A stretch of DNA of 64,000 bases from Desulfosporosinus sp. BRH_c37. Lineage in GTDB: Bacteria > Bacillota > Desulfitobacteriia > Desulfitobacteriales > Desulfitobacteriaceae. The DNA lies in NCBI GenBank assembly GCA_001516045.1, contig LOEW01000032.1, positions 1 to 64,000 on the forward strand. Direction: 5' to 3'. A program made the translations under genes and the position numbers. Under the pieces are notes generated by a model, which saw only the letters and a program-made list of their open reading frames with translations, was not told the origin of the DNA and searched no databases. Below, piece by piece: positions 1 to 64,000 of this stretch; positions within the stretch are counted from its first letter, which is position 1, and each line of letters opens with the position of its first letter.

Positions 1-198
1 GTGCGAAGCCGCCAACTGAGCCAAGGATGGCGAATTTGGCGGGAACCCCGCTCTCATTCATTAGGCGATTGAACAATTAGTTTGGTCCACGAGCTCTAGG
101 ATGAGCGGTGCTAATGCGAAGTCTCCTACCAGTAAAGAAAGTAAGACCACACCCGTACAAGGGAGACCCTAAACTTATACTATCTGATACGTTAATAA

Positions 199-250
199 GG
201 GACTGCCTCTTCATAGAAATGAGATTTCTATTTTGAGACAGCCCCTTTTT
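199..250 (+). terminator. Intrinsic terminator-like hairpin
   Basis: GGGACTGCCTC pairs (with one mismatch and G-T pairs) with GAGACAGCCCC, around an inner AGAAAT/ATTTCT hairpin, and a run of five T follows. It would end transcription of whatever lies left of the window. Confidence 0.6.
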
Positions 251-495
251 AAGTACCTAAACTGTACTTCCGTAGAATACAGTATCACAATGTGAAACAA
301 AAATATATGCAGAGGGAATTAATACCACAGCGAGATGCCGAAACAGGCTGGGTTGGTGTGATATTGCCTTTTACTCAGGAATTTTTCCTGATACTTAAAA
401 TTATTTATGGTGATATTTAAATACTTTGTTCCATAACTAAACCAATTCGACCATTAAAGTTAAAATAGAAAGGGTTAAGACACTTGAAAAGGCAG

Positions 496-537
496 TTGAC
501 AGAAAATTTACACTATTCTGTTTTAATATGATATACT
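496..537 (+). promoter_or_regulatory. Possible acs promoter region
   Basis: AT-rich stretch with TTGACA at 496 and TTTACA at 507 as candidate -35 boxes, and TGATAT (529) or TATACT (532) as candidate -10 boxes. Only the TTTACA/TGATAT pair has a normal spacing (16 bases). The exact promoter cannot be fixed by eye. Confidence 0.35.
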
Positions 538-772
538 TATATCAGAAACAAAGTTTTGTGATGTGAAACTCATAGGAGGTGGTCTACTGAAAAAAGAGAT
601 AATCGTTTAAGGAACCGACTTTTTAGTTGCGAGTTGTAGGGTAGAAAGAAAATGAGTAATCGGACAAGTGATCTTAAAGTAAAGGGAGATTGGATTATAT
701 GGCAGAATGGAGATCCGCGAAAGTTCAATTGTGTTCCAGAGGTTAATCCTTGAAAAAATGGAGGGTGAGAAA

Positions 773-2713
773 ATGGTAGCAAAAGAACTTGAAGCTTTAT
801 TAAGTGAAAATCGACGTTTTAAGCCGTCTGAAGAGTTCCAGAGTAAAGCAAATGCCACATCTGATGCATACAAGGAGTCGTCTGAGGATAGATTAGGATT
901 CTGGGCCAAACAATCAGAACGATTAACCTGGTTTGAACCTTGGACGGAAGTATTAGATTGGAAACCTCCCTTTGCCAAATGGTTTATTGATGGCAAATTA
1001 AATGCTTGCTATAACTGTGTTGACCGCCACCTAAAAACTTGGCGACGTAATAAAGCAGCTATCATCTTTGAAGGGGAAAATGGAGATGGTAGGGTTCTCA
1101 CCTATCAAGACCTGTATCGCGAAGTGTCCAAATTCGCCAATGTTTTAAAGTCTTTAGGCATAAAAAAAGGCGATAGAGTAACAATATATCTTCCTATGAT
1201 TCCTGAAGCGGTTATTGCGATGCTTGCTTGCGCACGTCTTGGAGCTCCACACAGTGTAATATTCGGTGGTTTCAGTGCAGAATCCTTGAAAGACAGAATC
1301 AACGATGCTCAAGCCAAAGTATTAATTACCTCCGATGGCAGCTTCCGAAAGGGTAATGTCGTTCCACTTAAGGCAAATGCCGATACTGCATTGTTAGGCG
1401 TCAATTGCATTGAACATGTTGTGGTTGTTAAACGAACTGAAAACAAAGTGCAAATGCAAGAAGGTCGAGATCTTTGGTACCATGAACTCATGAAAGATGC
1501 CAAAATCGTTTGCCCAGCCGAACCAATGGATGCCGAGGATATGCTTTTCATTCTCTATACCAGTGGAACAACAGGCAAACCCAAAGGGGTTGTACACACT
1601 ACGGGTGGCTATATGGTGGGCGTTTCAACGACGCACGATTGGGTGTTTGATCTTAAAGAAGACGATGTTTATTGGTGTACAGCCGATGTGGGATGGATTA
1701 CAGGCCATAGTTACATTGTTTATGGTCCTTTAGCCAATGGTGCTACTGTGTTTATGTATGAAGGTACCCCAGATTATCCTGCCAAAGACCGCTTTTGGGA
1801 ACTTATCGAAAAATACCGCGTTACCATTCTCTATACTGCTCCGACAGCTATTCGGACATTTATGAAGTGGGGACCAAATTACCCACAAGAAAGAGATCTG
1901 ACAAGTTTGAGATTATTAGGTAGTGTAGGTGAACCCATTAATCCTGAAGCTTGGATCTGGTATCATAAATACATTGGCGGTGAACGTTGTCCAATAGTTG
2001 ATACGTGGTGGCAAACTGAGACCGGAATGATTTTGATGACTCCGCTGCCAGGTGTAACTGAAACTAAACCCGGATCCTGTACAGTACCTTTCCCGGGTGT
2101 AAAAATGGAGATTATTGATCAAGCTGGCAACCCAGTTCCCAAAGGTAGTGGGGGCTTTATAGTTGCTCGTGAACCATGGCCGGCAATGCTTAGGACAGTT
2201 TACAATGATCCGGAACGCTACGTTAGCACTTATTGGAGTAATTGGGAAGGCGTTTATTTTGCTGGAGATGGGGCAAAGTGGGATGAAGATGGATATTTTT
2301 GGATTTTAGGCCGTGTCGACGACGTTATCAACGTCTCTGGGCACCGTATTGGAACAGCTGAGGTGGAAAGTGCCTTGGTAGATAACTCGATGGTTGCTGA
2401 AGCTGCCTGTATTGGAAAGGAACATGATGTCAAGGGTCAAGCTGTTGTCTGCTTTGTGACTTTAAAAGAAGGTTTTAAGGTTATGGATGGACTAGATGAT
2501 GAGCTTAAGAAACACGTTGCGAAGAAAATCGGTGCCTTAGCCCGTCCCGAAGATATTTTCTTTACTGCAGAATTGCCTAAAACCAGAAGCGGCAAAATAA
2601 TGAGGCGACTTCTCAGGGATATCGCTGAAGGGCGGGCCTTGGGGGATGTTTCAACCTTGGCAGACGCTTCCGTACTTGATTTCTTGAAAAAGAAATATAA
2701 TGAAGAGGAATAA
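773..2713 (+). CDS. acs: Acetyl-CoA synthetase (AMP-forming)
   Basis: Activates acetate with ATP to acetyl-AMP, then transfers the acetyl group to CoA; cytoplasmic. The 646-residue length matches the Acs family. Visible motifs are the adenylate-forming P-loop [11 protein letters not shown] (about residues 262-272), the DTWWQTETG motif (about 410-420) and the C-terminal [11 protein letters not shown] (about 602-612), whose lysine is the regulatory acetylation site in known Acs enzymes. The start at 773 is chosen because GGAGGGTGA lies seven bases upstream; an ATG at 707 has no good ribosome site. The carrier gene 138 bases downstream suggests a joint role in organic-acid uptake and activation. 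Confidence 0.95.
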
Positions 2714-2850
2714 ACTTGTTCATCATTGGAAGCTATCCTCAACGGAGAAGAATTCGCAGTAACACCCCCACTTGAAATGGTTGATATAACGGTTTCAGTT
2801 CGAGCTTAAAGCTCAAGTAGCCATGAAATTGTGAAAGGATGTTACTAAAT

Positions 2851-4095
2851 ATGGGCAATAATAACTCTAAAGGATGGACCGTACTCTTTGCTGGTACAGG
2901 AGTTAATTTGGCACTTGGTGTACTATACACTTGGTCGGTTTTTTCGCAAGCCTTAACTGAGCAGCTCCACTGGACCAAGACTCAAGCTACCCTACCGTAC
3001 TCAGTGGCTTGTATCGTCTTTGCAATTATGATGGTACCTGCCGGACGGCTCCAAGATAAATATGGACCACGGTTAGTGGTAACCCTCGGAGGGATCCTTA
3101 CAGGTGTAGGGATGATTATCGGTGGCTTAACTCATTCCCTAACAGCTCTAGTCATCTCTTTCGGCGTTCTAGCGGGAACCGGGATCGGATTAGGTTATGC
3201 TTCGGCTACTCCTGCAGCCGTAAAATGGTTTCCCCCGCATAAAAAAGGGATGGTCACAGGCCTTGTTGTGGCTGGGTTTGGTTTAGCGTCAGTCTACATT
3301 GCCCCTCTAACTAAAACATTGATTGGTTCTCTTGGGGTTTCTAAAGCTTTCTTTGTAGAGGGTATTGCCTTTTTAATTGTCATTACGCTTTTAGCTCAGT
3401 TGATTAGAAACCCAGCGACAGGCTACGTTCCTCACGGTATGCTCCCAGCCTCTTCTCCAAAATCAAACGTCAACAATCAACAGTATGAATGGCATGAAAT
3501 GATTAAGACCCCCCAATTTATTCTACTTTGGTTAATGTTTGCATTCGGTTCTTCCGCGGGCTTAATGATTATTGGGCAATTAGCGAAAATTGCCAACGTA
3601 CAAGTACACATTGCGTGGGGATTTATTTTTGTAGCTCTTTTGGCTATCTTTAACGCTGGTGGTCGAATTATAGCTGGTTTGGTTTCTGATATCATCGGAC
3701 GTACCCGGACTATGCTGATTGTATTTCTATTCCAAGCGGCTGTAATGTTTCTCTTCGTCCAAGCAGACTCTGTTCTATTAATGGCAATAGCCGCTGCTTG
3801 TACTGGCTTCAACTATGGTTCATTACTATCTTTGTTCCCAACTACCACCTTTGATTACTTTGGCACCAAAAACGGTGGAGTTAACTACGGATTAGTTTTC
3901 ACTGCTTGGGGTGCCGGCGGTCTATTCGGACCACTTTTAGCTGGTCGAGTTATTGATGCTACTGGTAATTATGGAATTGCATATACCATATCAGCTATCC
4001 TTTGTCTGGCTGCTGCTGGTTTATCCTTGATCACCAAGGCTCCAAAAGCGAATACTGTTCCAGCAATACAGGGTATCAAGACTGAAACTCAGTGA
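2851..4095 (+). CDS. MFS carrier, oxalate/formate antiporter (OFA) family
   Basis: Integral membrane carrier of about 414 residues with 12 predicted hydrophobic segments. The N-terminus (GWTVLFAGTGVNLALGVLYT) and the GRLQDKYGPR loop after helix 2 are typical of the OFA subfamily, which carries oxalate, formate, pyruvate or other small monocarboxylates. Position behind acs suggests acetate or another monocarboxylate as substrate, but this is inference. The start at 2851 is preferred because the AAAGGA site directly abuts the ATG at 2839 and so suits the second ATG. Confidence 0.8.
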   Translation: MGNNNSKGWTVLFAGTGVNLALGVLYTWSVFSQALTEQLHWTKTQATLPYSVACIVFAIMMVPAGRLQDKYGPRLVVTLGGILTGVGMIIGGLTHSLTALVISFGVLAGTGIGLGYASATPAAVKWFPPHKKGMVTGLVVAGFGLASVYIAPLTKTLIGSLGVSKAFFVEGIAFLIVITLLAQLIRNPATGYVPHGMLPASSPKSNVNNQQYEWHEMIKTPQFILLWLMFAFGSSAGLMIIGQLAKIANVQVHIAWGFIFVALLAIFNAGGRIIAGLVSDIIGRTRTMLIVFLFQAAVMFLFVQADSVLLMAIAAACTGFNYGSLLSLFPTTTFDYFGTKNGGVNYGLVFTAWGAGGLFGPLLAGRVIDATGNYGIAYTISAILCLAAAGLSLITKAPKANTVPAIQGIKTETQ

Positions 4096-4128
4096 TACTA
4101 ATTTCTCGACTATGGGGGATAAAGAATA

Positions 4129-4165
4129 GATGCACCATGCTATATAAGCCTGGTGCATCTTCATA
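4129..4165. terminator. Terminator between convergent MFS gene and rarA
   Basis: GATGCACCA pairs perfectly with TGGTGCATC across a 13-base loop and is followed by a moderately T-rich stretch. It lies between two converging genes and may serve both. Confidence 0.7.
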
Positions 4166-4175
4166 TTTGTTGAAT

Positions 4176-5453
4176 TTACAATCGCTCTTTTCCCATTCCC
4201 GAGGGGACATAAAAAGTTTGGCCTTGGACATTCTCAGGTAAATAGGTTTGTTCGACCCAGTGATTGGGGTAGGCGTGAGGGTATAGATACCCTTGCCCGT
4301 GTCCCAATTTACTGGCACTGGGGTAGTTGCTGTCTTTAAGGTGGGTAGGAACCTCCCCGGTAGGCTGTTGTTTTACATAGGCTAGGGCACGGTCAATACT
4401 CTCGACTGCACTATTGCTTTTTGGAGCGGTGGTAATGGCCAGAACCGCTTGAGCTATGGGAATCCTCGCCTCAGGCATGCCTAACCATTCAAGCGCATTG
4501 GCAGCGGCATGTGCTTGAAGCATGACCGTGGGATCTGCGAGGCCGACGTCTTCAGAGGCATGGACAATAATTCGGCGCATAATGAAACGGGGGTCTTCTC
4601 CTGCTTCCAATAAAATAGCTAACCAGTAGAGCGCAGCATCAGGGTCTGAGCCACGCATACTTTTTATAAATGCGGAAATGATGTCATAATGATTATCCCC
4701 TGCCTTATCGAACCGGATGGACCTTTGCTGAATAGATTCTTCGGCGACTTCGAGAGAAATTCGGCGAACCCCATTTTCCGGTAGGGTAGTGAGTACAGCT
4801 AACTCTAAGGCGTTAAGGGCGCGTCGTAAATCTCCATTGGCATAATTGATCCAGTGCTTCCAAGCTTCAGGGGTAATCTCCACCTGATATCGGCCTAGGC
4901 CTCGTTCTGTATCTTTCAAGGCGTATTGAAGTCCAAGGTGGATTTCCGAAGGAATGAGAAGTTCTAAACGGAAAATAGTGGAACGGCTAAGAAGCGCAGA
5001 ATTAAGTTCGAAAAAAGGGTTCTCCGTTGTGGCTCCGATAAAGGTAATGGTGCCGTTTTCGACGGCAGGAAGAAGTGCGTCTTGCTGCCCTTTATTGAAG
5101 CGGTGAACTTCATCACAGAAAACTAAGGTTCGTTTCCCATAAAGGTGAAGATCATCAGTTGCCTGCAAATTGATTTCACGTATATCTTTAACGCCTGACG
5201 TGACGGCATTAATGCGGATAAAGCGTGAGGTTGTTTTAGTCGCGATGACTTGTGCCAAAGAAGTCTTGCCTGTTCCCGGTGGTCCATAGAGGATTAGAGA
5301 AGAAACACGGTCCGCTTCAATAGCTCGACGAAGAAGTTTTCCGCTGCCGAGAATATGACTTTGTCCGATATACTCCTCGAGCGTTCTGGGGCGCATACGC
5401 TCCGCTAAGGGGGCGACCAAATGTTGATCAAATGATTCAGAAAAAAGATCCAT
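4176..5453 (-). CDS. rarA: Replication-associated recombination ATPase RarA (MgsA/WRNIP1 family)
   Basis: AAA+ ATPase related to clamp-loader subunits that acts at stalled replication forks. The protein has 425 residues, normal for the family. Walker A GPPGTGKT is at about 57-64, the Walker B/DExH-like box [13 protein letters not shown] at about 112-124, and the sensor [12 protein letters not shown] follows. The C-terminal helical oligomerisation domain ends with the conserved proline- and tyrosine-rich tail. The start at 5453 ([10 protein letters not shown]) is preferred over an in-frame ATG at 5615 because AGAGGAGGA lies just upstream and family homology begins there. Confidence 0.92.
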
Positions 5454-6028
5454 ATTCACGTTCCTCCTCTGGTTTGGGTGATTTCCTGATGTCTGGGAAC
5501 GGAATGAATGCCAATGTAATTGTACTGTCACCCAAGCTTTCAGGGAGCTGTTCCTCCGTCGTTCCAAACCCCCGTGGGACCCAGGCCAGAGGAAGTTTCT
5601 TAGCTTAGAGAGCACGGAGAGAGGAATTGCGTCAATGAGCGTAGGCGATAAGGCGTGAAGAAACGCATTGGTTTACATTCAGAGAAGCCCAGAGGTTATG
5701 CGTTTTAGCCTTAGCGACAAGCGAATAGCAATGGAACACGATAGTCTCCAGTGACGAAAGCCTCCAGTGGAGGGTTTCGCCGTAGGCGCAGAGCCAATGA
5801 CGCACACTGACGCGCCGTAGGATTAGTATCGCCGAAGCCGTGATCCCAAGAGGAATCTTACCGGCGAAGGATGTGCGAACGCGCTAAGACACTGACTCCC
5901 TATTATAACATGCGAGCCGTACATTTGCTTGTGGGAGCGTAGATGTGGAAAATGAAATTTAATTTGAAGATCCTACCACATTGAAGAAGTAAATTCCAGA
6001 ATAATAAAACAATAGCAAATTGGTTGGT
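5454..6028. other. Intergenic region carrying a dispersed repeat
   Basis: The 675 bases between rarA and the Rrf2 gene hold no credible gene. The middle part (5734-5876) belongs to a modular repeat family described separately. The right part carries the promoter of the Fe-S operon. Confidence 0.6.
5734..5876 (+). repeat. Dispersed modular palindromic repeat, copy 1
   Basis: Begins with GAACACGATAGTCTCC, then a hairpin unit (CGAAAGCCTCC with its partner GGAGGGTTTCG), a variable GC-rich middle, and GTAGGATTAGTATCGCCG followed by AAGCCGTGATCCC. The same modules in the same order occur on the minus strand at 57596-57791. Confidence 0.8.
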
Positions 6029-6034
6029 TATCCC

Positions 6035-6082
6035 TTGACAAATCCCGAGTGTTTTTATAAGATATAAGTGGAAAAGATCTTA
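6035..6082 (+). promoter_or_regulatory. Promoter of the Fe-S operon with overlapping inverted repeat
   Basis: TTGACA (6035-6040), 17-base spacer, TAAGAT (6058-6063): a strong housekeeping-type promoter. The -10 box is one arm of an inverted repeat, TAAGAT with ATCTTA at 6077-6082. That is a plausible place for the Rrf2 protein encoded just downstream to bind and repress its own operon. The promoter is seen in the sequence; the operator role is inference. Confidence 0.7.
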
Positions 6083-6128
6083 CATATATCGATTAGGATT
6101 TAACTCCGGAAAGGAGGGGGTGAGGGTA

Positions 6129-6581
6129 TTGAAACTCTCGACCAAAGGGCGGTATGGTGTTAGAGCCATGTTTGACTTAGCTCAACATGTAGGTGAAGGC
6201 CCGACTTCTTTGAAAAGTATTGCGGAGAGACAGGGCATTTCCGAACATTATCTGGAGCAACTCGTTTCCGGTTTGCGTAAAGCTGGTCTCGTAAAGAGTG
6301 TTCGTGGGGCACAGGGTGGCTATCTATTGGGCAGAGAGCCAGGTAAGATAAGAATTGGGGATATCATTCGTGTGTTAGAAGGGCCAATAGCTCCTGCCGA
6401 TTGTGTATCTGAGGAGGACCCAGAATGTTGCGCTAAAGCGGAGTATTGCGTGACCAAGACAATCTGGGAGAAAGTCCGAGACTCCATCGCTGAGGTTCTC
6501 GATTCCATCACTTTGGAAACGATGCTTGATGATGCTAAAAAGCGTGAAGAGGACAGAAGCTTATATATGTATTATATTTAG
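6129..6581 (+). CDS. iscR: Rrf2/IscR-family transcriptional regulator
   Basis: Winged-helix regulator of about 150 residues. The N-terminus MKLSTKGRYGVRAMFDLA is the family signature. A cysteine cluster follows (CVSEEDPECCAKAEYC, about residues 91-106), as in members that bind a [2Fe-2S] cluster. It heads the iscS-iscU-mnmA operon, so it most likely senses Fe-S status and adjusts cluster assembly. TTG at 6129 is taken as the start because family homology begins there and a long GGAGGGGGTGAGG site precedes it; a GTG at 6120 adds three residues. CymR-like cysteine control is the main alternative. Confidence 0.85.
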   Translation: MKLSTKGRYGVRAMFDLAQHVGEGPTSLKSIAERQGISEHYLEQLVSGLRKAGLVKSVRGAQGGYLLGREPGKIRIGDIIRVLEGPIAPADCVSEEDPECCAKAEYCVTKTIWEKVRDSIAEVLDSITLETMLDDAKKREEDRSLYMYYI

Positions 6582-6624
6582 GCTAATTATCTACAATTAT
6601 AATATGTACTAGGGAGGGAGCCCA

Positions 6625-7800
6625 ATGCGGCGAATTTATTTAGACCATAGTGCAACGACCCCAGTTGACCCGGAAGTTGCAGCTTTAATGATGACGTATT
6701 ATACCGAAAAATATGGTAATCCTTCAAGTGTTCATAGTTTTGGTAGAGAGGCTAAGCAAGCTTTAGAGGAGGCACGGCGCCAAGTGGCAGAGTTAATCGG
6801 AGCCGCTCCTCAGGAGGTAACCTTTACAAGCGGTGGAACGGAAGCGGATAATCTAGCGATTCTGGGCGCAGCCGAAGCGCTGCGTAAAAAGGGTAAGCAT
6901 CTTATCACATCGGCCATTGAACACCACGCAGTCCTGGAAACCTGTGAGTATTTAGCGAAAAACGGCTTTGAACTAACGGTTATCCCTGTTGACTCAGAGG
7001 GAATTGTCTCGGTTGAAGACGTTCGTCAGGCAATTCGTCCTGATACTATCTTAATTAGTATGATGCATGCTAATAACGAAGTCGGAGCAATCCAACCGAT
7101 TACTGAGCTTGGTAATCTGGCGAAGGAACATGCTATTACATTCCATGTTGATGCAGTACAGTCTCTTGGTAAGATACCTATTAATGTCAAAGAAATGAAT
7201 ATTGACCTGTTGACGGTATCTAGTCATAAAATTTACGGTCCCAAAGGGGTCGGAGCTCTTTATATTCGTAAAGGGGTTCGCCTTGTGCCTTTGGCACACG
7301 GGGGAAGCCAAGAAAAGAAGCGCCGTTCGGGGACAGAGAATACGCCGGGAATCATTGGGTTTGGCAAAGCCTGCGAACTGATCGGAAAACGGATGGCCGA
7401 AGAGGCCGAGCATCAAAGAAATCTACGCGACAGACTTATGAACGGAATCCAGGAACGCATTGAATACGTGAAAGTGAATGGCCCCCTCGGAGAAAAGCGT
7501 TTGCCAAACAATGTTAATGTCAGTATTCGATTTGTGGAAGGGGAATCTTTGTTACTTTCACTCGATATGTTGGGTATTGCTGCCTCTAGTGGATCGGCTT
7601 GTACATCAGGTTCTCTTGATCCCTCTCATGTTTTGCTTGCCATGGGGCTGGTCCATGAGATTGCCCACGGCTCCCTGCGCTTTTCTTTAGGACGTCAAAA
7701 CACGGAAGAAGAGATTGATTATGTTCTTGAACAGTTACCGAAGATTGTTGAACGTTTGCGTATGATGTCCCCGCTTTATGATCAAGTTATTTCATCTTAA
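6625..7800 (+). CDS. iscS: Cysteine desulfurase (IscS/NifS class)
   Basis: PLP enzyme that takes sulfur from cysteine as a protein persulfide and hands it to the scaffold IscU and to the tRNA thiolase MnmA. It has 391 residues. The PLP lysine lies in SSHKIYGPKG (about residue 202) and the persulfide cysteine in SSGSACTSGS (about residue 326). It begins 44 bases after the regulator with a GGGAGG site, and 31 bases separate it from iscU, consistent with one operon. Confidence 0.93.
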   Translation: MRRIYLDHSATTPVDPEVAALMMTYYTEKYGNPSSVHSFGREAKQALEEARRQVAELIGAAPQEVTFTSGGTEADNLAILGAAEALRKKGKHLITSAIEHHAVLETCEYLAKNGFELTVIPVDSEGIVSVEDVRQAIRPDTILISMMHANNEVGAIQPITELGNLAKEHAITFHVDAVQSLGKIPINVKEMNIDLLTVSSHKIYGPKGVGALYIRKGVRLVPLAHGGSQEKKRRSGTENTPGIIGFGKACELIGKRMAEEAEHQRNLRDRLMNGIQERIEYVKVNGPLGEKRLPNNVNVSIRFVEGESLLLSLDMLGIAASSGSACTSGSLDPSHVLLAMGLVHEIAHGSLRFSLGRQNTEEEIDYVLEQLPKIVERLRMMSPLYDQVISS

Positions 7801-7831
7801 CAATCACAAGAAATAAGGAGTGGACTAATAG

Positions 7832-8209
7832 ATGTATACAGAAAAAGTGATGGATCATTTTACTAATCCTCGTAATGTTGGTGAAATCGAAAATCCAGAT
7901 GGTGTTGGTGAAGTAGGGAATGCCAAATGCGGAGATATAATGCGTATTTATTTAGATGTTGAGGGAGACATTATTAAAGACGTAAAGTTTAAAACATTTG
8001 GCTGTGGTGCGGCGGTGGCTACTAGCAGTATGGTCACGGAAATGGTTAAAGGGAAAACTATCGATGAAGCTATGGTAATCTCTAATGCTGCAGTTGCCGA
8101 GGCCTTAGGAGGGCTTCCTGAATCGAAAATGCATTGTTCGAACTTAGCAGCGGATGCACTTCACAAAGCTATTGAGAATTATAAAGAAAACCAGTTAAAA
8201 AAGGAATAG
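7832..8209 (+). CDS. iscU: Fe-S cluster scaffold protein IscU/NifU N-terminal type
   Basis: Scaffold on which [2Fe-2S] and [4Fe-4S] clusters are built with sulfur from IscS. It has 125 residues with the three conserved cysteines at about 33 (AKCGD), 58 (FGCGAAVA) and 102 (MHCSNLA). The aspartate after the first cysteine is present. It follows iscS directly and precedes mnmA by seven bases. Confidence 0.93.
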   Translation: MYTEKVMDHFTNPRNVGEIENPDGVGEVGNAKCGDIMRIYLDVEGDIIKDVKFKTFGCGAAVATSSMVTEMVKGKTIDEAMVISNAAVAEALGGLPESKMHCSNLAADALHKAIENYKENQLKKE

Positions 8210-8216
8210 ATGAAGT

Positions 8217-9371
8217 ATGGGTCTAACGACAAAACCAAAAGTAGTTGTGGGTATGAGCGGTGGTGTGGATAGTTCCATGGCCGCCGCTTTGCTCCAAGAA
8301 GAAGGCTATGATGTCATCGGAATTACCTTGCAGATTTGGGAATCGGCGGGTCCTGAGGTGGAAGGTGGTTGTTGCTCCAATTCTGCCATCGATGATGCTA
8401 GGCGGGTTGCATTTATCCTGGGAATTCCCCATTACGTTATGAACTTTCGATCGTATTTTGAGGAGACTGTGGTGGATTATTTCACACAGTCTTATTTGGC
8501 TGGAGAAACGCCAAACCCTTGTTTGGCCTGTAATAAGCATGTTAAATTTGGTGAGATGCTTCGTAAAGCTCGTGGACTGGGGGCGGAGTACATTGCAACC
8601 GGTCACTATGCGCAAGTCTTGCGAGATCCGGATAGTGCACGATTTCTATTAAGCAAGAGTGCTGATACGAGAAAAGATCAGACCTATGCACTTTACATGT
8701 TAACCCAGGAACAGTTAGCCCAGACCCTTTTTCCATTAGCGGAATATCCAAAAGAGCAAGTCAGAAGAATGGCTAACGAACGGGGCCTGGGTGTGGGGAA
8801 CAAGCCCGACAGCCAGGAGATATGTTTTGTTCCAAACGATGACTATGCTTCTTTTGTCCGAAGACGTTCGAGTGATTTAGTTAAACCGGGGCATTTTGTG
8901 GATCTTAAGGGAAATAGTTTGGGCAAACATCAAGGGATTATTCACTACACTGTTGGGCAACGGAAGGGTTTAGGGGTAACCTTCGGTAAACCGATGTTTG
9001 TAGTGGGCCTGAATCCTGAAAGCAATGAGGTTGTGTTGGGAGAAAACCAAGATATATTTACGGATACGCTTTGGGCAAGTGATCTAAATTGGATATCCAT
9101 TCCGTCTTTAAATGAACCGCTCCAAGTCGAAGCTAAAATTCGTTATAATTCATCAGGAGTTCAGGCGACCATTTATCCTGGGAAGATAGGGGCAGTCGAT
9201 GAAGTGATGGTTCAATTCGAAGAACCACAACGTGCGGTGACTCCGGGACAAGCAGTAGTCTTTTATCAAGGAAACTTAGTGGTTGGCGGGGGAATAATTA
9301 GTTCCGATCCAAGAGGCCGAAATCGAGGCCAAGGACGAGGTTCGAGGTTCGAGGTTCGAAGTTCGAATTAA
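8217..9371 (+). CDS. mnmA: tRNA-specific 2-thiouridylase MnmA
   Basis: Puts sulfur on uridine 34 of tRNA-Lys, Glu and Gln, using sulfur relayed from IscS. The PP-loop ATP site GMSGGVDSS is near the N-terminus; catalytic cysteines lie in NPCLACNK and in SQEICFVP. The expected domain ends near GGGIIS. The last 20 or so residues are arginine- and glycine-rich and are encoded by a TTCGAGG repeat array (9335-9369) that has run into the reading frame, so the tail is probably not functional. Confidence 0.93.
   Translation: MGLTTKPKVVVGMSGGVDSSMAAALLQEEGYDVIGITLQIWESAGPEVEGGCCSNSAIDDARRVAFILGIPHYVMNFRSYFEETVVDYFTQSYLAGETPNPCLACNKHVKFGEMLRKARGLGAEYIATGHYAQVLRDPDSARFLLSKSADTRKDQTYALYMLTQEQLAQTLFPLAEYPKEQVRRMANERGLGVGNKPDSQEICFVPNDDYASFVRRRSSDLVKPGHFVDLKGNSLGKHQGIIHYTVGQRKGLGVTFGKPMFVVGLNPESNEVVLGENQDIFTDTLWASDLNWISIPSLNEPLQVEAKIRYNSSGVQATIYPGKIGAVDEVMVQFEEPQRAVTPGQAVVFYQGNLVVGGGIISSDPRGRNRGQGRGSRFEVRSSN
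9335..9369 (+). repeat. TTCGAGG-type direct repeats at the mnmA 3' end
   Basis: Three near-tandem units of GAGGTTCGAGGTTCGA type, closing with GAAGTTCGAA, overlap the last codons of mnmA. Similar arrays occur at 14750-14905, 54550-54585 and 60090-60220. Confidence 0.7.
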
Positions 9372-9402
9372 GTCCTACACGCCATCACGGTGCCTTGCCA
9401 AT

Positions 9403-9462
9403 CCACACTGCACGAGTATGCGTAATGAGTTGCAGTGTGGCGATAAGCTCGTCCGCTTATCG
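9403..9462 (+). terminator. Twin perfect hairpins after mnmA
   Basis: CCACACTGCA/TGCAGTGTGG (10 base pairs) is followed at once by CGATAAGC/GCTTATCG (8 base pairs). There is no T-run, so this is either a non-canonical terminator or RNA-stabilising structure, or another member of the palindromic repeats common in this genome. Confidence 0.45.
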
Positions 9463-9538
9463 TCGTGGACAGCGTATGCATAAATTATAGAGCTGCAGGG
9501 CAGAGTATATATAGGAGTTGTTAGCGAGGGGGGAGACT

Positions 9539-10033
9539 ATGCGGCGCACTCGAGAGATTGTCGGACTACCTGTCTTAGATCTAACAAGTGGGGACTCGAT
9601 AGGGTGGGTACAGGATCTGGTCCTAGATAATGACAAAGACAAAGTTGTTGGTATTCTCTTAGAAGGCGGGCACTTCTTCCATTCGGAAAAAGGAATTCCT
9701 CGAAAGGCCATCATAACTGTAGGAAAGGATGCTTTAACCGTTTCTAGTAAAACTGTAGAGGTACTTAAGGGGACACGGTGGTCTGATAAAGTGGGAAATG
9801 AAGTCTATACCCAAGGTGGAGACGCAAGAGGTACGATTGAGGATGTCTTTCTCGATGATTCTGTAGAAAAAATGGTAGGATTTGAAGTATCTGACGGGCT
9901 CTTCGCCGACCTACTACATGGTAGGGGAACGATTCTTAGACCCCATATCATGATCGATGGAAAAGACATTTTGATCGTTGATAATCAAGTATCTCCCTTG
10001 GATCAAGCAAATGAAGGGGGTATACTATTATGA
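9539..10033 (+). CDS. PRC-barrel domain protein
   Basis: Protein of 164 residues with two PRC-barrel-like halves. The first has GLPVLDLTSGDSIGWVQDLV (about 8-27) and the second starts near GNEVYTQGGDARGTIEDVFL. Such small beta-barrels bind RNA or protein partners; no enzyme function is expected. ATG 9539 is chosen for the adjacent GGGGGGAG site over a TTG at 9518. The stop overlaps the next start (ATGA), so the two genes are translationally coupled. Confidence 0.75.
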   Translation: MRRTREIVGLPVLDLTSGDSIGWVQDLVLDNDKDKVVGILLEGGHFFHSEKGIPRKAIITVGKDALTVSSKTVEVLKGTRWSDKVGNEVYTQGGDARGTIEDVFLDDSVEKMVGFEVSDGLFADLLHGRGTILRPHIMIDGKDILIVDNQVSPLDQANEGGILL

Positions 10034-10248
10034 ACTGTCCGGTATGTTCAGGACGTGCCATCGGTAAAGTAGGGGTAGAGCAGTTTTATTGTTGGGATTG
10101 CTGTGTTGAATTCACGACTCAAACTGACAAAGTTGTTATTTATGATCTGGCGGAAGATGGTTCACTAGTGGCATGGGATGATCCGGTCCTAGAGGACGTA
10201 ACTCTTCAAGCGGGTGAGGTGGATCTTTCCTGTGTTGCTATGGAGTAA
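10030..10248 (+). CDS. Small zinc-ribbon protein of unknown function
   Basis: 72 residues. The N-terminus carries CPVC and CWDC pairs (about 3-6 and 19-22), the four-cysteine pattern of a zinc ribbon; the remainder is acidic. Coupled by ATGA overlap to the PRC-barrel gene, and closed by a strong terminator. A role as partner of the PRC-barrel protein is likely, but the function is unknown. Confidence 0.65.
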   Translation: MNCPVCSGRAIGKVGVEQFYCWDCCVEFTTQTDKVVIYDLAEDGSLVAWDDPVLEDVTLQAGEVDLSCVAME

Positions 10249-10286
10249 TTCATGCAAATCGTTATTATGGGATTGATGGCTAAGTT

Positions 10287-10311
10287 AAGCGCGCATTGCG
10301 CGCTTTTTTTA
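10287..10311 (+). terminator. Intrinsic terminator
   Basis: GCGCGC-ATT-GCGCGC stem-loop followed by seven T. It ends the PRC-barrel / zinc-ribbon unit. Confidence 0.9.
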
Positions 10312-10377
10312 TACTAAATCAGACCGACATGCCGCTACGCGGCACCACTGATGAATGGAAATGACTACTTCCAGAGT

Positions 10378-10442
10378 CATGGCTGGCGCTAACAAGAAGG
10401 CTAATACGTGCGAAGACAGTGTCTTCGCGGGCGCTAGCCATG
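10378..10442. repeat. MITE-like palindromic element, copy 1
   Basis: 65-base element with inverted ends CATGGCTGGCGCT and GGCGCTAGCCATG and an internal palindrome GCGAAGACA/TGTCTTCGC. The end sequences, the AACAAGAAGGCTAAT segment and the GAAGACA palindrome recur at 57461-57561. Two further small hairpins (GCCGCTACGCGGC, ATGACT/AGTCAT) lie just to its left. Confidence 0.75.
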
Positions 10443-10472
10443 TTTTCTATATATTGGGAAAGGGGGAATAAG

Positions 10473-11504
10473 ATGAAGCACAAACCATGGCGTTGGATAT
10501 TTACAGGAACATGTCTACTATTGGCAGTGCTCCTTCTTTTCAAGGTAAGGACAATTTTGGGTCCGTTTTTTCTAGCTTTTATACTCGCCTATTTGTTAAA
10601 CCCCTTGGTTGTAGCGTTGGAACGGCACAAGATTAGCCGAAAGAAGTCGATCCTGATTGTTTTTTGCTTGATAATTACTGTCATGATTGCGATTATTTTC
10701 CTCATACTTCCAACACTCTATAATGAACTTAGCAAATTGGCTGTGATTTTACCCAATGCGATTCAGCTATTTACCGAAAAGGTGGATGGGTTTCGTGCGC
10801 AATTTAAAGCGACAGGGTTGCCCAGTCGTGTAGCACTCGTATTGGATCAACATTTAGGGCAGGGAGAGGTTATACTTGCCAATCGTCTTAATCTCTTTTT
10901 AGTTAACTTGCCAAAGGCGTTGTCTACGGTCACACTGTATATACTATCCCCAGTTATTGCGATTTATTTTCTGGCAGATTGGAAAGCTTTAGGTGTCCAC
11001 TTTTTTCGAATTATCCCTCAACGCGGGCGGATGGAATGGCGACGACTATGGCAAGACATTAACCATGTGATCCGGCAATTTGTGCGAGGAGATTTAGTTG
11101 TTGCAGTGATTGTCGGGATAATGATCGGGATTGGTGTAGAATTGGTCGGAATGGAGTATGCTCTGTTGATAGGCTTGATTTGTGGAGTTTTTGACCTTAT
11201 TCCGTACTTTGGGCCAGTTATTGGGGCAGTACCAGCTGTTTTGCTGGCTTTATCGAAATCCCCCGCTATGGCATTGAAGGTTGCCTTGATTATTTTAATC
11301 GTGCAACAACTTGAAGGAAACGTCATTTCGCCGAAGCTCATGGGGGACAGTGTAGGACTTCATCCTCTCTGGGTTGTATTTGCCCTTTTAGCAGGTGGAG
11401 AACTTGCCGGATTTTGGGGTATGTTCTTGGCTGTCCCTGTGGCAGCAGTGATCAGAGTCATATTCAATCACATATATTTTAGGTTAGTTTCGTCTAAGGT
11501 GTAA
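10473..11504 (+). CDS. AI-2E family transporter (YdiK/PerM type membrane protein)
   Basis: 343-residue polytopic membrane protein: two N-terminal segments, a soluble stretch, then a hydrophobic C-terminal half containing DLIPYFGPVIGAVPAVLLAL and the QQLEGNVISPKLMG motif of the family. Members export small molecules or act as Na+/H+ antiporters; the name AI-2 exporter is not proof of substrate. ATG 10473 follows AAAGGGGGA; an upstream frame opening lies inside the repeat and is not used. It sits just upstream of alaS, as often in clostridia. Confidence 0.85.
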   Translation: MKHKPWRWIFTGTCLLLAVLLLFKVRTILGPFFLAFILAYLLNPLVVALERHKISRKKSILIVFCLIITVMIAIIFLILPTLYNELSKLAVILPNAIQLFTEKVDGFRAQFKATGLPSRVALVLDQHLGQGEVILANRLNLFLVNLPKALSTVTLYILSPVIAIYFLADWKALGVHFFRIIPQRGRMEWRRLWQDINHVIRQFVRGDLVVAVIVGIMIGIGVELVGMEYALLIGLICGVFDLIPYFGPVIGAVPAVLLALSKSPAMALKVALIILIVQQLEGNVISPKLMGDSVGLHPLWVVFALLAGGELAGFWGMFLAVPVAAVIRVIFNHIYFRLVSSKV

Positions 11505-11509
11505 GGTGG

Positions 11510-11539
11510 TTGACAAATTAGACATCCCTTGTATATACT
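11510..11539 (+). promoter_or_regulatory. alaS promoter
   Basis: TTGACA at 11510-11515 and TATACT at 11534-11539 with an 18-base spacer, immediately after the permease stop codon. Start of transcription is expected near 11546. Confidence 0.75.
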
Positions 11540-11545
11540 TTAGTA

Positions 11546-11663
11546 ATACACTGAGAATCTGGAATAATTAAGAACGGATAAAGCACTCATTTGCCCGAAG
11601 ATAAGCAGGGTGGTACCATTGAAAAATCTCGTCCCTGATTGATTTAGGGGGGATTATTTTTTT
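11546..11663 (+). promoter_or_regulatory. T-box leader of alaS (short form)
   Basis: The T-box core AGGGTGGTACC (from about 11608) is followed by the usual CTCGTCCCT segment, then a terminator stem GTCCCT/AGGGGGGA and a long T-run to 11663. The TGGT bulge would pair with an ACCA tRNA end, fitting tRNA-Ala with discriminator A. Only about 60 bases separate the predicted transcription start from the T-box core, too short for a full stem I with specifier loop. Either the leader is a reduced form or another promoter lies upstream inside the permease gene. Confidence 0.7.
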
Positions 11664-11793
11664 ATTCGGTTTTTAAAGGTGTCAGAAGGATAATAGTGCT
11701 ATTACAAAAGTGGACACGATAAAACAAGAAAAATCTTATGAGACAATTGTTTAATATACTTTTGTCTACAATGTAAAGGAGCAGTGTTCGTGC

Positions 11794-14427
11794 ATGTATA
11801 CAGGAAATGAATTAAGGGACATGTTTCTTAAGTATTTTGAGGCAAGGGGGCACCGGATTTTGCCCAGCGCGTCACTCATCCCGAAAGATGATCCTACTCT
11901 TTTGTTAACGGTCGCGGGCATGGTGCCCTTTAAGCCATATTTCCAGCGACTGGTTGAGCCCCCCTTTCCTAGAGCCACAACCGCCCAGAAATGTGTTCGT
12001 ACCCCCGATCTAGAAGAAGTTGGGAAAACGGCTCGTCATCATACATACTTTGAAATGTTGGGGAATTTTTCATTTGGAGACTACTTTAAAAATGAAGCGA
12101 TTCCCTGGGCCTGGGAGTATATAACGAAAGTATTAAAAATTCCCGTGGAAAAACTATGGGTGACAATTTATCCTGAAGATGAAGACGCGAAAAAGATATG
12201 GATGGAAAGAGCTGGAGTTAAGGCTGAGAGGATAATTGGGGATCCAGATAACTTTTGGGCGGCTGGTCCTACTGGTCCTTGTGGCCCTTGCTCTGAGATT
12301 TATGTCGATCTCGGAGAAGCCAGAGGGTGTGGCAAGCCAGATTGTGCAGCGGGTAGTTGTGATTGTGATCGCTTCTTGGAGATCTGGAATTTGGTTTTCA
12401 TGCAGTATAACCGCGATGAAGCGGGGGTTCTAACCACTTTACCGAAACAAAACATAGATACGGGTATGGGTTTAGAACGAATTGCTTCGGTTATGCAAGG
12501 AGTAGAAACAAATTTTGATACGGATTTGTTCCGTCCAATTATTGATCATGTGGCCTCGCTGGCCGGTATTCGGTATAAGGAGAACCCCAAAAATGATAGG
12601 GCGTTAAAAGTGGTTGCTGACCACGTGCGTGCGGTTTCATTTATGCTGGCAGACGGAATTCGGCCCAATAACGAGGGCCGAGGGTATGTTCTCCGTCGTA
12701 TTTTACGTCGAGCTGTTCGTTATGCTAAACTCTTAGGAATCAACGAACCTTTTTTGGAATCCGTTTTTCGAATTGTCCAAAGGGATTACGGTCAGGCTTA
12801 TCCCGAACTTATAGAAAATGAAAATTTTCTTCTAAACCACTTAAGTTTGGAAGAAAAGAACTTCCAAGCCACGCTGGAGCAGGGCACTCAGATGCTTCAG
12901 GAAAAAGTCAAGGATCTCATAAAACAAGGGGAGGCAGTTTTGGCTGGACCGGATGCCTTCTATCTCTATGAAACCTATGGCTTTCCAGTGGAGTTGACGG
13001 AGGAAATGCTTGAAGAACAAGGGTTAACTGTGGATATGATAACTTTTCAAGCAGCGGTTGAAGAGCATCGTCTGAGAGCAAAAGATCAATCTCAGCAAAT
13101 GCGTGCTGTGGTTGAAAGCCCAGCAGTAATGGCAAAGGCAAAACTCCTAGGTGTGACCCCTTTCGTCGGCTATGAAAAGGTTTCGGCAAAGGCCCGGATT
13201 GAAGGCTTATTTGTTGGCGGAGAGGAGACTCAGGATGCTGGGGAAGGGGAAGAGGTGATGGTCTTCCTTTCTGCTACTCCGTTTTATGCTGAAAGCGGCG
13301 GTCAAGTATCTGATGTTGGAGTACTGAAAACCTCTCGGGCTGAGGCTCGGGTGCTGGCAGTGAAAAAGGGTGTAACTGGTACCTTTTATCACCGTGTTCA
13401 GGTTATAACTGGGGTTTTACATTTTGGTGAAACGGTGGAAGCGGTAATCAATGGCAATGAGCGGCAGGCGACTTCTCGTCATCACAGTGCGACTCACCTT
13501 CTCCAGACGGCCCTGCGTTCCGTGTTAGGAGAACATGTCCAGCAAGCGGGGTCCTTAGTGACACCGGAACGCTTACGCTTTGATTTTACTCATTTTTCAC
13601 CGATGACTGCGGAGGAATTAAGAGCCGTAGAAGGTCTTATCAATGAAGCTGTGTTAAAGAATATGCCTATACAAGCTACGGAAATGTCGTTAAAAGAGGC
13701 TAAAATCAGTGGAGCTACGGCACTCTTTGGCGAGAAATACGGAGATATCGTACGGGTAGTTCGGATGGGCTTGTTTAGTCAGGAATTGTGTGGTGGAACC
13801 CATGTCTTGTGCACGGGGGAAATCGGGTTGGTTAAGATTCTCAGTGAGGGCGGGATAGGGGCAGGTCTACGCCGGATTGAGGCAGTGGCAGGATTAGAAG
13901 CCTTAGCCTATCTTCGAACCCTTGATGAACAGGTCATGGAGGTTGCTCAGATCCTTAAGGCACTGCCATCTGATGTGGGTAAGCGTGTAACCGGATTGGT
14001 GACCCAAGTAAAAGATCTCGAACGAGAAATTGGACAACTTCAAGCAAAACTCGGTAAAACTGAAGCCGAAGGGTTACTGAAAGGCGTTGCGGAGATTGAC
14101 GGGATCAAGGTTATCGCTGCCAAGGTTCAAGTATCCGATATGGAGGGCCTTCGTCAAATGGCGGATCTACTACGGGTAAAACTCAAAACTGGGGTCATTG
14201 TCTTAGGTGCAGTAAGCGAAGGGAAAGTTAATTTCGTAACGGTTGTCAGTCCAACAGGTTTAAGTGGACTTCATGCCGGACAGATTATTAAAGAAGTGGC
14301 TAAAATAACTGGTGGTAGCGGTGGTGGCCGACCGGATATGGCACAAGCCGGAGGGAAAGATCCCAGTAAACTTGGCGAAGCCGTTGATCGTGTTCCGACG
14401 ATTCTCCGAGGATTTCTTAAAAAATAG
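11794..14427 (+). CDS. alaS: Alanyl-tRNA synthetase
   Basis: Class II synthetase of 877 residues, the normal length. Order: catalytic core with RTPDLEEVGKTARHHTYFEM and GPTGPCGPCSEIY; tRNA recognition; editing domain with zinc ligands in RHHSATHLL (about 560-568) and CGGTH (about 666-670); C-terminal coiled coil and C-Ala domain with the glycine-rich GGSGGGRPDMAQAGG. ATG 11794 lies 13 bases after AAAGGAG, rather far, but no nearer in-frame start exists. Regulated by the T-box leader upstream. Confidence 0.97.
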   Translation: MYTGNELRDMFLKYFEARGHRILPSASLIPKDDPTLLLTVAGMVPFKPYFQRLVEPPFPRATTAQKCVRTPDLEEVGKTARHHTYFEMLGNFSFGDYFKNEAIPWAWEYITKVLKIPVEKLWVTIYPEDEDAKKIWMERAGVKAERIIGDPDNFWAAGPTGPCGPCSEIYVDLGEARGCGKPDCAAGSCDCDRFLEIWNLVFMQYNRDEAGVLTTLPKQNIDTGMGLERIASVMQGVETNFDTDLFRPIIDHVASLAGIRYKENPKNDRALKVVADHVRAVSFMLADGIRPNNEGRGYVLRRILRRAVRYAKLLGINEPFLESVFRIVQRDYGQAYPELIENENFLLNHLSLEEKNFQATLEQGTQMLQEKVKDLIKQGEAVLAGPDAFYLYETYGFPVELTEEMLEEQGLTVDMITFQAAVEEHRLRAKDQSQQMRAVVESPAVMAKAKLLGVTPFVGYEKVSAKARIEGLFVGGEETQDAGEGEEVMVFLSATPFYAESGGQVSDVGVLKTSRAEARVLAVKKGVTGTFYHRVQVITGVLHFGETVEAVINGNERQATSRHHSATHLLQTALRSVLGEHVQQAGSLVTPERLRFDFTHFSPMTAEELRAVEGLINEAVLKNMPIQATEMSLKEAKISGATALFGEKYGDIVRVVRMGLFSQELCGGTHVLCTGEIGLVKILSEGGIGAGLRRIEAVAGLEALAYLRTLDEQVMEVAQILKALPSDVGKRVTGLVTQVKDLEREIGQLQAKLGKTEAEGLLKGVAEIDGIKVIAAKVQVSDMEGLRQMADLLRVKLKTGVIVLGAVSEGKVNFVTVVSPTGLSGLHAGQIIKEVAKITGGSGGGRPDMAQAGGKDPSKLGEAVDRVPTILRGFLKK

Positions 14428-14486
14428 GAAAAACGTCTTGTTCGAGTCATGCTTAGCTTAATGAATGGCGAAAGGGGGAACGGAAA

Positions 14487-14741
14487 ATGGATCGATTTGA
14501 AGAGACCATGATGTTTAAGACCGTAGGAGAAGAAAACATTTCTGCCCGGGATATTTTGCAGAAAGTGTATGCGGCTTTGCAGGAAAAAGGGTATGATCCT
14601 ATTAACCAAATGGTTGGATATCTCATGTCCGGTGACCCAGTATATATTACTAGCCATAATCAGGCACGAGCATTGATTCGTAAACTTGAACGCTTTGAGC
14701 TAATCGAAGAACTCGTAAGAAATTATTTGCAAGAAAGATAA
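14487..14741 (+). CDS. ireB: IreB family regulatory phosphoprotein (UPF0297)
   Basis: 84 residues, whole-length match to the family ([16 protein letters not shown] at the start, [20 protein letters not shown] in the second half). In enterococci IreB is a substrate of the kinase IreK and tunes cell-wall antibiotic tolerance. The classic order alaS-ireB-ruvX-DUF1292 is kept here except that a reductase gene lies between ireB and ruvX. Confidence 0.92.
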
Positions 14742-14744
14742 TGT

Positions 14745-14907
14745 TGCGATACGCGATGCGCGAAGGCATGGAGGTGCGAGACGCGGAGCACACGAAATGA
14801 GACGAAAAACCCGATATTCGAGGCTCGATATTCTGATATCGGGCCTCGTACTTCTGATATCGAGCCAGGGTCTTCGAACCTCGCGCTTCACGCCTCGCAT
14901 CTCGAAA
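14745..14907. repeat. Inverted-repeat and TTCGAGG-rich intergenic array
   Basis: Contains overlapping inverted repeats: CCCGATAT with ATATCGGG, GGCTCGATAT with ATATCGAGCC, and an outer GAGGTGCGAGACGCG resembling the complement of CGCCTCGCATCTCG, plus TTCGAACCTCG. It can fold into alternative nested hairpins. It fills the gap between ireB and the reductase gene. Confidence 0.7.
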
Positions 14908-14916
14908 GGAGTAGCT

Positions 14917-15861
14917 ATGCGTCAGATTAAGCTTGGTTTATGGGGGGCGGAAGTTTCAGAGGTATGCTTTGGCAGTTTAGCTATATCCCCGTTACAAGGT
15001 CGTTTGACGGAGGCAGAAGGGGCTAATGTTTTGCGTTATGCCCTCGAACAAGGGGTTAACTGGCTTGACACGGCAGAAATTTATGATAATTATCAGCAAA
15101 TTTCTTCGGTCATCAAAGGTTATCCTGATGTTCGAATTGTAAGTAAAACGTACGCTGTCTCAGCTGTGGAAATGTGCCAGAGTCTTGAAAAGGCGAGAAC
15201 TGCCCTCAACCGAGAAACCCTGGATTTTTTCCTTCTCCATGAGCAGGAAAGTGCGTTAACCTTAAAAGGGCATGCGGAGGCTTGGGAAGAACTGATGCGC
15301 GCTAAGGAAAGGGGTATCGTACGGTGGATCGGCATTTCGACGCATGCAGTTGCCGGAGTTCGAGCCGGAGCGCTCCAACCCGGTCTTGATGTGATACACC
15401 CGATCCTAAATTATCAGGGACTAGGGATTATCGATGGAAATTTACAAGATATGCTCGAAGCCATTTCATTTGCGTCTGAATTGGGTATTGGAATTTATGC
15501 AATGAAGATTTTCGGGGGCGGCCATTTAACCAATGATCCCAAAAAAGCAGTGAACTTTGTCAGAAGTGTTCCGGGTGTTCAGGCGATGGCCTTGGGAATG
15601 TCTAGCCGAGAAGAAGTTGATTATAATTTACTCTTGCTGTCCGGTAATGATATACCCAGATCTTTACGAGATAAAGTGAGGCATAGAGAACGAAAATTAT
15701 ATATTGCGGATTGGTGCCAAGGGTGTGGGCGTTGCTTGGAAGCCTGTCCGCAGGGTGCATTGCATCTTAGCGAAACGGTAGCAGTAGTGGATCCCGAGGC
15801 CTGTGTACTTTGTGGGTATTGTGGGAGAGTTTGCCCACATTTTTGTCTTAAAATTGTGTAG
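14917..15861 (+). CDS. Aldo/keto reductase with C-terminal 4Fe-4S ferredoxin domain
   Basis: 314 residues. The N-terminal part is an aldo/keto reductase TIM barrel: GSLAISPLQGRL, the LDTAEIYDNY motif (Asp/Tyr of the active site), IVSKTY (Lys) and FFLLHEQ. The C-terminus carries two CxxCxxCxxxCP clusters (CQGCGRCLEACP; CVLCGYCGRVCP) for two [4Fe-4S] centres. Such fusions are common in anaerobes and use ferredoxin electrons; the substrate is unknown. ATG 14917 follows AAAGGAG. It splits the otherwise conserved ireB-ruvX pair and has a repeat block on each side. Confidence 0.88.
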   Translation: MRQIKLGLWGAEVSEVCFGSLAISPLQGRLTEAEGANVLRYALEQGVNWLDTAEIYDNYQQISSVIKGYPDVRIVSKTYAVSAVEMCQSLEKARTALNRETLDFFLLHEQESALTLKGHAEAWEELMRAKERGIVRWIGISTHAVAGVRAGALQPGLDVIHPILNYQGLGIIDGNLQDMLEAISFASELGIGIYAMKIFGGGHLTNDPKKAVNFVRSVPGVQAMALGMSSREEVDYNLLLLSGNDIPRSLRDKVRHRERKLYIADWCQGCGRCLEACPQGALHLSETVAVVDPEACVLCGYCGRVCPHFCLKIV

Positions 15862-16081
15862 TTGAGGAAGACCGAGGCTGTGGCCGAAGCACGACGGGAC
15901 TGTGCATGCTGGGGGGAGTTGGTGGACTCCGCTTCGCCCACTGCGTTTGAATGCTCAGCTCCGGCCACGCAACTCCCCCTGCTCAGGGGTCAGGTCTGGG
16001 TGCTTGGGCAGCAAAGTCGCCTCGGCTCTTGCTAGGGTTGGGGAGGCCGGGAGACGTGCATGCTGGGGGGAGGAAGATATC
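15862..16081. other. GC-rich structured spacer before ruvX
   Basis: Much richer in GC than the genes around it. GTGCATGCTGGGGGGAG occurs twice (about 15901 and 16057) as a direct repeat. GGGGGGAGTTG pairs with CAACTCCCCC and CTGTGGCCG with CGGCCACG, so it can form long-range stems. The second copy of the direct repeat provides the GGGGGGAGGAAG ribosome site of ruvX. No gene is supported here. Confidence 0.5.
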
Positions 16082-16504
16082 ATGCGGATTATGGGGTTGG
16101 ACTTTGGTTCGAAGACAATTGGCGTGGCGATGAGTGATGCATTTTTTTGGACGGCACAGGGGGTTAGGACGATCAGGCGCTCCAAGAAAGAGATCGATGA
16201 GTTGCGTCAACTCATTCGCGAGTACGAGGTAATGGAGATTGTAATAGGCTATCCCAAAAATATGAATGGTACATTGGGACCCCGTTGTGCATCGACTGAT
16301 GAGTTTGCGGAGGCTTTACGTTCAGAGTTTGGGCTTCCGGTGGAATTGTGGGATGAGCGATTAAGTACGGTGGCGGCACAGCGGACTCTTCTGGAAGCGG
16401 ATGTTTCGCGCTCAAAGCGCAAACTAGTAATTGACAAGATGGCAGCAGTTTTTATATTACAGGGTTATCTAGATCGAAGGCAGAAGAAAAATATTCCAGT
16501 GTGA
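16082..16504 (+). CDS. ruvX: Holliday junction resolvase-like / 16S rRNA processing RNase RuvX (YqgF)
   Basis: 140 residues with RNase H fold: MRIMGLDFGSKTIGVA at the start (first catalytic Asp), VIGYPKNMNGTLGPR and WDERLSTVAA (catalytic Glu), and a late Asp in LVIDKMAAV. Acts in 16S rRNA 5' maturation and possibly junction resolution. ATG 16082 fits the family start and has GGGGGGAGGAAG upstream. Confidence 0.92.
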   Translation: MRIMGLDFGSKTIGVAMSDAFFWTAQGVRTIRRSKKEIDELRQLIREYEVMEIVIGYPKNMNGTLGPRCASTDEFAEALRSEFGLPVELWDERLSTVAAQRTLLEADVSRSKRKLVIDKMAAVFILQGYLDRRQKKNIPV

Positions 16505-16505
16505 T

Positions 16506-16534
16506 TTGACAATCATTACCTACAATAGTACAAT
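16506..16534 (+). promoter_or_regulatory. Promoter of the DUF1292 gene
   Basis: TTGACA (16506-16511), 17-base spacer, TACAAT (16529-16534), starting two bases after the ruvX stop codon. It gives the small acidic protein its own transcript in addition to read-through. Confidence 0.8.
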
Positions 16535-16563
16535 GACCATATCTTTGATAAGAGGTGAATCAC

Positions 16564-16875
16564 ATGACTGAAAAATCACATGACCATGATGAGCATGACG
16601 CTGAAGAGTTTGACACAGTCGTTCTCACAGATGATGAGGGAAAAGACCACGAGTTTCTTCATCTCGATACCTTGGAACTTGAAGGCTCGACATACTTTGT
16701 CCTGATGCCTATTTCGGAGGACGAATCTGAAGATGAGGATGCCGATGAGGCCATAATTCTTAAACTTGGCAAAGATGCCGAGGGTGGAGAAATGTTGATC
16801 GACATCGAAGACGATGAAGAGTGGGAAAAAGTGGCTGACGCTTGGGAAAACCTAGTTGAATCCGAAGAAGACTAA
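16564..16875 (+). CDS. DUF1292 family protein (YrzB-like)
   Basis: 103 residues, extremely acidic (Asp/Glu-rich ends), with the family core VVLTDDEGKDHEFLHLDTLE and YFVLMPISEDE. Function unknown; it sits in the conserved position between ruvX and mltG. ATG 16564 follows AGAGGTGA with a spacing of six. Confidence 0.88.
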   Translation: MTEKSHDHDEHDAEEFDTVVLTDDEGKDHEFLHLDTLELEGSTYFVLMPISEDESEDEDADEAIILKLGKDAEGGEMLIDIEDDEEWEKVADAWENLVESEED

Positions 16876-16912
16876 AAGAGTGAGCTTAAGCAAACAAATA
16901 TGTATTGGTACT

Positions 16913-16951
16913 AAGAAGAACTCGCTGAGATGTTAGCGAGTTCTTCTTTAT
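16913..16951 (+). terminator. Intrinsic terminator after the DUF1292 gene
   Basis: AAGAAGAACTCGCT pairs perfectly with AGCGAGTTCTTCTT around an eight-base loop, followed by TAT. The A/T ends of the stem give it a T-rich 3' side. Confidence 0.85.
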
Positions 16952-17092
16952 ACTAGAGTTGTAGAAAATAGAGGATGGACGAAGGACAAGCTGGAACAAA
17001 CGCGGGTACTGTTGTACAATGAAACTAGGATTTCGAAATGAGTAATGCTCATTAATTCGGTTAGGTGATAGCTATAATTAAGATAGAGAGGA

Positions 17093-17134
17093 TCAGGCGA
17101 ATACCTCCTCAAACAAGGAGCTTTCCACGCCTGA
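17093..17134 (+). promoter_or_regulatory. Nested hairpin in the mltG leader
   Basis: Outer stem TCAGGCG/CGCCTGA encloses an inner stem CTCCT/AGGAG. It ends about 14 bases before the TTG start. The inner stem holds a decoy ribosome-like AGGAG next to its complement, so the structure could affect translation start; no known riboswitch class is recognised. Confidence 0.45.
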
Positions 17135-17147
17135 CGTTGGTGAGAAT

Positions 17148-18167
17148 TTGTCCAGGAAAAAAAAGCCGGTGAGCATACTTAGATGGGTAATAGTTATTCT
17201 TTTGGTCGGGGGCATGGGATTCTTATCTTGGTGGAGTTGGGCAACAAAGCCCTACTCACTTACAGGTAACAATGAAAAGATTACGATTGCTCAGGGAACA
17301 ACTGCAGCTCAACTGGCTGAAGAATTACAGCAGCGACATCTTATTCGCAGTGCATGGGTGTTTAGGTATTTAGCGCGTGCACTACAATCGGATTTCAAGC
17401 TTTATGTTGGAGATTACCAATTGGCTCCTACAATGCCACCCAGCGAAATGATAAAACGCTTAATTAATGGCGCGGTTACCTCAGATATCAGCCGAGTGAC
17501 TATTCCGGAAGGGTATACTACGGAACAAATTATCGAACTTCTTGTACAAAGAGGAATTGGTAGTAAAGAGGAGTTTACAAAAGTTGTCAGCGAAGATGGT
17601 TTTCCATATCCATTTTTAAAGAATGCCCCAAAGGGGATTCACCGCTTAGAAGGATACTTATTTCCTAATACTTACGACATTTTTGTTAAAAGAACTCCTC
17701 ATGAAGTTATTGATTTGCTCCTTCAACAGTTTGAAAAAGAACTGACACCAGAGGTACAGAAGCGACTCGATGTAATTAAACTTTCCGTTCCCCAGTGGGT
17801 TACCTTGAGCTCTATGGTTGAAAAAGAAGCGGTGAAAGAAGCGGATCGCCCATTGATTGCTTCCGTGGTAATGAATCGATTAAAGATTAATAAGCCCCTT
17901 CAAATTGATGCCACAATTCAGTTTTTGCTGGATACTCCAAAGCCGAAACTTTATAACAAGGATCTTCAGATTCCTTCCCCATACAATACCTATCTCCACA
18001 CAGGATTACCGCCGGGGCCGATTGCTAATCCTGGACATGCCTCACTGCAGGCAGCATTGTATCCGGCCCAAACAGATTTTCTATACTATGTGGCGAAAAA
18101 AGATGGCTTTCATGCGTTTGCTAAGACGTATGCTGAGCATTTGAAGAACATAAAATTGTATCAGTAG
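17148..18167 (+). CDS. mltG: Endolytic murein transglycosylase MltG
   Basis: 339 residues, single N-terminal transmembrane anchor (about 12-30), LysM-like region (ITIAQGTTAAQLAEELQQ), then the YceG catalytic domain with RLEGYLFPNTYD and SSMVEKEAV, whose glutamate is the predicted catalytic residue (about 225). Cuts nascent glycan strands during peptidoglycan growth. The start is a TTG after GGTGAG, so expression may be modest. It closes the alaS-mltG block. Confidence 0.92.
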   Translation: MSRKKKPVSILRWVIVILLVGGMGFLSWWSWATKPYSLTGNNEKITIAQGTTAAQLAEELQQRHLIRSAWVFRYLARALQSDFKLYVGDYQLAPTMPPSEMIKRLINGAVTSDISRVTIPEGYTTEQIIELLVQRGIGSKEEFTKVVSEDGFPYPFLKNAPKGIHRLEGYLFPNTYDIFVKRTPHEVIDLLLQQFEKELTPEVQKRLDVIKLSVPQWVTLSSMVEKEAVKEADRPLIASVVMNRLKINKPLQIDATIQFLLDTPKPKLYNKDLQIPSPYNTYLHTGLPPGPIANPGHASLQAALYPAQTDFLYYVAKKDGFHAFAKTYAEHLKNIKLYQ

Positions 18168-18189
18168 GAGAAGGGAGGCTTTTGCCCGT

Positions 18190-18327
18190 TCACCCTAAAC
18201 TGCGTTGCTGCGAACTGGACGTTAAAGCGAAAACGCTAAACCCTTATGCTTTCTGCAAGGTAACCGCTAGCGTTTCAGGCTTTACGTCGGCGTTTCGCTT
18301 GCCGCAACTCCGTTTGACGTGATTCAC
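18190..18327. repeat. Long imperfect inverted repeat after mltG
   Basis: AAACTGCGTTGCTGCGAAC and GGACGTTAAAGCG on the left match the complement of a right arm (CGCTAGCGTTTC, TTTACGTCGGCG, GCCGCAACTCCGTTTG). It is an extended hairpin about 130 bases long. It lies between mltG and the converging trpB, where it could act in both directions. No coding potential is supported. Confidence 0.5.
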
Positions 18328-18438
18328 TTTACAAAAACCATCTCATCTTATGAGAAATTGGGGCTAAGAACGATAGTCGAGGGTGGTCGAGTGAAGGTTT
18401 GCAGACCAGCATAAACTTACATTGCTGTAAGCTGGAGG

Positions 18439-19617
18439 TTAGTTTGATTTTGTTTTCATGTTAAAAATTTGATCTACGTCTTTGTCTCCGCGGCCGGATA
18501 GATTGACGATCAGGATTTGGTCTGGATTCATGGTAGGGGCGAGCTTAATTGCATAGGCAACCGCGTGTGCACTCTCAAGGGCAGGAATGATGCCCTCGGT
18601 TTTGGAAAGTCTATGAAAGGCTACGAGGGATTCATCGTCCGTAATGCTAACATATTCAGCACGGCCAATGTCTTTTAGGTAGCTGTGTTCGGGTCCTACA
18701 CCGGGATAGTCTAAACCTGCCGAAATGGAATGGGTGGCGAGGGGCTCCCCAGCTTCGTCAGCCATGACGTAACATTTAAAACCATGCACGATGCCAGGTG
18801 CACCGGCTGTAAGGGGAGCGGCGTGTTTCCCGGTGTCAATACCTAAACCGCCTGGTTCAACGCCAATGAGTCTCACACTTGAGTCAGAGATAAAGTTTGC
18901 AAACATTCCGATGGCGTTGCTTCCACCGCCGACACAGGCCATAACTACATCTGGTAGCTTCCCCTCTGCTTCCAGGATCTGTTGGCGTGCTTCCCGAGAG
19001 ATAACCGATTGGAAGTGTTTGACGAGGGTGGGGTAGGGATGGGGGCCAACCGCCGATCCGAGCATATAAAAGGTGGTTTCGTAGTTCGTGGCAAAGTCCC
19101 CCAGGGCGGCATCCACGGCATCTTTCAACGTGCGTGTTCCGGAGGTAACGGTTACTACTTCGGCTCCTAACAATTCCATGCGGAAGACATTCAGGGATTG
19201 GCGACGAGTGTCTTCTTCTCCCATGTAGATAACACATTCCATATCAAAAAGTGCACAGACCGTGGCAGTTGCTACGCCGTGCTGCCCAGCTCCTGTTTCT
19301 GCGATTACCCGCTTGGCTCCCATGCGTTTGGCAAGCAAGACTTGGCCAAGGACATTGTTGATTTTATGTGCTCCAGTATGGTTTAAATCTTCACGTTTGA
19401 GGTAGATTTTCGCGCCCCCTACTTGTTTAGAAAGCTTTTCCGCATAGTAAAGAGGGTTTGGGCGGCCAACATACTGACGTAAATAGTAGTCGAGTTCCTC
19501 GTTGAATGCGGGATCGTCCTTATACGTTTCGAAGACATTGTCTAACTGATCTAGGGCGTTCTGTAATTGGGGTGGGACAAAACTTCCACCGTACTCACCA
19601 AAATAACCTTTGTTCAT
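18439..19617 (-). CDS. trpB: Tryptophan synthase beta chain
   Basis: PLP enzyme joining indole and serine to tryptophan. 392 residues, TrpB1-like. PLP lysine in HTGAHKINN (about residue 85), [10 protein letters not shown], the phosphate-binding GGGSNAIG, and the monovalent-cation region are intact. ATG 19617 follows GGAGGG at eight bases. It stands alone: no trpA or other trp genes are in the window. It is preceded by a Trp T-box, so uncharged tRNA-Trp turns it on; salvage of indole is a reasonable role. Confidence 0.95.
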
Positions 19618-19640
19618 AATAAAATCCCTCCATCTCATTA

Positions 19641-19988
19641 ATAAAAAATAAAAAACTCTCCGCCCTTAGAAGGACGGAAAGTTAATTTCCATTATGCCAC
19701 CTTTTTCGTATAGGATCTACATAGTAAATACCTATATCTCAAGCTTAGATACGAAGCAGGATACGAATCTCGTGCAAAAATAAGCAGATGCAGAGAGTCG
19801 GCCTCTCGATATCCGTGTTTCTGTAACGGGAAACCCCCGGTATCACCTAATGACGCTATTGCATGTTCGGATTACGACTCTGAGATCCATTCGGTCTACG
19901 GGAAGAGTATCAGACTTTCACCCTCTCTGACTCGCTAAAACGTTCCTCAAAGACTTACTAGTTCTCATCATTGTCTTGCATGTTAATT
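19641..19988 (-). promoter_or_regulatory. Tryptophan-specific T-box leader of trpB
   Basis: Read on the minus strand: stem I with an AGAGAGGGTGAAAGTC-type start, a specifier loop with GAATGGATC (TGG = Trp codon; complement at 19887-19889), the T-box core AAGGTGGCATAATGG (19687-19707) and a terminator stem AACTCTCCGCCCTT/AGGACGGAAAGTT (19654-19683) followed by a long T-run. The TGGC bulge matches a GCCA tRNA end, as expected for tRNA-Trp with discriminator G. Specifier and discriminator agree, so the assignment is firm. Confidence 0.92.
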
Positions 19989-19994
19989 TTCTGT

Positions 19995-20023
19995 ATTGTA
20001 ATATAGCAGCAGAGTTTCGTCAA
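19995..20023 (-). promoter_or_regulatory. trpB T-box promoter
   Basis: On the minus strand, TTGACG (20018-20023), 17-base spacer and TACAAT (19995-20000), placing the transcription start just before stem I of the T-box. Confidence 0.8.
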
Positions 20024-20193
20024 GGGGTGTTGGGTAAAAGATTTTTCAGCGAGCTTACTTACACCTAATAATTACATACAATTATCGAATAGGGTTGAAT
20101 TCAGTTATAAGTAAAAGTATAATAATAACAAATATTACCAAAGAAAAGGGCATTCGCAGAGAATGTCAAAGCCAAATTTATCCAAATCGTAAG

Positions 20194-20288
20194 ACTCCCA
20201 CTTCTACAAGTGGGAGTGGTACACCTTATTCTGCTTCGGTGGGGGTAGAGTCCCCCACCGAAGACTCGATGTTCAACTTTAGTTGAAC
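20194..20288. mobile_element. Hairpin cluster resembling an IS200/IS605-type end (no transposase)
   Basis: Three perfect stem-loops in 95 bases: ACTCCCACTT/AAGTGGGAGT (20194-20217), CTTCGGTGGGGG/CCCCCACCGAAG (20234-20263) and GTTCAACT/AGTTGAAC (20271-20288). Subterminal hairpins of this style flank TnpB-type genes in clostridia. No tnpA or tnpB gene lies next to them, so this is at most a solo end or relic. Identification is from style only. Confidence 0.35.
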
Positions 20289-20351
20289 GAGTTCACTCAA
20301 TTGAAGAAATTAGAAATATTGTTCATAATGGGAAAAAGGGAGTGGTTTAGG

Positions 20352-20660
20352 ATGTGCCCCTATGATATGGAAATAGAAAACATAAAAAATCAGCTTATTA
20401 AAAAGTATCATCCTATTGACATCATACTTTTCGGTTCCTGCGCTAAAGGGAGGGTTACTCGAAGTAGTGATGTAGATATTTGTATAATACTTGAAACAAA
20501 AGATAAAAGAAAAATAGTCAGAGATATTTTAATTGAGGTAGAATATAAGGTTGATTTGGATGTTGTAGTGTACACTCCACAAGAATGGCAAAATAATAAG
20601 GATGATCACGCTACATTTGCGGGAATTATTAAGAAGACAGGGGTGAGTTTGATTGGTTGA
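20352..20660 (+). CDS. MNT-type nucleotidyltransferase (antitoxin-like)
   Basis: About 102 residues. The minimal nucleotidyltransferase signature GSCAKGRVTRSSDVDICI fits G-S-x10-D-x-D, with a later Asp in VDLDVVVY. Paired with a HEPN gene whose start overlaps its stop by eight bases. MNT/HEPN pairs act as toxin-antitoxin modules in which the MNT protein modifies and silences the HEPN partner. ATG 20352 is favoured (GGGAG nine bases before); longer in-frame TTG starts run into the hairpin cluster. Confidence 0.82.
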   Translation: MCPYDMEIENIKNQLIKKYHPIDIILFGSCAKGRVTRSSDVDICIILETKDKRKIVRDILIEVEYKVDLDVVVYTPQEWQNNKDDHATFAGIIKKTGVSLIG

Positions 20661-21048
20661 TACTGACAGATATAACGAATGGTTTGCAATGGCTCAAAAG
20701 GATTTAAGGAGTGCAAAGATATTATTTGATCATGATGCTGACAACGAAATTGTATGTTTTCACTGCCAACAAACTTTAGAAAAATATCTTAAGGGTTATC
20801 TTATTGCTGTGACCGGAGAACTGCAGCAGGGACATAATCTTCTAAAACTTTGCAAAAAGGTGATGATCAATGACAATACATTTAATGTGTTTTTGAAAGA
20901 TATGGCTTTTGTTAATGCCTTTTATATTGAGACTCGATATCCAGCGATTGATCCTTTTATTGTTAGCAAAGAAGACACTGAAGAGTGTTTCAGGATAGTT
21001 AATACCCTTTTGGCAAGAATAAATGAACTAGTTGGTATTAGTAAATGA
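20653..21048 (+). CDS. HEPN domain protein, partner of the MNT gene
   Basis: 131 residues, all-helical HEPN fold. FHCQQTLEKYLKGYLIAVTG and GHNLLKLCKK are typical of the PF05168-like group. The RNase motif R-x4-6-H seen in active HEPN toxins is not apparent: the matching region reads ETRYPAIDPF without a suitable His. Start TTG with GGGGTGAG upstream. Most likely a paired module of defence or stress type; an active RNase role is doubtful. Confidence 0.75.
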   Translation: MVDTDRYNEWFAMAQKDLRSAKILFDHDADNEIVCFHCQQTLEKYLKGYLIAVTGELQQGHNLLKLCKKVMINDNTFNVFLKDMAFVNAFYIETRYPAIDPFIVSKEDTEECFRIVNTLLARINELVGISK

Positions 21049-21049
21049 T

Positions 21050-21073
21050 AAAGGAACCCAAATGGGTTCCTTT
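21050..21073. terminator. Bidirectional terminator
   Basis: AAAGGAACCC/GGGTTCCTTT stem with a four-base loop between the converging HEPN and VWA genes. A- and T-rich ends serve both directions. Confidence 0.85.
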
Positions 21074-21075
21074 AT

Positions 21076-22284
21076 CTATTTGCGTACCATTAATTTCTTA
21101 ATCGCCTGATCAAGTCCTTCAAGGGTTAATTCATACATGGGGAAAATTTCGCGCACAATCTGTATCGTTTGGTACCCGTGAATTCGTTCCCAATACTTCT
21201 CAGGAAGAGGATTGAGCCAGACGTTATACGGAAACTTCTTAACTAAACGCTGTAACCAACTAATTCCGGGTTCTTCGTTGCTAAGTTCCCAGAAAATGTT
21301 ACCGTCGCTCATCATCAATTCGCTGGGAGCCATGGCGGCATCCCCGATGATGACCACTTTGTAGTCTGAGTTGAGCGAACGTAGGATGTCCTCAGTTTTG
21401 ACGGACTTTCTGGGGTCATAAGAAGCATCCAAATACAGAAGGTCATAGATGCAGTTATGGAAATAATAGAACTTCAAGTCCTTAAAGTGTGATGACTTAT
21501 GAACCGCTGAGAACAACTGGCTACAGATATTGGCATATGGAGTCATCGAGCCGCCGACATCCATCAGTACGATAACCTTGACAGAGTTTTTGCGGGGTCT
21601 CGTCCAGACGAGCTTTAAGCGTCCTGCGTTTTTACAAGTTTCATCAATCGTATCTTCTATGTCCAGTTGATCTTTGACTCCATCTAGACGCGTACTAAAC
21701 TGACGCAAGCGGCGTAAAGCAACTTCAAACTGACGAACTCCCAAGGTTTTATCATTGCGATAGTTTCTATAATTGCGCTCGCTAGCCACTTTTACCGCGG
21801 ATTGCCCGTGAGATTCACCCCCAATCCTTATTCCACCAGGGTGAAAGCCGGAGTGCCCGAAGGGAGAGGTCCCGCCTGTGCCGACCCAATTACCCCCACC
21901 ATGATGAGGGCCATCTTGTTTGCGCATACGTTCTGCCAATTCAGCTTTCAAGCTCTCCCAATCAGGCAATCCCAATTTATTTAGCAGCTCATTTCGTTCC
22001 TCTTCAGAGAACATTTTTGGCGGCAGAGGATTTTCCATCCATTGAGAAACCTGATCCAATAATTGTTCCGGGGTTTCTATCCCTTGGAAATACTTCTGAA
22101 ACGCAAGATCATATTGGTCAAAATGGCTTTCACTTTTGACTAAGACGGCTCTGGAAAGGTAGTAAAACCCGGATAGGCTTGATTCAGCAAGGCCGACCGA
22201 TAGTGCCTCCATCAAAGTCATCCATTCTGTGATAGAAACAGGAACCCCCTCACGTCGTAGTGCGTAAAAAAAGTTTGTATACAT
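21076..22284 (-). CDS. VWA domain protein (CoxE-like)
   Basis: 402 residues. The N-terminal half is helical, then a Gly/His-rich linker (GGGNWVGTGGTSPFGHSGFH), then a von Willebrand A domain. The metal site reads DVGGSM, with the first serine of the usual DxSxS replaced by glycine, and a later IIGDAAMAP. Three bases downstream of a MoxR ATPase. MoxR/VWA pairs act as chaperones that mature or insert cofactors into target complexes; the target here is not evident. SD-supported ATG 22284. Confidence 0.82.
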   Translation of the reverse strand: MYTNFFYALRREGVPVSITEWMTLMEALSVGLAESSLSGFYYLSRAVLVKSESHFDQYDLAFQKYFQGIETPEQLLDQVSQWMENPLPPKMFSEEERNELLNKLGLPDWESLKAELAERMRKQDGPHHGGGNWVGTGGTSPFGHSGFHPGGIRIGGESHGQSAVKVASERNYRNYRNDKTLGVRQFEVALRRLRQFSTRLDGVKDQLDIEDTIDETCKNAGRLKLVWTRPRKNSVKVIVLMDVGGSMTPYANICSQLFSAVHKSSHFKDLKFYYFHNCIYDLLYLDASYDPRKSVKTEDILRSLNSDYKVVIIGDAAMAPSELMMSDGNIFWELSNEEPGISWLQRLVKKFPYNVWLNPLPEKYWERIHGYQTIQIVREIFPMYELTLEGLDQAIKKLMVRK

Positions 22285-22287
22285 GGT

Positions 22288-23148
22288 CTACCAGCCACGT
22301 TTGGCCCGAGACGGATTCTCTGTCCCGCGCGTATGGAGTTGTCTTAAGGTCAAATCAAAATCCTGATTCTTTTTCAACAAGGCCCCAAGGAAAGGGATCT
22401 CCTTAGAAATCTTTTCAGGATCGATACCACCAATTGTCAAGGCTTGAACCCAATCAAGAAGTTCGCTTGTACTAGGCTTTTTCTGTAAACCGGAGATACT
22501 TCGCAACCAATAGAATGCTTTTAAAGCCTCGGCGAGTAATTGCTTTTCCAACTCTGGAAAATGGACATGCACAATTTCTTCCATCATTTTTGTGTCAGGA
22601 AAGTCAATATAATGAAAAACACAACGTCGCAAGAAAGCATCCGGAAGTTCTTTTTCGGCGTTGCTCGTAATGATTACGATTGGCCTATGTTGCGTGGTGA
22701 TGGTTTCTCCGGTTTCAGGTATGTAAAAGTTCATAACGTCCAATTCCCAGAGTAAATCATTGGGAAACTCCAAGTCAGCCTTATCAATTTCATCAATTAA
22801 CAAGACTACCCGCTCGCTTGATTCGAAGGCTTCACCAAGTTTGCCCAGCTTAATGTATTGCTTAATATTTGAAACATTCTGTTCACCAAATTGGCTATCA
22901 TAGAGGCGTTGAACTGTGTCGTAAACATAAAGACCATCTTGAGCTTTGGTAGTAGATTTAATATTCCAGATAATTAAGCGCAGTCCAAGAGAACGAGCAA
23001 TGCTTTCCGCTAAGACTGTTTTACCGGTGCCAGGCTCCCCTTTAATTAAGAGAGGTCTTTTTAAAGCGACTGAGATATTAACACTGTTTCGAAGATCATT
23101 AGAAACAATATAATCCTCGGTTCCTTGATAGAGTAATTGGTCGGTCAT
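22288..23148 (-). CDS. MoxR-family AAA+ ATPase
   Basis: 286 residues. Walker A GEPGTGKT (about 37-44), Walker B VVLLIDEIDKAD (about 116-127), sensor 1 IVIITSNAEKELPDAFLRRC. Works with the VWA protein encoded immediately downstream. Its leader is divergent from the U32 gene across a 266-base spacer with no clear regulatory motif. Confidence 0.9.
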   Translation of the reverse strand: MTDQLLYQGTEDYIVSNDLRNSVNISVALKRPLLIKGEPGTGKTVLAESIARSLGLRLIIWNIKSTTKAQDGLYVYDTVQRLYDSQFGEQNVSNIKQYIKLGKLGEAFESSERVVLLIDEIDKADLEFPNDLLWELDVMNFYIPETGETITTQHRPIVIITSNAEKELPDAFLRRCVFHYIDFPDTKMMEEIVHVHFPELEKQLLAEALKAFYWLRSISGLQKKPSTSELLDWVQALTIGGIDPEKISKEIPFLGALLKKNQDFDLTLRQLHTRGTENPSRAKRGW

Positions 23149-23414
23149 TCTATAGCTTCCTCCTTATGCCTTTAAACTTCTTTTAACGTAATAATACCAC
23201 AAGTTGTCTAAAGTTTGCGTACGATTTGTCAAAGTATTGAGGATTTATGAAGGAAGCATTCAGTGTTGGCTATGAATTTTTCCCAGTAACTACATTTAGG
23301 TTAATACTAAATAATTCGAAGTGTTTGAGGATCTTTTTAATATTCCATTGTTTATGATAAACTATAAGTGGTGAACTAAATTAATGGGCTAAAGTAAATG
23401 TTAGGGGAAGCTTT

Positions 23415-24674
23415 ATGAAAAAACCAGAACTGTTAGCCCCTGCGGGAGATTGGGAAAAGTTAAAATACGCGCTGGCTTATGGAGCAGATGCGGTTTATAT
23501 GGGCGGTCAAGTATTTGGTCTGCGGGCTTTTGCTGGAAATTTCAGCTTAGAGGAAATGAAGAAAGCGGTGCTTTTGACGCATGGGTTGGGAAAGAAAATT
23601 TATGTGACGGTTAATATTTTCGCCCATGAACCGGATTTTGAGGAACTGCCTGTTTATCTCAAGCAGTTGGAAGGGCTGGGAGTGGACGGGGCTATTGTCT
23701 CTGATCCGGGCATAATTGCACTGTCCCAAGAAGTTGCCCCTCTACTACATCTACATTTAAGTACCCAAGCCAATAGCACGAATTCATATTCAGTTCGATT
23801 TTGGTTGAAGCAAGGGATAGAACGGGTCGTACTTGCCCGTGAGCTTACGCTTGAAGAACTACGGGATATGCGGATCAAAGTGGAAGGCGGGCTGGAGATC
23901 TTTATCCATGGGGCGATGTGCATGTCGTATTCAGGTCGATGTTTAATGAGTAACTATTTGACAGGACGGGATGCAAATCGAGGGGAATGTACTCAGCCCT
24001 GTCGCTGGGGATATGCTCTTGTAGAGGAAAAACGACCGGAGCAAGTCTTCCCGATTGAGGAAGATGAACGAGGGACTTATGTCTTTAACTCGCACGATTT
24101 ATGTTTGTTGCCACATTTGCCCTTGTTGAAGCCTATCAGGCTTGATAGCTTTAAGATTGAAGGGCGAATGAAAAGCGTTCAATATGTTGCCAGTACTGTC
24201 AAAGTCTATCGTCAAGCAATAGATACTTTGTGGGAGCAGGGGGAGGATGCTTTTCGAGAGAAGCTCCCACTATGGCTAGAAGAAATGGATAAAGTTAGTC
24301 ACCGTGACTACTCACCAGGCTTTCTGTTCGGCAAGCCGGGGGCTAAGTCGCATAACTTGGAATCCTCTCATTATGTACGGGATTATGATTTCGTTGGGGT
24401 GAGTTTAAGTAATGAAGACTGTAAATACAACGTTGAGCCCATAGAGAAAAATACGGCCTGGATTGAGCAAAGGAACAATTTTAAGCGTGGAGAGTTACTG
24501 GAAGTGCTCACTCCACAGGGAGTGTCCTGGTCCTTCGAAGTCACGGAAATGTGGGATACTGAGGGTGAACCTTTAGACGTCGCCCGCCATGCTCAGCAAA
24601 AGATTAGGCTTGCGGTACCCGAGAAAATTCTCCCATACAGTATTTTACGGCGGGCGAAGATCGAAAAAAGTTGA
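23415..24674 (+). CDS. Peptidase U32 family protein (TrhP/YrrO-like)
   Basis: 419 residues. ELLAPAGDWEKLKYALAYGA at the start, the GAMCMSYSGRCLMSNYLTGR and GECTQPCRW segments, and the U32 signature DSFKIEGRMKSVQYVA (about 245-260). Despite the name, related proteins are tRNA hydroxylases making 5-hydroxyuridine at position 34 with help of an Fe-S cluster. In Bacillus the trhP genes lie just beyond mltG, matching this position apart from the trpB and MoxR/VWA insertions. Exact substrate is inferred. Confidence 0.85.
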   Translation: MKKPELLAPAGDWEKLKYALAYGADAVYMGGQVFGLRAFAGNFSLEEMKKAVLLTHGLGKKIYVTVNIFAHEPDFEELPVYLKQLEGLGVDGAIVSDPGIIALSQEVAPLLHLHLSTQANSTNSYSVRFWLKQGIERVVLARELTLEELRDMRIKVEGGLEIFIHGAMCMSYSGRCLMSNYLTGRDANRGECTQPCRWGYALVEEKRPEQVFPIEEDERGTYVFNSHDLCLLPHLPLLKPIRLDSFKIEGRMKSVQYVASTVKVYRQAIDTLWEQGEDAFREKLPLWLEEMDKVSHRDYSPGFLFGKPGAKSHNLESSHYVRDYDFVGVSLSNEDCKYNVEPIEKNTAWIEQRNNFKRGELLEVLTPQGVSWSFEVTEMWDTEGEPLDVARHAQQKIRLAVPEKILPYSILRRAKIEKS

Positions 24675-24698
24675 TCACGGGAAATGAGGGACGATTAG

Positions 24699-25151
24699 AT
24701 GAATCCTATTATTCAAGAAAGTTCTCAGTATGCAGATGCTGATGTCATAGTCCAGGCACGCTTAGAACGAGTTGATATGCAAATGTTAGATAAGCTAGTT
24801 GAGGGCTTAGGGCATCTTGGCATTGTAACGACTACGAACAAAGCATTTGGAGAAGTTATGATTCAAACGACGAAACAATGTTGGCCAGATTTGAAGAAGG
24901 CTATTGAAAATATGCCGTTTGAGATAGAGTTTAAACCACTATACGCCGATATTGATCTTATCATCAAAGCCCGCATCGATCGATCGGAAATCCAAATGTT
25001 ATGCAAACTTGTTGAGGGCTTAGGCCATCTGGGCATTGTGACAACGACAAACAAAGAGTTAGGAGAAGTTATGATTCAAACTACGAAGGATTGCTGGCCA
25101 GAGTTAAAAGAAGTAATAGGAAAGATGCCGATTATAGTTGATCTTATTTGA
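24699..25151 (+). CDS. Tandemly duplicated DUF4911-like protein
   Basis: 150 residues made of two near-identical halves. Each has an Ala-Arg-(Leu/Ile) strand, KLVEGLGHLGIVTTTNK, then GEVMIQTTK and a Trp-Pro helix. Halves cover about 15-75 and 82-142. Single-copy DUF4911 proteins of about 75 residues are often found next to U32 genes, so this is probably an internal duplication of that partner. Function unknown. It follows the U32 gene by 24 bases. Confidence 0.65.
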   Translation: MNPIIQESSQYADADVIVQARLERVDMQMLDKLVEGLGHLGIVTTTNKAFGEVMIQTTKQCWPDLKKAIENMPFEIEFKPLYADIDLIIKARIDRSEIQMLCKLVEGLGHLGIVTTTNKELGEVMIQTTKDCWPELKEVIGKMPIIVDLI

Positions 25152-25895
25152 AAAAAATAAAAGGAACTTAAAATGAGGTCTTTCTTCTCATTGAAGATTT
25201 AAATAAATATGAAAAGAAATAATATGAAATAATTAGCTATAGCCAAGAAATCGAGTATAATTGTGTGTAAGCGAGCGGCCGGGAAGGTTGCTTTTCTTAT
25301 TTGTCAGAATCCTGTCAGAGGAAGAGCGTAGAATTAAGATGTTAGGGAGGGTGGATCAAGGGAATAGGTGAGAATAATATAAAAACTTCACCTATTGCTC
25401 CCTTCCCCCGAGTATAAAATTAATATCTCAGAATCGAGTTTTGGTACTTGTTAGTCTGTTGACGATCAGTGAAATTGCCGATACTATATAAGTGGGAGAA
25501 GAAAGTCAATAGGAAGAAGGTCCTCGATTTGTTAGGATAAAGGTCCTGTTCCCTAGACGAAATTACTAAAGGGAAAATTGATCAGTGCCGATCATTTTAT
25601 ATTTGATGTTACTCGATTTTATGAGGATATTGAGTCGTGAGAAAAGCGATTTAGGTAGCTTAAAACGCACCTTATCCATCACGGAGTGACGGAACAGCAG
25701 CAAGCTGTTGAAAAAATTATCAAACCATAAATGATCGACCAATTTGATAAATTTCTTCTCGAAACCTGTTGTTGGGACAAAACTTAAGTTTAAAACTGCT
25801 CTAAAGCCTTGCTACATCTGCTTCTGGAAAAGATATACACTGTATAAGTAGTTTAGTTCATAATATTTATTAAAAACGGTTAAGTAGGTGAAAGC
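25152..25895. other. Long intergenic region before the surface-glycan cluster
   Basis: 744 bases without a supported gene. A strong hairpin (AGGGAATAGGTGA with TCACCTATTGCTCCCT, 25359-25404) lies in the left part. Short frames at 25584-25638 and about 25671-25730 are interrupted by stops and a frame change and look like a decayed gene, but I cannot name it. The gap separates the conserved block from the exosortase-like cluster. Confidence 0.4.
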
Positions 25896-28800
25896 TTGAA
25901 TCTTGAGCTGGTTGAAGAGGCAGATACCATTGAGTTAGTGAATAATCTTAAGGCTGATTTAGAAAAGCTTATTAACGAAAAAGAGTTGTTAGAGCAAGAA
26001 ATTCAGCATTTGAGTGTAAGGCTGGAAGAGAAGTCTAATGAGGAAAAAATACTGGAATTAGCGTTTTCTGAAGCAAATCGTTTGGCTACTCTAACACAAG
26101 ATGAGGCGAAACATCGGGCAATTAAGGTTGTATCAGAAGCCGAGGTGAAGGTTGCAGAGTATTTTAGCCAATACAAAAAGATGGAAAACGAAATAGAGCA
26201 ACTGGAAAACGAAATTCAGTGCTATTCTCGATTTAACGAAGAATTAATGAGTATTCAGAATATGGAAAACCTCGCCTTGTACGATTTTAAAAACACTCCG
26301 GTAAGTATTAAGGAGATCAGTCACATTAAAGCTACCGTTTATTCTTTTATGCTGGTTGCATTTGTCAACGCCAGACATTTTGTGACTTTTGGTGGGAAAT
26401 CAGGCCCAGTGCACGCCCACTCGTGGCAGGTGCAGATTGATGCGCATGTTCCCACGGAAAAAGCTGAGTTAGTGGCTTTTGCTAGGATTATTGATCAAGT
26501 CAAAAAGGCAATGGGTTTTTACGAAAACAAGGTTTTAAATGAAGTGTTTCCGTTTGATCAGATACAACCAACTACTGAAAACATATCTCTTTATTTTTTT
26601 AATCGTATAGAAGATTTACTCGACGAGGTCGGACTATTCCTGGGTAAAGTGACAGTTTGGGAAACTCCTACCCGGGGAATTGAAGTTACCAGCCGCTATG
26701 AGGAGTTTGACAGGATTCTTTCCGCTGAAAGAGAGGAAACCGATTCTCTGCCTGAAATTGAGCAAACTTCAATCAATCAAAGGGAAGTTTATAAAGAAAT
26801 TGCGGCTGCAGCCTTCGATGAAACGAAAACCATGGAAGAAGAACAATTAGAAATACCTGTTATTGTGAGGAAAATCCCAATTTCTAGGCATCCTTTTAAG
26901 CTTCTTCCTTTCTTTATAGCCGTCATAACTGTCGGCCTTTTTGCTATAGGAATTAATTATCAAATTCTTTTTTCCGTAGCTGGTCACTTTACTTGGAATA
27001 CTGACGCAATTAATAACCTTTTTAAGGCAGAGTATCTTTATCATACAATCAGTAAAGGCAATATGACACCATTGTTGACAGAATACTGGAACACCGGCCC
27101 GACCATTACTTACCATCTAACCTTACCCTATTATTTGGTAGCTTTAATACGATTTTTCTCGCCAGATATTTTTCTGGCAGGGAAATATTATTTGGCGACA
27201 TGTACTCTTGTTGGCGGTCTTTCCTGGTTCTTGTTGGCCCGTTATGTTGGTTTATGGCCAGCTGTTCTCCTTAGTGTTAATTGGATGCTTTGGTTGGACA
27301 ATGTAAGCCAGATATTTGCTCAGGGCAATATTGCTATGGTTTTAGTGATTAATTTACTACCTGCATTTTTAGGCCTTGTTTTAAGTGTAATGGGCGGAAA
27401 AAAACCATCATTAAGCTCGTTTTTGCCCAAAATAGCTCTTGTTCAAGTTATTGCCTTGAGCCAACCCGTGGTTGCTGTTATCTTGGGTCTTTGTTTGGTC
27501 GTTTACTTTCTCTTAGCTTGGATATTTAAAGCGTGTTCTTTTGTGGATGTTTTTAAAGGGATATTCTTTTATTTTGTTGGGTTAATGACCTCAGCTTGGT
27601 GGCTTCTGCCGATAATTCCGGATTTGTTCTTCAACAAAGCCATGAAAGGCAGCCAAGAATTTCTGGGGAGCATCTTAACGTCGGATATGCACTATACGGC
27701 AGGGCCTGCTTTTTATCTTCACTGGGAAATAGCTTTTGTTGGAGTTGTTTTGTTCGTTTTGCTGACATGGAACGCCAAACCGGCGTGGGCCAAAAGTCTG
27801 GCAGTTTCCGGGGTATTATTTTCACTTCTGACATTTCCTTTTATGCAAAAATTTTATCAAACGATGCCCTTTAGCCAAATGGCTTGGCCGGCTGACTTTT
27901 CCGGAATTGCTGCGGTTACTCTCTTGGCATCGGCTTTTGCTTTTCAACCCAGAAGTGAAGGCCAGGGATTTCTTTACAAAAAGTATCGGCTTGAAGTTCT
28001 TCTCATCGTTATTTTTAGCTTCATGATGAGTAATTCTATCCTTGCTTTTTCGGAGGAAAGGAGTAATGCATCTAAGGTCGCCGAAGGTTTTGTTGAGAAA
28101 AGTTTTCAAGAAGGGCAGGTATGGCGCAAGGCTTTAATTGATTTAAGCCCCGAGGATTCTCCAACGACTTCCTTTTTACTTGACAACGGCCTAAGCAAGA
28201 GGGGTTTAGGTTGGATTTGGCAGGGAGGAGCGACTTCAGGGATGTTAAGCTTGCAAAACAAAGGAATGGAAATGCAGTACTACCCATATCTAATGAGGAC
28301 GAGTCTCTTTCATGGCGTAACAAGTCTATTGATAAAAAAAGACAGCATCAGGCGGCCAGAAGAATTTCGCCAGGATGCTGAACGGGCGGGCTACCGATTT
28401 CTCTCCGAACAAGAGGACATGAGTCTATGGCAGAAGTCAGATCAGCCGTTTTTGATTAAAAAAATGACCCAGGGTTTGTTAATTGGCAAGCAGGCTGGTT
28501 TGATGGCCTTGTGTTTTCCTGGGATGGAAGTAGGTTTTTCTAATTATCTGGATGATTATTCCCTAGATTATTTATCAAAATACCCTGTAGTTGTTTTGAC
28601 CGGTGCCGAGTGGAGTTCCGTATCCCGGGCTGAAAAGCTAGCAGTAGATTATGCTGGAGCGGGTGGTCGCTTGATTGTGGACTTAGCCGGTGTTCCGAAA
28701 AGTGTTCTCTCCAAACAGCCGGAATTTCTTGGGGTTTACGGTGAACCAGTGGTTTTGTCTGATCCTCTGGTTGTTTTTGGGCAGGAGAAAAATATCTACC

Positions 28801-29396
28801 TGTCCCAAACTCTTTCCTCGAATGCCGAAAACAGTTCCTATGTACCCATGGGGCTTGACAAGGTGGAATTGAGCTTTGATTACTACGGGAACACTGCTCC
28901 TATATTTGGCTACAAGGAAGTTGGTGGAGCTCGTATCGGTTTCCTGGGGGCAAATGTGGCCAGGAGGGCAATTTTTTCTGGGGATGATGCCTACTTGAAA
29001 CTGGTTCAAGGAGTTTTGGATATTCCTGTGGATTTTACCCCGGAAACCACTGTTCCACTGACAAATTTTCAGACCACTCCCGGTATTTATGAAATGAAAT
29101 ATCAGTTTGATCAGGATTTTACAGCCATAGTTCCTGTTCCGGCCTTAAAAGGGATTAAGGTTTACATCGATGGTATGCCTGTTTCCAGTTATGTTTTTGA
29201 GGATCTCCTGCAGCTGGACTTGCCGGCAGGCAGTCATACAATAAAAATGACCTATCCGATTTCCTTAATTAAAACTGAAAACATTGTTGTCTCTCTCTGC
29301 GCAATTTTGCTGGCTTTGATAGGATACTTAATCCAAGGGAGAAGAGTGCATTATGCCGGGGGGAGAAGAGAGGAATTGCAGAGTGAGCAGATATAA
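25896..29396 (+). CDS. Coiled coil - QueD-like - polytopic membrane fusion protein (exosortase G cluster)
   Basis: 1166 residues, TTG start after AGGTGA. Residues 1-130 form a DivIVA-like coiled coil. Residues 145-265 have the 6-pyruvoyl-tetrahydropterin synthase/QueD fold, with zinc histidines H161, H173 and H175 (GPVHAHSW), the PTTENISLYFF motif and the VWETPTRGIEV end with Glu256. The catalytic Cys that precedes the HxH in QueD (CGxxHGH) is Ser169 here. From about 333 a many-pass membrane module follows, resembling PF10131 membrane proteins and GT-C glycosyltransferases, then a large extracellular part with a Rossmann-like segment (LTGAEWSSVSRAEKLAV) and a final transmembrane helix. A QueD-related domain next to exosortase G and its glycosyltransferase matches the association described for the TIGR03110/TIGR03111/TIGR03112 families (from memory). 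Likely acts at the membrane in glycan assembly, the QueD-like domain binding rather than converting a ligand. Confidence 0.75.
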   Translation: MNLELVEEADTIELVNNLKADLEKLINEKELLEQEIQHLSVRLEEKSNEEKILELAFSEANRLATLTQDEAKHRAIKVVSEAEVKVAEYFSQYKKMENEIEQLENEIQCYSRFNEELMSIQNMENLALYDFKNTPVSIKEISHIKATVYSFMLVAFVNARHFVTFGGKSGPVHAHSWQVQIDAHVPTEKAELVAFARIIDQVKKAMGFYENKVLNEVFPFDQIQPTTENISLYFFNRIEDLLDEVGLFLGKVTVWETPTRGIEVTSRYEEFDRILSAEREETDSLPEIEQTSINQREVYKEIAAAAFDETKTMEEEQLEIPVIVRKIPISRHPFKLLPFFIAVITVGLFAIGINYQILFSVAGHFTWNTDAINNLFKAEYLYHTISKGNMTPLLTEYWNTGPTITYHLTLPYYLVALIRFFSPDIFLAGKYYLATCTLVGGLSWFLLARYVGLWPAVLLSVNWMLWLDNVSQIFAQGNIAMVLVINLLPAFLGLVLSVMGGKKPSLSSFLPKIALVQVIALSQPVVAVILGLCLVVYFLLAWIFKACSFVDVFKGIFFYFVGLMTSAWWLLPIIPDLFFNKAMKGSQEFLGSILTSDMHYTAGPAFYLHWEIAFVGVVLFVLLTWNAKPAWAKSLAVSGVLFSLLTFPFMQKFYQTMPFSQMAWPADFSGIAAVTLLASAFAFQPRSEGQGFLYKKYRLEVLLIVIFSFMMSNSILAFSEERSNASKVAEGFVEKSFQEGQVWRKALIDLSPEDSPTTSFLLDNGLSKRGLGWIWQGGATSGMLSLQNKGMEMQYYPYLMRTSLFHGVTSLLIKKDSIRRPEEFRQDAERAGYRFLSEQEDMSLWQKSDQPFLIKKMTQGLLIGKQAGLMALCFPGMEVGFSNYLDDYSLDYLSKYPVVVLTGAEWSSVSRAEKLAVDYAGAGGRLIVDLAGVPKSVLSKQPEFLGVYGEPVVLSDPLVVFGQEKNIYLSQTLSSNAENSSYVPMGLDKVELSFDYYGNTAPIFGYKEVGGARIGFLGANVARRAIFSGDDAYLKLVQGVLDIPVDFTPETTVPLTNFQTTPGIYEMKYQFDQDFTAIVPVPALKGIKVYIDGMPVSSYVFEDLLQLDLPAGSHTIKMTYPISLIKTENIVVSLCAILLALIGYLIQGRRVHYAGGRREELQSEQI

Positions 29397-30570
29397 GCTG
29401 CCAGTCATAGCCTTTTTATGCGTGCTCTTTAATCTTTGCGCACCAGCATCTGCTTGGGCTGCTTCTGTCATTCAAGTTGATGGTTCTTTCGCTGATTGGA
29501 ACGATCAAATTTCTTTAAGCGATGGATTCGGAGACGGTCCTGATGGCGGAGATTTCAAGACCTTGGCCTGGGGAACCAACCTCAATGAGCAAGAGCTCTA
29601 TTTCATGATTGAGCGGTTTACCCCGAAGTCTGGCCTTACCCCTATGGTTTACCGTCTTTTTTTCGATATGAATAATAATGGGAGTTATGAAGACAAAATA
29701 GACAAATTTGCAGAGCTTCAATATAATCCTTCAAGCAGTGAAGGGGACAAGGTTAGCCTTAAAATTTTTTCATCATCAGGAAAGCTTTTGTACGAGAAAA
29801 ACGGAGTTTGTGGTGATGGAGGGCTGAAATTTGAATTCGCCTTAACTGTCGATGAATTGCAGATTATTCCTCCCCAACCTATACGCTTCTATTTGTCAGG
29901 AATAGGAGGGGCCGGCGATCGACTGCCCGGAAGAGGAGATGTTATGTGGGTACCTTTTCCAGGCAAGGGAGGAAATAAGATTTGGATCGTAGCGGGTATA
30001 ATTGTTTGGCTCGTCATTACAGCCTTCTTCTTAAAACATCGTATCTGGTTGTTCTATTTTATCTGGGGTGCCGTGGGATTCTCTATTCTCTTAATTATGA
30101 CCTTAAGAGGTTCTCCAGTGGAATTTTTTATGGAACATCTGTCAGGCCTAATTTTACAATCCATTTTGAGATTATTGAACATTATTACCCTTGTTTACAA
30201 TGATTCGCCGGGAACCCTGCTGGTGTTGAGTAGGGTTGACAACACTTGGACCACGATGGGAGTGGACATAGAGACATCAGGTTTATTGGAAATGTGCATT
30301 TTTTTGGGTTTAATCTTTTTTTATCCTGGTTACACAACAAAAATGAGAACCGGATATTCTTTGCTCGGAGTTATTTTGATATATTTTATCAACATTGTCC
30401 GGATGCTTACGGTTATCTTCATTGTCCAACTCGGAGGAAGAGATTATCTTTTCTTTGCCCATTCTGTTTTGGGTCGTCTGGTTTACTTTGTGTTGACGAT
30501 TGCTTTATACTGGGCGTTTTTTACGAAACCAACCTTAAAAATGATCTGGGAGCAAGTGCAAAATGCTTGA
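29383..30570 (+). CDS. xrtG: Exosortase-family protein XrtG-like with N-terminal extracellular domain
   Basis: 395 residues from GTG 29383, which gives a clean signal peptide (RYKLPVIAFLCVLFNL, cleavage near AWA-A); an ATG at 29353 is the alternative. After the signal comes an extracellular CBM9/DOMON-like domain (IQVDGSFADWND). A polytopic C-terminal half follows with the exosortase layout: VDIETSGLLE where EACSGL is usual, then FINIVRM (Arg about 340) and FFAHSVLGR (His about 360). The catalytic Cys is replaced by Thr (about 298). It overlaps the preceding gene and the following glycosyltransferase. Exosortases are membrane transpeptidases; the Cys loss suggests a different or non-hydrolytic role, perhaps on the glycan itself. 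Confidence 0.78.
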   Translation: MSRYKLPVIAFLCVLFNLCAPASAWAASVIQVDGSFADWNDQISLSDGFGDGPDGGDFKTLAWGTNLNEQELYFMIERFTPKSGLTPMVYRLFFDMNNNGSYEDKIDKFAELQYNPSSSEGDKVSLKIFSSSGKLLYEKNGVCGDGGLKFEFALTVDELQIIPPQPIRFYLSGIGGAGDRLPGRGDVMWVPFPGKGGNKIWIVAGIIVWLVITAFFLKHRIWLFYFIWGAVGFSILLIMTLRGSPVEFFMEHLSGLILQSILRLLNIITLVYNDSPGTLLVLSRVDNTWTTMGVDIETSGLLEMCIFLGLIFFYPGYTTKMRTGYSLLGVILIYFINIVRMLTVIFIVQLGGRDYLFFAHSVLGRLVYFVLTIALYWAFFTKPTLKMIWEQVQNA

Positions 30571-31921
30571 GCTTATTTCCGAAAGAGTCATTAATTTCAT
30601 ATTGTTTTGGGGAATATGGCTTCTGGTTCCCTTGTTGGTAGATGCTTCTACAGCTTTTGTCTATTTGCTAAGCCTTTTTGTTACTAATAAGAGCGAGGAT
30701 TTAAGTGATTTTAAACTAGAATTCTATCCCATTGTCACCATGGTGGTGCCGGTTTACAACTCGGCTGGAACCTTGAAAATGTGTCTGGAATCTCTCGTCA
30801 ACCAGTCCTATCCCAACAGCTCTGTTCAGGTTATATGTATTGACAATGGTAGCAAGGATAACAGCTTTGACGTATTCCAAGAGTTTCAGAGTCAAAACCA
30901 TGATATGTCAGTGATGTGGGTCTCGATTGACAGACCGAGCAAGTCAATCGCCTTGAACGTAGGAATGTATTCAGGTCAGGGAACCTATTTAATTAATCTG
31001 GACTCCGATACGTGGTTGGGACGGGATGCCATTCAAAATGTCGTCAAGACCTTTGAAAAAGACAGCACTCTGATGGCTGCTACAGGAAGCATCAGGGTAG
31101 ACAAGGTGCTTGGGAAGCAGAACTCTTTCATTGACCTGATTAACTACTGTGAAGTGGTTGAATATCTGATCGCTTTTGATATCGGAAAACGATATCAGAG
31201 CATGACAAATACGATATTTACCCTTTCAGGGGCTTTCTCTGCATTTCGCAGGGAAACTATTATGCAATCCTTTTTATACCAGGAACGTACGGTTTCCGAG
31301 GATACCGACCTAACCTTTCACATCAGAAATGCTATTAAAGGGAAAAACGGACGTATTGGTTGTGTTTCCAAGGCTTTTGCTTATGTTGAACCTATTGAAA
31401 CACTGGCCCGTTTATACTCGCAGCGTCTGAGGTGGCAGCGGGGTGAGATGGAAGTGGCGTCTGCATACTATACGAATGTGACGCATGTCTTTAAGTCGGT
31501 ATTTGATCTCGTTGGGCGAACTTTGTTAACCGATCATACCTTGGCCTTAGCACAGATGTCCTGGACCTTTTTGCTGCCATTTATGTTCATGATTGGTTAT
31601 TCTTTGCCCATGGTTTCAGTGGCTATGGGTGGAATGTTTGTCAGTTACCTGTTACTTGATATACTATACTTTTATGTTGCTTATCGGGGAGCAGATGATT
31701 TGTTCCGTAAGGAATTGTATAAAATCCGATGGATAATCTTTATCTTGCCATTCTACAGGTACATGCTTTACTGGTTTCGCATGGCGGGGAATATTCAGGT
31801 AATGACTGAGGCGAAAAGCTGGAAGGTGCAAAATCCGATCGAACAGTTGGCAGACGTTTTTGCAGAGTACAAAAAGCGGATATTAAGTTGGTCGCTTTTT
31901 AAGAAAAATGCGCGGAGGTGA
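30563..31921 (+). CDS. Processive family-2 glycosyltransferase, exosortase G-associated
   Basis: 452 residues: N-terminal membrane helix (about 10-40), GT2 catalytic domain, and C-terminal helices. Catalytic residues visible are IDNGSKD (Asp94), the DSD metal motif (147-149), SEDTD (246-249) and QRLRW (287-291), i.e. the D, DxD, D, QxxRW set of cellulose/hyaluronan/PNAG-type synthases. This enzyme most likely makes the polymer of the cluster and threads it through the membrane. Starts eight bases inside xrtG. Matches the TIGR03111-like association with XrtG. Confidence 0.85.
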   Translation: MLELISERVINFILFWGIWLLVPLLVDASTAFVYLLSLFVTNKSEDLSDFKLEFYPIVTMVVPVYNSAGTLKMCLESLVNQSYPNSSVQVICIDNGSKDNSFDVFQEFQSQNHDMSVMWVSIDRPSKSIALNVGMYSGQGTYLINLDSDTWLGRDAIQNVVKTFEKDSTLMAATGSIRVDKVLGKQNSFIDLINYCEVVEYLIAFDIGKRYQSMTNTIFTLSGAFSAFRRETIMQSFLYQERTVSEDTDLTFHIRNAIKGKNGRIGCVSKAFAYVEPIETLARLYSQRLRWQRGEMEVASAYYTNVTHVFKSVFDLVGRTLLTDHTLALAQMSWTFLLPFMFMIGYSLPMVSVAMGGMFVSYLLLDILYFYVAYRGADDLFRKELYKIRWIIFILPFYRYMLYWFRMAGNIQVMTEAKSWKVQNPIEQLADVFAEYKKRILSWSLFKKNARR

Positions 31922-31926
31922 GGATA

Positions 31927-33087
31927 ATGGAGAAATTATCAGAAAAGCATACCTTTCTGATCTCTTTAATACTAGGTTTTATTTTTTTAGCCGTCTTTCC
32001 ATATATTGTTTGGTTATTGAAGCCTACGCAGCCTTTGCAAGTTTGGATTCTGGATAATACGGTGCCCACCAAAGATTACAGGGAACATAAGGGTTTGATG
32101 TGGGTATTAAATCACTTTAAGATGAATAACGAACTGGCTGGAAGGGAATTCCAATACGATACGGATTATTATGGCTTTTTTCCTGTTTCTAAAGACAACT
32201 ATCATATTCGGCAGTTGCCAATGGGGGATGTCTCGCCGGATTTGATATATATCGCCGACACTTACGGTGTATACCAGGAAGATTATTTTGCTGATAACCT
32301 GAAAGGTGACAGATCTTCTTTGATTTACGGAGGGTTAAGCGAGACGGATCTTCTTAAAATTGAAAAGAAACTGCGTAAGTATATGACTCTAATTGCCGAA
32401 TTTAACTCCCTGGCCTCTCCGACAAGTACGGATGTGCGTGGCCGATTAGAGGGTTTGACGGGGATCAGTTGGAGCGGCTGGATAGGACGCTATTTTGTTG
32501 ATTTGACCCAGGGGAAGGAAGTTCCGGAATGGCTGGTGATTAACTATGAAAAGCAATATGGTGAAAAATGGGAGTTTAGGGGTCCTGGTATAGCTTTTGT
32601 ATCAGAAGACGATCAAGTGATGATCCTGCTCCAGGGATTGGATATCGGGAGTGGAGGTATAGCTTTCTCCTTAGAAAAATCTTTTGAACAAGAGTTTTCT
32701 GTACAGGAGCCTATTCCTTATTATTACTGGTTTGAGTTCGTTCAGCCGGAAAAAAATACTGAAACAATCGCCTCTTATCATCTTGATGTAACCGAATCTG
32801 GACTCAGCAAATTGAAACAAATAGGACTGGAGACAACGTTTCCCGCCATTGTGCGCAAAAAGACTGATGACTTCACGTCATATTATTTTGCCAGTGATTT
32901 TGCTGACAATAACAAAGTTCCCCAGTGGTGGCAATACTGGGGTATTGACATTTGGAAAAAATGGACTACATTAGACATTAAAGGCCAAACAGATTTTTTT
33001 TACTGGCACGGTTACGTTCCGATTATGAAGAAAATACTGGCAGATATAAAACTTCAGCAGGCTCAAGTTGGTAAGACGCAGTATTAG
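31927..33087 (+). CDS. Membrane-anchored extracellular protein of unknown function
   Basis: 386 residues. One N-terminal transmembrane helix (about 8-30), rest extracytoplasmic, aromatic-rich (WW, YYYW segments) with repeated glycine turns; no domain recognised. ATG 31927 follows GGAGGTGA five bases after the glycosyltransferase stop, so it is co-translated with the polymerase. The rich aromatic content and position suggest a partner of the synthase on the outer face, for example in glycan export or modification. This is inference. Confidence 0.7.
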   Translation: MEKLSEKHTFLISLILGFIFLAVFPYIVWLLKPTQPLQVWILDNTVPTKDYREHKGLMWVLNHFKMNNELAGREFQYDTDYYGFFPVSKDNYHIRQLPMGDVSPDLIYIADTYGVYQEDYFADNLKGDRSSLIYGGLSETDLLKIEKKLRKYMTLIAEFNSLASPTSTDVRGRLEGLTGISWSGWIGRYFVDLTQGKEVPEWLVINYEKQYGEKWEFRGPGIAFVSEDDQVMILLQGLDIGSGGIAFSLEKSFEQEFSVQEPIPYYYWFEFVQPEKNTETIASYHLDVTESGLSKLKQIGLETTFPAIVRKKTDDFTSYYFASDFADNNKVPQWWQYWGIDIWKKWTTLDIKGQTDFFYWHGYVPIMKKILADIKLQQAQVGKTQY

Positions 33088-33254
33088 CAATAAAACCTCT
33101 GTTGATAGATTATCTTTATATTGGCCTTGGTATATAATAATGTATCTAAAGTTGACTCCGAAATTTTTTTATATTTATCAAAATGGCTAGTGAGAAAGAA
33201 ATCTGTTAAAGGTGTAAATTTAACAGTGACATAATTTTAAAGGAGGTTAAAAAA

Positions 33255-33728
33255 ATGTCTAAATTTTTTAAAAGAGTTTTATTCGGATATAAACCGGCAG
33301 AAGTAACTTCTAAAATGGAAGAAATGCAGACAGAACAGCAGAAAGAAGTTCAAAATCTTAAAGCTCAAATTGAAGAAGCTCGGGTTCAACTAAAAAGACA
33401 AGAGGAAATCATGGCAGAGCATAAAAATAAAATCCAAGAGTTTATTGAGAAAGAACATATAATTGCTGAAGTCTTGTTAAATGCTCAGAAACGATCTCAA
33501 AAAATTGAAGAAGATGCACGGGAAAAGGCGCAAAATATTTTGGATGAATCCGAAGAAAAGCTGAAGAAGAAACAACATGAACTAGAGAATCTTCGCAGCA
33601 AGATAACCGTTTTTAAGGAAGATTTTCAAAGAGTTCTTGAGAAATACCAATCATCACTGGATACTGTTGTTGTTCCGCCTGAGGAGCCATTTATCCCGAC
33701 AGTCATTATCTCTAAAAAGTCAATATGA
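33255..33728 (+). CDS. DivIVA-like coiled-coil protein
   Basis: 157 residues. The N-terminus FGYKPAEVTSKMEEM resembles the DivIVA/GpsB membrane-binding start, and a long coiled coil (about 20-130) holds AEVLLNAQKRSQKIEEDA, typical of DivIVA relatives. No membrane segment. Excellent AAAGGAGGT site. It sits in the glycan cluster, and the first gene of the cluster also begins with a coiled coil of this type, which suggests that the polymerase complex is placed at a pole or septum. Confidence 0.65.
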   Translation: MSKFFKRVLFGYKPAEVTSKMEEMQTEQQKEVQNLKAQIEEARVQLKRQEEIMAEHKNKIQEFIEKEHIIAEVLLNAQKRSQKIEEDAREKAQNILDESEEKLKKKQHELENLRSKITVFKEDFQRVLEKYQSSLDTVVVPPEEPFIPTVIISKKSI

Positions 33729-33857
33729 AATACTGAATCCGATTACCAATAATGGCTAGGGCCTTGATATGGAACATAAGCTGCCAAGCGGTAGTGAAGT
33801 TGAATACAATGATCACTGTTTGGAGCGGTATATCTTTGTATTTTGGGAGATGAAAAG

Positions 33858-36023
33858 GTGAAAAAGATAATTCATATTTTATCTATTCTTTTAGTTATCT
33901 CTTTACTGTTGACAGGGTGCAGAGGGAGCGAAGATATTAGTACAAAAAAGACTAATACTAATACAATAGAACCCACTAGTAATATTCTCTATACAGAAAA
34001 CGGAATATCATATATTTCTAAAGTTGATTCAAAATCATTTTACATATTCAAAGATGGACAATGGCAAAAGGAATTTTTAAAAGGGGTAAATATGGGAGTT
34101 GGCGTTCCGGGCAAATTCCCAGGGGAAATGGGTATTACCAAACAACAATACTTGAGATGGTTCAAATATATTGAAGACATGAACGCTAACACCATTAGAG
34201 TATATACAATTTTAAGTCCTGTATTTTATGATGCTTTTTACGAATATAATCAAACTGCCAAAAACAAGCTTTACTTGATACAAGGATTATGGATTAATGA
34301 AGAGGATCTTATTAACTATCAAAACACATATGATGCCCATATTATAGATACTTTTAAAGAGGATGCGAAAAGTATTATCGGGATACTTCATGGAAACCAA
34401 ACTTTGCCATCTAAAAAAGGACACGCAAGTGGTACGTATACTAAAGATATTTCTTCTTACGTAATAGGTTTGATACTGGGAATTGAAATTGATGCTGATG
34501 TTGTCAATGGAACAAATTCAAAAAATCCCACAAAAACAAGTTTTAATGGAAAATATCTTTATACCCAAAATGCCTCCGCCTATGAAACATTTCAAGCAGA
34601 AGTCGGAGATTTTGCGATAAGTTATGAGACATCAACCTATAAAACGCAAAAACCTATAGGTTTCGCCAATTGGGTTACTACTGATATGATGACCCATAAC
34701 AACGAACCCTTTCCTCAAGAAGATTCGGCATCAGTCAATCCAGAACATATTAAGGCAACAAAAGACTATGTACCCGGCCTATTTGCTTCTTACCATATTT
34801 ATCCTTATTACCCTGATTTCCTGAACTGGCAACCAGAATACATTACATTTAAAAACAAAGACGGTAAAATAGATAACTATAAAGCCTATCTAGCTGATTT
34901 AATAAAACAGCATGATATGCCTGTACTTGTAGCAGAATATGGAGTACCCTCTTCCCGGGGTCTGGCTCATCATAGTATTATGGGCTTTGACCAAGGCATG
35001 CTAACTGAACAAGAACAAGGTGACATGGGAGCTTATATGCTACAGGATATTTATGACGAAGGGTATGCGGGCGCAATTCTCTTTACTTGGCAAGATGAGT
35101 GGTTCAAGCGCTCATGGAACACTGCAGATTATGATATTCCTGATCGAAGGGCCTATTGGTCTAATACTCAAACCAGTGAACAATCATTTGGCGTATTGGC
35201 GTTTGACCCGGGACGAGTAAGCTCTGTTTCCTATGTTGATGGCGATTTATCAGAATGGAATAGCGAAAAACCTTTAGCAAGTGGATCTAACCTGAGTGTT
35301 TGTGTCAAGCACGATGAAAAATTTCTTTATTTAAAGGTTGATGCTAAGAATTTCGACATTGAAAAAGATACTATTTTAATCCCTATCGATTCTATTCCTT
35401 CACAAGGAAATAGCACCTGGCCAAAATATAACCTGACCTTCAAAAGGCCCACCGATTTTGTCGTTGAGATAAAAGGAAAAGACAATTCAAGGATTTTAGT
35501 CGACTCATATTATGATTCATTTTATTATTCATGTGCTAAAAAAACTAGAGTAATACTATCAAACCCGAGTTATGAAAATAAAGAATCTGGAATTTTTAAT
35601 CCTGAATACACAATACTGAGTCAAGAACTGCATTTACCTGCCACTAAACAGATTATTCCTCTTAATAAGTATGAAAGCGGAAAACTTTTATTTGGCAACG
35701 GAAATCCTCAAAGTAAAGACTACAATTCTCTTGCAGATTTTTTTGTTGTGAATAACAATATTGAAATCCGGATCCCATGGGCCTTATTAAATGTAAGAGA
35801 TCCTTCATCAAAAATAATTATAGATGATTTGTACAAATCAGGAATCCAATCCATCAAAACCGACGGTTTTTATATTGGTGGTATCTTATTTCAAGAAAAC
35901 AAAGTTATTGAATCGATTGATATGAATTTATACTCTTGGCAAGAATGGGATATGCCTTCTTATCATGAAAGATTGAAACCATCATACTTTATCATGAAAG
36001 AAGCTTTCGCAAATCTTCATTAG
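33858..36023 (+). CDS. Lipoprotein glycoside hydrolase (clan GH-A-like) with C-terminal CBM9-like domain
   Basis: About 721 residues from GTG 33858 (GGGAGA upstream). Lipobox LLLTGC with Cys21. TIM-barrel hydrolase: FLKGVNMG start, ILGIEID with candidate acid/base Glu (about 210), VAEYG with candidate nucleophile Glu (about 360) and FTWQDEWFK. The C-terminal third begins YVDGDLSEWN, the same type of extracellular fold as in the XrtG-like protein. It probably trims or branches the polymer on the outer face of the membrane. Sugar specificity cannot be read from the sequence. Confidence 0.75.
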   Translation: MKKIIHILSILLVISLLLTGCRGSEDISTKKTNTNTIEPTSNILYTENGISYISKVDSKSFYIFKDGQWQKEFLKGVNMGVGVPGKFPGEMGITKQQYLRWFKYIEDMNANTIRVYTILSPVFYDAFYEYNQTAKNKLYLIQGLWINEEDLINYQNTYDAHIIDTFKEDAKSIIGILHGNQTLPSKKGHASGTYTKDISSYVIGLILGIEIDADVVNGTNSKNPTKTSFNGKYLYTQNASAYETFQAEVGDFAISYETSTYKTQKPIGFANWVTTDMMTHNNEPFPQEDSASVNPEHIKATKDYVPGLFASYHIYPYYPDFLNWQPEYITFKNKDGKIDNYKAYLADLIKQHDMPVLVAEYGVPSSRGLAHHSIMGFDQGMLTEQEQGDMGAYMLQDIYDEGYAGAILFTWQDEWFKRSWNTADYDIPDRRAYWSNTQTSEQSFGVLAFDPGRVSSVSYVDGDLSEWNSEKPLASGSNLSVCVKHDEKFLYLKVDAKNFDIEKDTILIPIDSIPSQGNSTWPKYNLTFKRPTDFVVEIKGKDNSRILVDSYYDSFYYSCAKKTRVILSNPSYENKESGIFNPEYTILSQELHLPATKQIIPLNKYESGKLLFGNGNPQSKDYNSLADFFVVNNNIEIRIPWALLNVRDPSSKIIIDDLYKSGIQSIKTDGFYIGGILFQENKVIESIDMNLYSWQEWDMPSYHERLKPSYFIMKEAFANLH

Positions 36024-36106
36024 ATCTCTAATTTTTATTTCCAATTGTCAAAGTAATGAATAGCAATTCAATAAAAATAGTGATTATAGAGGAAGGAGAA
36101 CAGGAG

Positions 36107-39100
36107 TTGAGAAGATTAATAAAGCTAAGCTTGTTATTAGTTACACTTATGTTATTTACTTTTGGTTTTGCTGTCTCTGCCATGGGCGATATTAATTTAT
36201 ATTCTCCTTTCTCAACAACAACTCAATCATCAATAACGTTAGGCTCTGACGCAAAACCAGGTAAGCTTAATGTTGGAATAAGAGGGTACACTGACCCTTC
36301 CGCAAAAAGGATCACAAAAAATATAATTGTTGAATCCAAAAGCGCAGATTCATCTAACATAAGTCAAATGAAGTTAGAGTGGCCAAATGGGGAAGGTTAC
36401 AGTACAAACGGTGTGTTCGATGAAATTACAGGTGTTGGTTTTTCTTCTCAGACTACGTTAAACATTCCCGCAAGGGTTGTATTTACTTTTGATGATGGTT
36501 GGAGCAGTGTCTACTCAAAGGCGTACCAATACATGCACCAAAACGGAGTAAAAGGTACTGCGTACATCGTCCCGACTTTTTTAGATAAAAAAAACTATAT
36601 GACCTCCGGTCAAGTTCAAGAACTTTATGACAATGGCTGGTGTATTGCTAATCATACGTTGGATCACCACAATATGTCAGCTTACACATATGCCCAAGCA
36701 TATCCAGAAATACAAAACTGGATTACATGGGCGCAGGGAAAAGGGTACACTTCTGGGCTTAAGCACATTGCCTTTCCAAATGGCGGGTTCAATACTGATG
36801 TTCTTTCTGCTTGCACAGATTTAGGGTTAGTTACAGCCAGAACTGTGGGCCATTCCCTTAACTCAAATTTTTCAATGTATGGAGTTCCGCCACAACTATT
36901 ATCACCACTGACTTGCGGCTTGGGTGGCGATTCTCCTGATGCCACTGCGGTAGATACCCAAATAGCAAATGCTGTGTCACAGGGTAAAGTGGCAATATTA
37001 ATGTTTCACAAGATAGTGGATGTAGCTGGTAAAAATGGTTCAAGCATTAAAGATGGTATGAATTTTGTATATTCAGATTTTCAACAAGTTGTTGACTACT
37101 GTAAAAACAATGGCATTTTACTAGAAACAATCGATGAATTTTACAATTCTCTTAATACAGAGATTCATGCAATAACGGATATTCAAAAAACACTTGAATT
37201 TAACACAAACTATCAATGTATAAAACTTTGCGATAAAGTTATTCTTGATGGTACTCTTGCATGGACTAAACCGACTTTATTCCAAACTAATACTTATCGG
37301 GCGTATGTCAAAGGTTGGTGTTCTTCACATCCAGATGTGTCCAACGCAGTAGGTTCTAATCATACAAATTTTAATGATTTGCAGGTATTTGATAGTGTGG
37401 ATGTTATTAAAGGTAACCTAGCTAATCATTATCAGGTTGGGGTGCATACTAACGGAAATTTGTATATTTCGATTGATAAAGTCTATGGCGATGCCAACGG
37501 ATTAACAACTTCGGCAGCAATAAAGGAGTGGTTGAATTCCCACCCCATAACTATGATATACCAAAAAGTTACACCAGTAACTACGCCAGTAACTCCTTTA
37601 ATAACAACTAATGGACAAGCGGATACATCGTTAAGAGGATGGGGCGAAAATACTGTAATTAGTACTAAAACGGCTATGCAGGAAGATACAACATCATCTA
37701 TGCCTGTCTTAGTTGAGACACACAGAGTTGATAACGATACACCAGTTCTTCAACCTGGTGAGTTACAGTTTAGCGCAGCCACGTACGAAGTTTCTGAGGT
37801 AGGCCCAACAGCTACCATAATGGTGAGCAGAATCAATGGCAGTACCGGAGCAGTGGGAGTAACCTACGCCACCAGCAACGACACAGCCACAGCAGGATCA
37901 GATTATACGACAGCAACAGGAACTCTAGCCTTTGCTGACGGTGAGGTAACTAAAACTTTCACGGTACCCATTACGAAGGACTCCGCCGCAGAGAGCAATG
38001 AGACCGTAATCCTCACTTTGAGTTCTCCAACTGGCGGGGCAACACTCGGAACTCCGAGCCAAGCGACCTTAACTATCACGGATCTTTCCTCGGACGAAAT
38101 ATTTTATTCTACCTTTTCAACAACAACTCAATCATCACTTACGTTAGGCTCTGACGCTAGACCAGGCAAGCTTAATGTTGGTATTAGAGGTAATACAGAT
38201 TTATCAGCTAAGAAATCAACTAAAAATGTTGTGATAACTTCTACAAGTGCCGACTCATTAAACTCAAGTCAGATAGCTTTAGACTGGAGTGGAGGTGAGG
38301 GCTATAGTGTTAATGGGGTGTTTGATGAAATAACAGGCACAAGTTATAACTCAGTAGTTAATGTTGGCGCAAAAGCAATTTTAACATTTGATGACGGCTG
38401 GGCTTCGGTTTATACAGAGGCCTATCCAATTATGAAACCATTAGGGTTCGTTGGTACTGTTTACGTAGTATCAGATTATGTTGATAAAGCTGGCTATTTA
38501 ACAACCGCACAATTAACTAACTTATATGCGAATGGTTGGTGCTTGTCGATACACTCTAAAGACCATCGTGATATGGTAGCCTTTAATTATGCTGATGCTT
38601 ATGCAGATATCAAAGGTTGTCAAGACTGGTTAATATCTCATTCGTTCACTCGCGGTGCATATCATATTTCTCCTCCGCATGGTGGTTATAATGATGCTGT
38701 ACTTCAGGCTTGTAAAGATTTAGGCATAAAGACAACTAGAACAATCGTTAATAATTACAATTCAAATTTTGATACTAGTAAAGATATGCAACTTTTAAAT
38801 ACTTGGACTTGTGGGGCAGGTATGCTAGATTACTCACAACTAAAGCCCATAATTGATACGACATATTCGCAAAATTTAGTTTCTATTCTAATGTTTCACG
38901 AAGTAGTAGCTTCTGTTCCTGGAGAAGATGGTACAAAAATCTTAACGTCTGACTTTACAAGTTTGATGAATTACTTAACGTCAAAGGGGATATCAGTTGT
39001 TACGATTAATAGTTTCAGCGATACACTAAATTCATTAGTAACTACTGAAAGAGTATCGCAACAGAGCAATATGTTTAATAATTCATTTAAACAAGTACGA

Positions 39101-39892
39101 AGAGTAGAAAAGTTAACTCTAGATGGGTCTTTGGCATGGATTAATCTTGTTACAATTGGTTCTACTCCGTTCTATAGAGTGGAAATTTCAGGTTGGGTGA
39201 CTGCTCATCCCGATGTGCTTAGTCGAAATTTTGCGAGTTATAATGATTTGCAGGTATTCACATCAGTTGAATCTATTACAAATTCTGGCCCTGGTCAATA
39301 TCAAGTCGCAATTCATACAAACGGAAATTTATATTTATGTGTTGACAAAGCTTATTTAGATGCCAATGGTGGCGGCACACTTGCTAATTTAAAGGCTTAT
39401 TTAAATTCGCATCCGGTTACGATGGTATATCAAAAAGTTACACCAGTGACTACGCCAGTAACTCCTTCAATAACAACTAATGGACAAGCAGACACATCTT
39501 TACGGTGCAGCGGAAATGGGACTGTAATTACCGCAAATCTAGTAAGTGATTCCGCGACACCAGTTATTATCGAAAGCCATCTAATCGGAATGACCGAAAT
39601 AAAAACTACTTCACCGATCGTTGGGCCAAGAAAAGTATGGACTATAAAACTGAACGGCCTGGTAAATGAAGCTAGCATCAAGGATAAGATTTATATAACC
39701 AACTCTCACGGTGTTAAACAAGTACCCACTTGCACAGTTACAGTGAACAATGGACTTTCACAAATTAGTGTTAAACCAGATATAGAATATACGCCCGATG
39801 ATTATATACTGTGGGTAACAGACATAGTGAACGTAAAAGGAAATAAACTCAAAAGCCAAGTTTATCTAAAGTTTACAGTACAGTTGCAATAA
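36107..39892 (+). CDS. Secreted protein with two NodB polysaccharide deacetylase domains
   Basis: 1261 residues from TTG 36107 (GGAAGGAG eight bases upstream), giving a good signal peptide (RRLIKLSLLLVTLMLFTFGF). First NodB domain: FTFDDGWSS (Asp pair about 129-130) and NHTLDHHN (His about 183 and 187). Then a Calx-beta domain (about 552-662, with NDTATAGSDY). Then a second NodB domain with LTFDDGWAS (about 759) and IHSKDHRD. The end is an SbsA-like Ig domain. About 75 bases before each NodB domain and after it are nearly identical, so the gene grew by internal duplication. Deacetylates an amino sugar polymer; expected on the cell surface. Confidence 0.85.
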   Translation: MRRLIKLSLLLVTLMLFTFGFAVSAMGDINLYSPFSTTTQSSITLGSDAKPGKLNVGIRGYTDPSAKRITKNIIVESKSADSSNISQMKLEWPNGEGYSTNGVFDEITGVGFSSQTTLNIPARVVFTFDDGWSSVYSKAYQYMHQNGVKGTAYIVPTFLDKKNYMTSGQVQELYDNGWCIANHTLDHHNMSAYTYAQAYPEIQNWITWAQGKGYTSGLKHIAFPNGGFNTDVLSACTDLGLVTARTVGHSLNSNFSMYGVPPQLLSPLTCGLGGDSPDATAVDTQIANAVSQGKVAILMFHKIVDVAGKNGSSIKDGMNFVYSDFQQVVDYCKNNGILLETIDEFYNSLNTEIHAITDIQKTLEFNTNYQCIKLCDKVILDGTLAWTKPTLFQTNTYRAYVKGWCSSHPDVSNAVGSNHTNFNDLQVFDSVDVIKGNLANHYQVGVHTNGNLYISIDKVYGDANGLTTSAAIKEWLNSHPITMIYQKVTPVTTPVTPLITTNGQADTSLRGWGENTVISTKTAMQEDTTSSMPVLVETHRVDNDTPVLQPGELQFSAATYEVSEVGPTATIMVSRINGSTGAVGVTYATSNDTATAGSDYTTATGTLAFADGEVTKTFTVPITKDSAAESNETVILTLSSPTGGATLGTPSQATLTITDLSSDEIFYSTFSTTTQSSLTLGSDARPGKLNVGIRGNTDLSAKKSTKNVVITSTSADSLNSSQIALDWSGGEGYSVNGVFDEITGTSYNSVVNVGAKAILTFDDGWASVYTEAYPIMKPLGFVGTVYVVSDYVDKAGYLTTAQLTNLYANGWCLSIHSKDHRDMVAFNYADAYADIKGCQDWLISHSFTRGAYHISPPHGGYNDAVLQACKDLGIKTTRTIVNNYNSNFDTSKDMQLLNTWTCGAGMLDYSQLKPIIDTTYSQNLVSILMFHEVVASVPGEDGTKILTSDFTSLMNYLTSKGISVVTINSFSDTLNSLVTTERVSQQSNMFNNSFKQVRRVEKLTLDGSLAWINLVTIGSTPFYRVEISGWVTAHPDVLSRNFASYNDLQVFTSVESITNSGPGQYQVAIHTNGNLYLCVDKAYLDANGGGTLANLKAYLNSHPVTMVYQKVTPVTTPVTPSITTNGQADTSLRCSGNGTVITANLVSDSATPVIIESHLIGMTEIKTTSPIVGPRKVWTIKLNGLVNEASIKDKIYITNSHGVKQVPTCTVTVNNGLSQISVKPDIEYTPDDYILWVTDIVNVKGNKLKSQVYLKFTVQLQ

Positions 39893-39893
39893 G

Positions 39894-39935
39894 AATGGTG
39901 AGGCCGTTACTTGAAAAAGTAGCGGCCTCACCATT
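39894..39935. terminator. Strong bidirectional terminator
   Basis: AATGGTGAGGCCG pairs perfectly with CGGCCTCACCATT, with an inner CTAC/GTAG-like extension (TTACTT/AAGTAG). It lies between the converging deacetylase and TIM-barrel genes. Confidence 0.88.
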
Positions 39936-39952
39936 GGGAGGGAAGGCTGAAT

Positions 39953-40849
39953 TTACTTTGCCATGCTCATCCAGCTGTCAAAGTAATGAATAGCAATTCC
40001 ATTAAACGCTGGATTATCTTTATAGATCTCATAAACGAGATCTAACTGCTGATACATGTAAGCTTGGTTTTCCTCATAGAAAGTTACAAATTCATTTCCA
40101 TCTTCAAGCGCACCTGTCTCAACTGCTATATTACCCTTAACATTATATTTGTTGAATAATCTCATTTCTGCTGCGCAAATTCCAATTATCCCGTCGCTAC
40201 CAGATGCTGTATCTCTGTAAGCCATAATTGTCATCGATTTTACATTTTTACAAAGCCATTTGGCAAGGTTACCGTGGCCGTATTTTGTATTATATTTTAC
40301 TTTGTAAAACCAGAAAGGAATATCTATACCAAATTCCAGGTCTAAATCAATTGCATGATTTCTAAATTTAACGATGAAGTTCTGATAATTTTCTATAATA
40401 CGATTATCATACCAATCATTTTCATTTTCATATGGTTCAACATCTAAATGAATACCTTTAAACTTTTCATTGGTTAATGCAGACTGTTGATATTCTATCA
40501 GCCAGTTAATATAGTCCTGTTGAAGTGGTGATCCTTCATCAGAGACCCAATTTGCTTCGCCATCTAAGGCATAAACACTGATCATATTTATAGTTGCTTT
40601 GCTGATAAAGCTCCTATAATAGTTAATATCTATTGTGTCATTGACTTGCAGAAATAGAAACTTAACATTATTATCAACCAACTGCTGTATAATACTGTCC
40701 GGATTTGTCACTATTTCAGAGGTATCCCATAACCATGTTGAAGTATTTGTGGAATCTTGAAAAGCTGGTGTTGAATTTGCTACCGCCTTCAAAGGTAAGG
40801 TAGTTAGTAACAAAGCAGTGATACATAAAACACTTAATATTCTTTTCAA
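39953..40849 (-). CDS. Secreted TIM-barrel glycoside hydrolase-like protein
   Basis: 298 residues with a classic signal peptide (KRILSVLCITALLLTTLPLK, cleavage near AVA-N). FKGIHLDVEPY in the middle gives a D-x-E pair like the catalytic motif of GH18-type barrels; later strands include SMTIMAYRD and FNGIAIHYFDSW, again as in GH18 relatives. Gene faces the glycan cluster across a shared terminator. Probably a hydrolase of the same surface polymer. The exact family is not certain. AGGAGG-type ribosome site precedes ATG 40849. Confidence 0.65.
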   Translation of the reverse strand: MKRILSVLCITALLLTTLPLKAVANSTPAFQDSTNTSTWLWDTSEIVTNPDSIIQQLVDNNVKFLFLQVNDTIDINYYRSFISKATINMISVYALDGEANWVSDEGSPLQQDYINWLIEYQQSALTNEKFKGIHLDVEPYENENDWYDNRIIENYQNFIVKFRNHAIDLDLEFGIDIPFWFYKVKYNTKYGHGNLAKWLCKNVKSMTIMAYRDTASGSDGIIGICAAEMRLFNKYNVKGNIAVETGALEDGNEFVTFYEENQAYMYQQLDLVYEIYKDNPAFNGIAIHYFDSWMSMAK

Positions 40850-41154
40850 GCTAATTCCTCCTATTCTTTTTTATTAATCCCTGTATCGTCGCAGTATTTA
40901 CAAAAACTTAAAGTAAATGGTTAATATTATGGTAACATCAAATTTTTATAACAATACTATTTTTCTTAAAGAAGAACACAGTCTGACTTTAATGTCGAAC
41001 TGTGTAGGTTGACTGTTGTTCTTATACTAATATTGTATTACAGTTTTTGTATTTTTCCATAGGTCTTTATTCCTGTTTTTTATTATTAATTGGATAAGCA
41101 AAATCTTCCCTTCTTAAGCATAAGTATTAGAACAGTGCGAAAGGGGTGGAGAAG
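40850..41154. other. Spacer between divergent TIM-barrel gene and sigK
   Basis: 305 AT-rich bases with no gene. A palindrome CACAGT-TGAC-GTC-ACTGTG (40977-41004) lies near the middle and could be an operator. No clear sigma-E promoter for sigK can be picked by eye. Confidence 0.4.
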
Positions 41155-41898
41155 ATGATCGCGGAACTATTTTTTGTCAGTTTGGCACTCTCCGTTCTTA
41201 AGGGAGTTTCATTACTGGTCTCGTATATCAACAACAATGCCTTTCCTCAGCCCTTAAATGAGCAGGAAGAAGCGCGTTATTTAAAAATCCTTAGTGAAAG
41301 TAAAACACAACCCTTTACCCTAACCCGTGAAGTTGAGAAAGCACGCAATACACTCGTTGAGCACAATTTGCGCTTGGTTGCTCATCTAGTGAAGAAATTT
41401 GACGGAACAGGGGAAGATGGTGACGACTTGATTTCTATCGGCACAATTGGTTTAATCAAAGGGATCAACACTTTTGATCCAAATAAAGGGACTAAGCTTG
41501 CTACCTATGCAGCTCGTTGTATTGAAAACGAGATCTTGATGCATTTACGGTCCCTGAAAAAATCACGTGGAGAGGTTTCCATTTATGATCCGATCGGGAT
41601 GGACAAAGAGGGCAATGAAATATCTCTTATCGATGTTCTTGGATCGAACGAGGAAGATATCTCTATCAAGGTTGAAAACGAGTCTGAGCAAAAGGCCTTA
41701 CTTGAACTTGTTAAAAATTTAAACCGAAGGGAAAAGCTAGTGCTTCAGTTGCGTTATGGGTTGATGAACAGTCCGAAACGGACACAGCGGGAGATTGCCA
41801 AGGCTCTAGAGATTTCGCGCTCGTATGTTTCTCGTATAGAAAAAAAAGCAATTCAGAAATTGATGGAAGAGATGGGAAGGATTAATTCGAAAAGATAA
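41155..41898 (+). CDS. sigK: RNA polymerase sporulation sigma factor SigK (pro-sigma-K)
   Basis: 247 residues. Starts with a hydrophobic pro-sequence (MIAELFFVSLALSVLKGVSLL) expected to be removed by SpoIVFB, then sigma-70 region 2 (LVEHNLRLVAHLVKKF, GDDLISIGTIGLIKGINTF) and region 4 (RREKLVLQLRYGL ... REIAKALEISRSYVSRIEKKA). The gene is continuous, with no inserted skin element. It controls late mother-cell genes such as coat and cortex. Proof that the organism sporulates is thus strong but genomic only. Confidence 0.93.
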   Translation: MIAELFFVSLALSVLKGVSLLVSYINNNAFPQPLNEQEEARYLKILSESKTQPFTLTREVEKARNTLVEHNLRLVAHLVKKFDGTGEDGDDLISIGTIGLIKGINTFDPNKGTKLATYAARCIENEILMHLRSLKKSRGEVSIYDPIGMDKEGNEISLIDVLGSNEEDISIKVENESEQKALLELVKNLNRREKLVLQLRYGLMNSPKRTQREIAKALEISRSYVSRIEKKAIQKLMEEMGRINSKR

Positions 41899-41968
41899 GT
41901 CCATTACTTGCTCTCATGGTGTCCTCTAAGGTATAATTATTGAAAACTTCTACACTTCGGAGGATTTA

Positions 41969-42499
41969 ATGTTTGAGTATTTTAGACCAACAATTCAAGC
42001 TCCCTCACTTGATCTTATTTCGGTTGAGCAACTTACTCGGGACGGGATCAAAGGACTCATTATTGACTTAGATAATACTATGACCCCCTGGAACGATATT
42101 AAAGTTGGTCCAAAAGTGGCAGAATGGTTTATCAAAGTCAAGGCTGCGGGAATTAGCGCGTGCGTTGTGTCCAATAACAGTAAACGACAGCGCGTTGCTG
42201 TTGTTGCGGAGCGCTTGGACATTCCTTTTGTTTTCGGAGCGACAAAGCCGCGCAGAAGAGCGTTCCGATCGGGAATGGATCTTTTGGGAACAGGGCATAA
42301 GGATACTGCAGTCATTGGAGATCAGTTATTTACGGATATACTAGGAGGAAATCGACTCGGCCTCTACACGATATTGGTGACCCCCATTAATGAGAATGAA
42401 TTTATTGGAACTCGGGTTATGCGCAGAATGGAGAAGGTGCTGGTTTGGTTGATGAAGCATTGCACTCTGGCAAAACCTTTTAGCCCCAAGATACATTAA
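41969..42499 (+). CDS. yqeG: YqeG family HAD-IIIA phosphatase
   Basis: 176 residues. HAD motif I IIDLDNTMTPW (nucleophile Asp), motif II SNNSKRQR, motif III Lys in ATKPRRR and motif IV AVIGDQLFTDILGG. Likely a phosphatase acting on phosphatidylglycerophosphate or a related small substrate. In Bacillus yqeG-yqeH-aroE are clustered; here yqeH is absent and aroE follows directly. Confidence 0.88.
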   Translation: MFEYFRPTIQAPSLDLISVEQLTRDGIKGLIIDLDNTMTPWNDIKVGPKVAEWFIKVKAAGISACVVSNNSKRQRVAVVAERLDIPFVFGATKPRRRAFRSGMDLLGTGHKDTAVIGDQLFTDILGGNRLGLYTILVTPINENEFIGTRVMRRMEKVLVWLMKHCTLAKPFSPKIH

Positions 42500-42507
42500 G
42501 CGTTTAG

Positions 42508-42532
42508 GGAATGGTCTGCCATTCCTTTTTCT
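42508..42532 (+). terminator. Terminator after yqeG
   Basis: GGAATGG-TCTG-CCATTCC stem-loop followed by TTTTT. Confidence 0.88.
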
Positions 42533-42555
42533 ATAAGATGTAAAGGAATGTTAAT

Positions 42556-43392
42556 ATGGAGAAACATTATACGGTAATCGGAGATCCAATTGAGCACTCC
42601 CTCTCTCCAGGGATGCATAATGCCGGGTATGAAGCCTTGGGGATTAACGCAGAATACCAACGCTTTCGAGTGGAGCCAAGGTATTTGGCGGAGGCGGTAG
42701 AAGGTCTTTGTGCTTTGGGATTTTCCGGTTGGAATGTAACCTTACCACATAAGGAGAAGATCATTTCCCTTCTTGATAGGCTTACTCCTGAGGCTAGACG
42801 GGCTGGGGCGGTTAATACCGTGAAAATACATGAGGGGCAGAGAATTGGTCATAATACGGATGGTAATGGGTTTGTTCGCTCGGTGGAAAGAAAGCTTGAT
42901 GGGTTTAAAGGGAAGAAAGCAGTTCTACTCGGGGCGGGTGGAGCCTCTAAAGGGATCGCCTTTGCCCTGGCTGAGCAGGGGATGAAAGTACATATTCTGA
43001 ATCGGACGCCTGAAAAGGCGGAGGCCCTGGTTCAAGCGATTCACAATGAGGGAGGAACGGCAACTTCAGGAGTGTTTGCACCGGGTGCTTGGCTGGAAAA
43101 TGTAGATCTTTTGGTGCAGACGACTTCAGCGGGGTTGCACGGTGAACCTTTCCCGTTTTCAATACAAGGGATTACTGAACAAGCGCTCGTCGTTGATATA
43201 ATTTTTAACCCTGCGGAAACAGATTTTTTACTTGAAGCAAAAAATCTAGGGTGCCTGACGCTTAATGGTTTAGGTATGCTGCTTTATCAAGGGGCTTTGG
43301 CTTGGGAGTTTTGGTTCGGCGGACAAGCTCCTGTTGAGGTGATGCGACAGGCTTTGGAAGAACAACTTTTGCGTAGGATGATCCATAAGTAA
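42556..43392 (+). CDS. aroE: Shikimate dehydrogenase
   Basis: NADPH-dependent reduction of 3-dehydroshikimate to shikimate. 278 residues. HSLSPGMHN substrate site, NVTLPHKEKI with the catalytic Lys, GAVNTV, NTDGNGF with the Asp, GAGGASKGIAFAL nucleotide fold and the C-terminal NGLGMLLYQGALAWE. It opens an aro series that is interrupted by a pseudopilin gene. Confidence 0.95.
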   Translation: MEKHYTVIGDPIEHSLSPGMHNAGYEALGINAEYQRFRVEPRYLAEAVEGLCALGFSGWNVTLPHKEKIISLLDRLTPEARRAGAVNTVKIHEGQRIGHNTDGNGFVRSVERKLDGFKGKKAVLLGAGGASKGIAFALAEQGMKVHILNRTPEKAEALVQAIHNEGGTATSGVFAPGAWLENVDLLVQTTSAGLHGEPFPFSIQGITEQALVVDIIFNPAETDFLLEAKNLGCLTLNGLGMLLYQGALAWEFWFGGQAPVEVMRQALEEQLLRRMIHK

Positions 43393-43432
43393 GTAGGGGA
43401 AAAAGGATGAGGAAAATGAGAGCATTGGTGAA

Positions 43433-43861
43433 GTGAGGGGCAATGATCGAGGATTAACGTTGCTGGAAATAATGCTTGTTTTGATTCTATTGTCTGGGGC
43501 GGGTTTTGTTTTGCTCATCAAGCTACCGATAAATTTTGACAAGGAACGTCTGGCCTTTGCGACAACCCAATTACTCGAGGATGTTCGGGATGTTCGGCAG
43601 GCTGCACTGGCAGAGAATAATTGGTATACCATTAAGTTTTATTATCAGGCTGGGGATCACCATTATCAGATCTTACGCCAAGGCACAAGAATAAAGGATG
43701 TATATCTTAAAGATGGCATCCAGTTTTTTGAAAGTCCAAAGGAATTAACTTTTAATGCTTTAGGACGAGGTGTGGGATCAACCATCGTTTTAACCAACTC
43801 AAAGGGTGAGCATAGGAGTGTCATTGTTGCCCCCGTAGGCATGCGCATCAGAGAAGAGTAA
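43433..43861 (+). CDS. GspH-like pseudopilin between aroE and aroC
   Basis: 142 residues. Prepilin leader RGNDRG then LTLLEIMLVLILLS with Glu5 after the processing glycine, i.e. a site for the PilD peptidase encoded at 53762. The rest is a GspH-like beta domain. GTG start with a weak ribosome site. It is separated from the main pilus genes by four aro genes. Confidence 0.8.
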   Translation: MRGNDRGLTLLEIMLVLILLSGAGFVLLIKLPINFDKERLAFATTQLLEDVRDVRQAALAENNWYTIKFYYQAGDHHYQILRQGTRIKDVYLKDGIQFFESPKELTFNALGRGVGSTIVLTNSKGEHRSVIVAPVGMRIREE

Positions 43862-43886
43862 GAGGATACAGAAAAGGGGGAAAATA

Positions 43887-45032
43887 GTGCGTTTTTTAAC
43901 GGCAGGGGAATCACATGGTCAGAAATTAGTGGGAATTATAGAAGGTCTTCCATCGGGAATGAAGATTTCCAAAGATCGAGTCGATGAGGCTTTAAGAAAG
44001 CGTCAGCAAGGCCCTGGGCGCGGGGGACGAATGGCCATCGAACAAGATGAGATTCAGCTCATTTCCGGAGTGCGAGGAGGCTTAAGTACGGGAGCCCCAG
44101 TTGCTTTGGAGATTCTGAATCGTGATTGGGAAAACTGGGCGGGTATCATGGCTTGGGGAGAAGAGGCTGACTTAGAGAGCCGTAAAGTGATGACGCCTCG
44201 CCCCGGACATGCTGATTTGAACGGAGCGCTTAAATACCGCACCGAAGTTCGGAATATCCTCGAACGAGCAAGTGCACGTGAGACTGCTATGCGGGTCGCG
44301 GTCGGCAGCATTGTTAGACAAGGCTTGTCTGCCCTAGGAGTAGAGATCAGAGGGCATGTCCTCGCAGTAGGCGGTGTTCATGCGGAGTATACTGACGAGA
44401 GCGAGTATTGGCAACGTGTAACGCAATCGGAGTGGTCGGTGGGGGATCCTGTTGCGGAACAAAAGATGGGGGAGCGACTCTTTGCAGCGCGGGAGCAAGG
44501 CGAATCCTTGGGCGGACTGTTAGAAGTGCAAGTTTTGAATGTTCCCGCAGGACTGGGATCCCATGTGCAGTGGGATAGAAAATTAGACGGAAAACTGGCC
44601 CAAGCTATCCTCTCTGTGCAAGCGATGAAAGGGATCTCCTTTGGGTTGGGGTTTGAAGTGGGAGAACGAATGGGCTCACTGGTTCATGATCCAATCTATT
44701 ATCGCCAGGGGCAGGGCTTTAGAAGGGGCTCCAACAATGCCGGCGGCATCGAAGGAGGAATGAGCAATGGGGAGCCAATTGTCATTCAGGCGGTCATGAA
44801 GCCGATTCCAACCCTATATCAACCTTTAGACACGGTGCATTTAGAAACCAAAGAAGTGGTTAAGGCCAGTGTGGAGCGTTCCGATGTCTGTGCTGTACCG
44901 GCAGCCCTGGTTGTTTTGGAACATGTGGTAGCCTGGGTGATTGCCGAAGCGGTGCTTGAAAAGTTTCCAGCGGATAGCTTTATTGAATTACAAACAGCCT
45001 GGGAAGCTTATCGAGCGTATTTAAGCATATGA
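43887..45032 (+). CDS. aroC: Chorismate synthase
   Basis: 381 residues, GTG start after AAAGGGGGAAAA. Family landmarks: FLTAGESHG, GPGRGGRM, RPGHADLNGALKY, RASARETA and SNNAGGIEGGMSNGEP near the FMN site. Converts EPSP to chorismate. In line with aroE and aroK/aroB. Confidence 0.96.
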   Translation: MRFLTAGESHGQKLVGIIEGLPSGMKISKDRVDEALRKRQQGPGRGGRMAIEQDEIQLISGVRGGLSTGAPVALEILNRDWENWAGIMAWGEEADLESRKVMTPRPGHADLNGALKYRTEVRNILERASARETAMRVAVGSIVRQGLSALGVEIRGHVLAVGGVHAEYTDESEYWQRVTQSEWSVGDPVAEQKMGERLFAAREQGESLGGLLEVQVLNVPAGLGSHVQWDRKLDGKLAQAILSVQAMKGISFGLGFEVGERMGSLVHDPIYYRQGQGFRRGSNNAGGIEGGMSNGEPIVIQAVMKPIPTLYQPLDTVHLETKEVVKASVERSDVCAVPAALVVLEHVVAWVIAEAVLEKFPADSFIELQTAWEAYRAYLSI

Positions 45033-45121
45033 AAGAAAATAACAAGGCAAAGATGCCATGGATATTTTGCGTCAGACAAGAGGTATTTTTACCTCATAGC
45101 GGGCTATTAGGTGAACATGCC

Positions 45122-45170
45122 AACGCAGTATGACACAAAATAGACTGGCATACTGACTGGTTATTTTTTT
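45122..45170 (+). terminator. Terminator between aroC and aroK
   Basis: CAGTATG/CATACTG stem, with an outer AAC/GTT pairing, and TTATTTTTTT. A smaller hairpin GAGGTA-TTTT-TACCTC lies about 35 bases before it. Confidence 0.65.
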
Positions 45171-45211
45171 GAATGTGCCTGACACTTTAGACATTTGAGA
45201 GGGTGATCTCC

Positions 45212-45748
45212 ATGCGAAACATTGTTCTCATTGGATTTATGGGAACAGGCAAAAGTACGGTTGGTAAGCGCCTTGCTCAGTCGCTGGCGTGGGATTTTAT
45301 CGATACAGATTGTGAAATTGGAGAAGTTACAAACTTGAGTGTGACTGAAATCTTTCGACGTCATGGGGAGACCCGTTTCCGATCAGAAGAAAGGATCGTG
45401 GTCGCGCGACTCAGTCAGCAGGAGCAAATGGTGATTGCGACGGGAGGCGGGACCGTTTTAAACCCACTTAACTGGGAAGCTTTGGCTCAGAATGGAATAA
45501 TGGTAGGTCTTCATGCCTCGCTGGAAGCAATTTTCAGCCGAATTGGTCATAAAAATGACCGTCCGCTCCTCAAGGGCTCCAAAGAGGCGATTGAAAAATT
45601 ATGGACTGAGCGGCAAGAATGTTACGCTCAGGCTGATTTTACGGTAGATACTTCACAAAAAAATATCGATGAAGTGGTGAGTGAGATTTTGGCACGGCTT
45701 GGGAGGCGGATTTACAATGAGTTCAGCGAAGAAGTTGCAAAAGATTGA
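45212..45748 (+). CDS. aroK: Shikimate kinase
   Basis: 178 residues. Walker A GFMGTGKST (about 8-16), DTD shikimate/Mg motif (DFIDTDCEI), GETRFRSEE (conserved Arg) and ATGGGTVL. ATG 45212 follows GAGAGGGTGAT at a good distance; a GTG nine bases earlier lies inside that site. Its end overlaps aroB by 32 bases. Confidence 0.94.
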   Translation: MRNIVLIGFMGTGKSTVGKRLAQSLAWDFIDTDCEIGEVTNLSVTEIFRRHGETRFRSEERIVVARLSQQEQMVIATGGGTVLNPLNWEALAQNGIMVGLHASLEAIFSRIGHKNDRPLLKGSKEAIEKLWTERQECYAQADFTVDTSQKNIDEVVSEILARLGRRIYNEFSEEVAKD

Positions 45749-46817
45749 AGTTACGGCTGCAAAGCCGTATCCGGTGTTTTTAGGTGCACCCCTCGAAGAG
45801 TTGGGAGAGTACCTTCATTCTCAATTCAAAGATTTAGGGCACATTCTGATCATTACCAATCCGGTAGTCGCCGAGCTTTACGCGGAACGTCTCCAGAAAG
45901 GACTTCTGGACTATCGAGTGAATTTCTTGTTTGTCCCTGCCGGGGAGACGGAAAAATCGTTGGAACGCTTGAGTCAGCTCACGACCGCGGCACTGCGCTG
46001 CGGTTCAGATCGTCATACTCTTGTTATTGCCCTTGGAGGCGGTGTTATCGGGGATTTAGCGGGTTTTTTTGCCAGTGCCTTTATGCGCGGAATTCCTTTG
46101 ATTCAAGTCCCTACTACATTATTGGCGCAAGTGGACAGTAGTATTGGTGGGAAAGTCGCTGTGAACCATCCAGCCGGAAAGAATATACTAGGAGCATTTT
46201 ACCCTCCAAGGGCGGTGTGGACAGATTTTACAACGCTGGACAGTTTGCCCTGGGGAGAAGTCGAAAATGGTTTAGCTGAAAGCATTAAGCATTCCTTAAT
46301 TGCCGACTCGGGCCTTTTTGAGTTTTTCGAAACACAGGCAGAAAGCATTAAGCAACGGGACGCCTCGATTTGGCGCGAAATGGTGACACGATCGGTATCG
46401 GTCAAAGTGAGGATCGTTTCCCAAGATGAACGAGAACAAGGGGAACGGGCCTTGCTGAATCTAGGGCATAGTTTCGGGCATGCTTTGGAGACGAAGATGA
46501 ACTATCGCGGCGTGACTCACGGACAAGGTGTCAGTATTGGCCTCGTGGCTGCTGCTCATTTGGCCAATGCCAAGGGGCTCATGACCGAGGCTGAGGTTGA
46601 TGGAATCAAGCGTTTGCTGAATATCTTTGGGTTACCGATTTCAATCAGTGGGCAAGACCCTCAGGGCTTGTTGCAACTTATGAAGGCGGATAAGAAAAAC
46701 CAAGGGGGGCGTAAAATCCTGATTCTTCCGCAAGGGATCGGGCAGACGATTATTTCCAAGGAGTGTACTGATCCCGAGATATTGGACGCCTGGAATCAAG
46801 TGGTTGAGGGAAACTAA
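45717..46817 (+). CDS. aroB: 3-Dehydroquinate synthase
   Basis: 366 residues, second step of the shikimate route, NAD and metal dependent. GGGVIGDLAGFFASAFMRG, PTTLLAQVDSSIGGKVAVNH, zinc ligands in NGLAESIKH, GHSFGHALE and THGQGVSIG. ATG 45717 follows GGGAGGCGG within aroK, so translation is coupled. Confidence 0.95.
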   Translation: MSSAKKLQKIEVTAAKPYPVFLGAPLEELGEYLHSQFKDLGHILIITNPVVAELYAERLQKGLLDYRVNFLFVPAGETEKSLERLSQLTTAALRCGSDRHTLVIALGGGVIGDLAGFFASAFMRGIPLIQVPTTLLAQVDSSIGGKVAVNHPAGKNILGAFYPPRAVWTDFTTLDSLPWGEVENGLAESIKHSLIADSGLFEFFETQAESIKQRDASIWREMVTRSVSVKVRIVSQDEREQGERALLNLGHSFGHALETKMNYRGVTHGQGVSIGLVAAAHLANAKGLMTEAEVDGIKRLLNIFGLPISISGQDPQGLLQLMKADKKNQGGRKILILPQGIGQTIISKECTDPEILDAWNQVVEGN

Positions 46818-46870
46818 CCTTCTCGCCAAACGGTATCTAGCTATCCATGGCAACGGTTCCTTCCCGCTGT

Positions 46871-46918
46871 CTTTGGCTGCATGGACACATGGCCTTCTAA
46901 GGCCAGCCAAGTTTTCTT
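46871..46918 (+). terminator. Terminator after aroB
   Basis: TTGGCTG/CAGCCAA outer stem with an inner GGCCTT/AAGGCC hairpin, followed by GTTTTCTTC. Confidence 0.6.
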
Positions 46919-47220
46919 CATAACAGAGACATGATATGACCCAATTCAGTTGACATACTCCCAACACCTAAGAGGTGGGGGCTTCTTGGGACGTACCGAC
47001 TTATGCCGATATTATTACCAAGCTATTAGCTTAGAGGCGGGAGACGTCTTGTCGCACGCCGTTAAAAAGCCTGGAATTAATTGTGAACTAAAATTTGTAG
47101 CTTACGCCAGCCCAATTGGTACTGCAGAAGGAACTAATAAGAAACCATCGTTTATGGTTTCTCAATTTGGTAGCAAAGATGTTTGAACAACAAGTGGCAA
47201 ATGGACCCAAACAATAATAG

Positions 47221-47317
47221 ATATGGCACGGCAAAAGGGCAAGACCCTCTGACCTTGTTGCATCGGATGGAAACTGGTTCGGCTAGGATTAGATTATCCT
47301 TGTCGGATCTTTTGTTT
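47221..47317 (+). promoter_or_regulatory. Riboswitch-like leader with terminator before pilus genes (class unknown)
   Basis: GGCACGGCAAAAGGGCAAGACC resembles in part the 5' half of the cyclic-di-GMP-I (GEMM) aptamer, but the GACGCAAAGCC half that should follow is not found. It ends in a terminator-like hairpin CGGCTAGGAT/ATCCTTGTCG (47280-47305) with TTTTGTTTTG after it. Either a degenerate or different RNA switch, or only an attenuator. The pilus operon starts 200 bases downstream. Confidence 0.35.
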
Positions 47318-47527
47318 TGTTGCTGGAAATTATAGCCTGATACTAAGAAACTAGGAGTAATTTGAGAGAGAATAGCTGATGCAAGTATTTAAGGTAAAGG
47401 TACGTCGACTCGCTGTGATGATAGAAGGTATTTAATGATGAATGGAGAAATCAAGAAAACTATATGGTCATAGAACAGTTTATTAGGATACGTTGGCGAA
47501 CTTTAGATGTTAGGAGAAGTTATAATC

Positions 47528-47866
47528 ATGAAAAGAGAGGGGAATTGGCAAGCTGGTTTCACATTATGGGAACTCTTACTGGTTCTTTCTCTAATGGGAA
47601 TCCTTTTTACCTTGCCTGCGCCACATTTCAATTCGGCAGCTAACCAGGTTCGGACACAAGTCAACCTGGCTAACGTACAGAAAATTGAAGGTGCAGCGCA
47701 GCTATACAGGATTGATGTCGGAACCTATCCGTCTAGTGTGACGGATTTGATGAATGTTCGTGAAGGGGTGAGTGGCTGGCGAGGTCCATATTTGAGGAAA
47801 ATCCCAGTAAATCCTTTTGATTCTGCTCAGAGTTATCAGATTGATACTTTGGGGCAGGTGAAATAG
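47528..47866 (+). CDS. GspG-like pseudopilin
   Basis: 112 residues. Leader ends AG and is followed by FTLWELLLVLSLMGILFTL, Glu at position 5 after cleavage. C-terminal part (GTYPSSVTDLMN, GWRGPYLRKIPVNPFDS) is the calcium-site region of GspG-type major pseudopilins. ATG 47528 is chosen, with AGGAG 11 bases before; the ATG at 47507 lacks a site. First gene of the pilus series. Confidence 0.85.
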   Translation: MKREGNWQAGFTLWELLLVLSLMGILFTLPAPHFNSAANQVRTQVNLANVQKIEGAAQLYRIDVGTYPSSVTDLMNVREGVSGWRGPYLRKIPVNPFDSAQSYQIDTLGQVK

Positions 47867-48271
47867 ATGAAAATAACAACGGAACGAACAAATCATTCCC
47901 TGGCTCAAGGATATGTCTTGCTTGATGTGTTATTTGCTTTATTTTTATTTTCTTTAGGGTTTACTGTTCTCTTTGGATTGATGGAGGGGGCTTATTCCGA
48001 AGCACATCAAGCTACAAGACTTATGGAGGGGGCGAATTTTGCTCAGAAAACAATGGATCAATTGGCGAATCATCCCTGGAGTGAAAATATTGCTCGACAA
48101 GCCTGTATCCCAGGTGGAACGGTTGAGGGAAGCGATGGAAAATACTACTGGTTAATTCGTTCAGATTGGGGTGATATTCCACAACTTTTAAGAGTTAGTG
48201 TGGAAGTGCGTTGGACGGAACGAGGGAACCCTTCTTCATTTAAACTAGAGAGTCTTTATGCGGTCGAATAG
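47867..48271 (+). CDS. Pseudopilin (GspI/PilV-like)
   Basis: 134 residues. Leader ...AQG then YVLLDVLFALFLFSLG: cleavage glycine followed by an aromatic residue, with Asp where Glu5 is usual. Soluble beta part with conserved Trp residues. Starts directly at the stop of the preceding gene. Confidence 0.72.
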   Translation: MKITTERTNHSLAQGYVLLDVLFALFLFSLGFTVLFGLMEGAYSEAHQATRLMEGANFAQKTMDQLANHPWSENIARQACIPGGTVEGSDGKYYWLIRSDWGDIPQLLRVSVEVRWTERGNPSSFKLESLYAVE

Positions 48272-48800
48272 GGGGTTTACACTCCTAGAAGTAATTTTCG
48301 CCTTATTAATTTCCGGGGTTTTCCTTATCGTGGCCATGCGTCTTTTAACGGATCAATGGCGAGGGTCAATTGCCCTTAAAAACCATTTAGAAGCGCATTA
48401 TGCTGTCCTGACGGCTGGAAAAACAGTTACCGAGGCTGTTCGTAAGGCTAAAACGGTCGAATGGGTTCAAGATTCAGGTCTACTCAAAGTTTTGCCGATG
48501 CCAGATGATGTAAACCCTACACCAACGCCCGATTCGTATTTCATAAGTGACTTAGACATGGATGGGACGAAGGATCTTTATTGGAAACACTTGGGAGTTT
48601 CGGAACCATTGGCAAGTTTTATTACCTTGTGGGAATGTACGGAGGTGGAACCGGGGTTGTGGGAAGTTTTTATGCAAGCAAAGTTGAATGGACAAAATGT
48701 AACCTGGCGAAGCGTTACTCGGCAAAGAGTGCATTCTCCGATCTCTCAGGCAAAAATAGGTCAACGGGTTATGTTAGCTTTCTTATCCTCGTCCTTTTGA
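48258..48800 (+). CDS. Pseudopilin (GspJ/PilW-like)
   Basis: 180 residues. Leader NRG then FTLLEVIFALLISGVFLIV with Glu5. The long beta-rich body matches the minor pseudopilin J/PilW class. Overlaps the preceding gene by 14 bases. Confidence 0.78.
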   Translation: MRSNRGFTLLEVIFALLISGVFLIVAMRLLTDQWRGSIALKNHLEAHYAVLTAGKTVTEAVRKAKTVEWVQDSGLLKVLPMPDDVNPTPTPDSYFISDLDMDGTKDLYWKHLGVSEPLASFITLWECTEVEPGLWEVFMQAKLNGQNVTWRSVTRQRVHSPISQAKIGQRVMLAFLSSSF

Positions 48801-49132
48801 CGACGTTTTCAGGACTGGGAATGGAATGTTACCTAAAGGCTAATACAGAGAACCAGATGGTGAGACGGGATAATCAAAGTAGACAGGCTCTCTACGTTGC
48901 TGAAGGTGGAGTCGAATGGGCTAAGGCCCATTTGATGGTTAGTCCGGGATTACGACTGGGGAGCTTCTCCTTAGAAACGGGGCGAGCTGATATTGTCATT
49001 GAACCAAATGGAGGAGGGTATAAAATCGTCTCTGAGGGGCGTTCTGGCTTAGCAGTTCGAAAAGTTGAAGAAATTCTGCAGATTGAAACTGGTAAATGGG
49101 TCATTAAAAGTTATCAGGAGTTGCATCAGTAA
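48659..49132 (+). CDS. PilX/GspK-like minor pseudopilin
   Basis: Hydrophobic segment GYVSFLILVLLTTFSGLG near the N-terminus, preceded by a possible cleavage glycine, then RQALYVAEGGVEWAKAHL, typical of PilX/GspK proteins. The start is unclear: GTG 48659 is the last credible start codon before the hydrophobic segment, giving 157 residues and a 140-base overlap with the previous gene. ATG 48635 and 48581 are alternatives. Confidence 0.65.
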   Translation: MGSFYASKVEWTKCNLAKRYSAKSAFSDLSGKNRSTGYVSFLILVLLTTFSGLGMECYLKANTENQMVRRDNQSRQALYVAEGGVEWAKAHLMVSPGLRLGSFSLETGRADIVIEPNGGGYKIVSEGRSGLAVRKVEEILQIETGKWVIKSYQELHQ

Positions 49133-49133
49133 G

Positions 49134-50819
49134 ATGAAAGAACGAGACGAATTTGCTCAGTTCTTAGTTGCTAAGGGCTATATAGATGCGTTGGATTTGT
49201 CAGAATATCTAGAGAGTTCAAAAGTTGGAGAGCCGATCGGAGAGGCTTTTCTTCAAAGAGGTGTATTGTCAGAAGAGCAGTTGGCGGAAGCTGTGCGACG
49301 ATATCTGGATATCCCGGAAATCTCGCTGACTCAAGTCATTATTGACCCAGGGGTTGCTGGACTTATTCCCGAAGAAATGGCTTGTCGCTATACTCTTATT
49401 CCAGTCGACCTGCGATCAGGGATCTTAAGAGTTGCCATGTTTGATCCTACCTATGAGCGGGCCCTTAGGGATGTCCGAATGTTTACCGGGTTAGAGATTA
49501 AACCCGTATTCGCGAAAAAAGAGGAAATCCAAGCAGCGATTCGTCGCTGTTTAACTATGGAGCAATCAGTCGCTCGACTTGCTAATCTTGTGGACCGAAC
49601 CTTCGAAAATCAAGGCTTGTGGTTGACAGAGTTGACTGGTGTTGATTCTCAAAAGGACAATGCGCCTACTCTTAAATTGGTTTATTCCGTGTTGCACGAA
49701 GCGGTTATACAGGGTGTTAGTGATATTCATTGGGAATCTCGTAAAAGCGATTTCATGGTACGCTATCGCATAGATGGTAAACTCAAGTGTAAACATGTTC
49801 TTTCTTTGAATATCGCTCGGAGTATCGTATCCTGTTTGAAAGTCATGGCTCAGATGGATGTTGCAGAAAGACGAATTCCTCAGGACGGGCGCATGACGTT
49901 TATTGCAGGTCAGCGACGAGTTGATTTGCGGATGGCCTCCATGCCAACAGTTTATGGGGAAAAAATAGTCGTGCGTATATTAGATCCAGAGATGGCTCAG
50001 CGTCCGCTCAGTGAGTTGGGCATGCGTACAGAGGTTGAAAAAGGGGTACAAGATTTATTGATGCGTCCTAACGGATTAATACTGGTGGTAGGGCCGACTG
50101 GAAGCGGTAAAACCACAACTCTTTATGCTTTGCTAAGGGAACTAAACTCTGAGGAGCAAAATATCATTTCAATTGAAGATCCTGTCGAATATCAACTGTC
50201 TGGGGTCAACCAAGTTCAAGTCAACCTTCCAGCCGGACTCAGCTTTGCGGTCGGATTGAGGCATATTTTGCGACAAGACCCGGATGTGATCATGATCGGA
50301 GAAATACGTGATGAAGAGACAGCCAGAATTGCTATTACAGCTTCCTTAACTGGACATTTAGTTTTATCTACTCTACATACTAATACAGCCGCTGAGGCGT
50401 TGGCTCGACTTATGGATATGGGGATTGAGCCATATCTATTGGCATCAGCGGTCAGCGGGGTTTTATCCCAACGCTTGGTTCGTCGGTTGTGTGAACACTG
50501 CAAGAAAACGTATCAGGTATCTGAGGCCGAAAAGAGAGCACTTCGCTTACCAGCGTCTGTTACCTTGCTGTATCGCTCTTGCGGATGCTCAGAATGTTTT
50601 GGAACTGGCTATAGAGGTAGGATGGGGATTCACGAGTTTTTGCTTTATAATCAAGATATCAAGGAACTAGTGCTTTCTCGAAATAATTCTCGAGACATCG
50701 AGCAACAGGCTATGGTTTCTGGAATGATGACGGTTCTCGAAGATGGGCTAACGAAGGTGATCCAAGGATTTACGACGGCTGAGGAAGTGCTCAATACTGT
50801 TTCTGGAATTAAAGGGTAA
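49134..50819 (+). CDS. pilB: Type IV pilus assembly ATPase PilB (GspE family)
   Basis: 561 residues. N-terminal GspE/MshEN-like domain, then hexameric ATPase: GPTGSGKTTTLY (Walker A), DPDVIMIGEIRDEETA (Walker B/Asp box), LSTLHTN (His box). A zinc site with CEHC and CGCSECF lies in the C-terminal part. Powers pilus extension. Start ATG 49134 follows the stop of the pseudopilin gene. Confidence 0.93.
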   Translation: MKERDEFAQFLVAKGYIDALDLSEYLESSKVGEPIGEAFLQRGVLSEEQLAEAVRRYLDIPEISLTQVIIDPGVAGLIPEEMACRYTLIPVDLRSGILRVAMFDPTYERALRDVRMFTGLEIKPVFAKKEEIQAAIRRCLTMEQSVARLANLVDRTFENQGLWLTELTGVDSQKDNAPTLKLVYSVLHEAVIQGVSDIHWESRKSDFMVRYRIDGKLKCKHVLSLNIARSIVSCLKVMAQMDVAERRIPQDGRMTFIAGQRRVDLRMASMPTVYGEKIVVRILDPEMAQRPLSELGMRTEVEKGVQDLLMRPNGLILVVGPTGSGKTTTLYALLRELNSEEQNIISIEDPVEYQLSGVNQVQVNLPAGLSFAVGLRHILRQDPDVIMIGEIRDEETARIAITASLTGHLVLSTLHTNTAAEALARLMDMGIEPYLLASAVSGVLSQRLVRRLCEHCKKTYQVSEAEKRALRLPASVTLLYRSCGCSECFGTGYRGRMGIHEFLLYNQDIKELVLSRNNSRDIEQQAMVSGMMTVLEDGLTKVIQGFTTAEEVLNTVSGIKG

Positions 50820-50834
50820 AAGGAGAGGTTGAAA

Positions 50835-51881
50835 ATGCGTTCACTTGAAGAACTGTTGCATATGGCTGAAGAAAAGAAGGCATCTGACATCCATTTGACA
50901 ATTGAGAGCCCACCTGTTCTGCGAATTAATGGTTCACTAGTTCAACTACAGCTAGATAAACTTTCTCAAGCTGACTTAGAACTATTTGTTAGTTCGCTGA
51001 TGAACGACCAACAGGCTAAACGGTTTGCAGAAATGGGTGAACTGGATATGTCCTATAGTTTGCCAGGGGTCGGACGATATCGCGTCAATGTTTTTCGGCA
51101 GAGGGGATCGATTAGCGTGGTAATTCGTTTAATTCCTTTTGTTATTCCCAGTCCAGAAACCCTGGGACTGCCACCAGTAAGTATTGAGTTAGCCCGCTTG
51201 CATAAAGGGTTGGTGCTGGTAACTGGTCCAACAGGAAGTGGTAAATCGACAACCCTTGCTTCTTTGATTAACTATATTAATAGCACTCGGTCTTGTCATA
51301 TAGTTACCGTTGAAGACCCTATTGAATATTTACATCGACATAACCTAAGTTTAATAAATCAACGAGAAGTCGGTAACGATACTCAGTCGTTTACTAATGC
51401 ATTACGCGCTGTTTTACGGCAAGATCCAGATGTGATTTTAGTTGGGGAGATGCGAGATCTAGAAACCATTGCTACTGCCGTCACAGCCGCTGAAACCGGT
51501 CACTTGGTCTTCAGTACTCTACATACAAACGATTGCACTCAATCGGTTGATCGGATGATAGATGTGTTCCCGCCGTATCAACAACAACAAGTCCGCGTGC
51601 AGCTGGCTGCTGTTTTGCAAGGAATAATGTCCCAACAATTGTTTCCTAGGGCGGATGGCAAAGGACGAGTAGCGGCTATAGAGGTGATGTTGGCGACGCC
51701 TGCCGTTCGCAGTCTTATACGAGAGGGGAAAACCCATCAATTGCCGACCGTTATCCAGACAAATGCTAAACTAGGTATGCAAACCATGGATAAGGCTATT
51801 CTGGATTTAGTTCAGAAAGGGATTATTTCTAATGAGGTTGCCCAGGAAAAACTACAAGATCCCGGTAGCTTAAGGCGATGA
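50835..51881 (+). CDS. pilT: Pilus retraction ATPase PilT
   Basis: 348 residues. SDIHLTIESPP start, Walker A GPTGSGKSTTLAS, DPDVILVGEMRDLETI (the AIRNLE-like retraction class signature region), STLHTNDC and an AATPAVRSLIREGK-like helix (ATPAVRSLIREGKTHQ). ATG 50835 follows GGAGAGG. Confidence 0.93.
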   Translation: MRSLEELLHMAEEKKASDIHLTIESPPVLRINGSLVQLQLDKLSQADLELFVSSLMNDQQAKRFAEMGELDMSYSLPGVGRYRVNVFRQRGSISVVIRLIPFVIPSPETLGLPPVSIELARLHKGLVLVTGPTGSGKSTTLASLINYINSTRSCHIVTVEDPIEYLHRHNLSLINQREVGNDTQSFTNALRAVLRQDPDVILVGEMRDLETIATAVTAAETGHLVFSTLHTNDCTQSVDRMIDVFPPYQQQQVRVQLAAVLQGIMSQQLFPRADGKGRVAAIEVMLATPAVRSLIREGKTHQLPTVIQTNAKLGMQTMDKAILDLVQKGIISNEVAQEKLQDPGSLRR

Positions 51882-53077
51882 GTCAACGTTTTGTGTGGAA
51901 GGCTGTTGATGCCAACGGAATAATTCAACACGGGATGTGGGTAGGAAATATGATTTCGGAGATTCAAGTCCGCTTAAGGAATGAAGGATATTTCCCAGTG
52001 AGTATTCGAATACGTAAGAATTGGCTAGGCGAATTTTTATGGTCTCGTCCAAATGAACAATGGGGCCATTTTGCCTATCGATTAGCTGTTTTACTTGAAG
52101 CCGGAATACCCTTACTTCAGGCATTAGAGTTAATGACGTTTCATGAGGAAGTATTGACTACGGAACTAGAACAATGGAAAATCGTCAAGGGACAGGTTGA
52201 AGCGGGCAAGGACTTGTCGGAAGCCCTACTTTTGCTGAATCCAGCTCCTAGTTCATTTGTGCTCTCGATGATTAAAGCTGGTGAATGTACCGGGACACTC
52301 GGAAAAGTCCTCAGTGAAGTGGCTGAAGAGCTAGCTCAGGAAATTATATATCGCAAAAAAGTAAAAGCCGCTCTTTACTACCCTGTGTTTTTGTTTATTG
52401 CAGTGTTACTTGTTCTCTTTGTTCTCTCTACTTGGGTACTCCCAATCTATGGGACGCTTTTCACTAGTATGAATGCAGAATTACCGTTTTTGACGAGAGT
52501 CATTTTTGTCTGTGGTCGTAAACTTCCCTATTTATTATGGAGTAGTCTTGGCTTGATATCGGGTGGTTTGTTGTTTTTAAAGCTATCAAGTCCGGAACTT
52601 TGGAAAGTGCGCTTAGAAAGGATATTTGGACACCTCCCTTTCCTTCGAAAAATCTATCGTCTCCGTGATTTGGTTCAATTCAGCCGAATTTTACAACGTT
52701 TGTTATCTGCAGGAATTCCTCTTCTGGAAGCGCTGCGTTTAACTGCAGGAACGTTACGTAGCCGGGAAATGCTCGAGTTAACGAACCAGTTAGTGCTCAA
52801 TGTACGCCAAGGAAAACGCATGGCCCCTCTCTTACGTACGAGTCGGGTTTTTCCCAGAGAGGGAGCTGAAATGATTGCAGTCGCCGAGGAGACCGGACAG
52901 TTGGATCGAATGTTACATTATGTTTTACAAATGTATCGCCATGAACTTGATGATCAGCTCAAGCAGTTAACTCGTATGATCGGACCCGCACTTACTCTCG
53001 TTTTATCAGTGCTTATCGGCTTAGTCGCTGGCGCGGTAATGCTCCCTATTTTTGATCTCAGCTCACATCTTGAATAA
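51878..53077 (+). CDS. pilC: Pilus inner-membrane platform protein PilC (GspF family)
   Basis: 399 residues with two GspF domains. Starts MSQRFVWKAVDANG; contains LLEAGIPLLQAL and LLSAGIPLLEALRL repeats and three transmembrane stretches (about 165-190, 210-235, 370-393). ATGA overlap with pilT. Confidence 0.92.
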   Translation: MSQRFVWKAVDANGIIQHGMWVGNMISEIQVRLRNEGYFPVSIRIRKNWLGEFLWSRPNEQWGHFAYRLAVLLEAGIPLLQALELMTFHEEVLTTELEQWKIVKGQVEAGKDLSEALLLLNPAPSSFVLSMIKAGECTGTLGKVLSEVAEELAQEIIYRKKVKAALYYPVFLFIAVLLVLFVLSTWVLPIYGTLFTSMNAELPFLTRVIFVCGRKLPYLLWSSLGLISGGLLFLKLSSPELWKVRLERIFGHLPFLRKIYRLRDLVQFSRILQRLLSAGIPLLEALRLTAGTLRSREMLELTNQLVLNVRQGKRMAPLLRTSRVFPREGAEMIAVAEETGQLDRMLHYVLQMYRHELDDQLKQLTRMIGPALTLVLSVLIGLVAGAVMLPIFDLSSHLE

Positions 53078-53194
53078 CAGAAAGCAGAGGTCAGATATGA
53101 GTGAACAAGTGGGATCATGCCGAAGGATATGTTTACACCATACTTGAGATCATTTGAAGCAAGGATCGCTATGTATTTGCAGGGGGTGGGTGAG

Positions 53195-53689
53195 ATGAAT
53201 TCTATCAAGCGAGAGAACGGCTTTACGCTCATCGAGATCATGGTTGTGATTATAATTATTGGCATCCTAGCGACAATAATAATTCCAAAATTGACGACAA
53301 GTACAATCAACGCACGGCGAAAGGCAGATATTGCAACTGCACATGAGGTAAAAGCCGCCCTAGATCGTTATCAAATAGAAAATGGATTGTACCCAAAAAT
53401 TGCAGAGTTGACGGTAAATGCTGGAACGGTCACTTGCTCGATCCTTATTCCCAAATACATTGTTAAGTTGGATAAATTGACCACACAACAGCTTGTTCCT
53501 GAGGGTAACAAGGGGTTTGGAGTTGCCGCGCTTTCTGCCAATGTTGCAGACCCCACACAATTTAGTATACCTAATACTAGTCCGGTTGCTAACTTAATCA
53601 TGATTTATTTAACGGTCGATGGTTTAGCAGCCGAAGTTCGGGCATATGATGAAGGCTTAGATGACGTTCTTTGGACGTCAGCAAATTAA
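53195..53689 (+). CDS. pilA: Type IV pilin-like protein
   Basis: 164 residues from ATG 53195 (GGGGGTGGGTGAG just before). Leader MNSIKRENG, then FTLIEIMVVIIIIGILATII with Glu5: classic prepilin cleavage site. Likely the major pilin of the system. Followed by its peptidase. A longer in-frame start at 53117 would give an unusually long leader. Confidence 0.9.
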   Translation: MNSIKRENGFTLIEIMVVIIIIGILATIIIPKLTTSTINARRKADIATAHEVKAALDRYQIENGLYPKIAELTVNAGTVTCSILIPKYIVKLDKLTTQQLVPEGNKGFGVAALSANVADPTQFSIPNTSPVANLIMIYLTVDGLAAEVRAYDEGLDDVLWTSAN

Positions 53690-53761
53690 GTATCTATACT
53701 TCGATCGCTCGACACGGACATAATAGTTGTAAAATTTCAATAAAGAAAAGGGGATCTCCAT

Positions 53762-54529
53762 TTGTATTTTATTAGTATGTCAATCGGGTTCTTAGGACTT
53801 ATGATTGGAAGTTTCCTGAACGTTGTCATTTTTCGTGTTCCACGTGGGGAATCTGTAGTAACACCTGGTTCTCACTGTCCCGCTTGTGGACATTCCTTAC
53901 GGGCCTGGGAGCTCATTCCAGTGGTTAGCTTCTTGATTTTGAAAGGGAAGTGTCGCAAGTGTCAAGTGTCAATTTCTTGGCGTTATCCAGCAGTGGAACT
54001 CTTAACAGGTATGCTATTCTTTCTTACTACAGCGTTTACTCTGAGGTTAGGGATCAACCCAGCGCGTCTAGTATCAAACTTAGTTTTTGTGTCAGTTCTT
54101 ATTGCCCTATCCTTTATCGACCTAGATACCTTTCGTTTGCCGGATGTCCTTACTCTGCCACTATTAGGACTTGGCATTACCGGAGCCTTTTTTATTCCGG
54201 GGAACCCTTCCGGATGGGAAAGCATTCTTAGCGCCTCAGGTGTCGGTGGATTTTTCTGGATTATTGCCCGAGCTTACCCGCAAGGAATGGGTCTAGGGGA
54301 TGTAAAGCTGGTTGCTGCTTTAGGAGCGAATCTTGGGTTTCCCGCTATCTTTTTGGCAGTATTCATGGGAAGTTTTATGGGTGCGTTCGTAGGAATTTTT
54401 CTTCTCTTAGCAGGTCGAAAGAAATTTCGTCAGCAGATCCCCTTTGGGCCTTATCTTGCGCTAGGAGCAATATTTTCGTTATTATGGGGAACCAATATTT
54501 TTGACTGGTATTGGACTTGGATAAAATAA
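53762..54529 (+). CDS. pilD: Prepilin peptidase (PilD/GspO, A24 family)
   Basis: 255 residues, polytopic. N-terminal methylase region has the CPACG and CRKCQ zinc pairs; the aspartyl protease sites are FIDLDTFRLPD and GMGLGDVKL. Cleaves and methylates all the prepilins of this locus. TTG 53762 with AAAGGGG at eight bases; ATG 53777 is the alternative. Confidence 0.93.
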   Translation: MYFISMSIGFLGLMIGSFLNVVIFRVPRGESVVTPGSHCPACGHSLRAWELIPVVSFLILKGKCRKCQVSISWRYPAVELLTGMLFFLTTAFTLRLGINPARLVSNLVFVSVLIALSFIDLDTFRLPDVLTLPLLGLGITGAFFIPGNPSGWESILSASGVGGFFWIIARAYPQGMGLGDVKLVAALGANLGFPAIFLAVFMGSFMGAFVGIFLLLAGRKKFRQQIPFGPYLALGAIFSLLWGTNIFDWYWTWIK

Positions 54530-54548
54530 TATGCTTCTTGCGTCTACT

Positions 54549-54586
54549 TGGACTCGAACATCGAATCTCGAACCTCGATTTTGGGA
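54549..54586 (+). repeat. TTCGAGG-type repeat between pilD and pilM
   Basis: GACTCGAACATCGAATCTCGAACCTCG: minus-strand copies of the TTCGAGGTTCGA motif, ending just before the GGGAGG site of the pilM gene. Confidence 0.6.
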
Positions 54587-54594
54587 GGTGTCCG

Positions 54595-56073
54595 ATGCGA
54601 AAAAAATCCGTAGTTTTTGAATTAACAGATGGGGAAATCCGGGCTTTTTGGTTTACAGTCCCTTTTATAAAAAAACAAGGTCATGTTTCTAATGCGGTCA
54701 AATTTGACCAAATTCCGATTCCGACTGGAATCATTGAACAAGGAAATGTGCGTAACGAAAAAGCTTTAATTGGCATTCTATCAACGTACAGAGCACAATA
54801 TCCGGGCAATAATCATAGGACTTATTTGGCAATTCCTTTGAAACAAGGATTTATTCGAGTCTATATGTTGCCTTGGCTCGCTAAAAAGGATATAAAATCG
54901 GCAATCTCTCTCTTAGTTGCTGAAGAGACTCCAATTGCGGGGGTAGATTTACTATATGACTATCTTGTAATTTCTAAAGAAAAGGACAAAAGTCTTCAAA
55001 TTTTATTGGGTGCAACACGCCGAAGTTTACTGGATAGTTACGTATTTATCTTTGGACAAGCCGGGTTTAAGGTGATAGGTGTCGATTTTGCATTATTTGT
55101 ATTAGGCCAGGCTTTAGGATTTGAACCTAATGAAGATGTATTATACCTTGAAGGGGAGTCTGATTGTTGTAAAATGGTCTTGTTTCGCGGAGCGGTCCCT
55201 GACAACGTACGTACTTTGCTTCTCCAACAGCTACCTCATCCTTTTTTGTCAGAGGATAATCAAGACCACGCAGACAAGCGAGTTAAAGAGTGGGGGAACG
55301 AAATACGACGATTTCTCTTGTACTACAGAACACAGCAACCAGATCTTGATCTAAAACGCTTGGTTTGGAACGGAGATATTGTGGTAGACCAACTGGCAAG
55401 TGGACTATTGTACTCTGACCATGTATCTTCGGTTGAACAAGCCAAGATCAAGTTTTTACCTGACATCTGGAAGATGGCTCTTGAGGAAAACAAGGGTAAG
55501 GGTGAAGTTGCAGTTGGATATGGAATAAGAATAACTGCTCGTCGTCGCGGCTTGAATCTATGGCGTCAACCGTATCTAGCTCAGATTGCTCAACTAAGGT
55601 ACCGGAAGATGGCAATTATTATATTTGCTTTATTTATTACTGGTATTATTACTTGGTTTCCGCTTTATCAAAGGGAGTTGACTTTAAAACAAGAGGTTCT
55701 AAGGCTTTCCCACCAAGGTTCAAAGATTGAGGCACAAAACAAATATCAGGAAGATCTCGAAGTAGCTTGGAAACGCGTGAAAATGAACCCTAAGAGAATT
55801 GGGGAGGGCTTGGAACACATTCGAACTTTGCCGGGGGCGGAGCTAAAGTTTGAACAGGTAATTTTCAAGCAAGGTACTATATCTCTGCGTGGAAATTCCC
55901 ATGATCCAGAGAGTGTCCAAACGTTGATCCGTACACTACGTGTTTTGGGTTGGGAACACCCCGTTTTATCAGAGTATAAGTTAACTTCATCTAACAACGT
56001 TGAGTTCTTTCTTAGTGCAAAAAGCGGGTATCTTAGAACAGAAACTATAACTACGAACCAAGTGACGGAATAA
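54595..56073 (+). CDS. pilM: PilM-PilN fusion-like pilus assembly protein
   Basis: 492 residues. The N-terminal two thirds resemble actin-like PilM (VVFELTDGEIRAFW, LLVAEETPIAGVDLLYDY, VDFALFVLGQALG). A transmembrane helix (IIIFALFITGIITWFPLY, about 345-362) is followed by a periplasmic-type coiled coil and beta part, as in PilN. PilM and PilN are usually separate, so this reads as a fusion. ATG 54595 follows GGGAGG. Confidence 0.78.
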   Translation: MRKKSVVFELTDGEIRAFWFTVPFIKKQGHVSNAVKFDQIPIPTGIIEQGNVRNEKALIGILSTYRAQYPGNNHRTYLAIPLKQGFIRVYMLPWLAKKDIKSAISLLVAEETPIAGVDLLYDYLVISKEKDKSLQILLGATRRSLLDSYVFIFGQAGFKVIGVDFALFVLGQALGFEPNEDVLYLEGESDCCKMVLFRGAVPDNVRTLLLQQLPHPFLSEDNQDHADKRVKEWGNEIRRFLLYYRTQQPDLDLKRLVWNGDIVVDQLASGLLYSDHVSSVEQAKIKFLPDIWKMALEENKGKGEVAVGYGIRITARRRGLNLWRQPYLAQIAQLRYRKMAIIIFALFITGIITWFPLYQRELTLKQEVLRLSHQGSKIEAQNKYQEDLEVAWKRVKMNPKRIGEGLEHIRTLPGAELKFEQVIFKQGTISLRGNSHDPESVQTLIRTLRVLGWEHPVLSEYKLTSSNNVEFFLSAKSGYLRTETITTNQVTE

Positions 56074-56113
56074 TCACTAACACATGTGCATTTTGAGGAT
56101 GGAGGGTCTTTGT

Positions 56114-56668
56114 ATGGCGTTTTTTATGAGTGAGATTAACTCCGCCAAACAATTATTAATAACTTCTTCAACTGCTACTATCTCTTTAGCACGGCGATTT
56201 TCATTAAGTTGTGCGAAAGGCATTGTTGTTGGGTTTCTGCTCTGCTCAGGCCTTGTGTTTTTCTTTCTCTGGCAACCTACTTATGTACATGTACACTTCT
56301 TAGAAAAGGAGAAAGCTAATTGGCTAAACATCTTGGATGTAGGTGTTGCGAGTCCAAAGAGCAATATTCCTTCAATGGACCAGTTACCGGCTATCATTGG
56401 GCAGTGTCGCGAATCGTTTGTCAAAGAGGGTATAAACGTCGTTTCCATATATGTTGAACGGTTTGGTGAGCAAAAAGATACTAAAAATGGGGCAAGTTTA
56501 GATTATGCTTTAGTGCGCTTACATTTGCGTGGAAACTGGAAGGAGATTCTCACATCGCTTAAAACTATTGAGGATATGCAGGAAGTTAGTATTCACGTTC
56601 AGGAAGTAACTTTAGCGGATCAAAGTGGAGAAACGCTTTTCCAAGTATATTTTCGCACAGGGGAGTGA
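56114..56668 (+). CDS. PilO-like pilus assembly protein
   Basis: 184 residues: one transmembrane segment (GIVVGFLLCSGLVFFFLW, about 38-55), then an extracytoplasmic beta-alpha domain. Position after the PilM-N fusion suggests PilO; sequence similarity is weak. ATG 56114 with GGAGGG. A hairpin CTCATAGG/CCATGAG (56675-56698) lies just after the stop. Confidence 0.6.
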   Translation: MAFFMSEINSAKQLLITSSTATISLARRFSLSCAKGIVVGFLLCSGLVFFFLWQPTYVHVHFLEKEKANWLNILDVGVASPKSNIPSMDQLPAIIGQCRESFVKEGINVVSIYVERFGEQKDTKNGASLDYALVRLHLRGNWKEILTSLKTIEDMQEVSIHVQEVTLADQSGETLFQVYFRTGE

Positions 56669-56803
56669 ATAAAACTCATAGGCAAAGCAAAACCATGAGC
56701 TATTATTTTCTTAGCATGGATAAGGATAATTTTTGGAAATAGGTAATTATTGGAACGAGACATTCCCTTTCTTTCATATTCTGAGGAGAGGAGGGGATGT
56801 AGG

Positions 56804-57451
56804 GTGGGTAAGTTATACAGCATTCAACCTGGGGATAATTTTCATTGTTTGGCACAACGTTGGGGAGGTACTTGCGATGATTTCTTACAGGTCAATCCGA
56901 GTATTGATCCATTAAAACTTCAAATTGGACAAAAAATTGTTCTTCCGGAATTTAAAGGATTAATCAAAGGGCAAGAACAATATGCAGATATAAGTGCGGA
57001 TCACGGACAAGAGTTTGTTGGGGAGTATCTTGATGACGTTGAAATGGAGGCTGAGGGAGTCCGTCTTCGTCTTCGACGTATCGGTGAACCTAAAATCCCC
57101 CATGAAATTCACTTTATTCTTCCTCGTACCGAGATTCGTAAAATCCAACCGGCAGGGGAATGTGGACCGACTGAAGTGCAAATTATGCTCAGTAATTTGG
57201 ACGTCGTGCTCTCTCCTCGTCTAGTTAGTGGTAAAGGGGACACTGCGGAGCAGGCTAAACCGGCGGGTCAGACGCAAAATCAGGTTCAAGCACAGCAAGT
57301 ATCCCAACAGCAGCAGGTTCAAGCGGGGCTAACTTCACAAACTCAAATGCAACCATCGCAACTTAATGCATCTCCTCAATATGGTCAGGGAGCGCAACCA
57401 GCACCGGAACAACCGCGATGGCGTATGACTTTTCCATTTATTAAGCGCTGA
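56804..57451 (+). CDS. LysM-domain protein at the end of the pilus operon
   Basis: 215 residues from GTG 56804 (GAGGGG before). Starts directly with a LysM domain (YSIQPGDNFHCLAQRWGGTC ... GQKIVLP), then a beta domain, then a Gln-rich tail (QTQNQVQAQQVSQQQQVQAG). No signal peptide. Bacterial LysM normally binds peptidoglycan or spore coat; without a signal it resembles the SpoVID/SafA-type coat or the cytosolic LysM of pilus loci. Function uncertain. Confidence 0.65.
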   Translation: MGKLYSIQPGDNFHCLAQRWGGTCDDFLQVNPSIDPLKLQIGQKIVLPEFKGLIKGQEQYADISADHGQEFVGEYLDDVEMEAEGVRLRLRRIGEPKIPHEIHFILPRTEIRKIQPAGECGPTEVQIMLSNLDVVLSPRLVSGKGDTAEQAKPAGQTQNQVQAQQVSQQQQVQAGLTSQTQMQPSQLNASPQYGQGAQPAPEQPRWRMTFPFIKR

Positions 57452-57460
57452 TAAAGAAAA

Positions 57461-57561
57461 CATGGCCAGCGCTCGCACGAAGACACTGTCTTCGCACGAA
57501 TAAACACTTCTTGCAGACACTGTCTTCGCACGAATTAGCCTTCTTGTTAGCGCTGGCCATG
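57461..57561. repeat. MITE-like palindromic element, copy 2
   Basis: 101 bases with perfect 13-base inverted ends CATGGCCAGCGCT / AGCGCTGGCCATG and two internal copies of GACACTGTCTTCGCACGAA. The AATTAGCCTTCTTGTTAGCGC segment is the complement of the left half of the copy at 10378-10442. No coding capacity. Abuts the modular repeat at 57596. Confidence 0.8.
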
Positions 57562-57595
57562 ACCGAACTATCCTACGCCGATAAGTACTTTTTTG

Positions 57596-57791
57596 GGGAT
57601 CACGGCTTCGGCGATACTAATCCTACAGCGCATTTGTATTCGTTAAGGGTTGTGCGCTTACGGCGATACTAATCCTTCGCCGCAAAGTTTTCCTTTTGGG
57701 TTAAGCGGCTACGGCGAAACCCTCCACTGGAGGCTTTCGTCACTGGAGACTATTGTACCGGAGACTATCGTCACTGGAGACTATCGTGTTC
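57596..57791 (-). repeat. Dispersed modular palindromic repeat, copy 2
   Basis: Inverse orientation relative to copy 1 at 5734. Modules read on the plus strand: GGGATCACGGCTTCGGCG and ATACTAATCCTAC, a second CGGCGATACTAATCC unit, then CGAAACCCTCC/GGAGGCTTTCG, and three copies of CACTGGAGACTAT/CCGGAGACTAT ending in CGTGTTC. Longer than copy 1 because two modules are multiplied. Confidence 0.8.
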
Positions 57792-57923
57792 GAGGTTAGT
57801 AGCATTATTAGTAAAACCCCCGAATAGCCGAGGTTTTAAGTTTGAGATGATGTTCAATTGAAAATACTATGCTACAGTACGAAATTGTGATAAAATTTTG
57901 ATATGTGACGAGGAAGTGATAAA

Positions 57924-58364
57924 GTGGCAAACATTTGGGTGTTTCATGGACCAAATCTTAATCTATTAGGACTACGAGAACCGGAACATTACGGATCGCG
58001 GACCTTGGCAGAGATTAATCAGGAGGTTGTATTAATAGCCAATCAGGTGGGGATTAACGCGGAATGCCGGCAGACGAATCACGAAGGAGATCTCCTGGAT
58101 TGGATTCAAGCTTTAAAGTCGGATGATTTTTTAATTCTGAATCCTGGGGCTTGGACGCACACCAGTTATGCAATTCGAGATGCTATTCGTGCGGTAAGGG
58201 TTCCTACGATCGAAGTTCATCTTTCAAACATCCATGCGCGTGAAGCATTTCGAGCTAATTCTGTTATTGCTCCGGTCTGTGTCGGACAAGTTTCAGGACT
58301 GGGAGCAGACGGTTATGTTTTAGCGATGCGTTATGCCATCGAGTACCAAGATCGACGTAAATAG
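57924..58364 (+). CDS. aroQ: 3-Dehydroquinate dehydratase, type II
   Basis: 146 residues. GPNLNLLGLREPEHYG (active-site Tyr/Arg region), QTNHEGDLLDW, NPGAWTHTSYAIRDA and VEVHLSNIHARE-like (IEVHLSNIHAREAFR). Third step of the shikimate route, GTG start with GAGGAAGTGA upstream. Completes the aro genes here except aroF and aroA. Confidence 0.95.
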   Translation: MANIWVFHGPNLNLLGLREPEHYGSRTLAEINQEVVLIANQVGINAECRQTNHEGDLLDWIQALKSDDFLILNPGAWTHTSYAIRDAIRAVRVPTIEVHLSNIHAREAFRANSVIAPVCVGQVSGLGADGYVLAMRYAIEYQDRRK

Positions 58365-58384
58365 TGAGAAAGGGGGAATTTGGC

Positions 58385-59446
58385 ATGAGTCGTCTTGAGC
58401 GGATGCGTCAACAGATGCACGTAGAAAATATCGATGCTTATGTGATTATTCGCCCGGAGAATGGACGGTATCTGAGCGGTTTTTCTGGTGGGGAAGCAAC
58501 GCTTTATATTACTACCGAAAAAGCCTTTTTGCTGACGGATTTTCGTTACATAGAACAGGCAAAGGGTGAAGTTCCCAAGTTTGAAATTATTAAGACGGGA
58601 CAGGACCACTTTGAATCGTTAGCAGAAATTGGGCGACAGGCTCAGCGGGTCGGTTTTGAAGGAGACTTTGTCACCTATGAGAATTTTGGTAAACTTAAAA
58701 ATGGGTTTCCACAAGCAGAACTTCTTTCTCTACCTAATCTTGTTAGTTATTTGCGTTCGGTGAAGGATCAGGCGGAGATTGAGACGCTTCGGCAAGCTGT
58801 TAAAATTGCTGATGACGCTTATGCCAATGTATTACAGACGATTGAAATAGGTCAGAAGGAAGAAGAGATCGGACTTGTCTTAGAATATTACATGCGCAGA
58901 GCTGGGGCAAGTGGAGGCTCCTTTGAATTTATCGTGGCTTCGGGCGTTCGTTCGGCCTTACCCCATGGCACGGCCAGTTCAAAGAAGATTCATTTAGGTG
59001 AGTTCTTGACGATGGATTTCGGAGCGATCTATCAGGGTTATTGCTCCGATATAACACGGACAGTTTTTTTGGGCCAACCCCAGGACAAGCACAGGGAAGT
59101 CTATGAGGTCGTATTGGCTGCCCAGAGGGCAGGGATTGCTGCGGTTGCGCCAGGGCGCACAGGAAAAGAAGTGGATGCAGTAGCACGTAAAATCATTGAA
59201 GACGCTGGCTATGGCGATTACTTTGGCCATGGACTAGGACATTCTGTGGGTCTGGCTATTCATGAAGGGCCAAATCTGAATACGCGAGAAGAACGCGTGC
59301 TTGAACCAGGCATGGTCATTACTGTTGAACCGGGCATTTACATCCCAAATTGGGGTGGCGTCCGGATTGAAGACATGGTTCTAGTAACCGAAAATGGCTG
59401 CGACGTCTTGACACAGGCACCGAAAGAATTAATAATCTTGGAGTGA
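58385..59446 (+). CDS. pepP: Xaa-Pro aminopeptidase (M24 family)
   Basis: 353 residues, pita-bread fold, two metal ions. Metal ligands visible: MDFGAIYQGYCSDITRT (two Asp), HGLGHSVGLAIHEGP (His), TVEPGIYIP (Glu) and RIEDMVLV (Glu). N-terminal creatinase-like domain. ATG 58385 follows AAAGGGGG. pepP-efp order is conserved in Firmicutes. Confidence 0.92.
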   Translation: MSRLERMRQQMHVENIDAYVIIRPENGRYLSGFSGGEATLYITTEKAFLLTDFRYIEQAKGEVPKFEIIKTGQDHFESLAEIGRQAQRVGFEGDFVTYENFGKLKNGFPQAELLSLPNLVSYLRSVKDQAEIETLRQAVKIADDAYANVLQTIEIGQKEEEIGLVLEYYMRRAGASGGSFEFIVASGVRSALPHGTASSKKIHLGEFLTMDFGAIYQGYCSDITRTVFLGQPQDKHREVYEVVLAAQRAGIAAVAPGRTGKEVDAVARKIIEDAGYGDYFGHGLGHSVGLAIHEGPNLNTREERVLEPGMVITVEPGIYIPNWGGVRIEDMVLVTENGCDVLTQAPKELIILE

Positions 59447-59469
59447 AGTTTGCGGTCCTTCCTAATTAT

Positions 59470-59500
59470 TTGACATTAGAGGGGACAAGCTAATTATACT
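59470..59500 (+). promoter_or_regulatory. Possible efp promoter
   Basis: TTGACA at 59470 and TATACT at 59495, 19-base spacer, somewhat long. The efp start follows 28 bases later. Confidence 0.5.
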
Positions 59501-59527
59501 AGAATATTTAGGGGGAAAAAGACACTT

Positions 59528-60085
59528 ATGATTTCTGTAAACGATTTTAAGACAGGTGTGACAATTCAATTAGATGGTGATGTTTTTTCAGTGGTTGAGT
59601 TTCAACACGTTAAACCAGGTAAAGGGGCAGCATTTGTCCGCACTAAGTTGAAAAACGTGAAAACAGGTGGAGTCGTTGAACGGAAGTTTAATGCAGGAGA
59701 AAAGGTATCTAAGGCTCACGTTGAGCGCCGAGATATGGATTACCTATATAAAGATGGAGAACACTTCGTGGTTATGGACAAGGAAACTTATGAACAAACA
59801 TCTCTGACGGCGGGCCAAATCGGGGACGGAGTTAAGTGGCTGAAAGAAAACATGACCTTAGGGGTACTCTTTTTTGAGGTCGAGGTTATCGGAGTTGACG
59901 TGCCAAATACTGTCCAACTTGCCGTTACCGCTACTGAGCCAGGAGTAAAAGGGGATACGGCAACCGGAGGAACAAAACCCGCGACCTTGGAAACCGGTAC
60001 CGTAGTACAAGTTCCGTTCTTTGTTAATGAAGGGGATGTACTGATCATTGATACCAGGACAGGAAGCTATCTTCAACGGGCCTAG
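59528..60085 (+). CDS. efp: Translation elongation factor P
   Basis: 185 residues, three OB-like domains. The tip loop reads [14 protein letters not shown] with Lys32, the residue that is modified in other bacteria; no modification enzyme is seen nearby. Relieves ribosome stalling at polyproline. The C-terminal [16 protein letters not shown] is conserved. Confidence 0.95.
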
Positions 60086-60087
60086 CC

Positions 60088-60222
60088 GGAGATCAGAAGT
60101 CAGAGGTCCGATGCCCGAGTTGTGAATTCGATTCTGCGAATCGAAGAACGGACTTGAGACTTTAATCGTTCTGCGACTATGTTCGCCTTCGATTCGGACA
60201 TCGGACTTCGAAGTTGGAGTCT
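60088..60222. repeat. Palindromic TTCGA-rich repeat after efp
   Basis: GGTCCGATG at about 60106 pairs with CATCGGAC at about 60200, with inner TTCGATT/AATCGAA hairpin (GAATTCGATTCTGCGAATCG). It could serve as terminator-like structure after efp, but lacks a T-run. Related in sequence style to the arrays at 9.3, 14.8 and 54.6 kb. Confidence 0.6.
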
Positions 60223-60304
60223 ATGGTAGTTGACGAAGTTAATGACATGATATTTCCTCCTATGGGGCAAACTAAGTAAAGTTGCTAGCATAGGAGGTGT
60301 TTTT

Positions 60305-61981
60305 TTGTTACCCAATAAAACGTCAAAACTCAGTGTGATTCCTCTCGGTGGAACTGGGGAAATCGGGAAAAACTTGCTCATCTTTGAATATGAGGATTCC
60401 ATTGTGCTCATTGATGGGGGTGTGAAATTCCCAGATGAGGAGTTACTGGGTATTGATTTAGTGATACCCAATATAGCCTATTTGGAGAAAAATCGAGACC
60501 GCATTAAAGGAATATTTATTACTCATGGACATGAAGACCATATCGGGGGCTTGCCCTTTATTTTACCCAAATTGAATATACCAATTTACGGGACAAAGCT
60601 AACGTTAGGACTAGTTCAGGCCAAGTTTAGGGAACGAAAGCCCTACCCTGATTCCTTGGTGAATATAATAGAACCGGGCCAACCTATACAGGCAGGGGCT
60701 TTTGAAGTAGAAGCGTTTCGGGTTACCCATAGTATTCCGGATGCGGTTGGGTATTCCTTGCTTACTTCGGTAGGTAGAGTGGTCTATACGGGGGATTTCA
60801 AGGTTGACTATACGCCGATTGACGGTCAAAACATGGATCTCGGAAAACTGGCTGCCTGGGGGGAGGAAGGGATACTGGCTTTGCTTTGCGACTCCACAAA
60901 TGCTGAGCGTTCTGGCGTTACGATGTCAGAAATGGTTGTCGGAAAAGCTTTGCGGGAGTGGTTCGAACGGGCCAAGGGTAAAATTATTATGGCCTCCTTT
61001 GCTTCGAACGTTCATCGGATCCAACAAGCGATTGATACTGCTGCAGATATTGGGCGCAAGGTTTGCGTAGTGGGAAGAAGTATGGAAAACGTAGTTCGTA
61101 CCGCAACTGAGTTGGGATATTTGAAACTGCCCGATGCGGATATCCTAGTTGACAGCTCTGAGGTCGGTAAGTTGCTGCCGGAGCGGTTACTGGTTCTAAC
61201 TACAGGGAGTCAGGGTGAACCGCTTGCGGCGTTAACTCGAATGGCTACTAAGAGCCATCGGCAGATAAATGTCCTGGAAGGGGATATGGTTATTTTGGCG
61301 GCGACGCCTATACCTGGTAACGAGAAACTAGTCGGGAAGACGATTAACCATCTTTATCAAATCGGAGCCGAAGTTGTCACGAAAGAAATGGGTCTTGTAC
61401 ACGTGTCAGGGCATGCCAACCAAGAGGAGATTAAGCTAGTGATTCGCCTCACTCGCCCGCGATTTCTCATTCCACATCATGGCGAAATCCGGCATCAAGT
61501 CGCTTTGCGTAGGATCGGACATACTTTAGGTTACTCAGATCAGGACATCGCTATCACCCAATTAGGTTCTCGGGTTGAGATTTCTCAAGATAGGATGGAG
61601 TTTGGAGAGAGTGTGGAAGCAGGAAGCGTTTACATTGACGGCCTGGGAGTCGGAGATGTTGGGCAAATTGTCCTACGTGATCGACAACAATTAGCTCAAG
61701 ACGGAGTGGTTATAGTTATAGCAGCACTTTCTAAAGGAAAGCCCTACAGGCTTTTATCCGGGCCGGATATTATTTCGCGAGGGTTTACATTTATGAAAGA
61801 GGCAGGAGAATTGGTCGATGGTGCAAAGATTGTCGCGAGCAGTACCCTGGAAAGTCAAATGCAGAGAGATCAGATCGAGTGGGGAGTCATAAAAACCGCG
61901 CTTCGTGAAAGCACGGGTAACTATTTTTGGGAAAAAACTAGGCGTCGGCCGATGATCTTGCCAGTTCTACTGCAATATTAG
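60305..61981 (+). CDS. rnj: Ribonuclease J
   Basis: 558 residues, metallo-beta-lactamase / beta-CASP RNase with 5'-exo and endonuclease activity in mRNA decay and rRNA maturation. Zinc motif THGHEDHIGGL (about 73-82), later CDSTNAERSG, GSQGEP (beta-CASP motif A region), HVSGHANQEEIK and PHHGEIRH. TTG start with GGAGGT five bases before. The C-terminal domain is present. Confidence 0.94.
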   Translation: MLPNKTSKLSVIPLGGTGEIGKNLLIFEYEDSIVLIDGGVKFPDEELLGIDLVIPNIAYLEKNRDRIKGIFITHGHEDHIGGLPFILPKLNIPIYGTKLTLGLVQAKFRERKPYPDSLVNIIEPGQPIQAGAFEVEAFRVTHSIPDAVGYSLLTSVGRVVYTGDFKVDYTPIDGQNMDLGKLAAWGEEGILALLCDSTNAERSGVTMSEMVVGKALREWFERAKGKIIMASFASNVHRIQQAIDTAADIGRKVCVVGRSMENVVRTATELGYLKLPDADILVDSSEVGKLLPERLLVLTTGSQGEPLAALTRMATKSHRQINVLEGDMVILAATPIPGNEKLVGKTINHLYQIGAEVVTKEMGLVHVSGHANQEEIKLVIRLTRPRFLIPHHGEIRHQVALRRIGHTLGYSDQDIAITQLGSRVEISQDRMEFGESVEAGSVYIDGLGVGDVGQIVLRDRQQLAQDGVVIVIAALSKGKPYRLLSGPDIISRGFTFMKEAGELVDGAKIVASSTLESQMQRDQIEWGVIKTALRESTGNYFWEKTRRRPMILPVLLQY

Positions 61982-61989
61982 TTGAGTAA

Positions 61990-62020
61990 ACTCCCTTTTC
62001 ATAGAAGAGGGAGTCTTAGT
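61990..62020 (+). terminator. Terminator after rnj
   Basis: CTCCCT/AGGGAG stem, loop with TTTTCATAGA, followed by TCTTAG. Moderate. Confidence 0.6.
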
Positions 62021-62197
62021 AGAGGAAAAATGAAATTTTTGTATTTATGAGTGCTACGGACCTGATGTCATAAAACGTAGTACTCTTCGTTTTTATAATA
62101 CTATTATTTGGACTTCAAAATTTTCAATTAAGCTATTCTTTTGAAGGATTCCAAAGAATATTGGAGAATAAAGCTTTCTAGGAAGGAGTGTCTGAAA

Positions 62198-64000
62198 ATG
62201 GACATTAAAATAAGTAGGCATTCCAAAAGTCATGATCTTAAAAGGGTCACTCCATTAGTGTTGGCCGCTATTTATGCCTTAATCAGTGGAGCATGGATTC
62301 TTTTTTCAGATCATTTACTAGGCGCTATCGTGACAGATCACAGGTTAGCCCTTCAATTATCGACGGCTAAAGGTTGGTTCTATGTTGCGGTGATGGCGGT
62401 TTTGCTTTATTTTCTTTTTCAAAGGGGATGTGATTCCCTCCTGCAATCTGAGAGAACTCTTCAATGTGACCTGGAACACTTGAAGCGCTATCGCCTTTTG
62501 GCAGAGGATGTTTTAGATTTGATTATCTTTTTCAGCGCAGATGGACAGATTATTGATGCCAACGAAGCAGCAGTTAAGCATTATGGCTATACACGAGAGG
62601 AATTAACTAGTCTGTCTATTTACAATTTACATTTACCTGAGGATCGGTTAACTGTGTCAAACTTTCTTCAGAAAGCACCAAAAGGGCTCCAGTTTGAGCT
62701 CCAGCATGTTTGCAAAGATGGAAGCATTTTTCCGATCGATATCAGTGCAAAGGGTGCAACTTCAAATGGGGAACCAATTATTGTAAGCATAATTCGAGAT
62801 ATCACAAAACGTAAAGATGCAGAAGTTGAAGTCTGGCTAGAGAAGGAACGGGCTCAAGTGACTTTGGAGTCTATCGGAGATGCGGTGATCACTACCGATT
62901 TACGGGCGAACATAGAGTACCTCAACCCAGTTGCCGAATCTTTAACCGGTTGGACTAACTCAGAAGCGATTGGCCAACCCGTGGAAAAGATCTTTCATAT
63001 TATCAATGAAGAAACTGGCCAAACGGTTGAAAGTCCGATCGTCCACTGTCTCAAGGAAGGACGTATTGTTAGTTTGGCAGATCAAACGGTCTTGATCAAT
63101 AGAACGGGATCTACGCTCGCTATAGAGGACTCGGTAGCTCCTATTCGTGACCGAGCTGAAACGATCATCGGAGGAGTCTTAGTTTTTCACGATGTCAGTT
63201 ATAAACGAAATTTTATGAAAGAACTGGCGCATCAAGCGCATCATGATGACTTGACAGGGCTTCCAAATCGTCTGCATTTCAATGATTGTTTAAATCAGGC
63301 TTTAGCAAGGGCGAAACGCAAACGGAGAATGTTGTCGGTCATGTTTTTGGACTTGGATCGCTTTAAACTGATTAATGACACGATGGGTCACAACCTCGGA
63401 GACCAACTTCTCAAGGATGTTGCAGAACGCATGCGTGAAACCTTGCGCGAAGGAGATACGATTGCAAGACAAGGCGGAGATGAATTTTTAGTTTTACTTC
63501 CGGAGATAAAGGATGAACAAGAGGCAGTTTCCGTATCCGAACGGATCTTAGGGGTTTTTACCCATCCGGTATTACTTGATGGTAATGAAGTCTATATAAG
63601 TACGAGTATTGGGATCAGCCTTTACCCGAACGATGGCAGTGAAATAGATACTTTGGTGAAACAGGCAGATACGGCGATGTATTATGCTAAGGAGCGGGGC
63701 AAAAATAATTATCAATTCTTTACGGCGGGTCTTAATATTCGAGCCAATCAACGGCTTTCAACCGAGAATAGCCTACGTAAAGCCTTAGCGCGTGGTGAGT
63801 TTATCCTTCATTATCAGCCCCAGGTCGATATCGAAAGCGGATTCATCATGGGTTTGGAAGCCCTGATTCGTTGGAACTCCGCGGAGCAGGGAATCGTTCC
63901 ACCACTCTCATTTATTCCCATAGCGGAAGAGACTGGCTTAATTGTGCCCATCGGAGAATGGGTTTTGCGGACCGCTTGTGCTCAAAATAAGGCCTGGCAA
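62198..64000 (+). CDS. PAS-PAS-GGDEF-EAL cyclic-di-GMP enzyme (3' end outside window)
   Basis: At least 601 residues; runs off the window in frame. Two transmembrane helices near the N-terminus (about 20-42 and 60-78), PAS 1 ([20 protein letters not shown]), PAS 2 ([20 protein letters not shown]), GGDEF domain ([12 protein letters not shown]; intact GGDEF at about 426-430) and the start of an EAL domain (LEALIRW at about 552). Both catalytic signatures are intact as far as visible, so it may make and break cyclic-di-GMP in response to a membrane or redox signal. ATG 62198 follows GGAAGGAG. Confidence 0.92.

Follow-up and report, generated by a model that had tools for sequence, protein, structure and literature searches.

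What does an exosortase-like protein do in a surface glycan locus in which no substrate with a sorting tail is seen? The question is raised by the window (the whole stretch of 64,000 nucleotides that we analysed), which belongs to a draft assembly of Desulfosporosinus sp. BRH_c37 with 313 contigs and 6.21% contamination. A sequence-only reading had described eight genes here as one block and had argued that the exosortase-like protein, as no sorted protein was visible, acts on or couples to a glycan. All eight ORFs are indeed found where that reading had placed them, and the core trio, which it had named as three associated families, scores above the curated cut-offs throughout: TIGR03112 in gene 1 (79.5 bits, cut-off 69.35), TIGR03110, which is XrtG, in gene 2 (104 bits, cut-off 102.75) and TIGR03111 in gene 3 (380.6 bits, cut-off 363.95), with gene 2 adjoining the other two. 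The features of the locus are as follows.

25896..29396, + strand: gene 1, coiled coil, PTPS-related domain and PF10131 membrane protein (HMM matches; relatives with the same order)
29353..30570, + strand: gene 2, Firmicu-CTERM-like ectodomain fused to an XrtG exosortase domain (HMM, alignment, model, hhalign)
29461..29973, + strand: ectodomain of gene 2 with predicted CBM9 fold, residues 37-207 (VIA-align; hhalign to Firmicu-CTERM)
29947..29961, + strand: W-V-P-F-P, residues 199-203 of gene 2, sorting-motif remnant (W-x-P-F-P is kept in all fusions)
29986..30546, + strand: exosortase (XrtG) domain of gene 2, residues 212-398 of 405 (TIGR03110 match)
30274..30276, + strand: codon 308, Thr in place of the catalytic Cys (alignment)
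30400..30402, + strand: codon 350, Arg of the N-x-x-R motif, kept (alignment)
30460..30462, + strand: codon 370, conserved His, kept (alignment)
30563..31921, + strand: gene 3, processive-type GT2 (TIGR03111) with Q-R-L-R-W, a QxxRW motif (HMM score; alignment)
31918..33087, + strand: gene 4, membrane-anchored partner of GT2 synthases (relatives fused to a GT2 in L102 or directly after one in L106)
33255..33728, + strand: gene 5, DivIVA-like coiled coil (PF05103; recurs upstream of most fused loci)
33843..36023, + strand: gene 6, lipoprotein with a glycosidase-type TIM barrel (relatives beside other loci of the set; GH157-like fold)
36056..39892, + strand: gene 7, two NodB deacetylase domains (Polysacc_deac_1) and a Calx-beta domain, a local addition (HMM matches; comparison of loci)

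Genes 1, 3, 5, 6 and 7 had been described as a QueD-related membrane protein, a processive GT2 synthase, a DivIVA-like coiled coil, a lipoprotein glycosidase and a double NodB deacetylase, and these descriptions broadly hold. Gene 1 encodes a weakly DivIVA-like coiled coil by HMM (about residues 10-116), the PTPS-related domain matched by TIGR03112 (residues 155-261) and PF10131 (residues 405-1021). The TIGR03111 match and the QxxRW motif agree for gene 3, as do the PF05103 match for gene 5 and the two Polysacc_deac_1 domains, joined by the Calx-beta domain, for gene 7. Gene 6 starts like a lipoprotein gene and encodes a predicted TIM barrel of clan A, whose fold may be GH157-like; the best Foldseek match of its model is GH157, at a TM-score of only 0.30-0.42 and with many clan-A families next, while Pfam gave no match and comparison to PDB sequences one weak match only. 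The secreted TIM-barrel hydrolase proposed for gene 8, which lies on the strand opposite to the other genes of the block, was not confirmed: we found no match to a known family and no relative in the other loci of the set. Gene 4 gave weak antibody matches only among PDB sequences. We found no Rfam RNA in window positions 20000-46000, and no clear excess over chance of promoter- or terminator-like sites.

The PTPS domain of gene 1 (window 26358-26687) and its relatives keep the zinc-ligand-like His residues in the alignment without the Cys that is expected of QueD-type enzymes, and this domain may thus be non-catalytic, as the exosortase domain of gene 2 probably is. By eye, we also noted a nucleotidyltransferase-like and HEPN-like pair at 20283-21048 and, adjoining the locus at 41146-41898, an uninterrupted gene for a sigma-K-like sporulation sigma factor.

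To compare loci, we scanned 84,980 species genomes with a GT2 alignment, which yielded 80 loci. The trio and the ectodomain encoded by gene 2 are conserved across them, but the whole set of eight genes is not a conserved unit. A coiled coil of the gene 5 type and the gene 6 glycosidase recur beside many loci; among the loci compared, the window alone has the double NodB protein and gene 8, and L028 has a single NodB-type protein. Members of the gene 4 family are joined to other GT2 synthases or follow them immediately; at L102:4-2613, for example, a relative is fused to the end of such a synthase. Thus, the block of eight is better described as a conserved core with local additions. Downstream of the core, several loci encode another two short GT2 proteins together with one more PF10131-like membrane protein (L022:11740-16883).

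Gene 2 had been called exosortase-like, which holds for its XrtG half, but it is not a plain exosortase: a CBM9-like ectodomain is fused to it, and the catalytic Cys is absent. (An alternative GTG start at 29383 would give less overlap with gene 1.) In L002, a locus from the same genus (G027), the order is a PF10131 protein, a 215-aa protein, a 198-aa XrtG with E-C-S-G and a GT2, and the 215-aa protein is Firmicu-CTERM (TIGR04145, E 1.8e-31), which stands as a separate gene beside XrtG in most relatives. TIGR04145 reaches 13 bits on the N-terminal half of gene 2, against a cut-off of 50; it matches the same ectodomain in the unfused relative L010 at E 8e-4, and hhalign of eight fused ectodomains against ten TIGR04145-type sequences gave a probability of 97.1 and E 5.9e-11. 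By these profile comparisons, the first half of the gene 2 product, a predicted secreted domain of sugar-binding fold, is homologous to Firmicu-CTERM.

The fold itself comes from an AlphaFold2 model of gene 2 (mean pLDDT 88.2, pTM 0.73). Comparison of model residues 37-207 with CBM9 structures by VIA-align gave Z 10.7 to 1i82 and 10.3 to 7nwo over 147-153 aligned residues at only 14-16% sequence identity, and 2ivf_C, a different protein with the same kind of fold that is not a CBM, tied at Z 10.4. Foldseek alone gave weak matches only and it was VIA-align that resolved the ectodomain; comparison to PDB sequences gave no match for gene 2. Because the ectodomain took up the VIA-align matches, the exosortase half was barely probed by them. 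The ectodomain is thus predicted, from the model, to be a CBM9 beta-sandwich.

Separate substrates with a readable C-terminus carry, behind the ectodomain, a membrane helix and then a basic tail. The real fusions all lack this helix and tail of the substrate: their ectodomain leads straight into the first XrtG helix. One candidate fusion with an intact Cys, at L066, was rejected; its ectodomain lies in another frame and has its own tail, and this locus is therefore counted as separate. A TIGR04145 search of the genome that holds the window found only the fused gene and one weak match of 9.7 bits, with no separate tailed substrate, and gene 2 is the sole match above cut-off to the exosortase/archaeosortase family in the whole genome. 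The argument that there is no sorted protein, and that the exosortase hence acts on a glycan, is therefore overturned: a cognate family, Firmicu-CTERM, exists and is present in this same genome in an unexpected form, fused to the exosortase. The earlier reading was right that the window holds no sorting tail, but a homologue of the substrate is there as the ectodomain of gene 2; similarly, coupling to a glycan remains plausible, given a CBM9 fold beside a GT2 synthase; action of the exosortase itself on the glycan is unlikely.

The fusions differ from separate XrtGs at the catalytic position. Cys is present there in 38/38 separate Cys-type XrtGs and is lost in 15/15 readable fusions, which have T (in the window), N, S, R or H but never Cys; separate XrtGs have either Cys or Ser. 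Among 13 columns that are each at least 95% conserved in the 38 separate Cys-type proteins, that of the Cys is the single one that none of the 15 readable fusions retains; each of the other 12 is intact in at least 93% of them. Within the fused clade, the catalytic site must have changed six times or more, so the nucleophile site drifts. Nonetheless, the exosortase half of the fusions is under purifying selection, with dN/dS of 0.09-0.20, like the ectodomain half. A later scan, which covered 63 genomes from a different class, added four fusions absent from the earlier set (L115, L116, L118 and L119), all with Asn at the site, and the separate XrtGs in the same scan all have Cys. As the nucleophile is missing in the window, the gene 2 protein probably sorts nothing, and its well-kept pocket may leave the fusion some residual binding or chemistry.

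We examined the history of the fusion in a tree built from GT2 sequences, with 83 rows. All fused rows fall, with L021 (a row of unreadable state), into a single clade supported at 100/100. This clade is nested in a second 100/100 clade that otherwise consists of separate Cys rows from Syntrophomonadaceae and Peptococcaceae; the fusion therefore arose, most simply, once from the separate Cys state. Fusion and Cys loss thus share one origin, and the link between them is a single event in the tree. A forced grouping of the 16 fused rows alone was rejected, as it shuts out L021, which sits inside the clade. These 16 rows include isolate genomes (L022 and L064), and many of the loci are from MAGs. 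In one MAG, L036:5389-10008 holds a single frame of 1539 aa that runs from a coiled coil through PTPS, PF10131 and the ectodomain to XrtG and has His instead of the Cys, which could be a further fusion or a sequencing error. Two fused loci, L027 and the frameshifted L030, lie on one contig of a MAG labelled Desulfovibrio and group with Bacillota in the tree, from either transfer or a wrong label.

A second departure from Cys is found outside the fused clade. In 28 rows from Chloroflexota, XrtG is separate and has Ser in place of the catalytic Cys; the Ser is invariant, and the Arg and His are kept.

Ser-type XrtG loci, Chloroflexota: L040-L048, L050-L058, L061-L063, L065, L067, L073, L074, L080, L081, L090

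The key residue of the motif that precedes the membrane helix of the substrate changes with the nucleophile: among readable loci, it is Pro in 25/25 Cys loci and S, N, D or T in 26/26 Ser loci, such that S-P-x-P becomes S-P-A-[SND], or the equivalent in other motifs. The tree needs four changes each of nucleophile and motif residue, and all four independent pairs agree; a sign test on them gives p 0.125, and four pairs allow no lower value. In a Pagel-type likelihood comparison, the ratio is 30.9 (4 df, p 3e-6), a value to be read cautiously because the position was noticed before testing and loci with a different motif (the L002 clade) are left out of the covariation set. This covariation supports the tail as XrtG substrate, and thus a protein substrate for the family. 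The simplest reading of the sequences is that the tail is the substrate of XrtG, with the covarying residue beside the nucleophile, and the Chloroflexota proteins are possible serine-type exosortases.

The window has the same four components, in the same kind of cluster, as the system of XrtG, Firmicu-CTERM (TIGR04145), TIGR03111 and TIGR03112, in which Firmicu-CTERM is the presumed XrtG substrate and which has been reported in Lactiplantibacillus plantarum (PMC12854382). It differs in that a single protein unites substrate and enzyme and has neither the sorting tail nor the catalytic Cys. The window XrtG is distantly homologous to the exosortase (EpsH) of PEP-CTERM systems and to archaeosortase ArtA (TIGR04178, 53.6 bits) and shares the conserved Arg and His; in ArtA, Cys173, Arg214 and Arg253 are critical (PMC9263693), and the PEP-CTERM/exosortase systems of Gram-negative bacteria are linked to polysaccharide genes (PMC1569441), as is the window locus. 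However, the EpsH and ArtA systems have active Cys enzymes and separate tailed substrates, and the window fusion is without both. With PgaC/IcaA and other processive GT2 systems, the window shares a QxxRW GT2 and nearby NodB-type deacetylases, but its GT2 reaches 134 bits against the PgaC cut-off of 422 and is therefore not PgaC; we take the PgaC-like and GH157-like resemblances as leads only to the nature of the glycan. Gene 2 is thus, by its sequence, homologous to both XrtG and Firmicu-CTERM and lacks a defining feature of each, the catalytic Cys and the C-terminal tail; we would class it as a pseudo-exosortase/substrate fusion within the XrtG system. Among open-licence papers, neither such a fusion nor a serine exosortase turned up.

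The locus, with its processive-type GT2 and a PF10131 membrane protein carrying a PTPS domain, shows these two proteins as a membrane glycan machine and the CBM9-fold surface protein as its accessory. The most likely role of the fusion, and one that we consider probable, is that of a non-catalytic membrane scaffold that holds a domain of sugar-binding fold beside the GT2 polysaccharide synthase. At ancestral loci, XrtG would cut the tail and leave the ectodomain attached to the membrane. In the clade that includes the window, substrate and enzyme became one polypeptide, with the ectodomain joined to the first XrtG helix, the sorting tail and nucleophilic Cys lost and the other conserved residues kept under selection. 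The fused protein would no longer cleave or transfer anything; it would keep the predicted sugar-binding domain permanently tethered in the membrane next to the GT2/PF10131 complex, and there this domain might guide or retain the growing surface polysaccharide. As the end state would be similar to the ancestral one, fusion would make the chemistry of XrtG dispensable. Exosortase-like enzymes appear to leave their products membrane-anchored (PMC11980579), which fits replacement of processing by permanent tethering.

The retention of W-x-P-F-P in all fusions makes possible a different role, in which the protein is a frozen, non-cleaving complex of enzyme and substrate: the motif would sit uncut in the pocket, and the dead domain would sense or gate glycan export. 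There is precedent in the inactive rhomboids, which regulate their pathways, and the conserved pocket residues and the purifying selection on the exosortase half are also as expected. However, the model is weak at residues 201-210 (pLDDT 67), so docking is not seen, and no regulatory partner is known; we consider this role unlikely, although worth keeping in mind. We give still less credence to a fused exosortase that remains active on a glycan or lipid through a different nucleophile, for instance Ser309, which is invariant and adjoins the catalytic position; this reading comes near to the original proposal. Ser309, Arg350 and His370 are kept in the fusions and glycan genes surround gene 2, but Ser309 is just as invariant in proteins that have the Cys, the catalytic site itself drifts (N, S, T, R or H), and the fusions have lost the only substrate tail known. 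Finally, although many loci are from MAGs, the apparent fusion at L066 is a reading-frame artefact and L030 is frameshifted, an assembly error or decaying gene is very improbable, being already contradicted by the recurrence of the fusion in 16 tree rows, isolates included, and by the low dN/dS.

Returning to the scaffold, we would tentatively put forward, as a possibility, that evolution has provided two natural experiments on this family. The exosortase frozen to its substrate would show that the enduring function of XrtG lies in keeping the ectodomain at the polysaccharide synthase, and the Ser-type exosortases with their motif switch would identify both the substrate and the residue that neighbours the active site. 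Until now, sequence evidence for exosortase substrates has been mainly co-occurrence, and the covariation of nucleophile and motif is independent evidence for the substrate, which suggests in addition a serine-type exosortase. A clade that has fused the substrate and dropped the nucleophile tells which parts of the system matter, and thus offers a natural way to ask what exosortases are for. Across Bacillota and Chloroflexota, a part in assembling surface polysaccharide is suggested by the sugar-binding fold predicted for the ectodomain and by the GT2 that is its constant neighbour.
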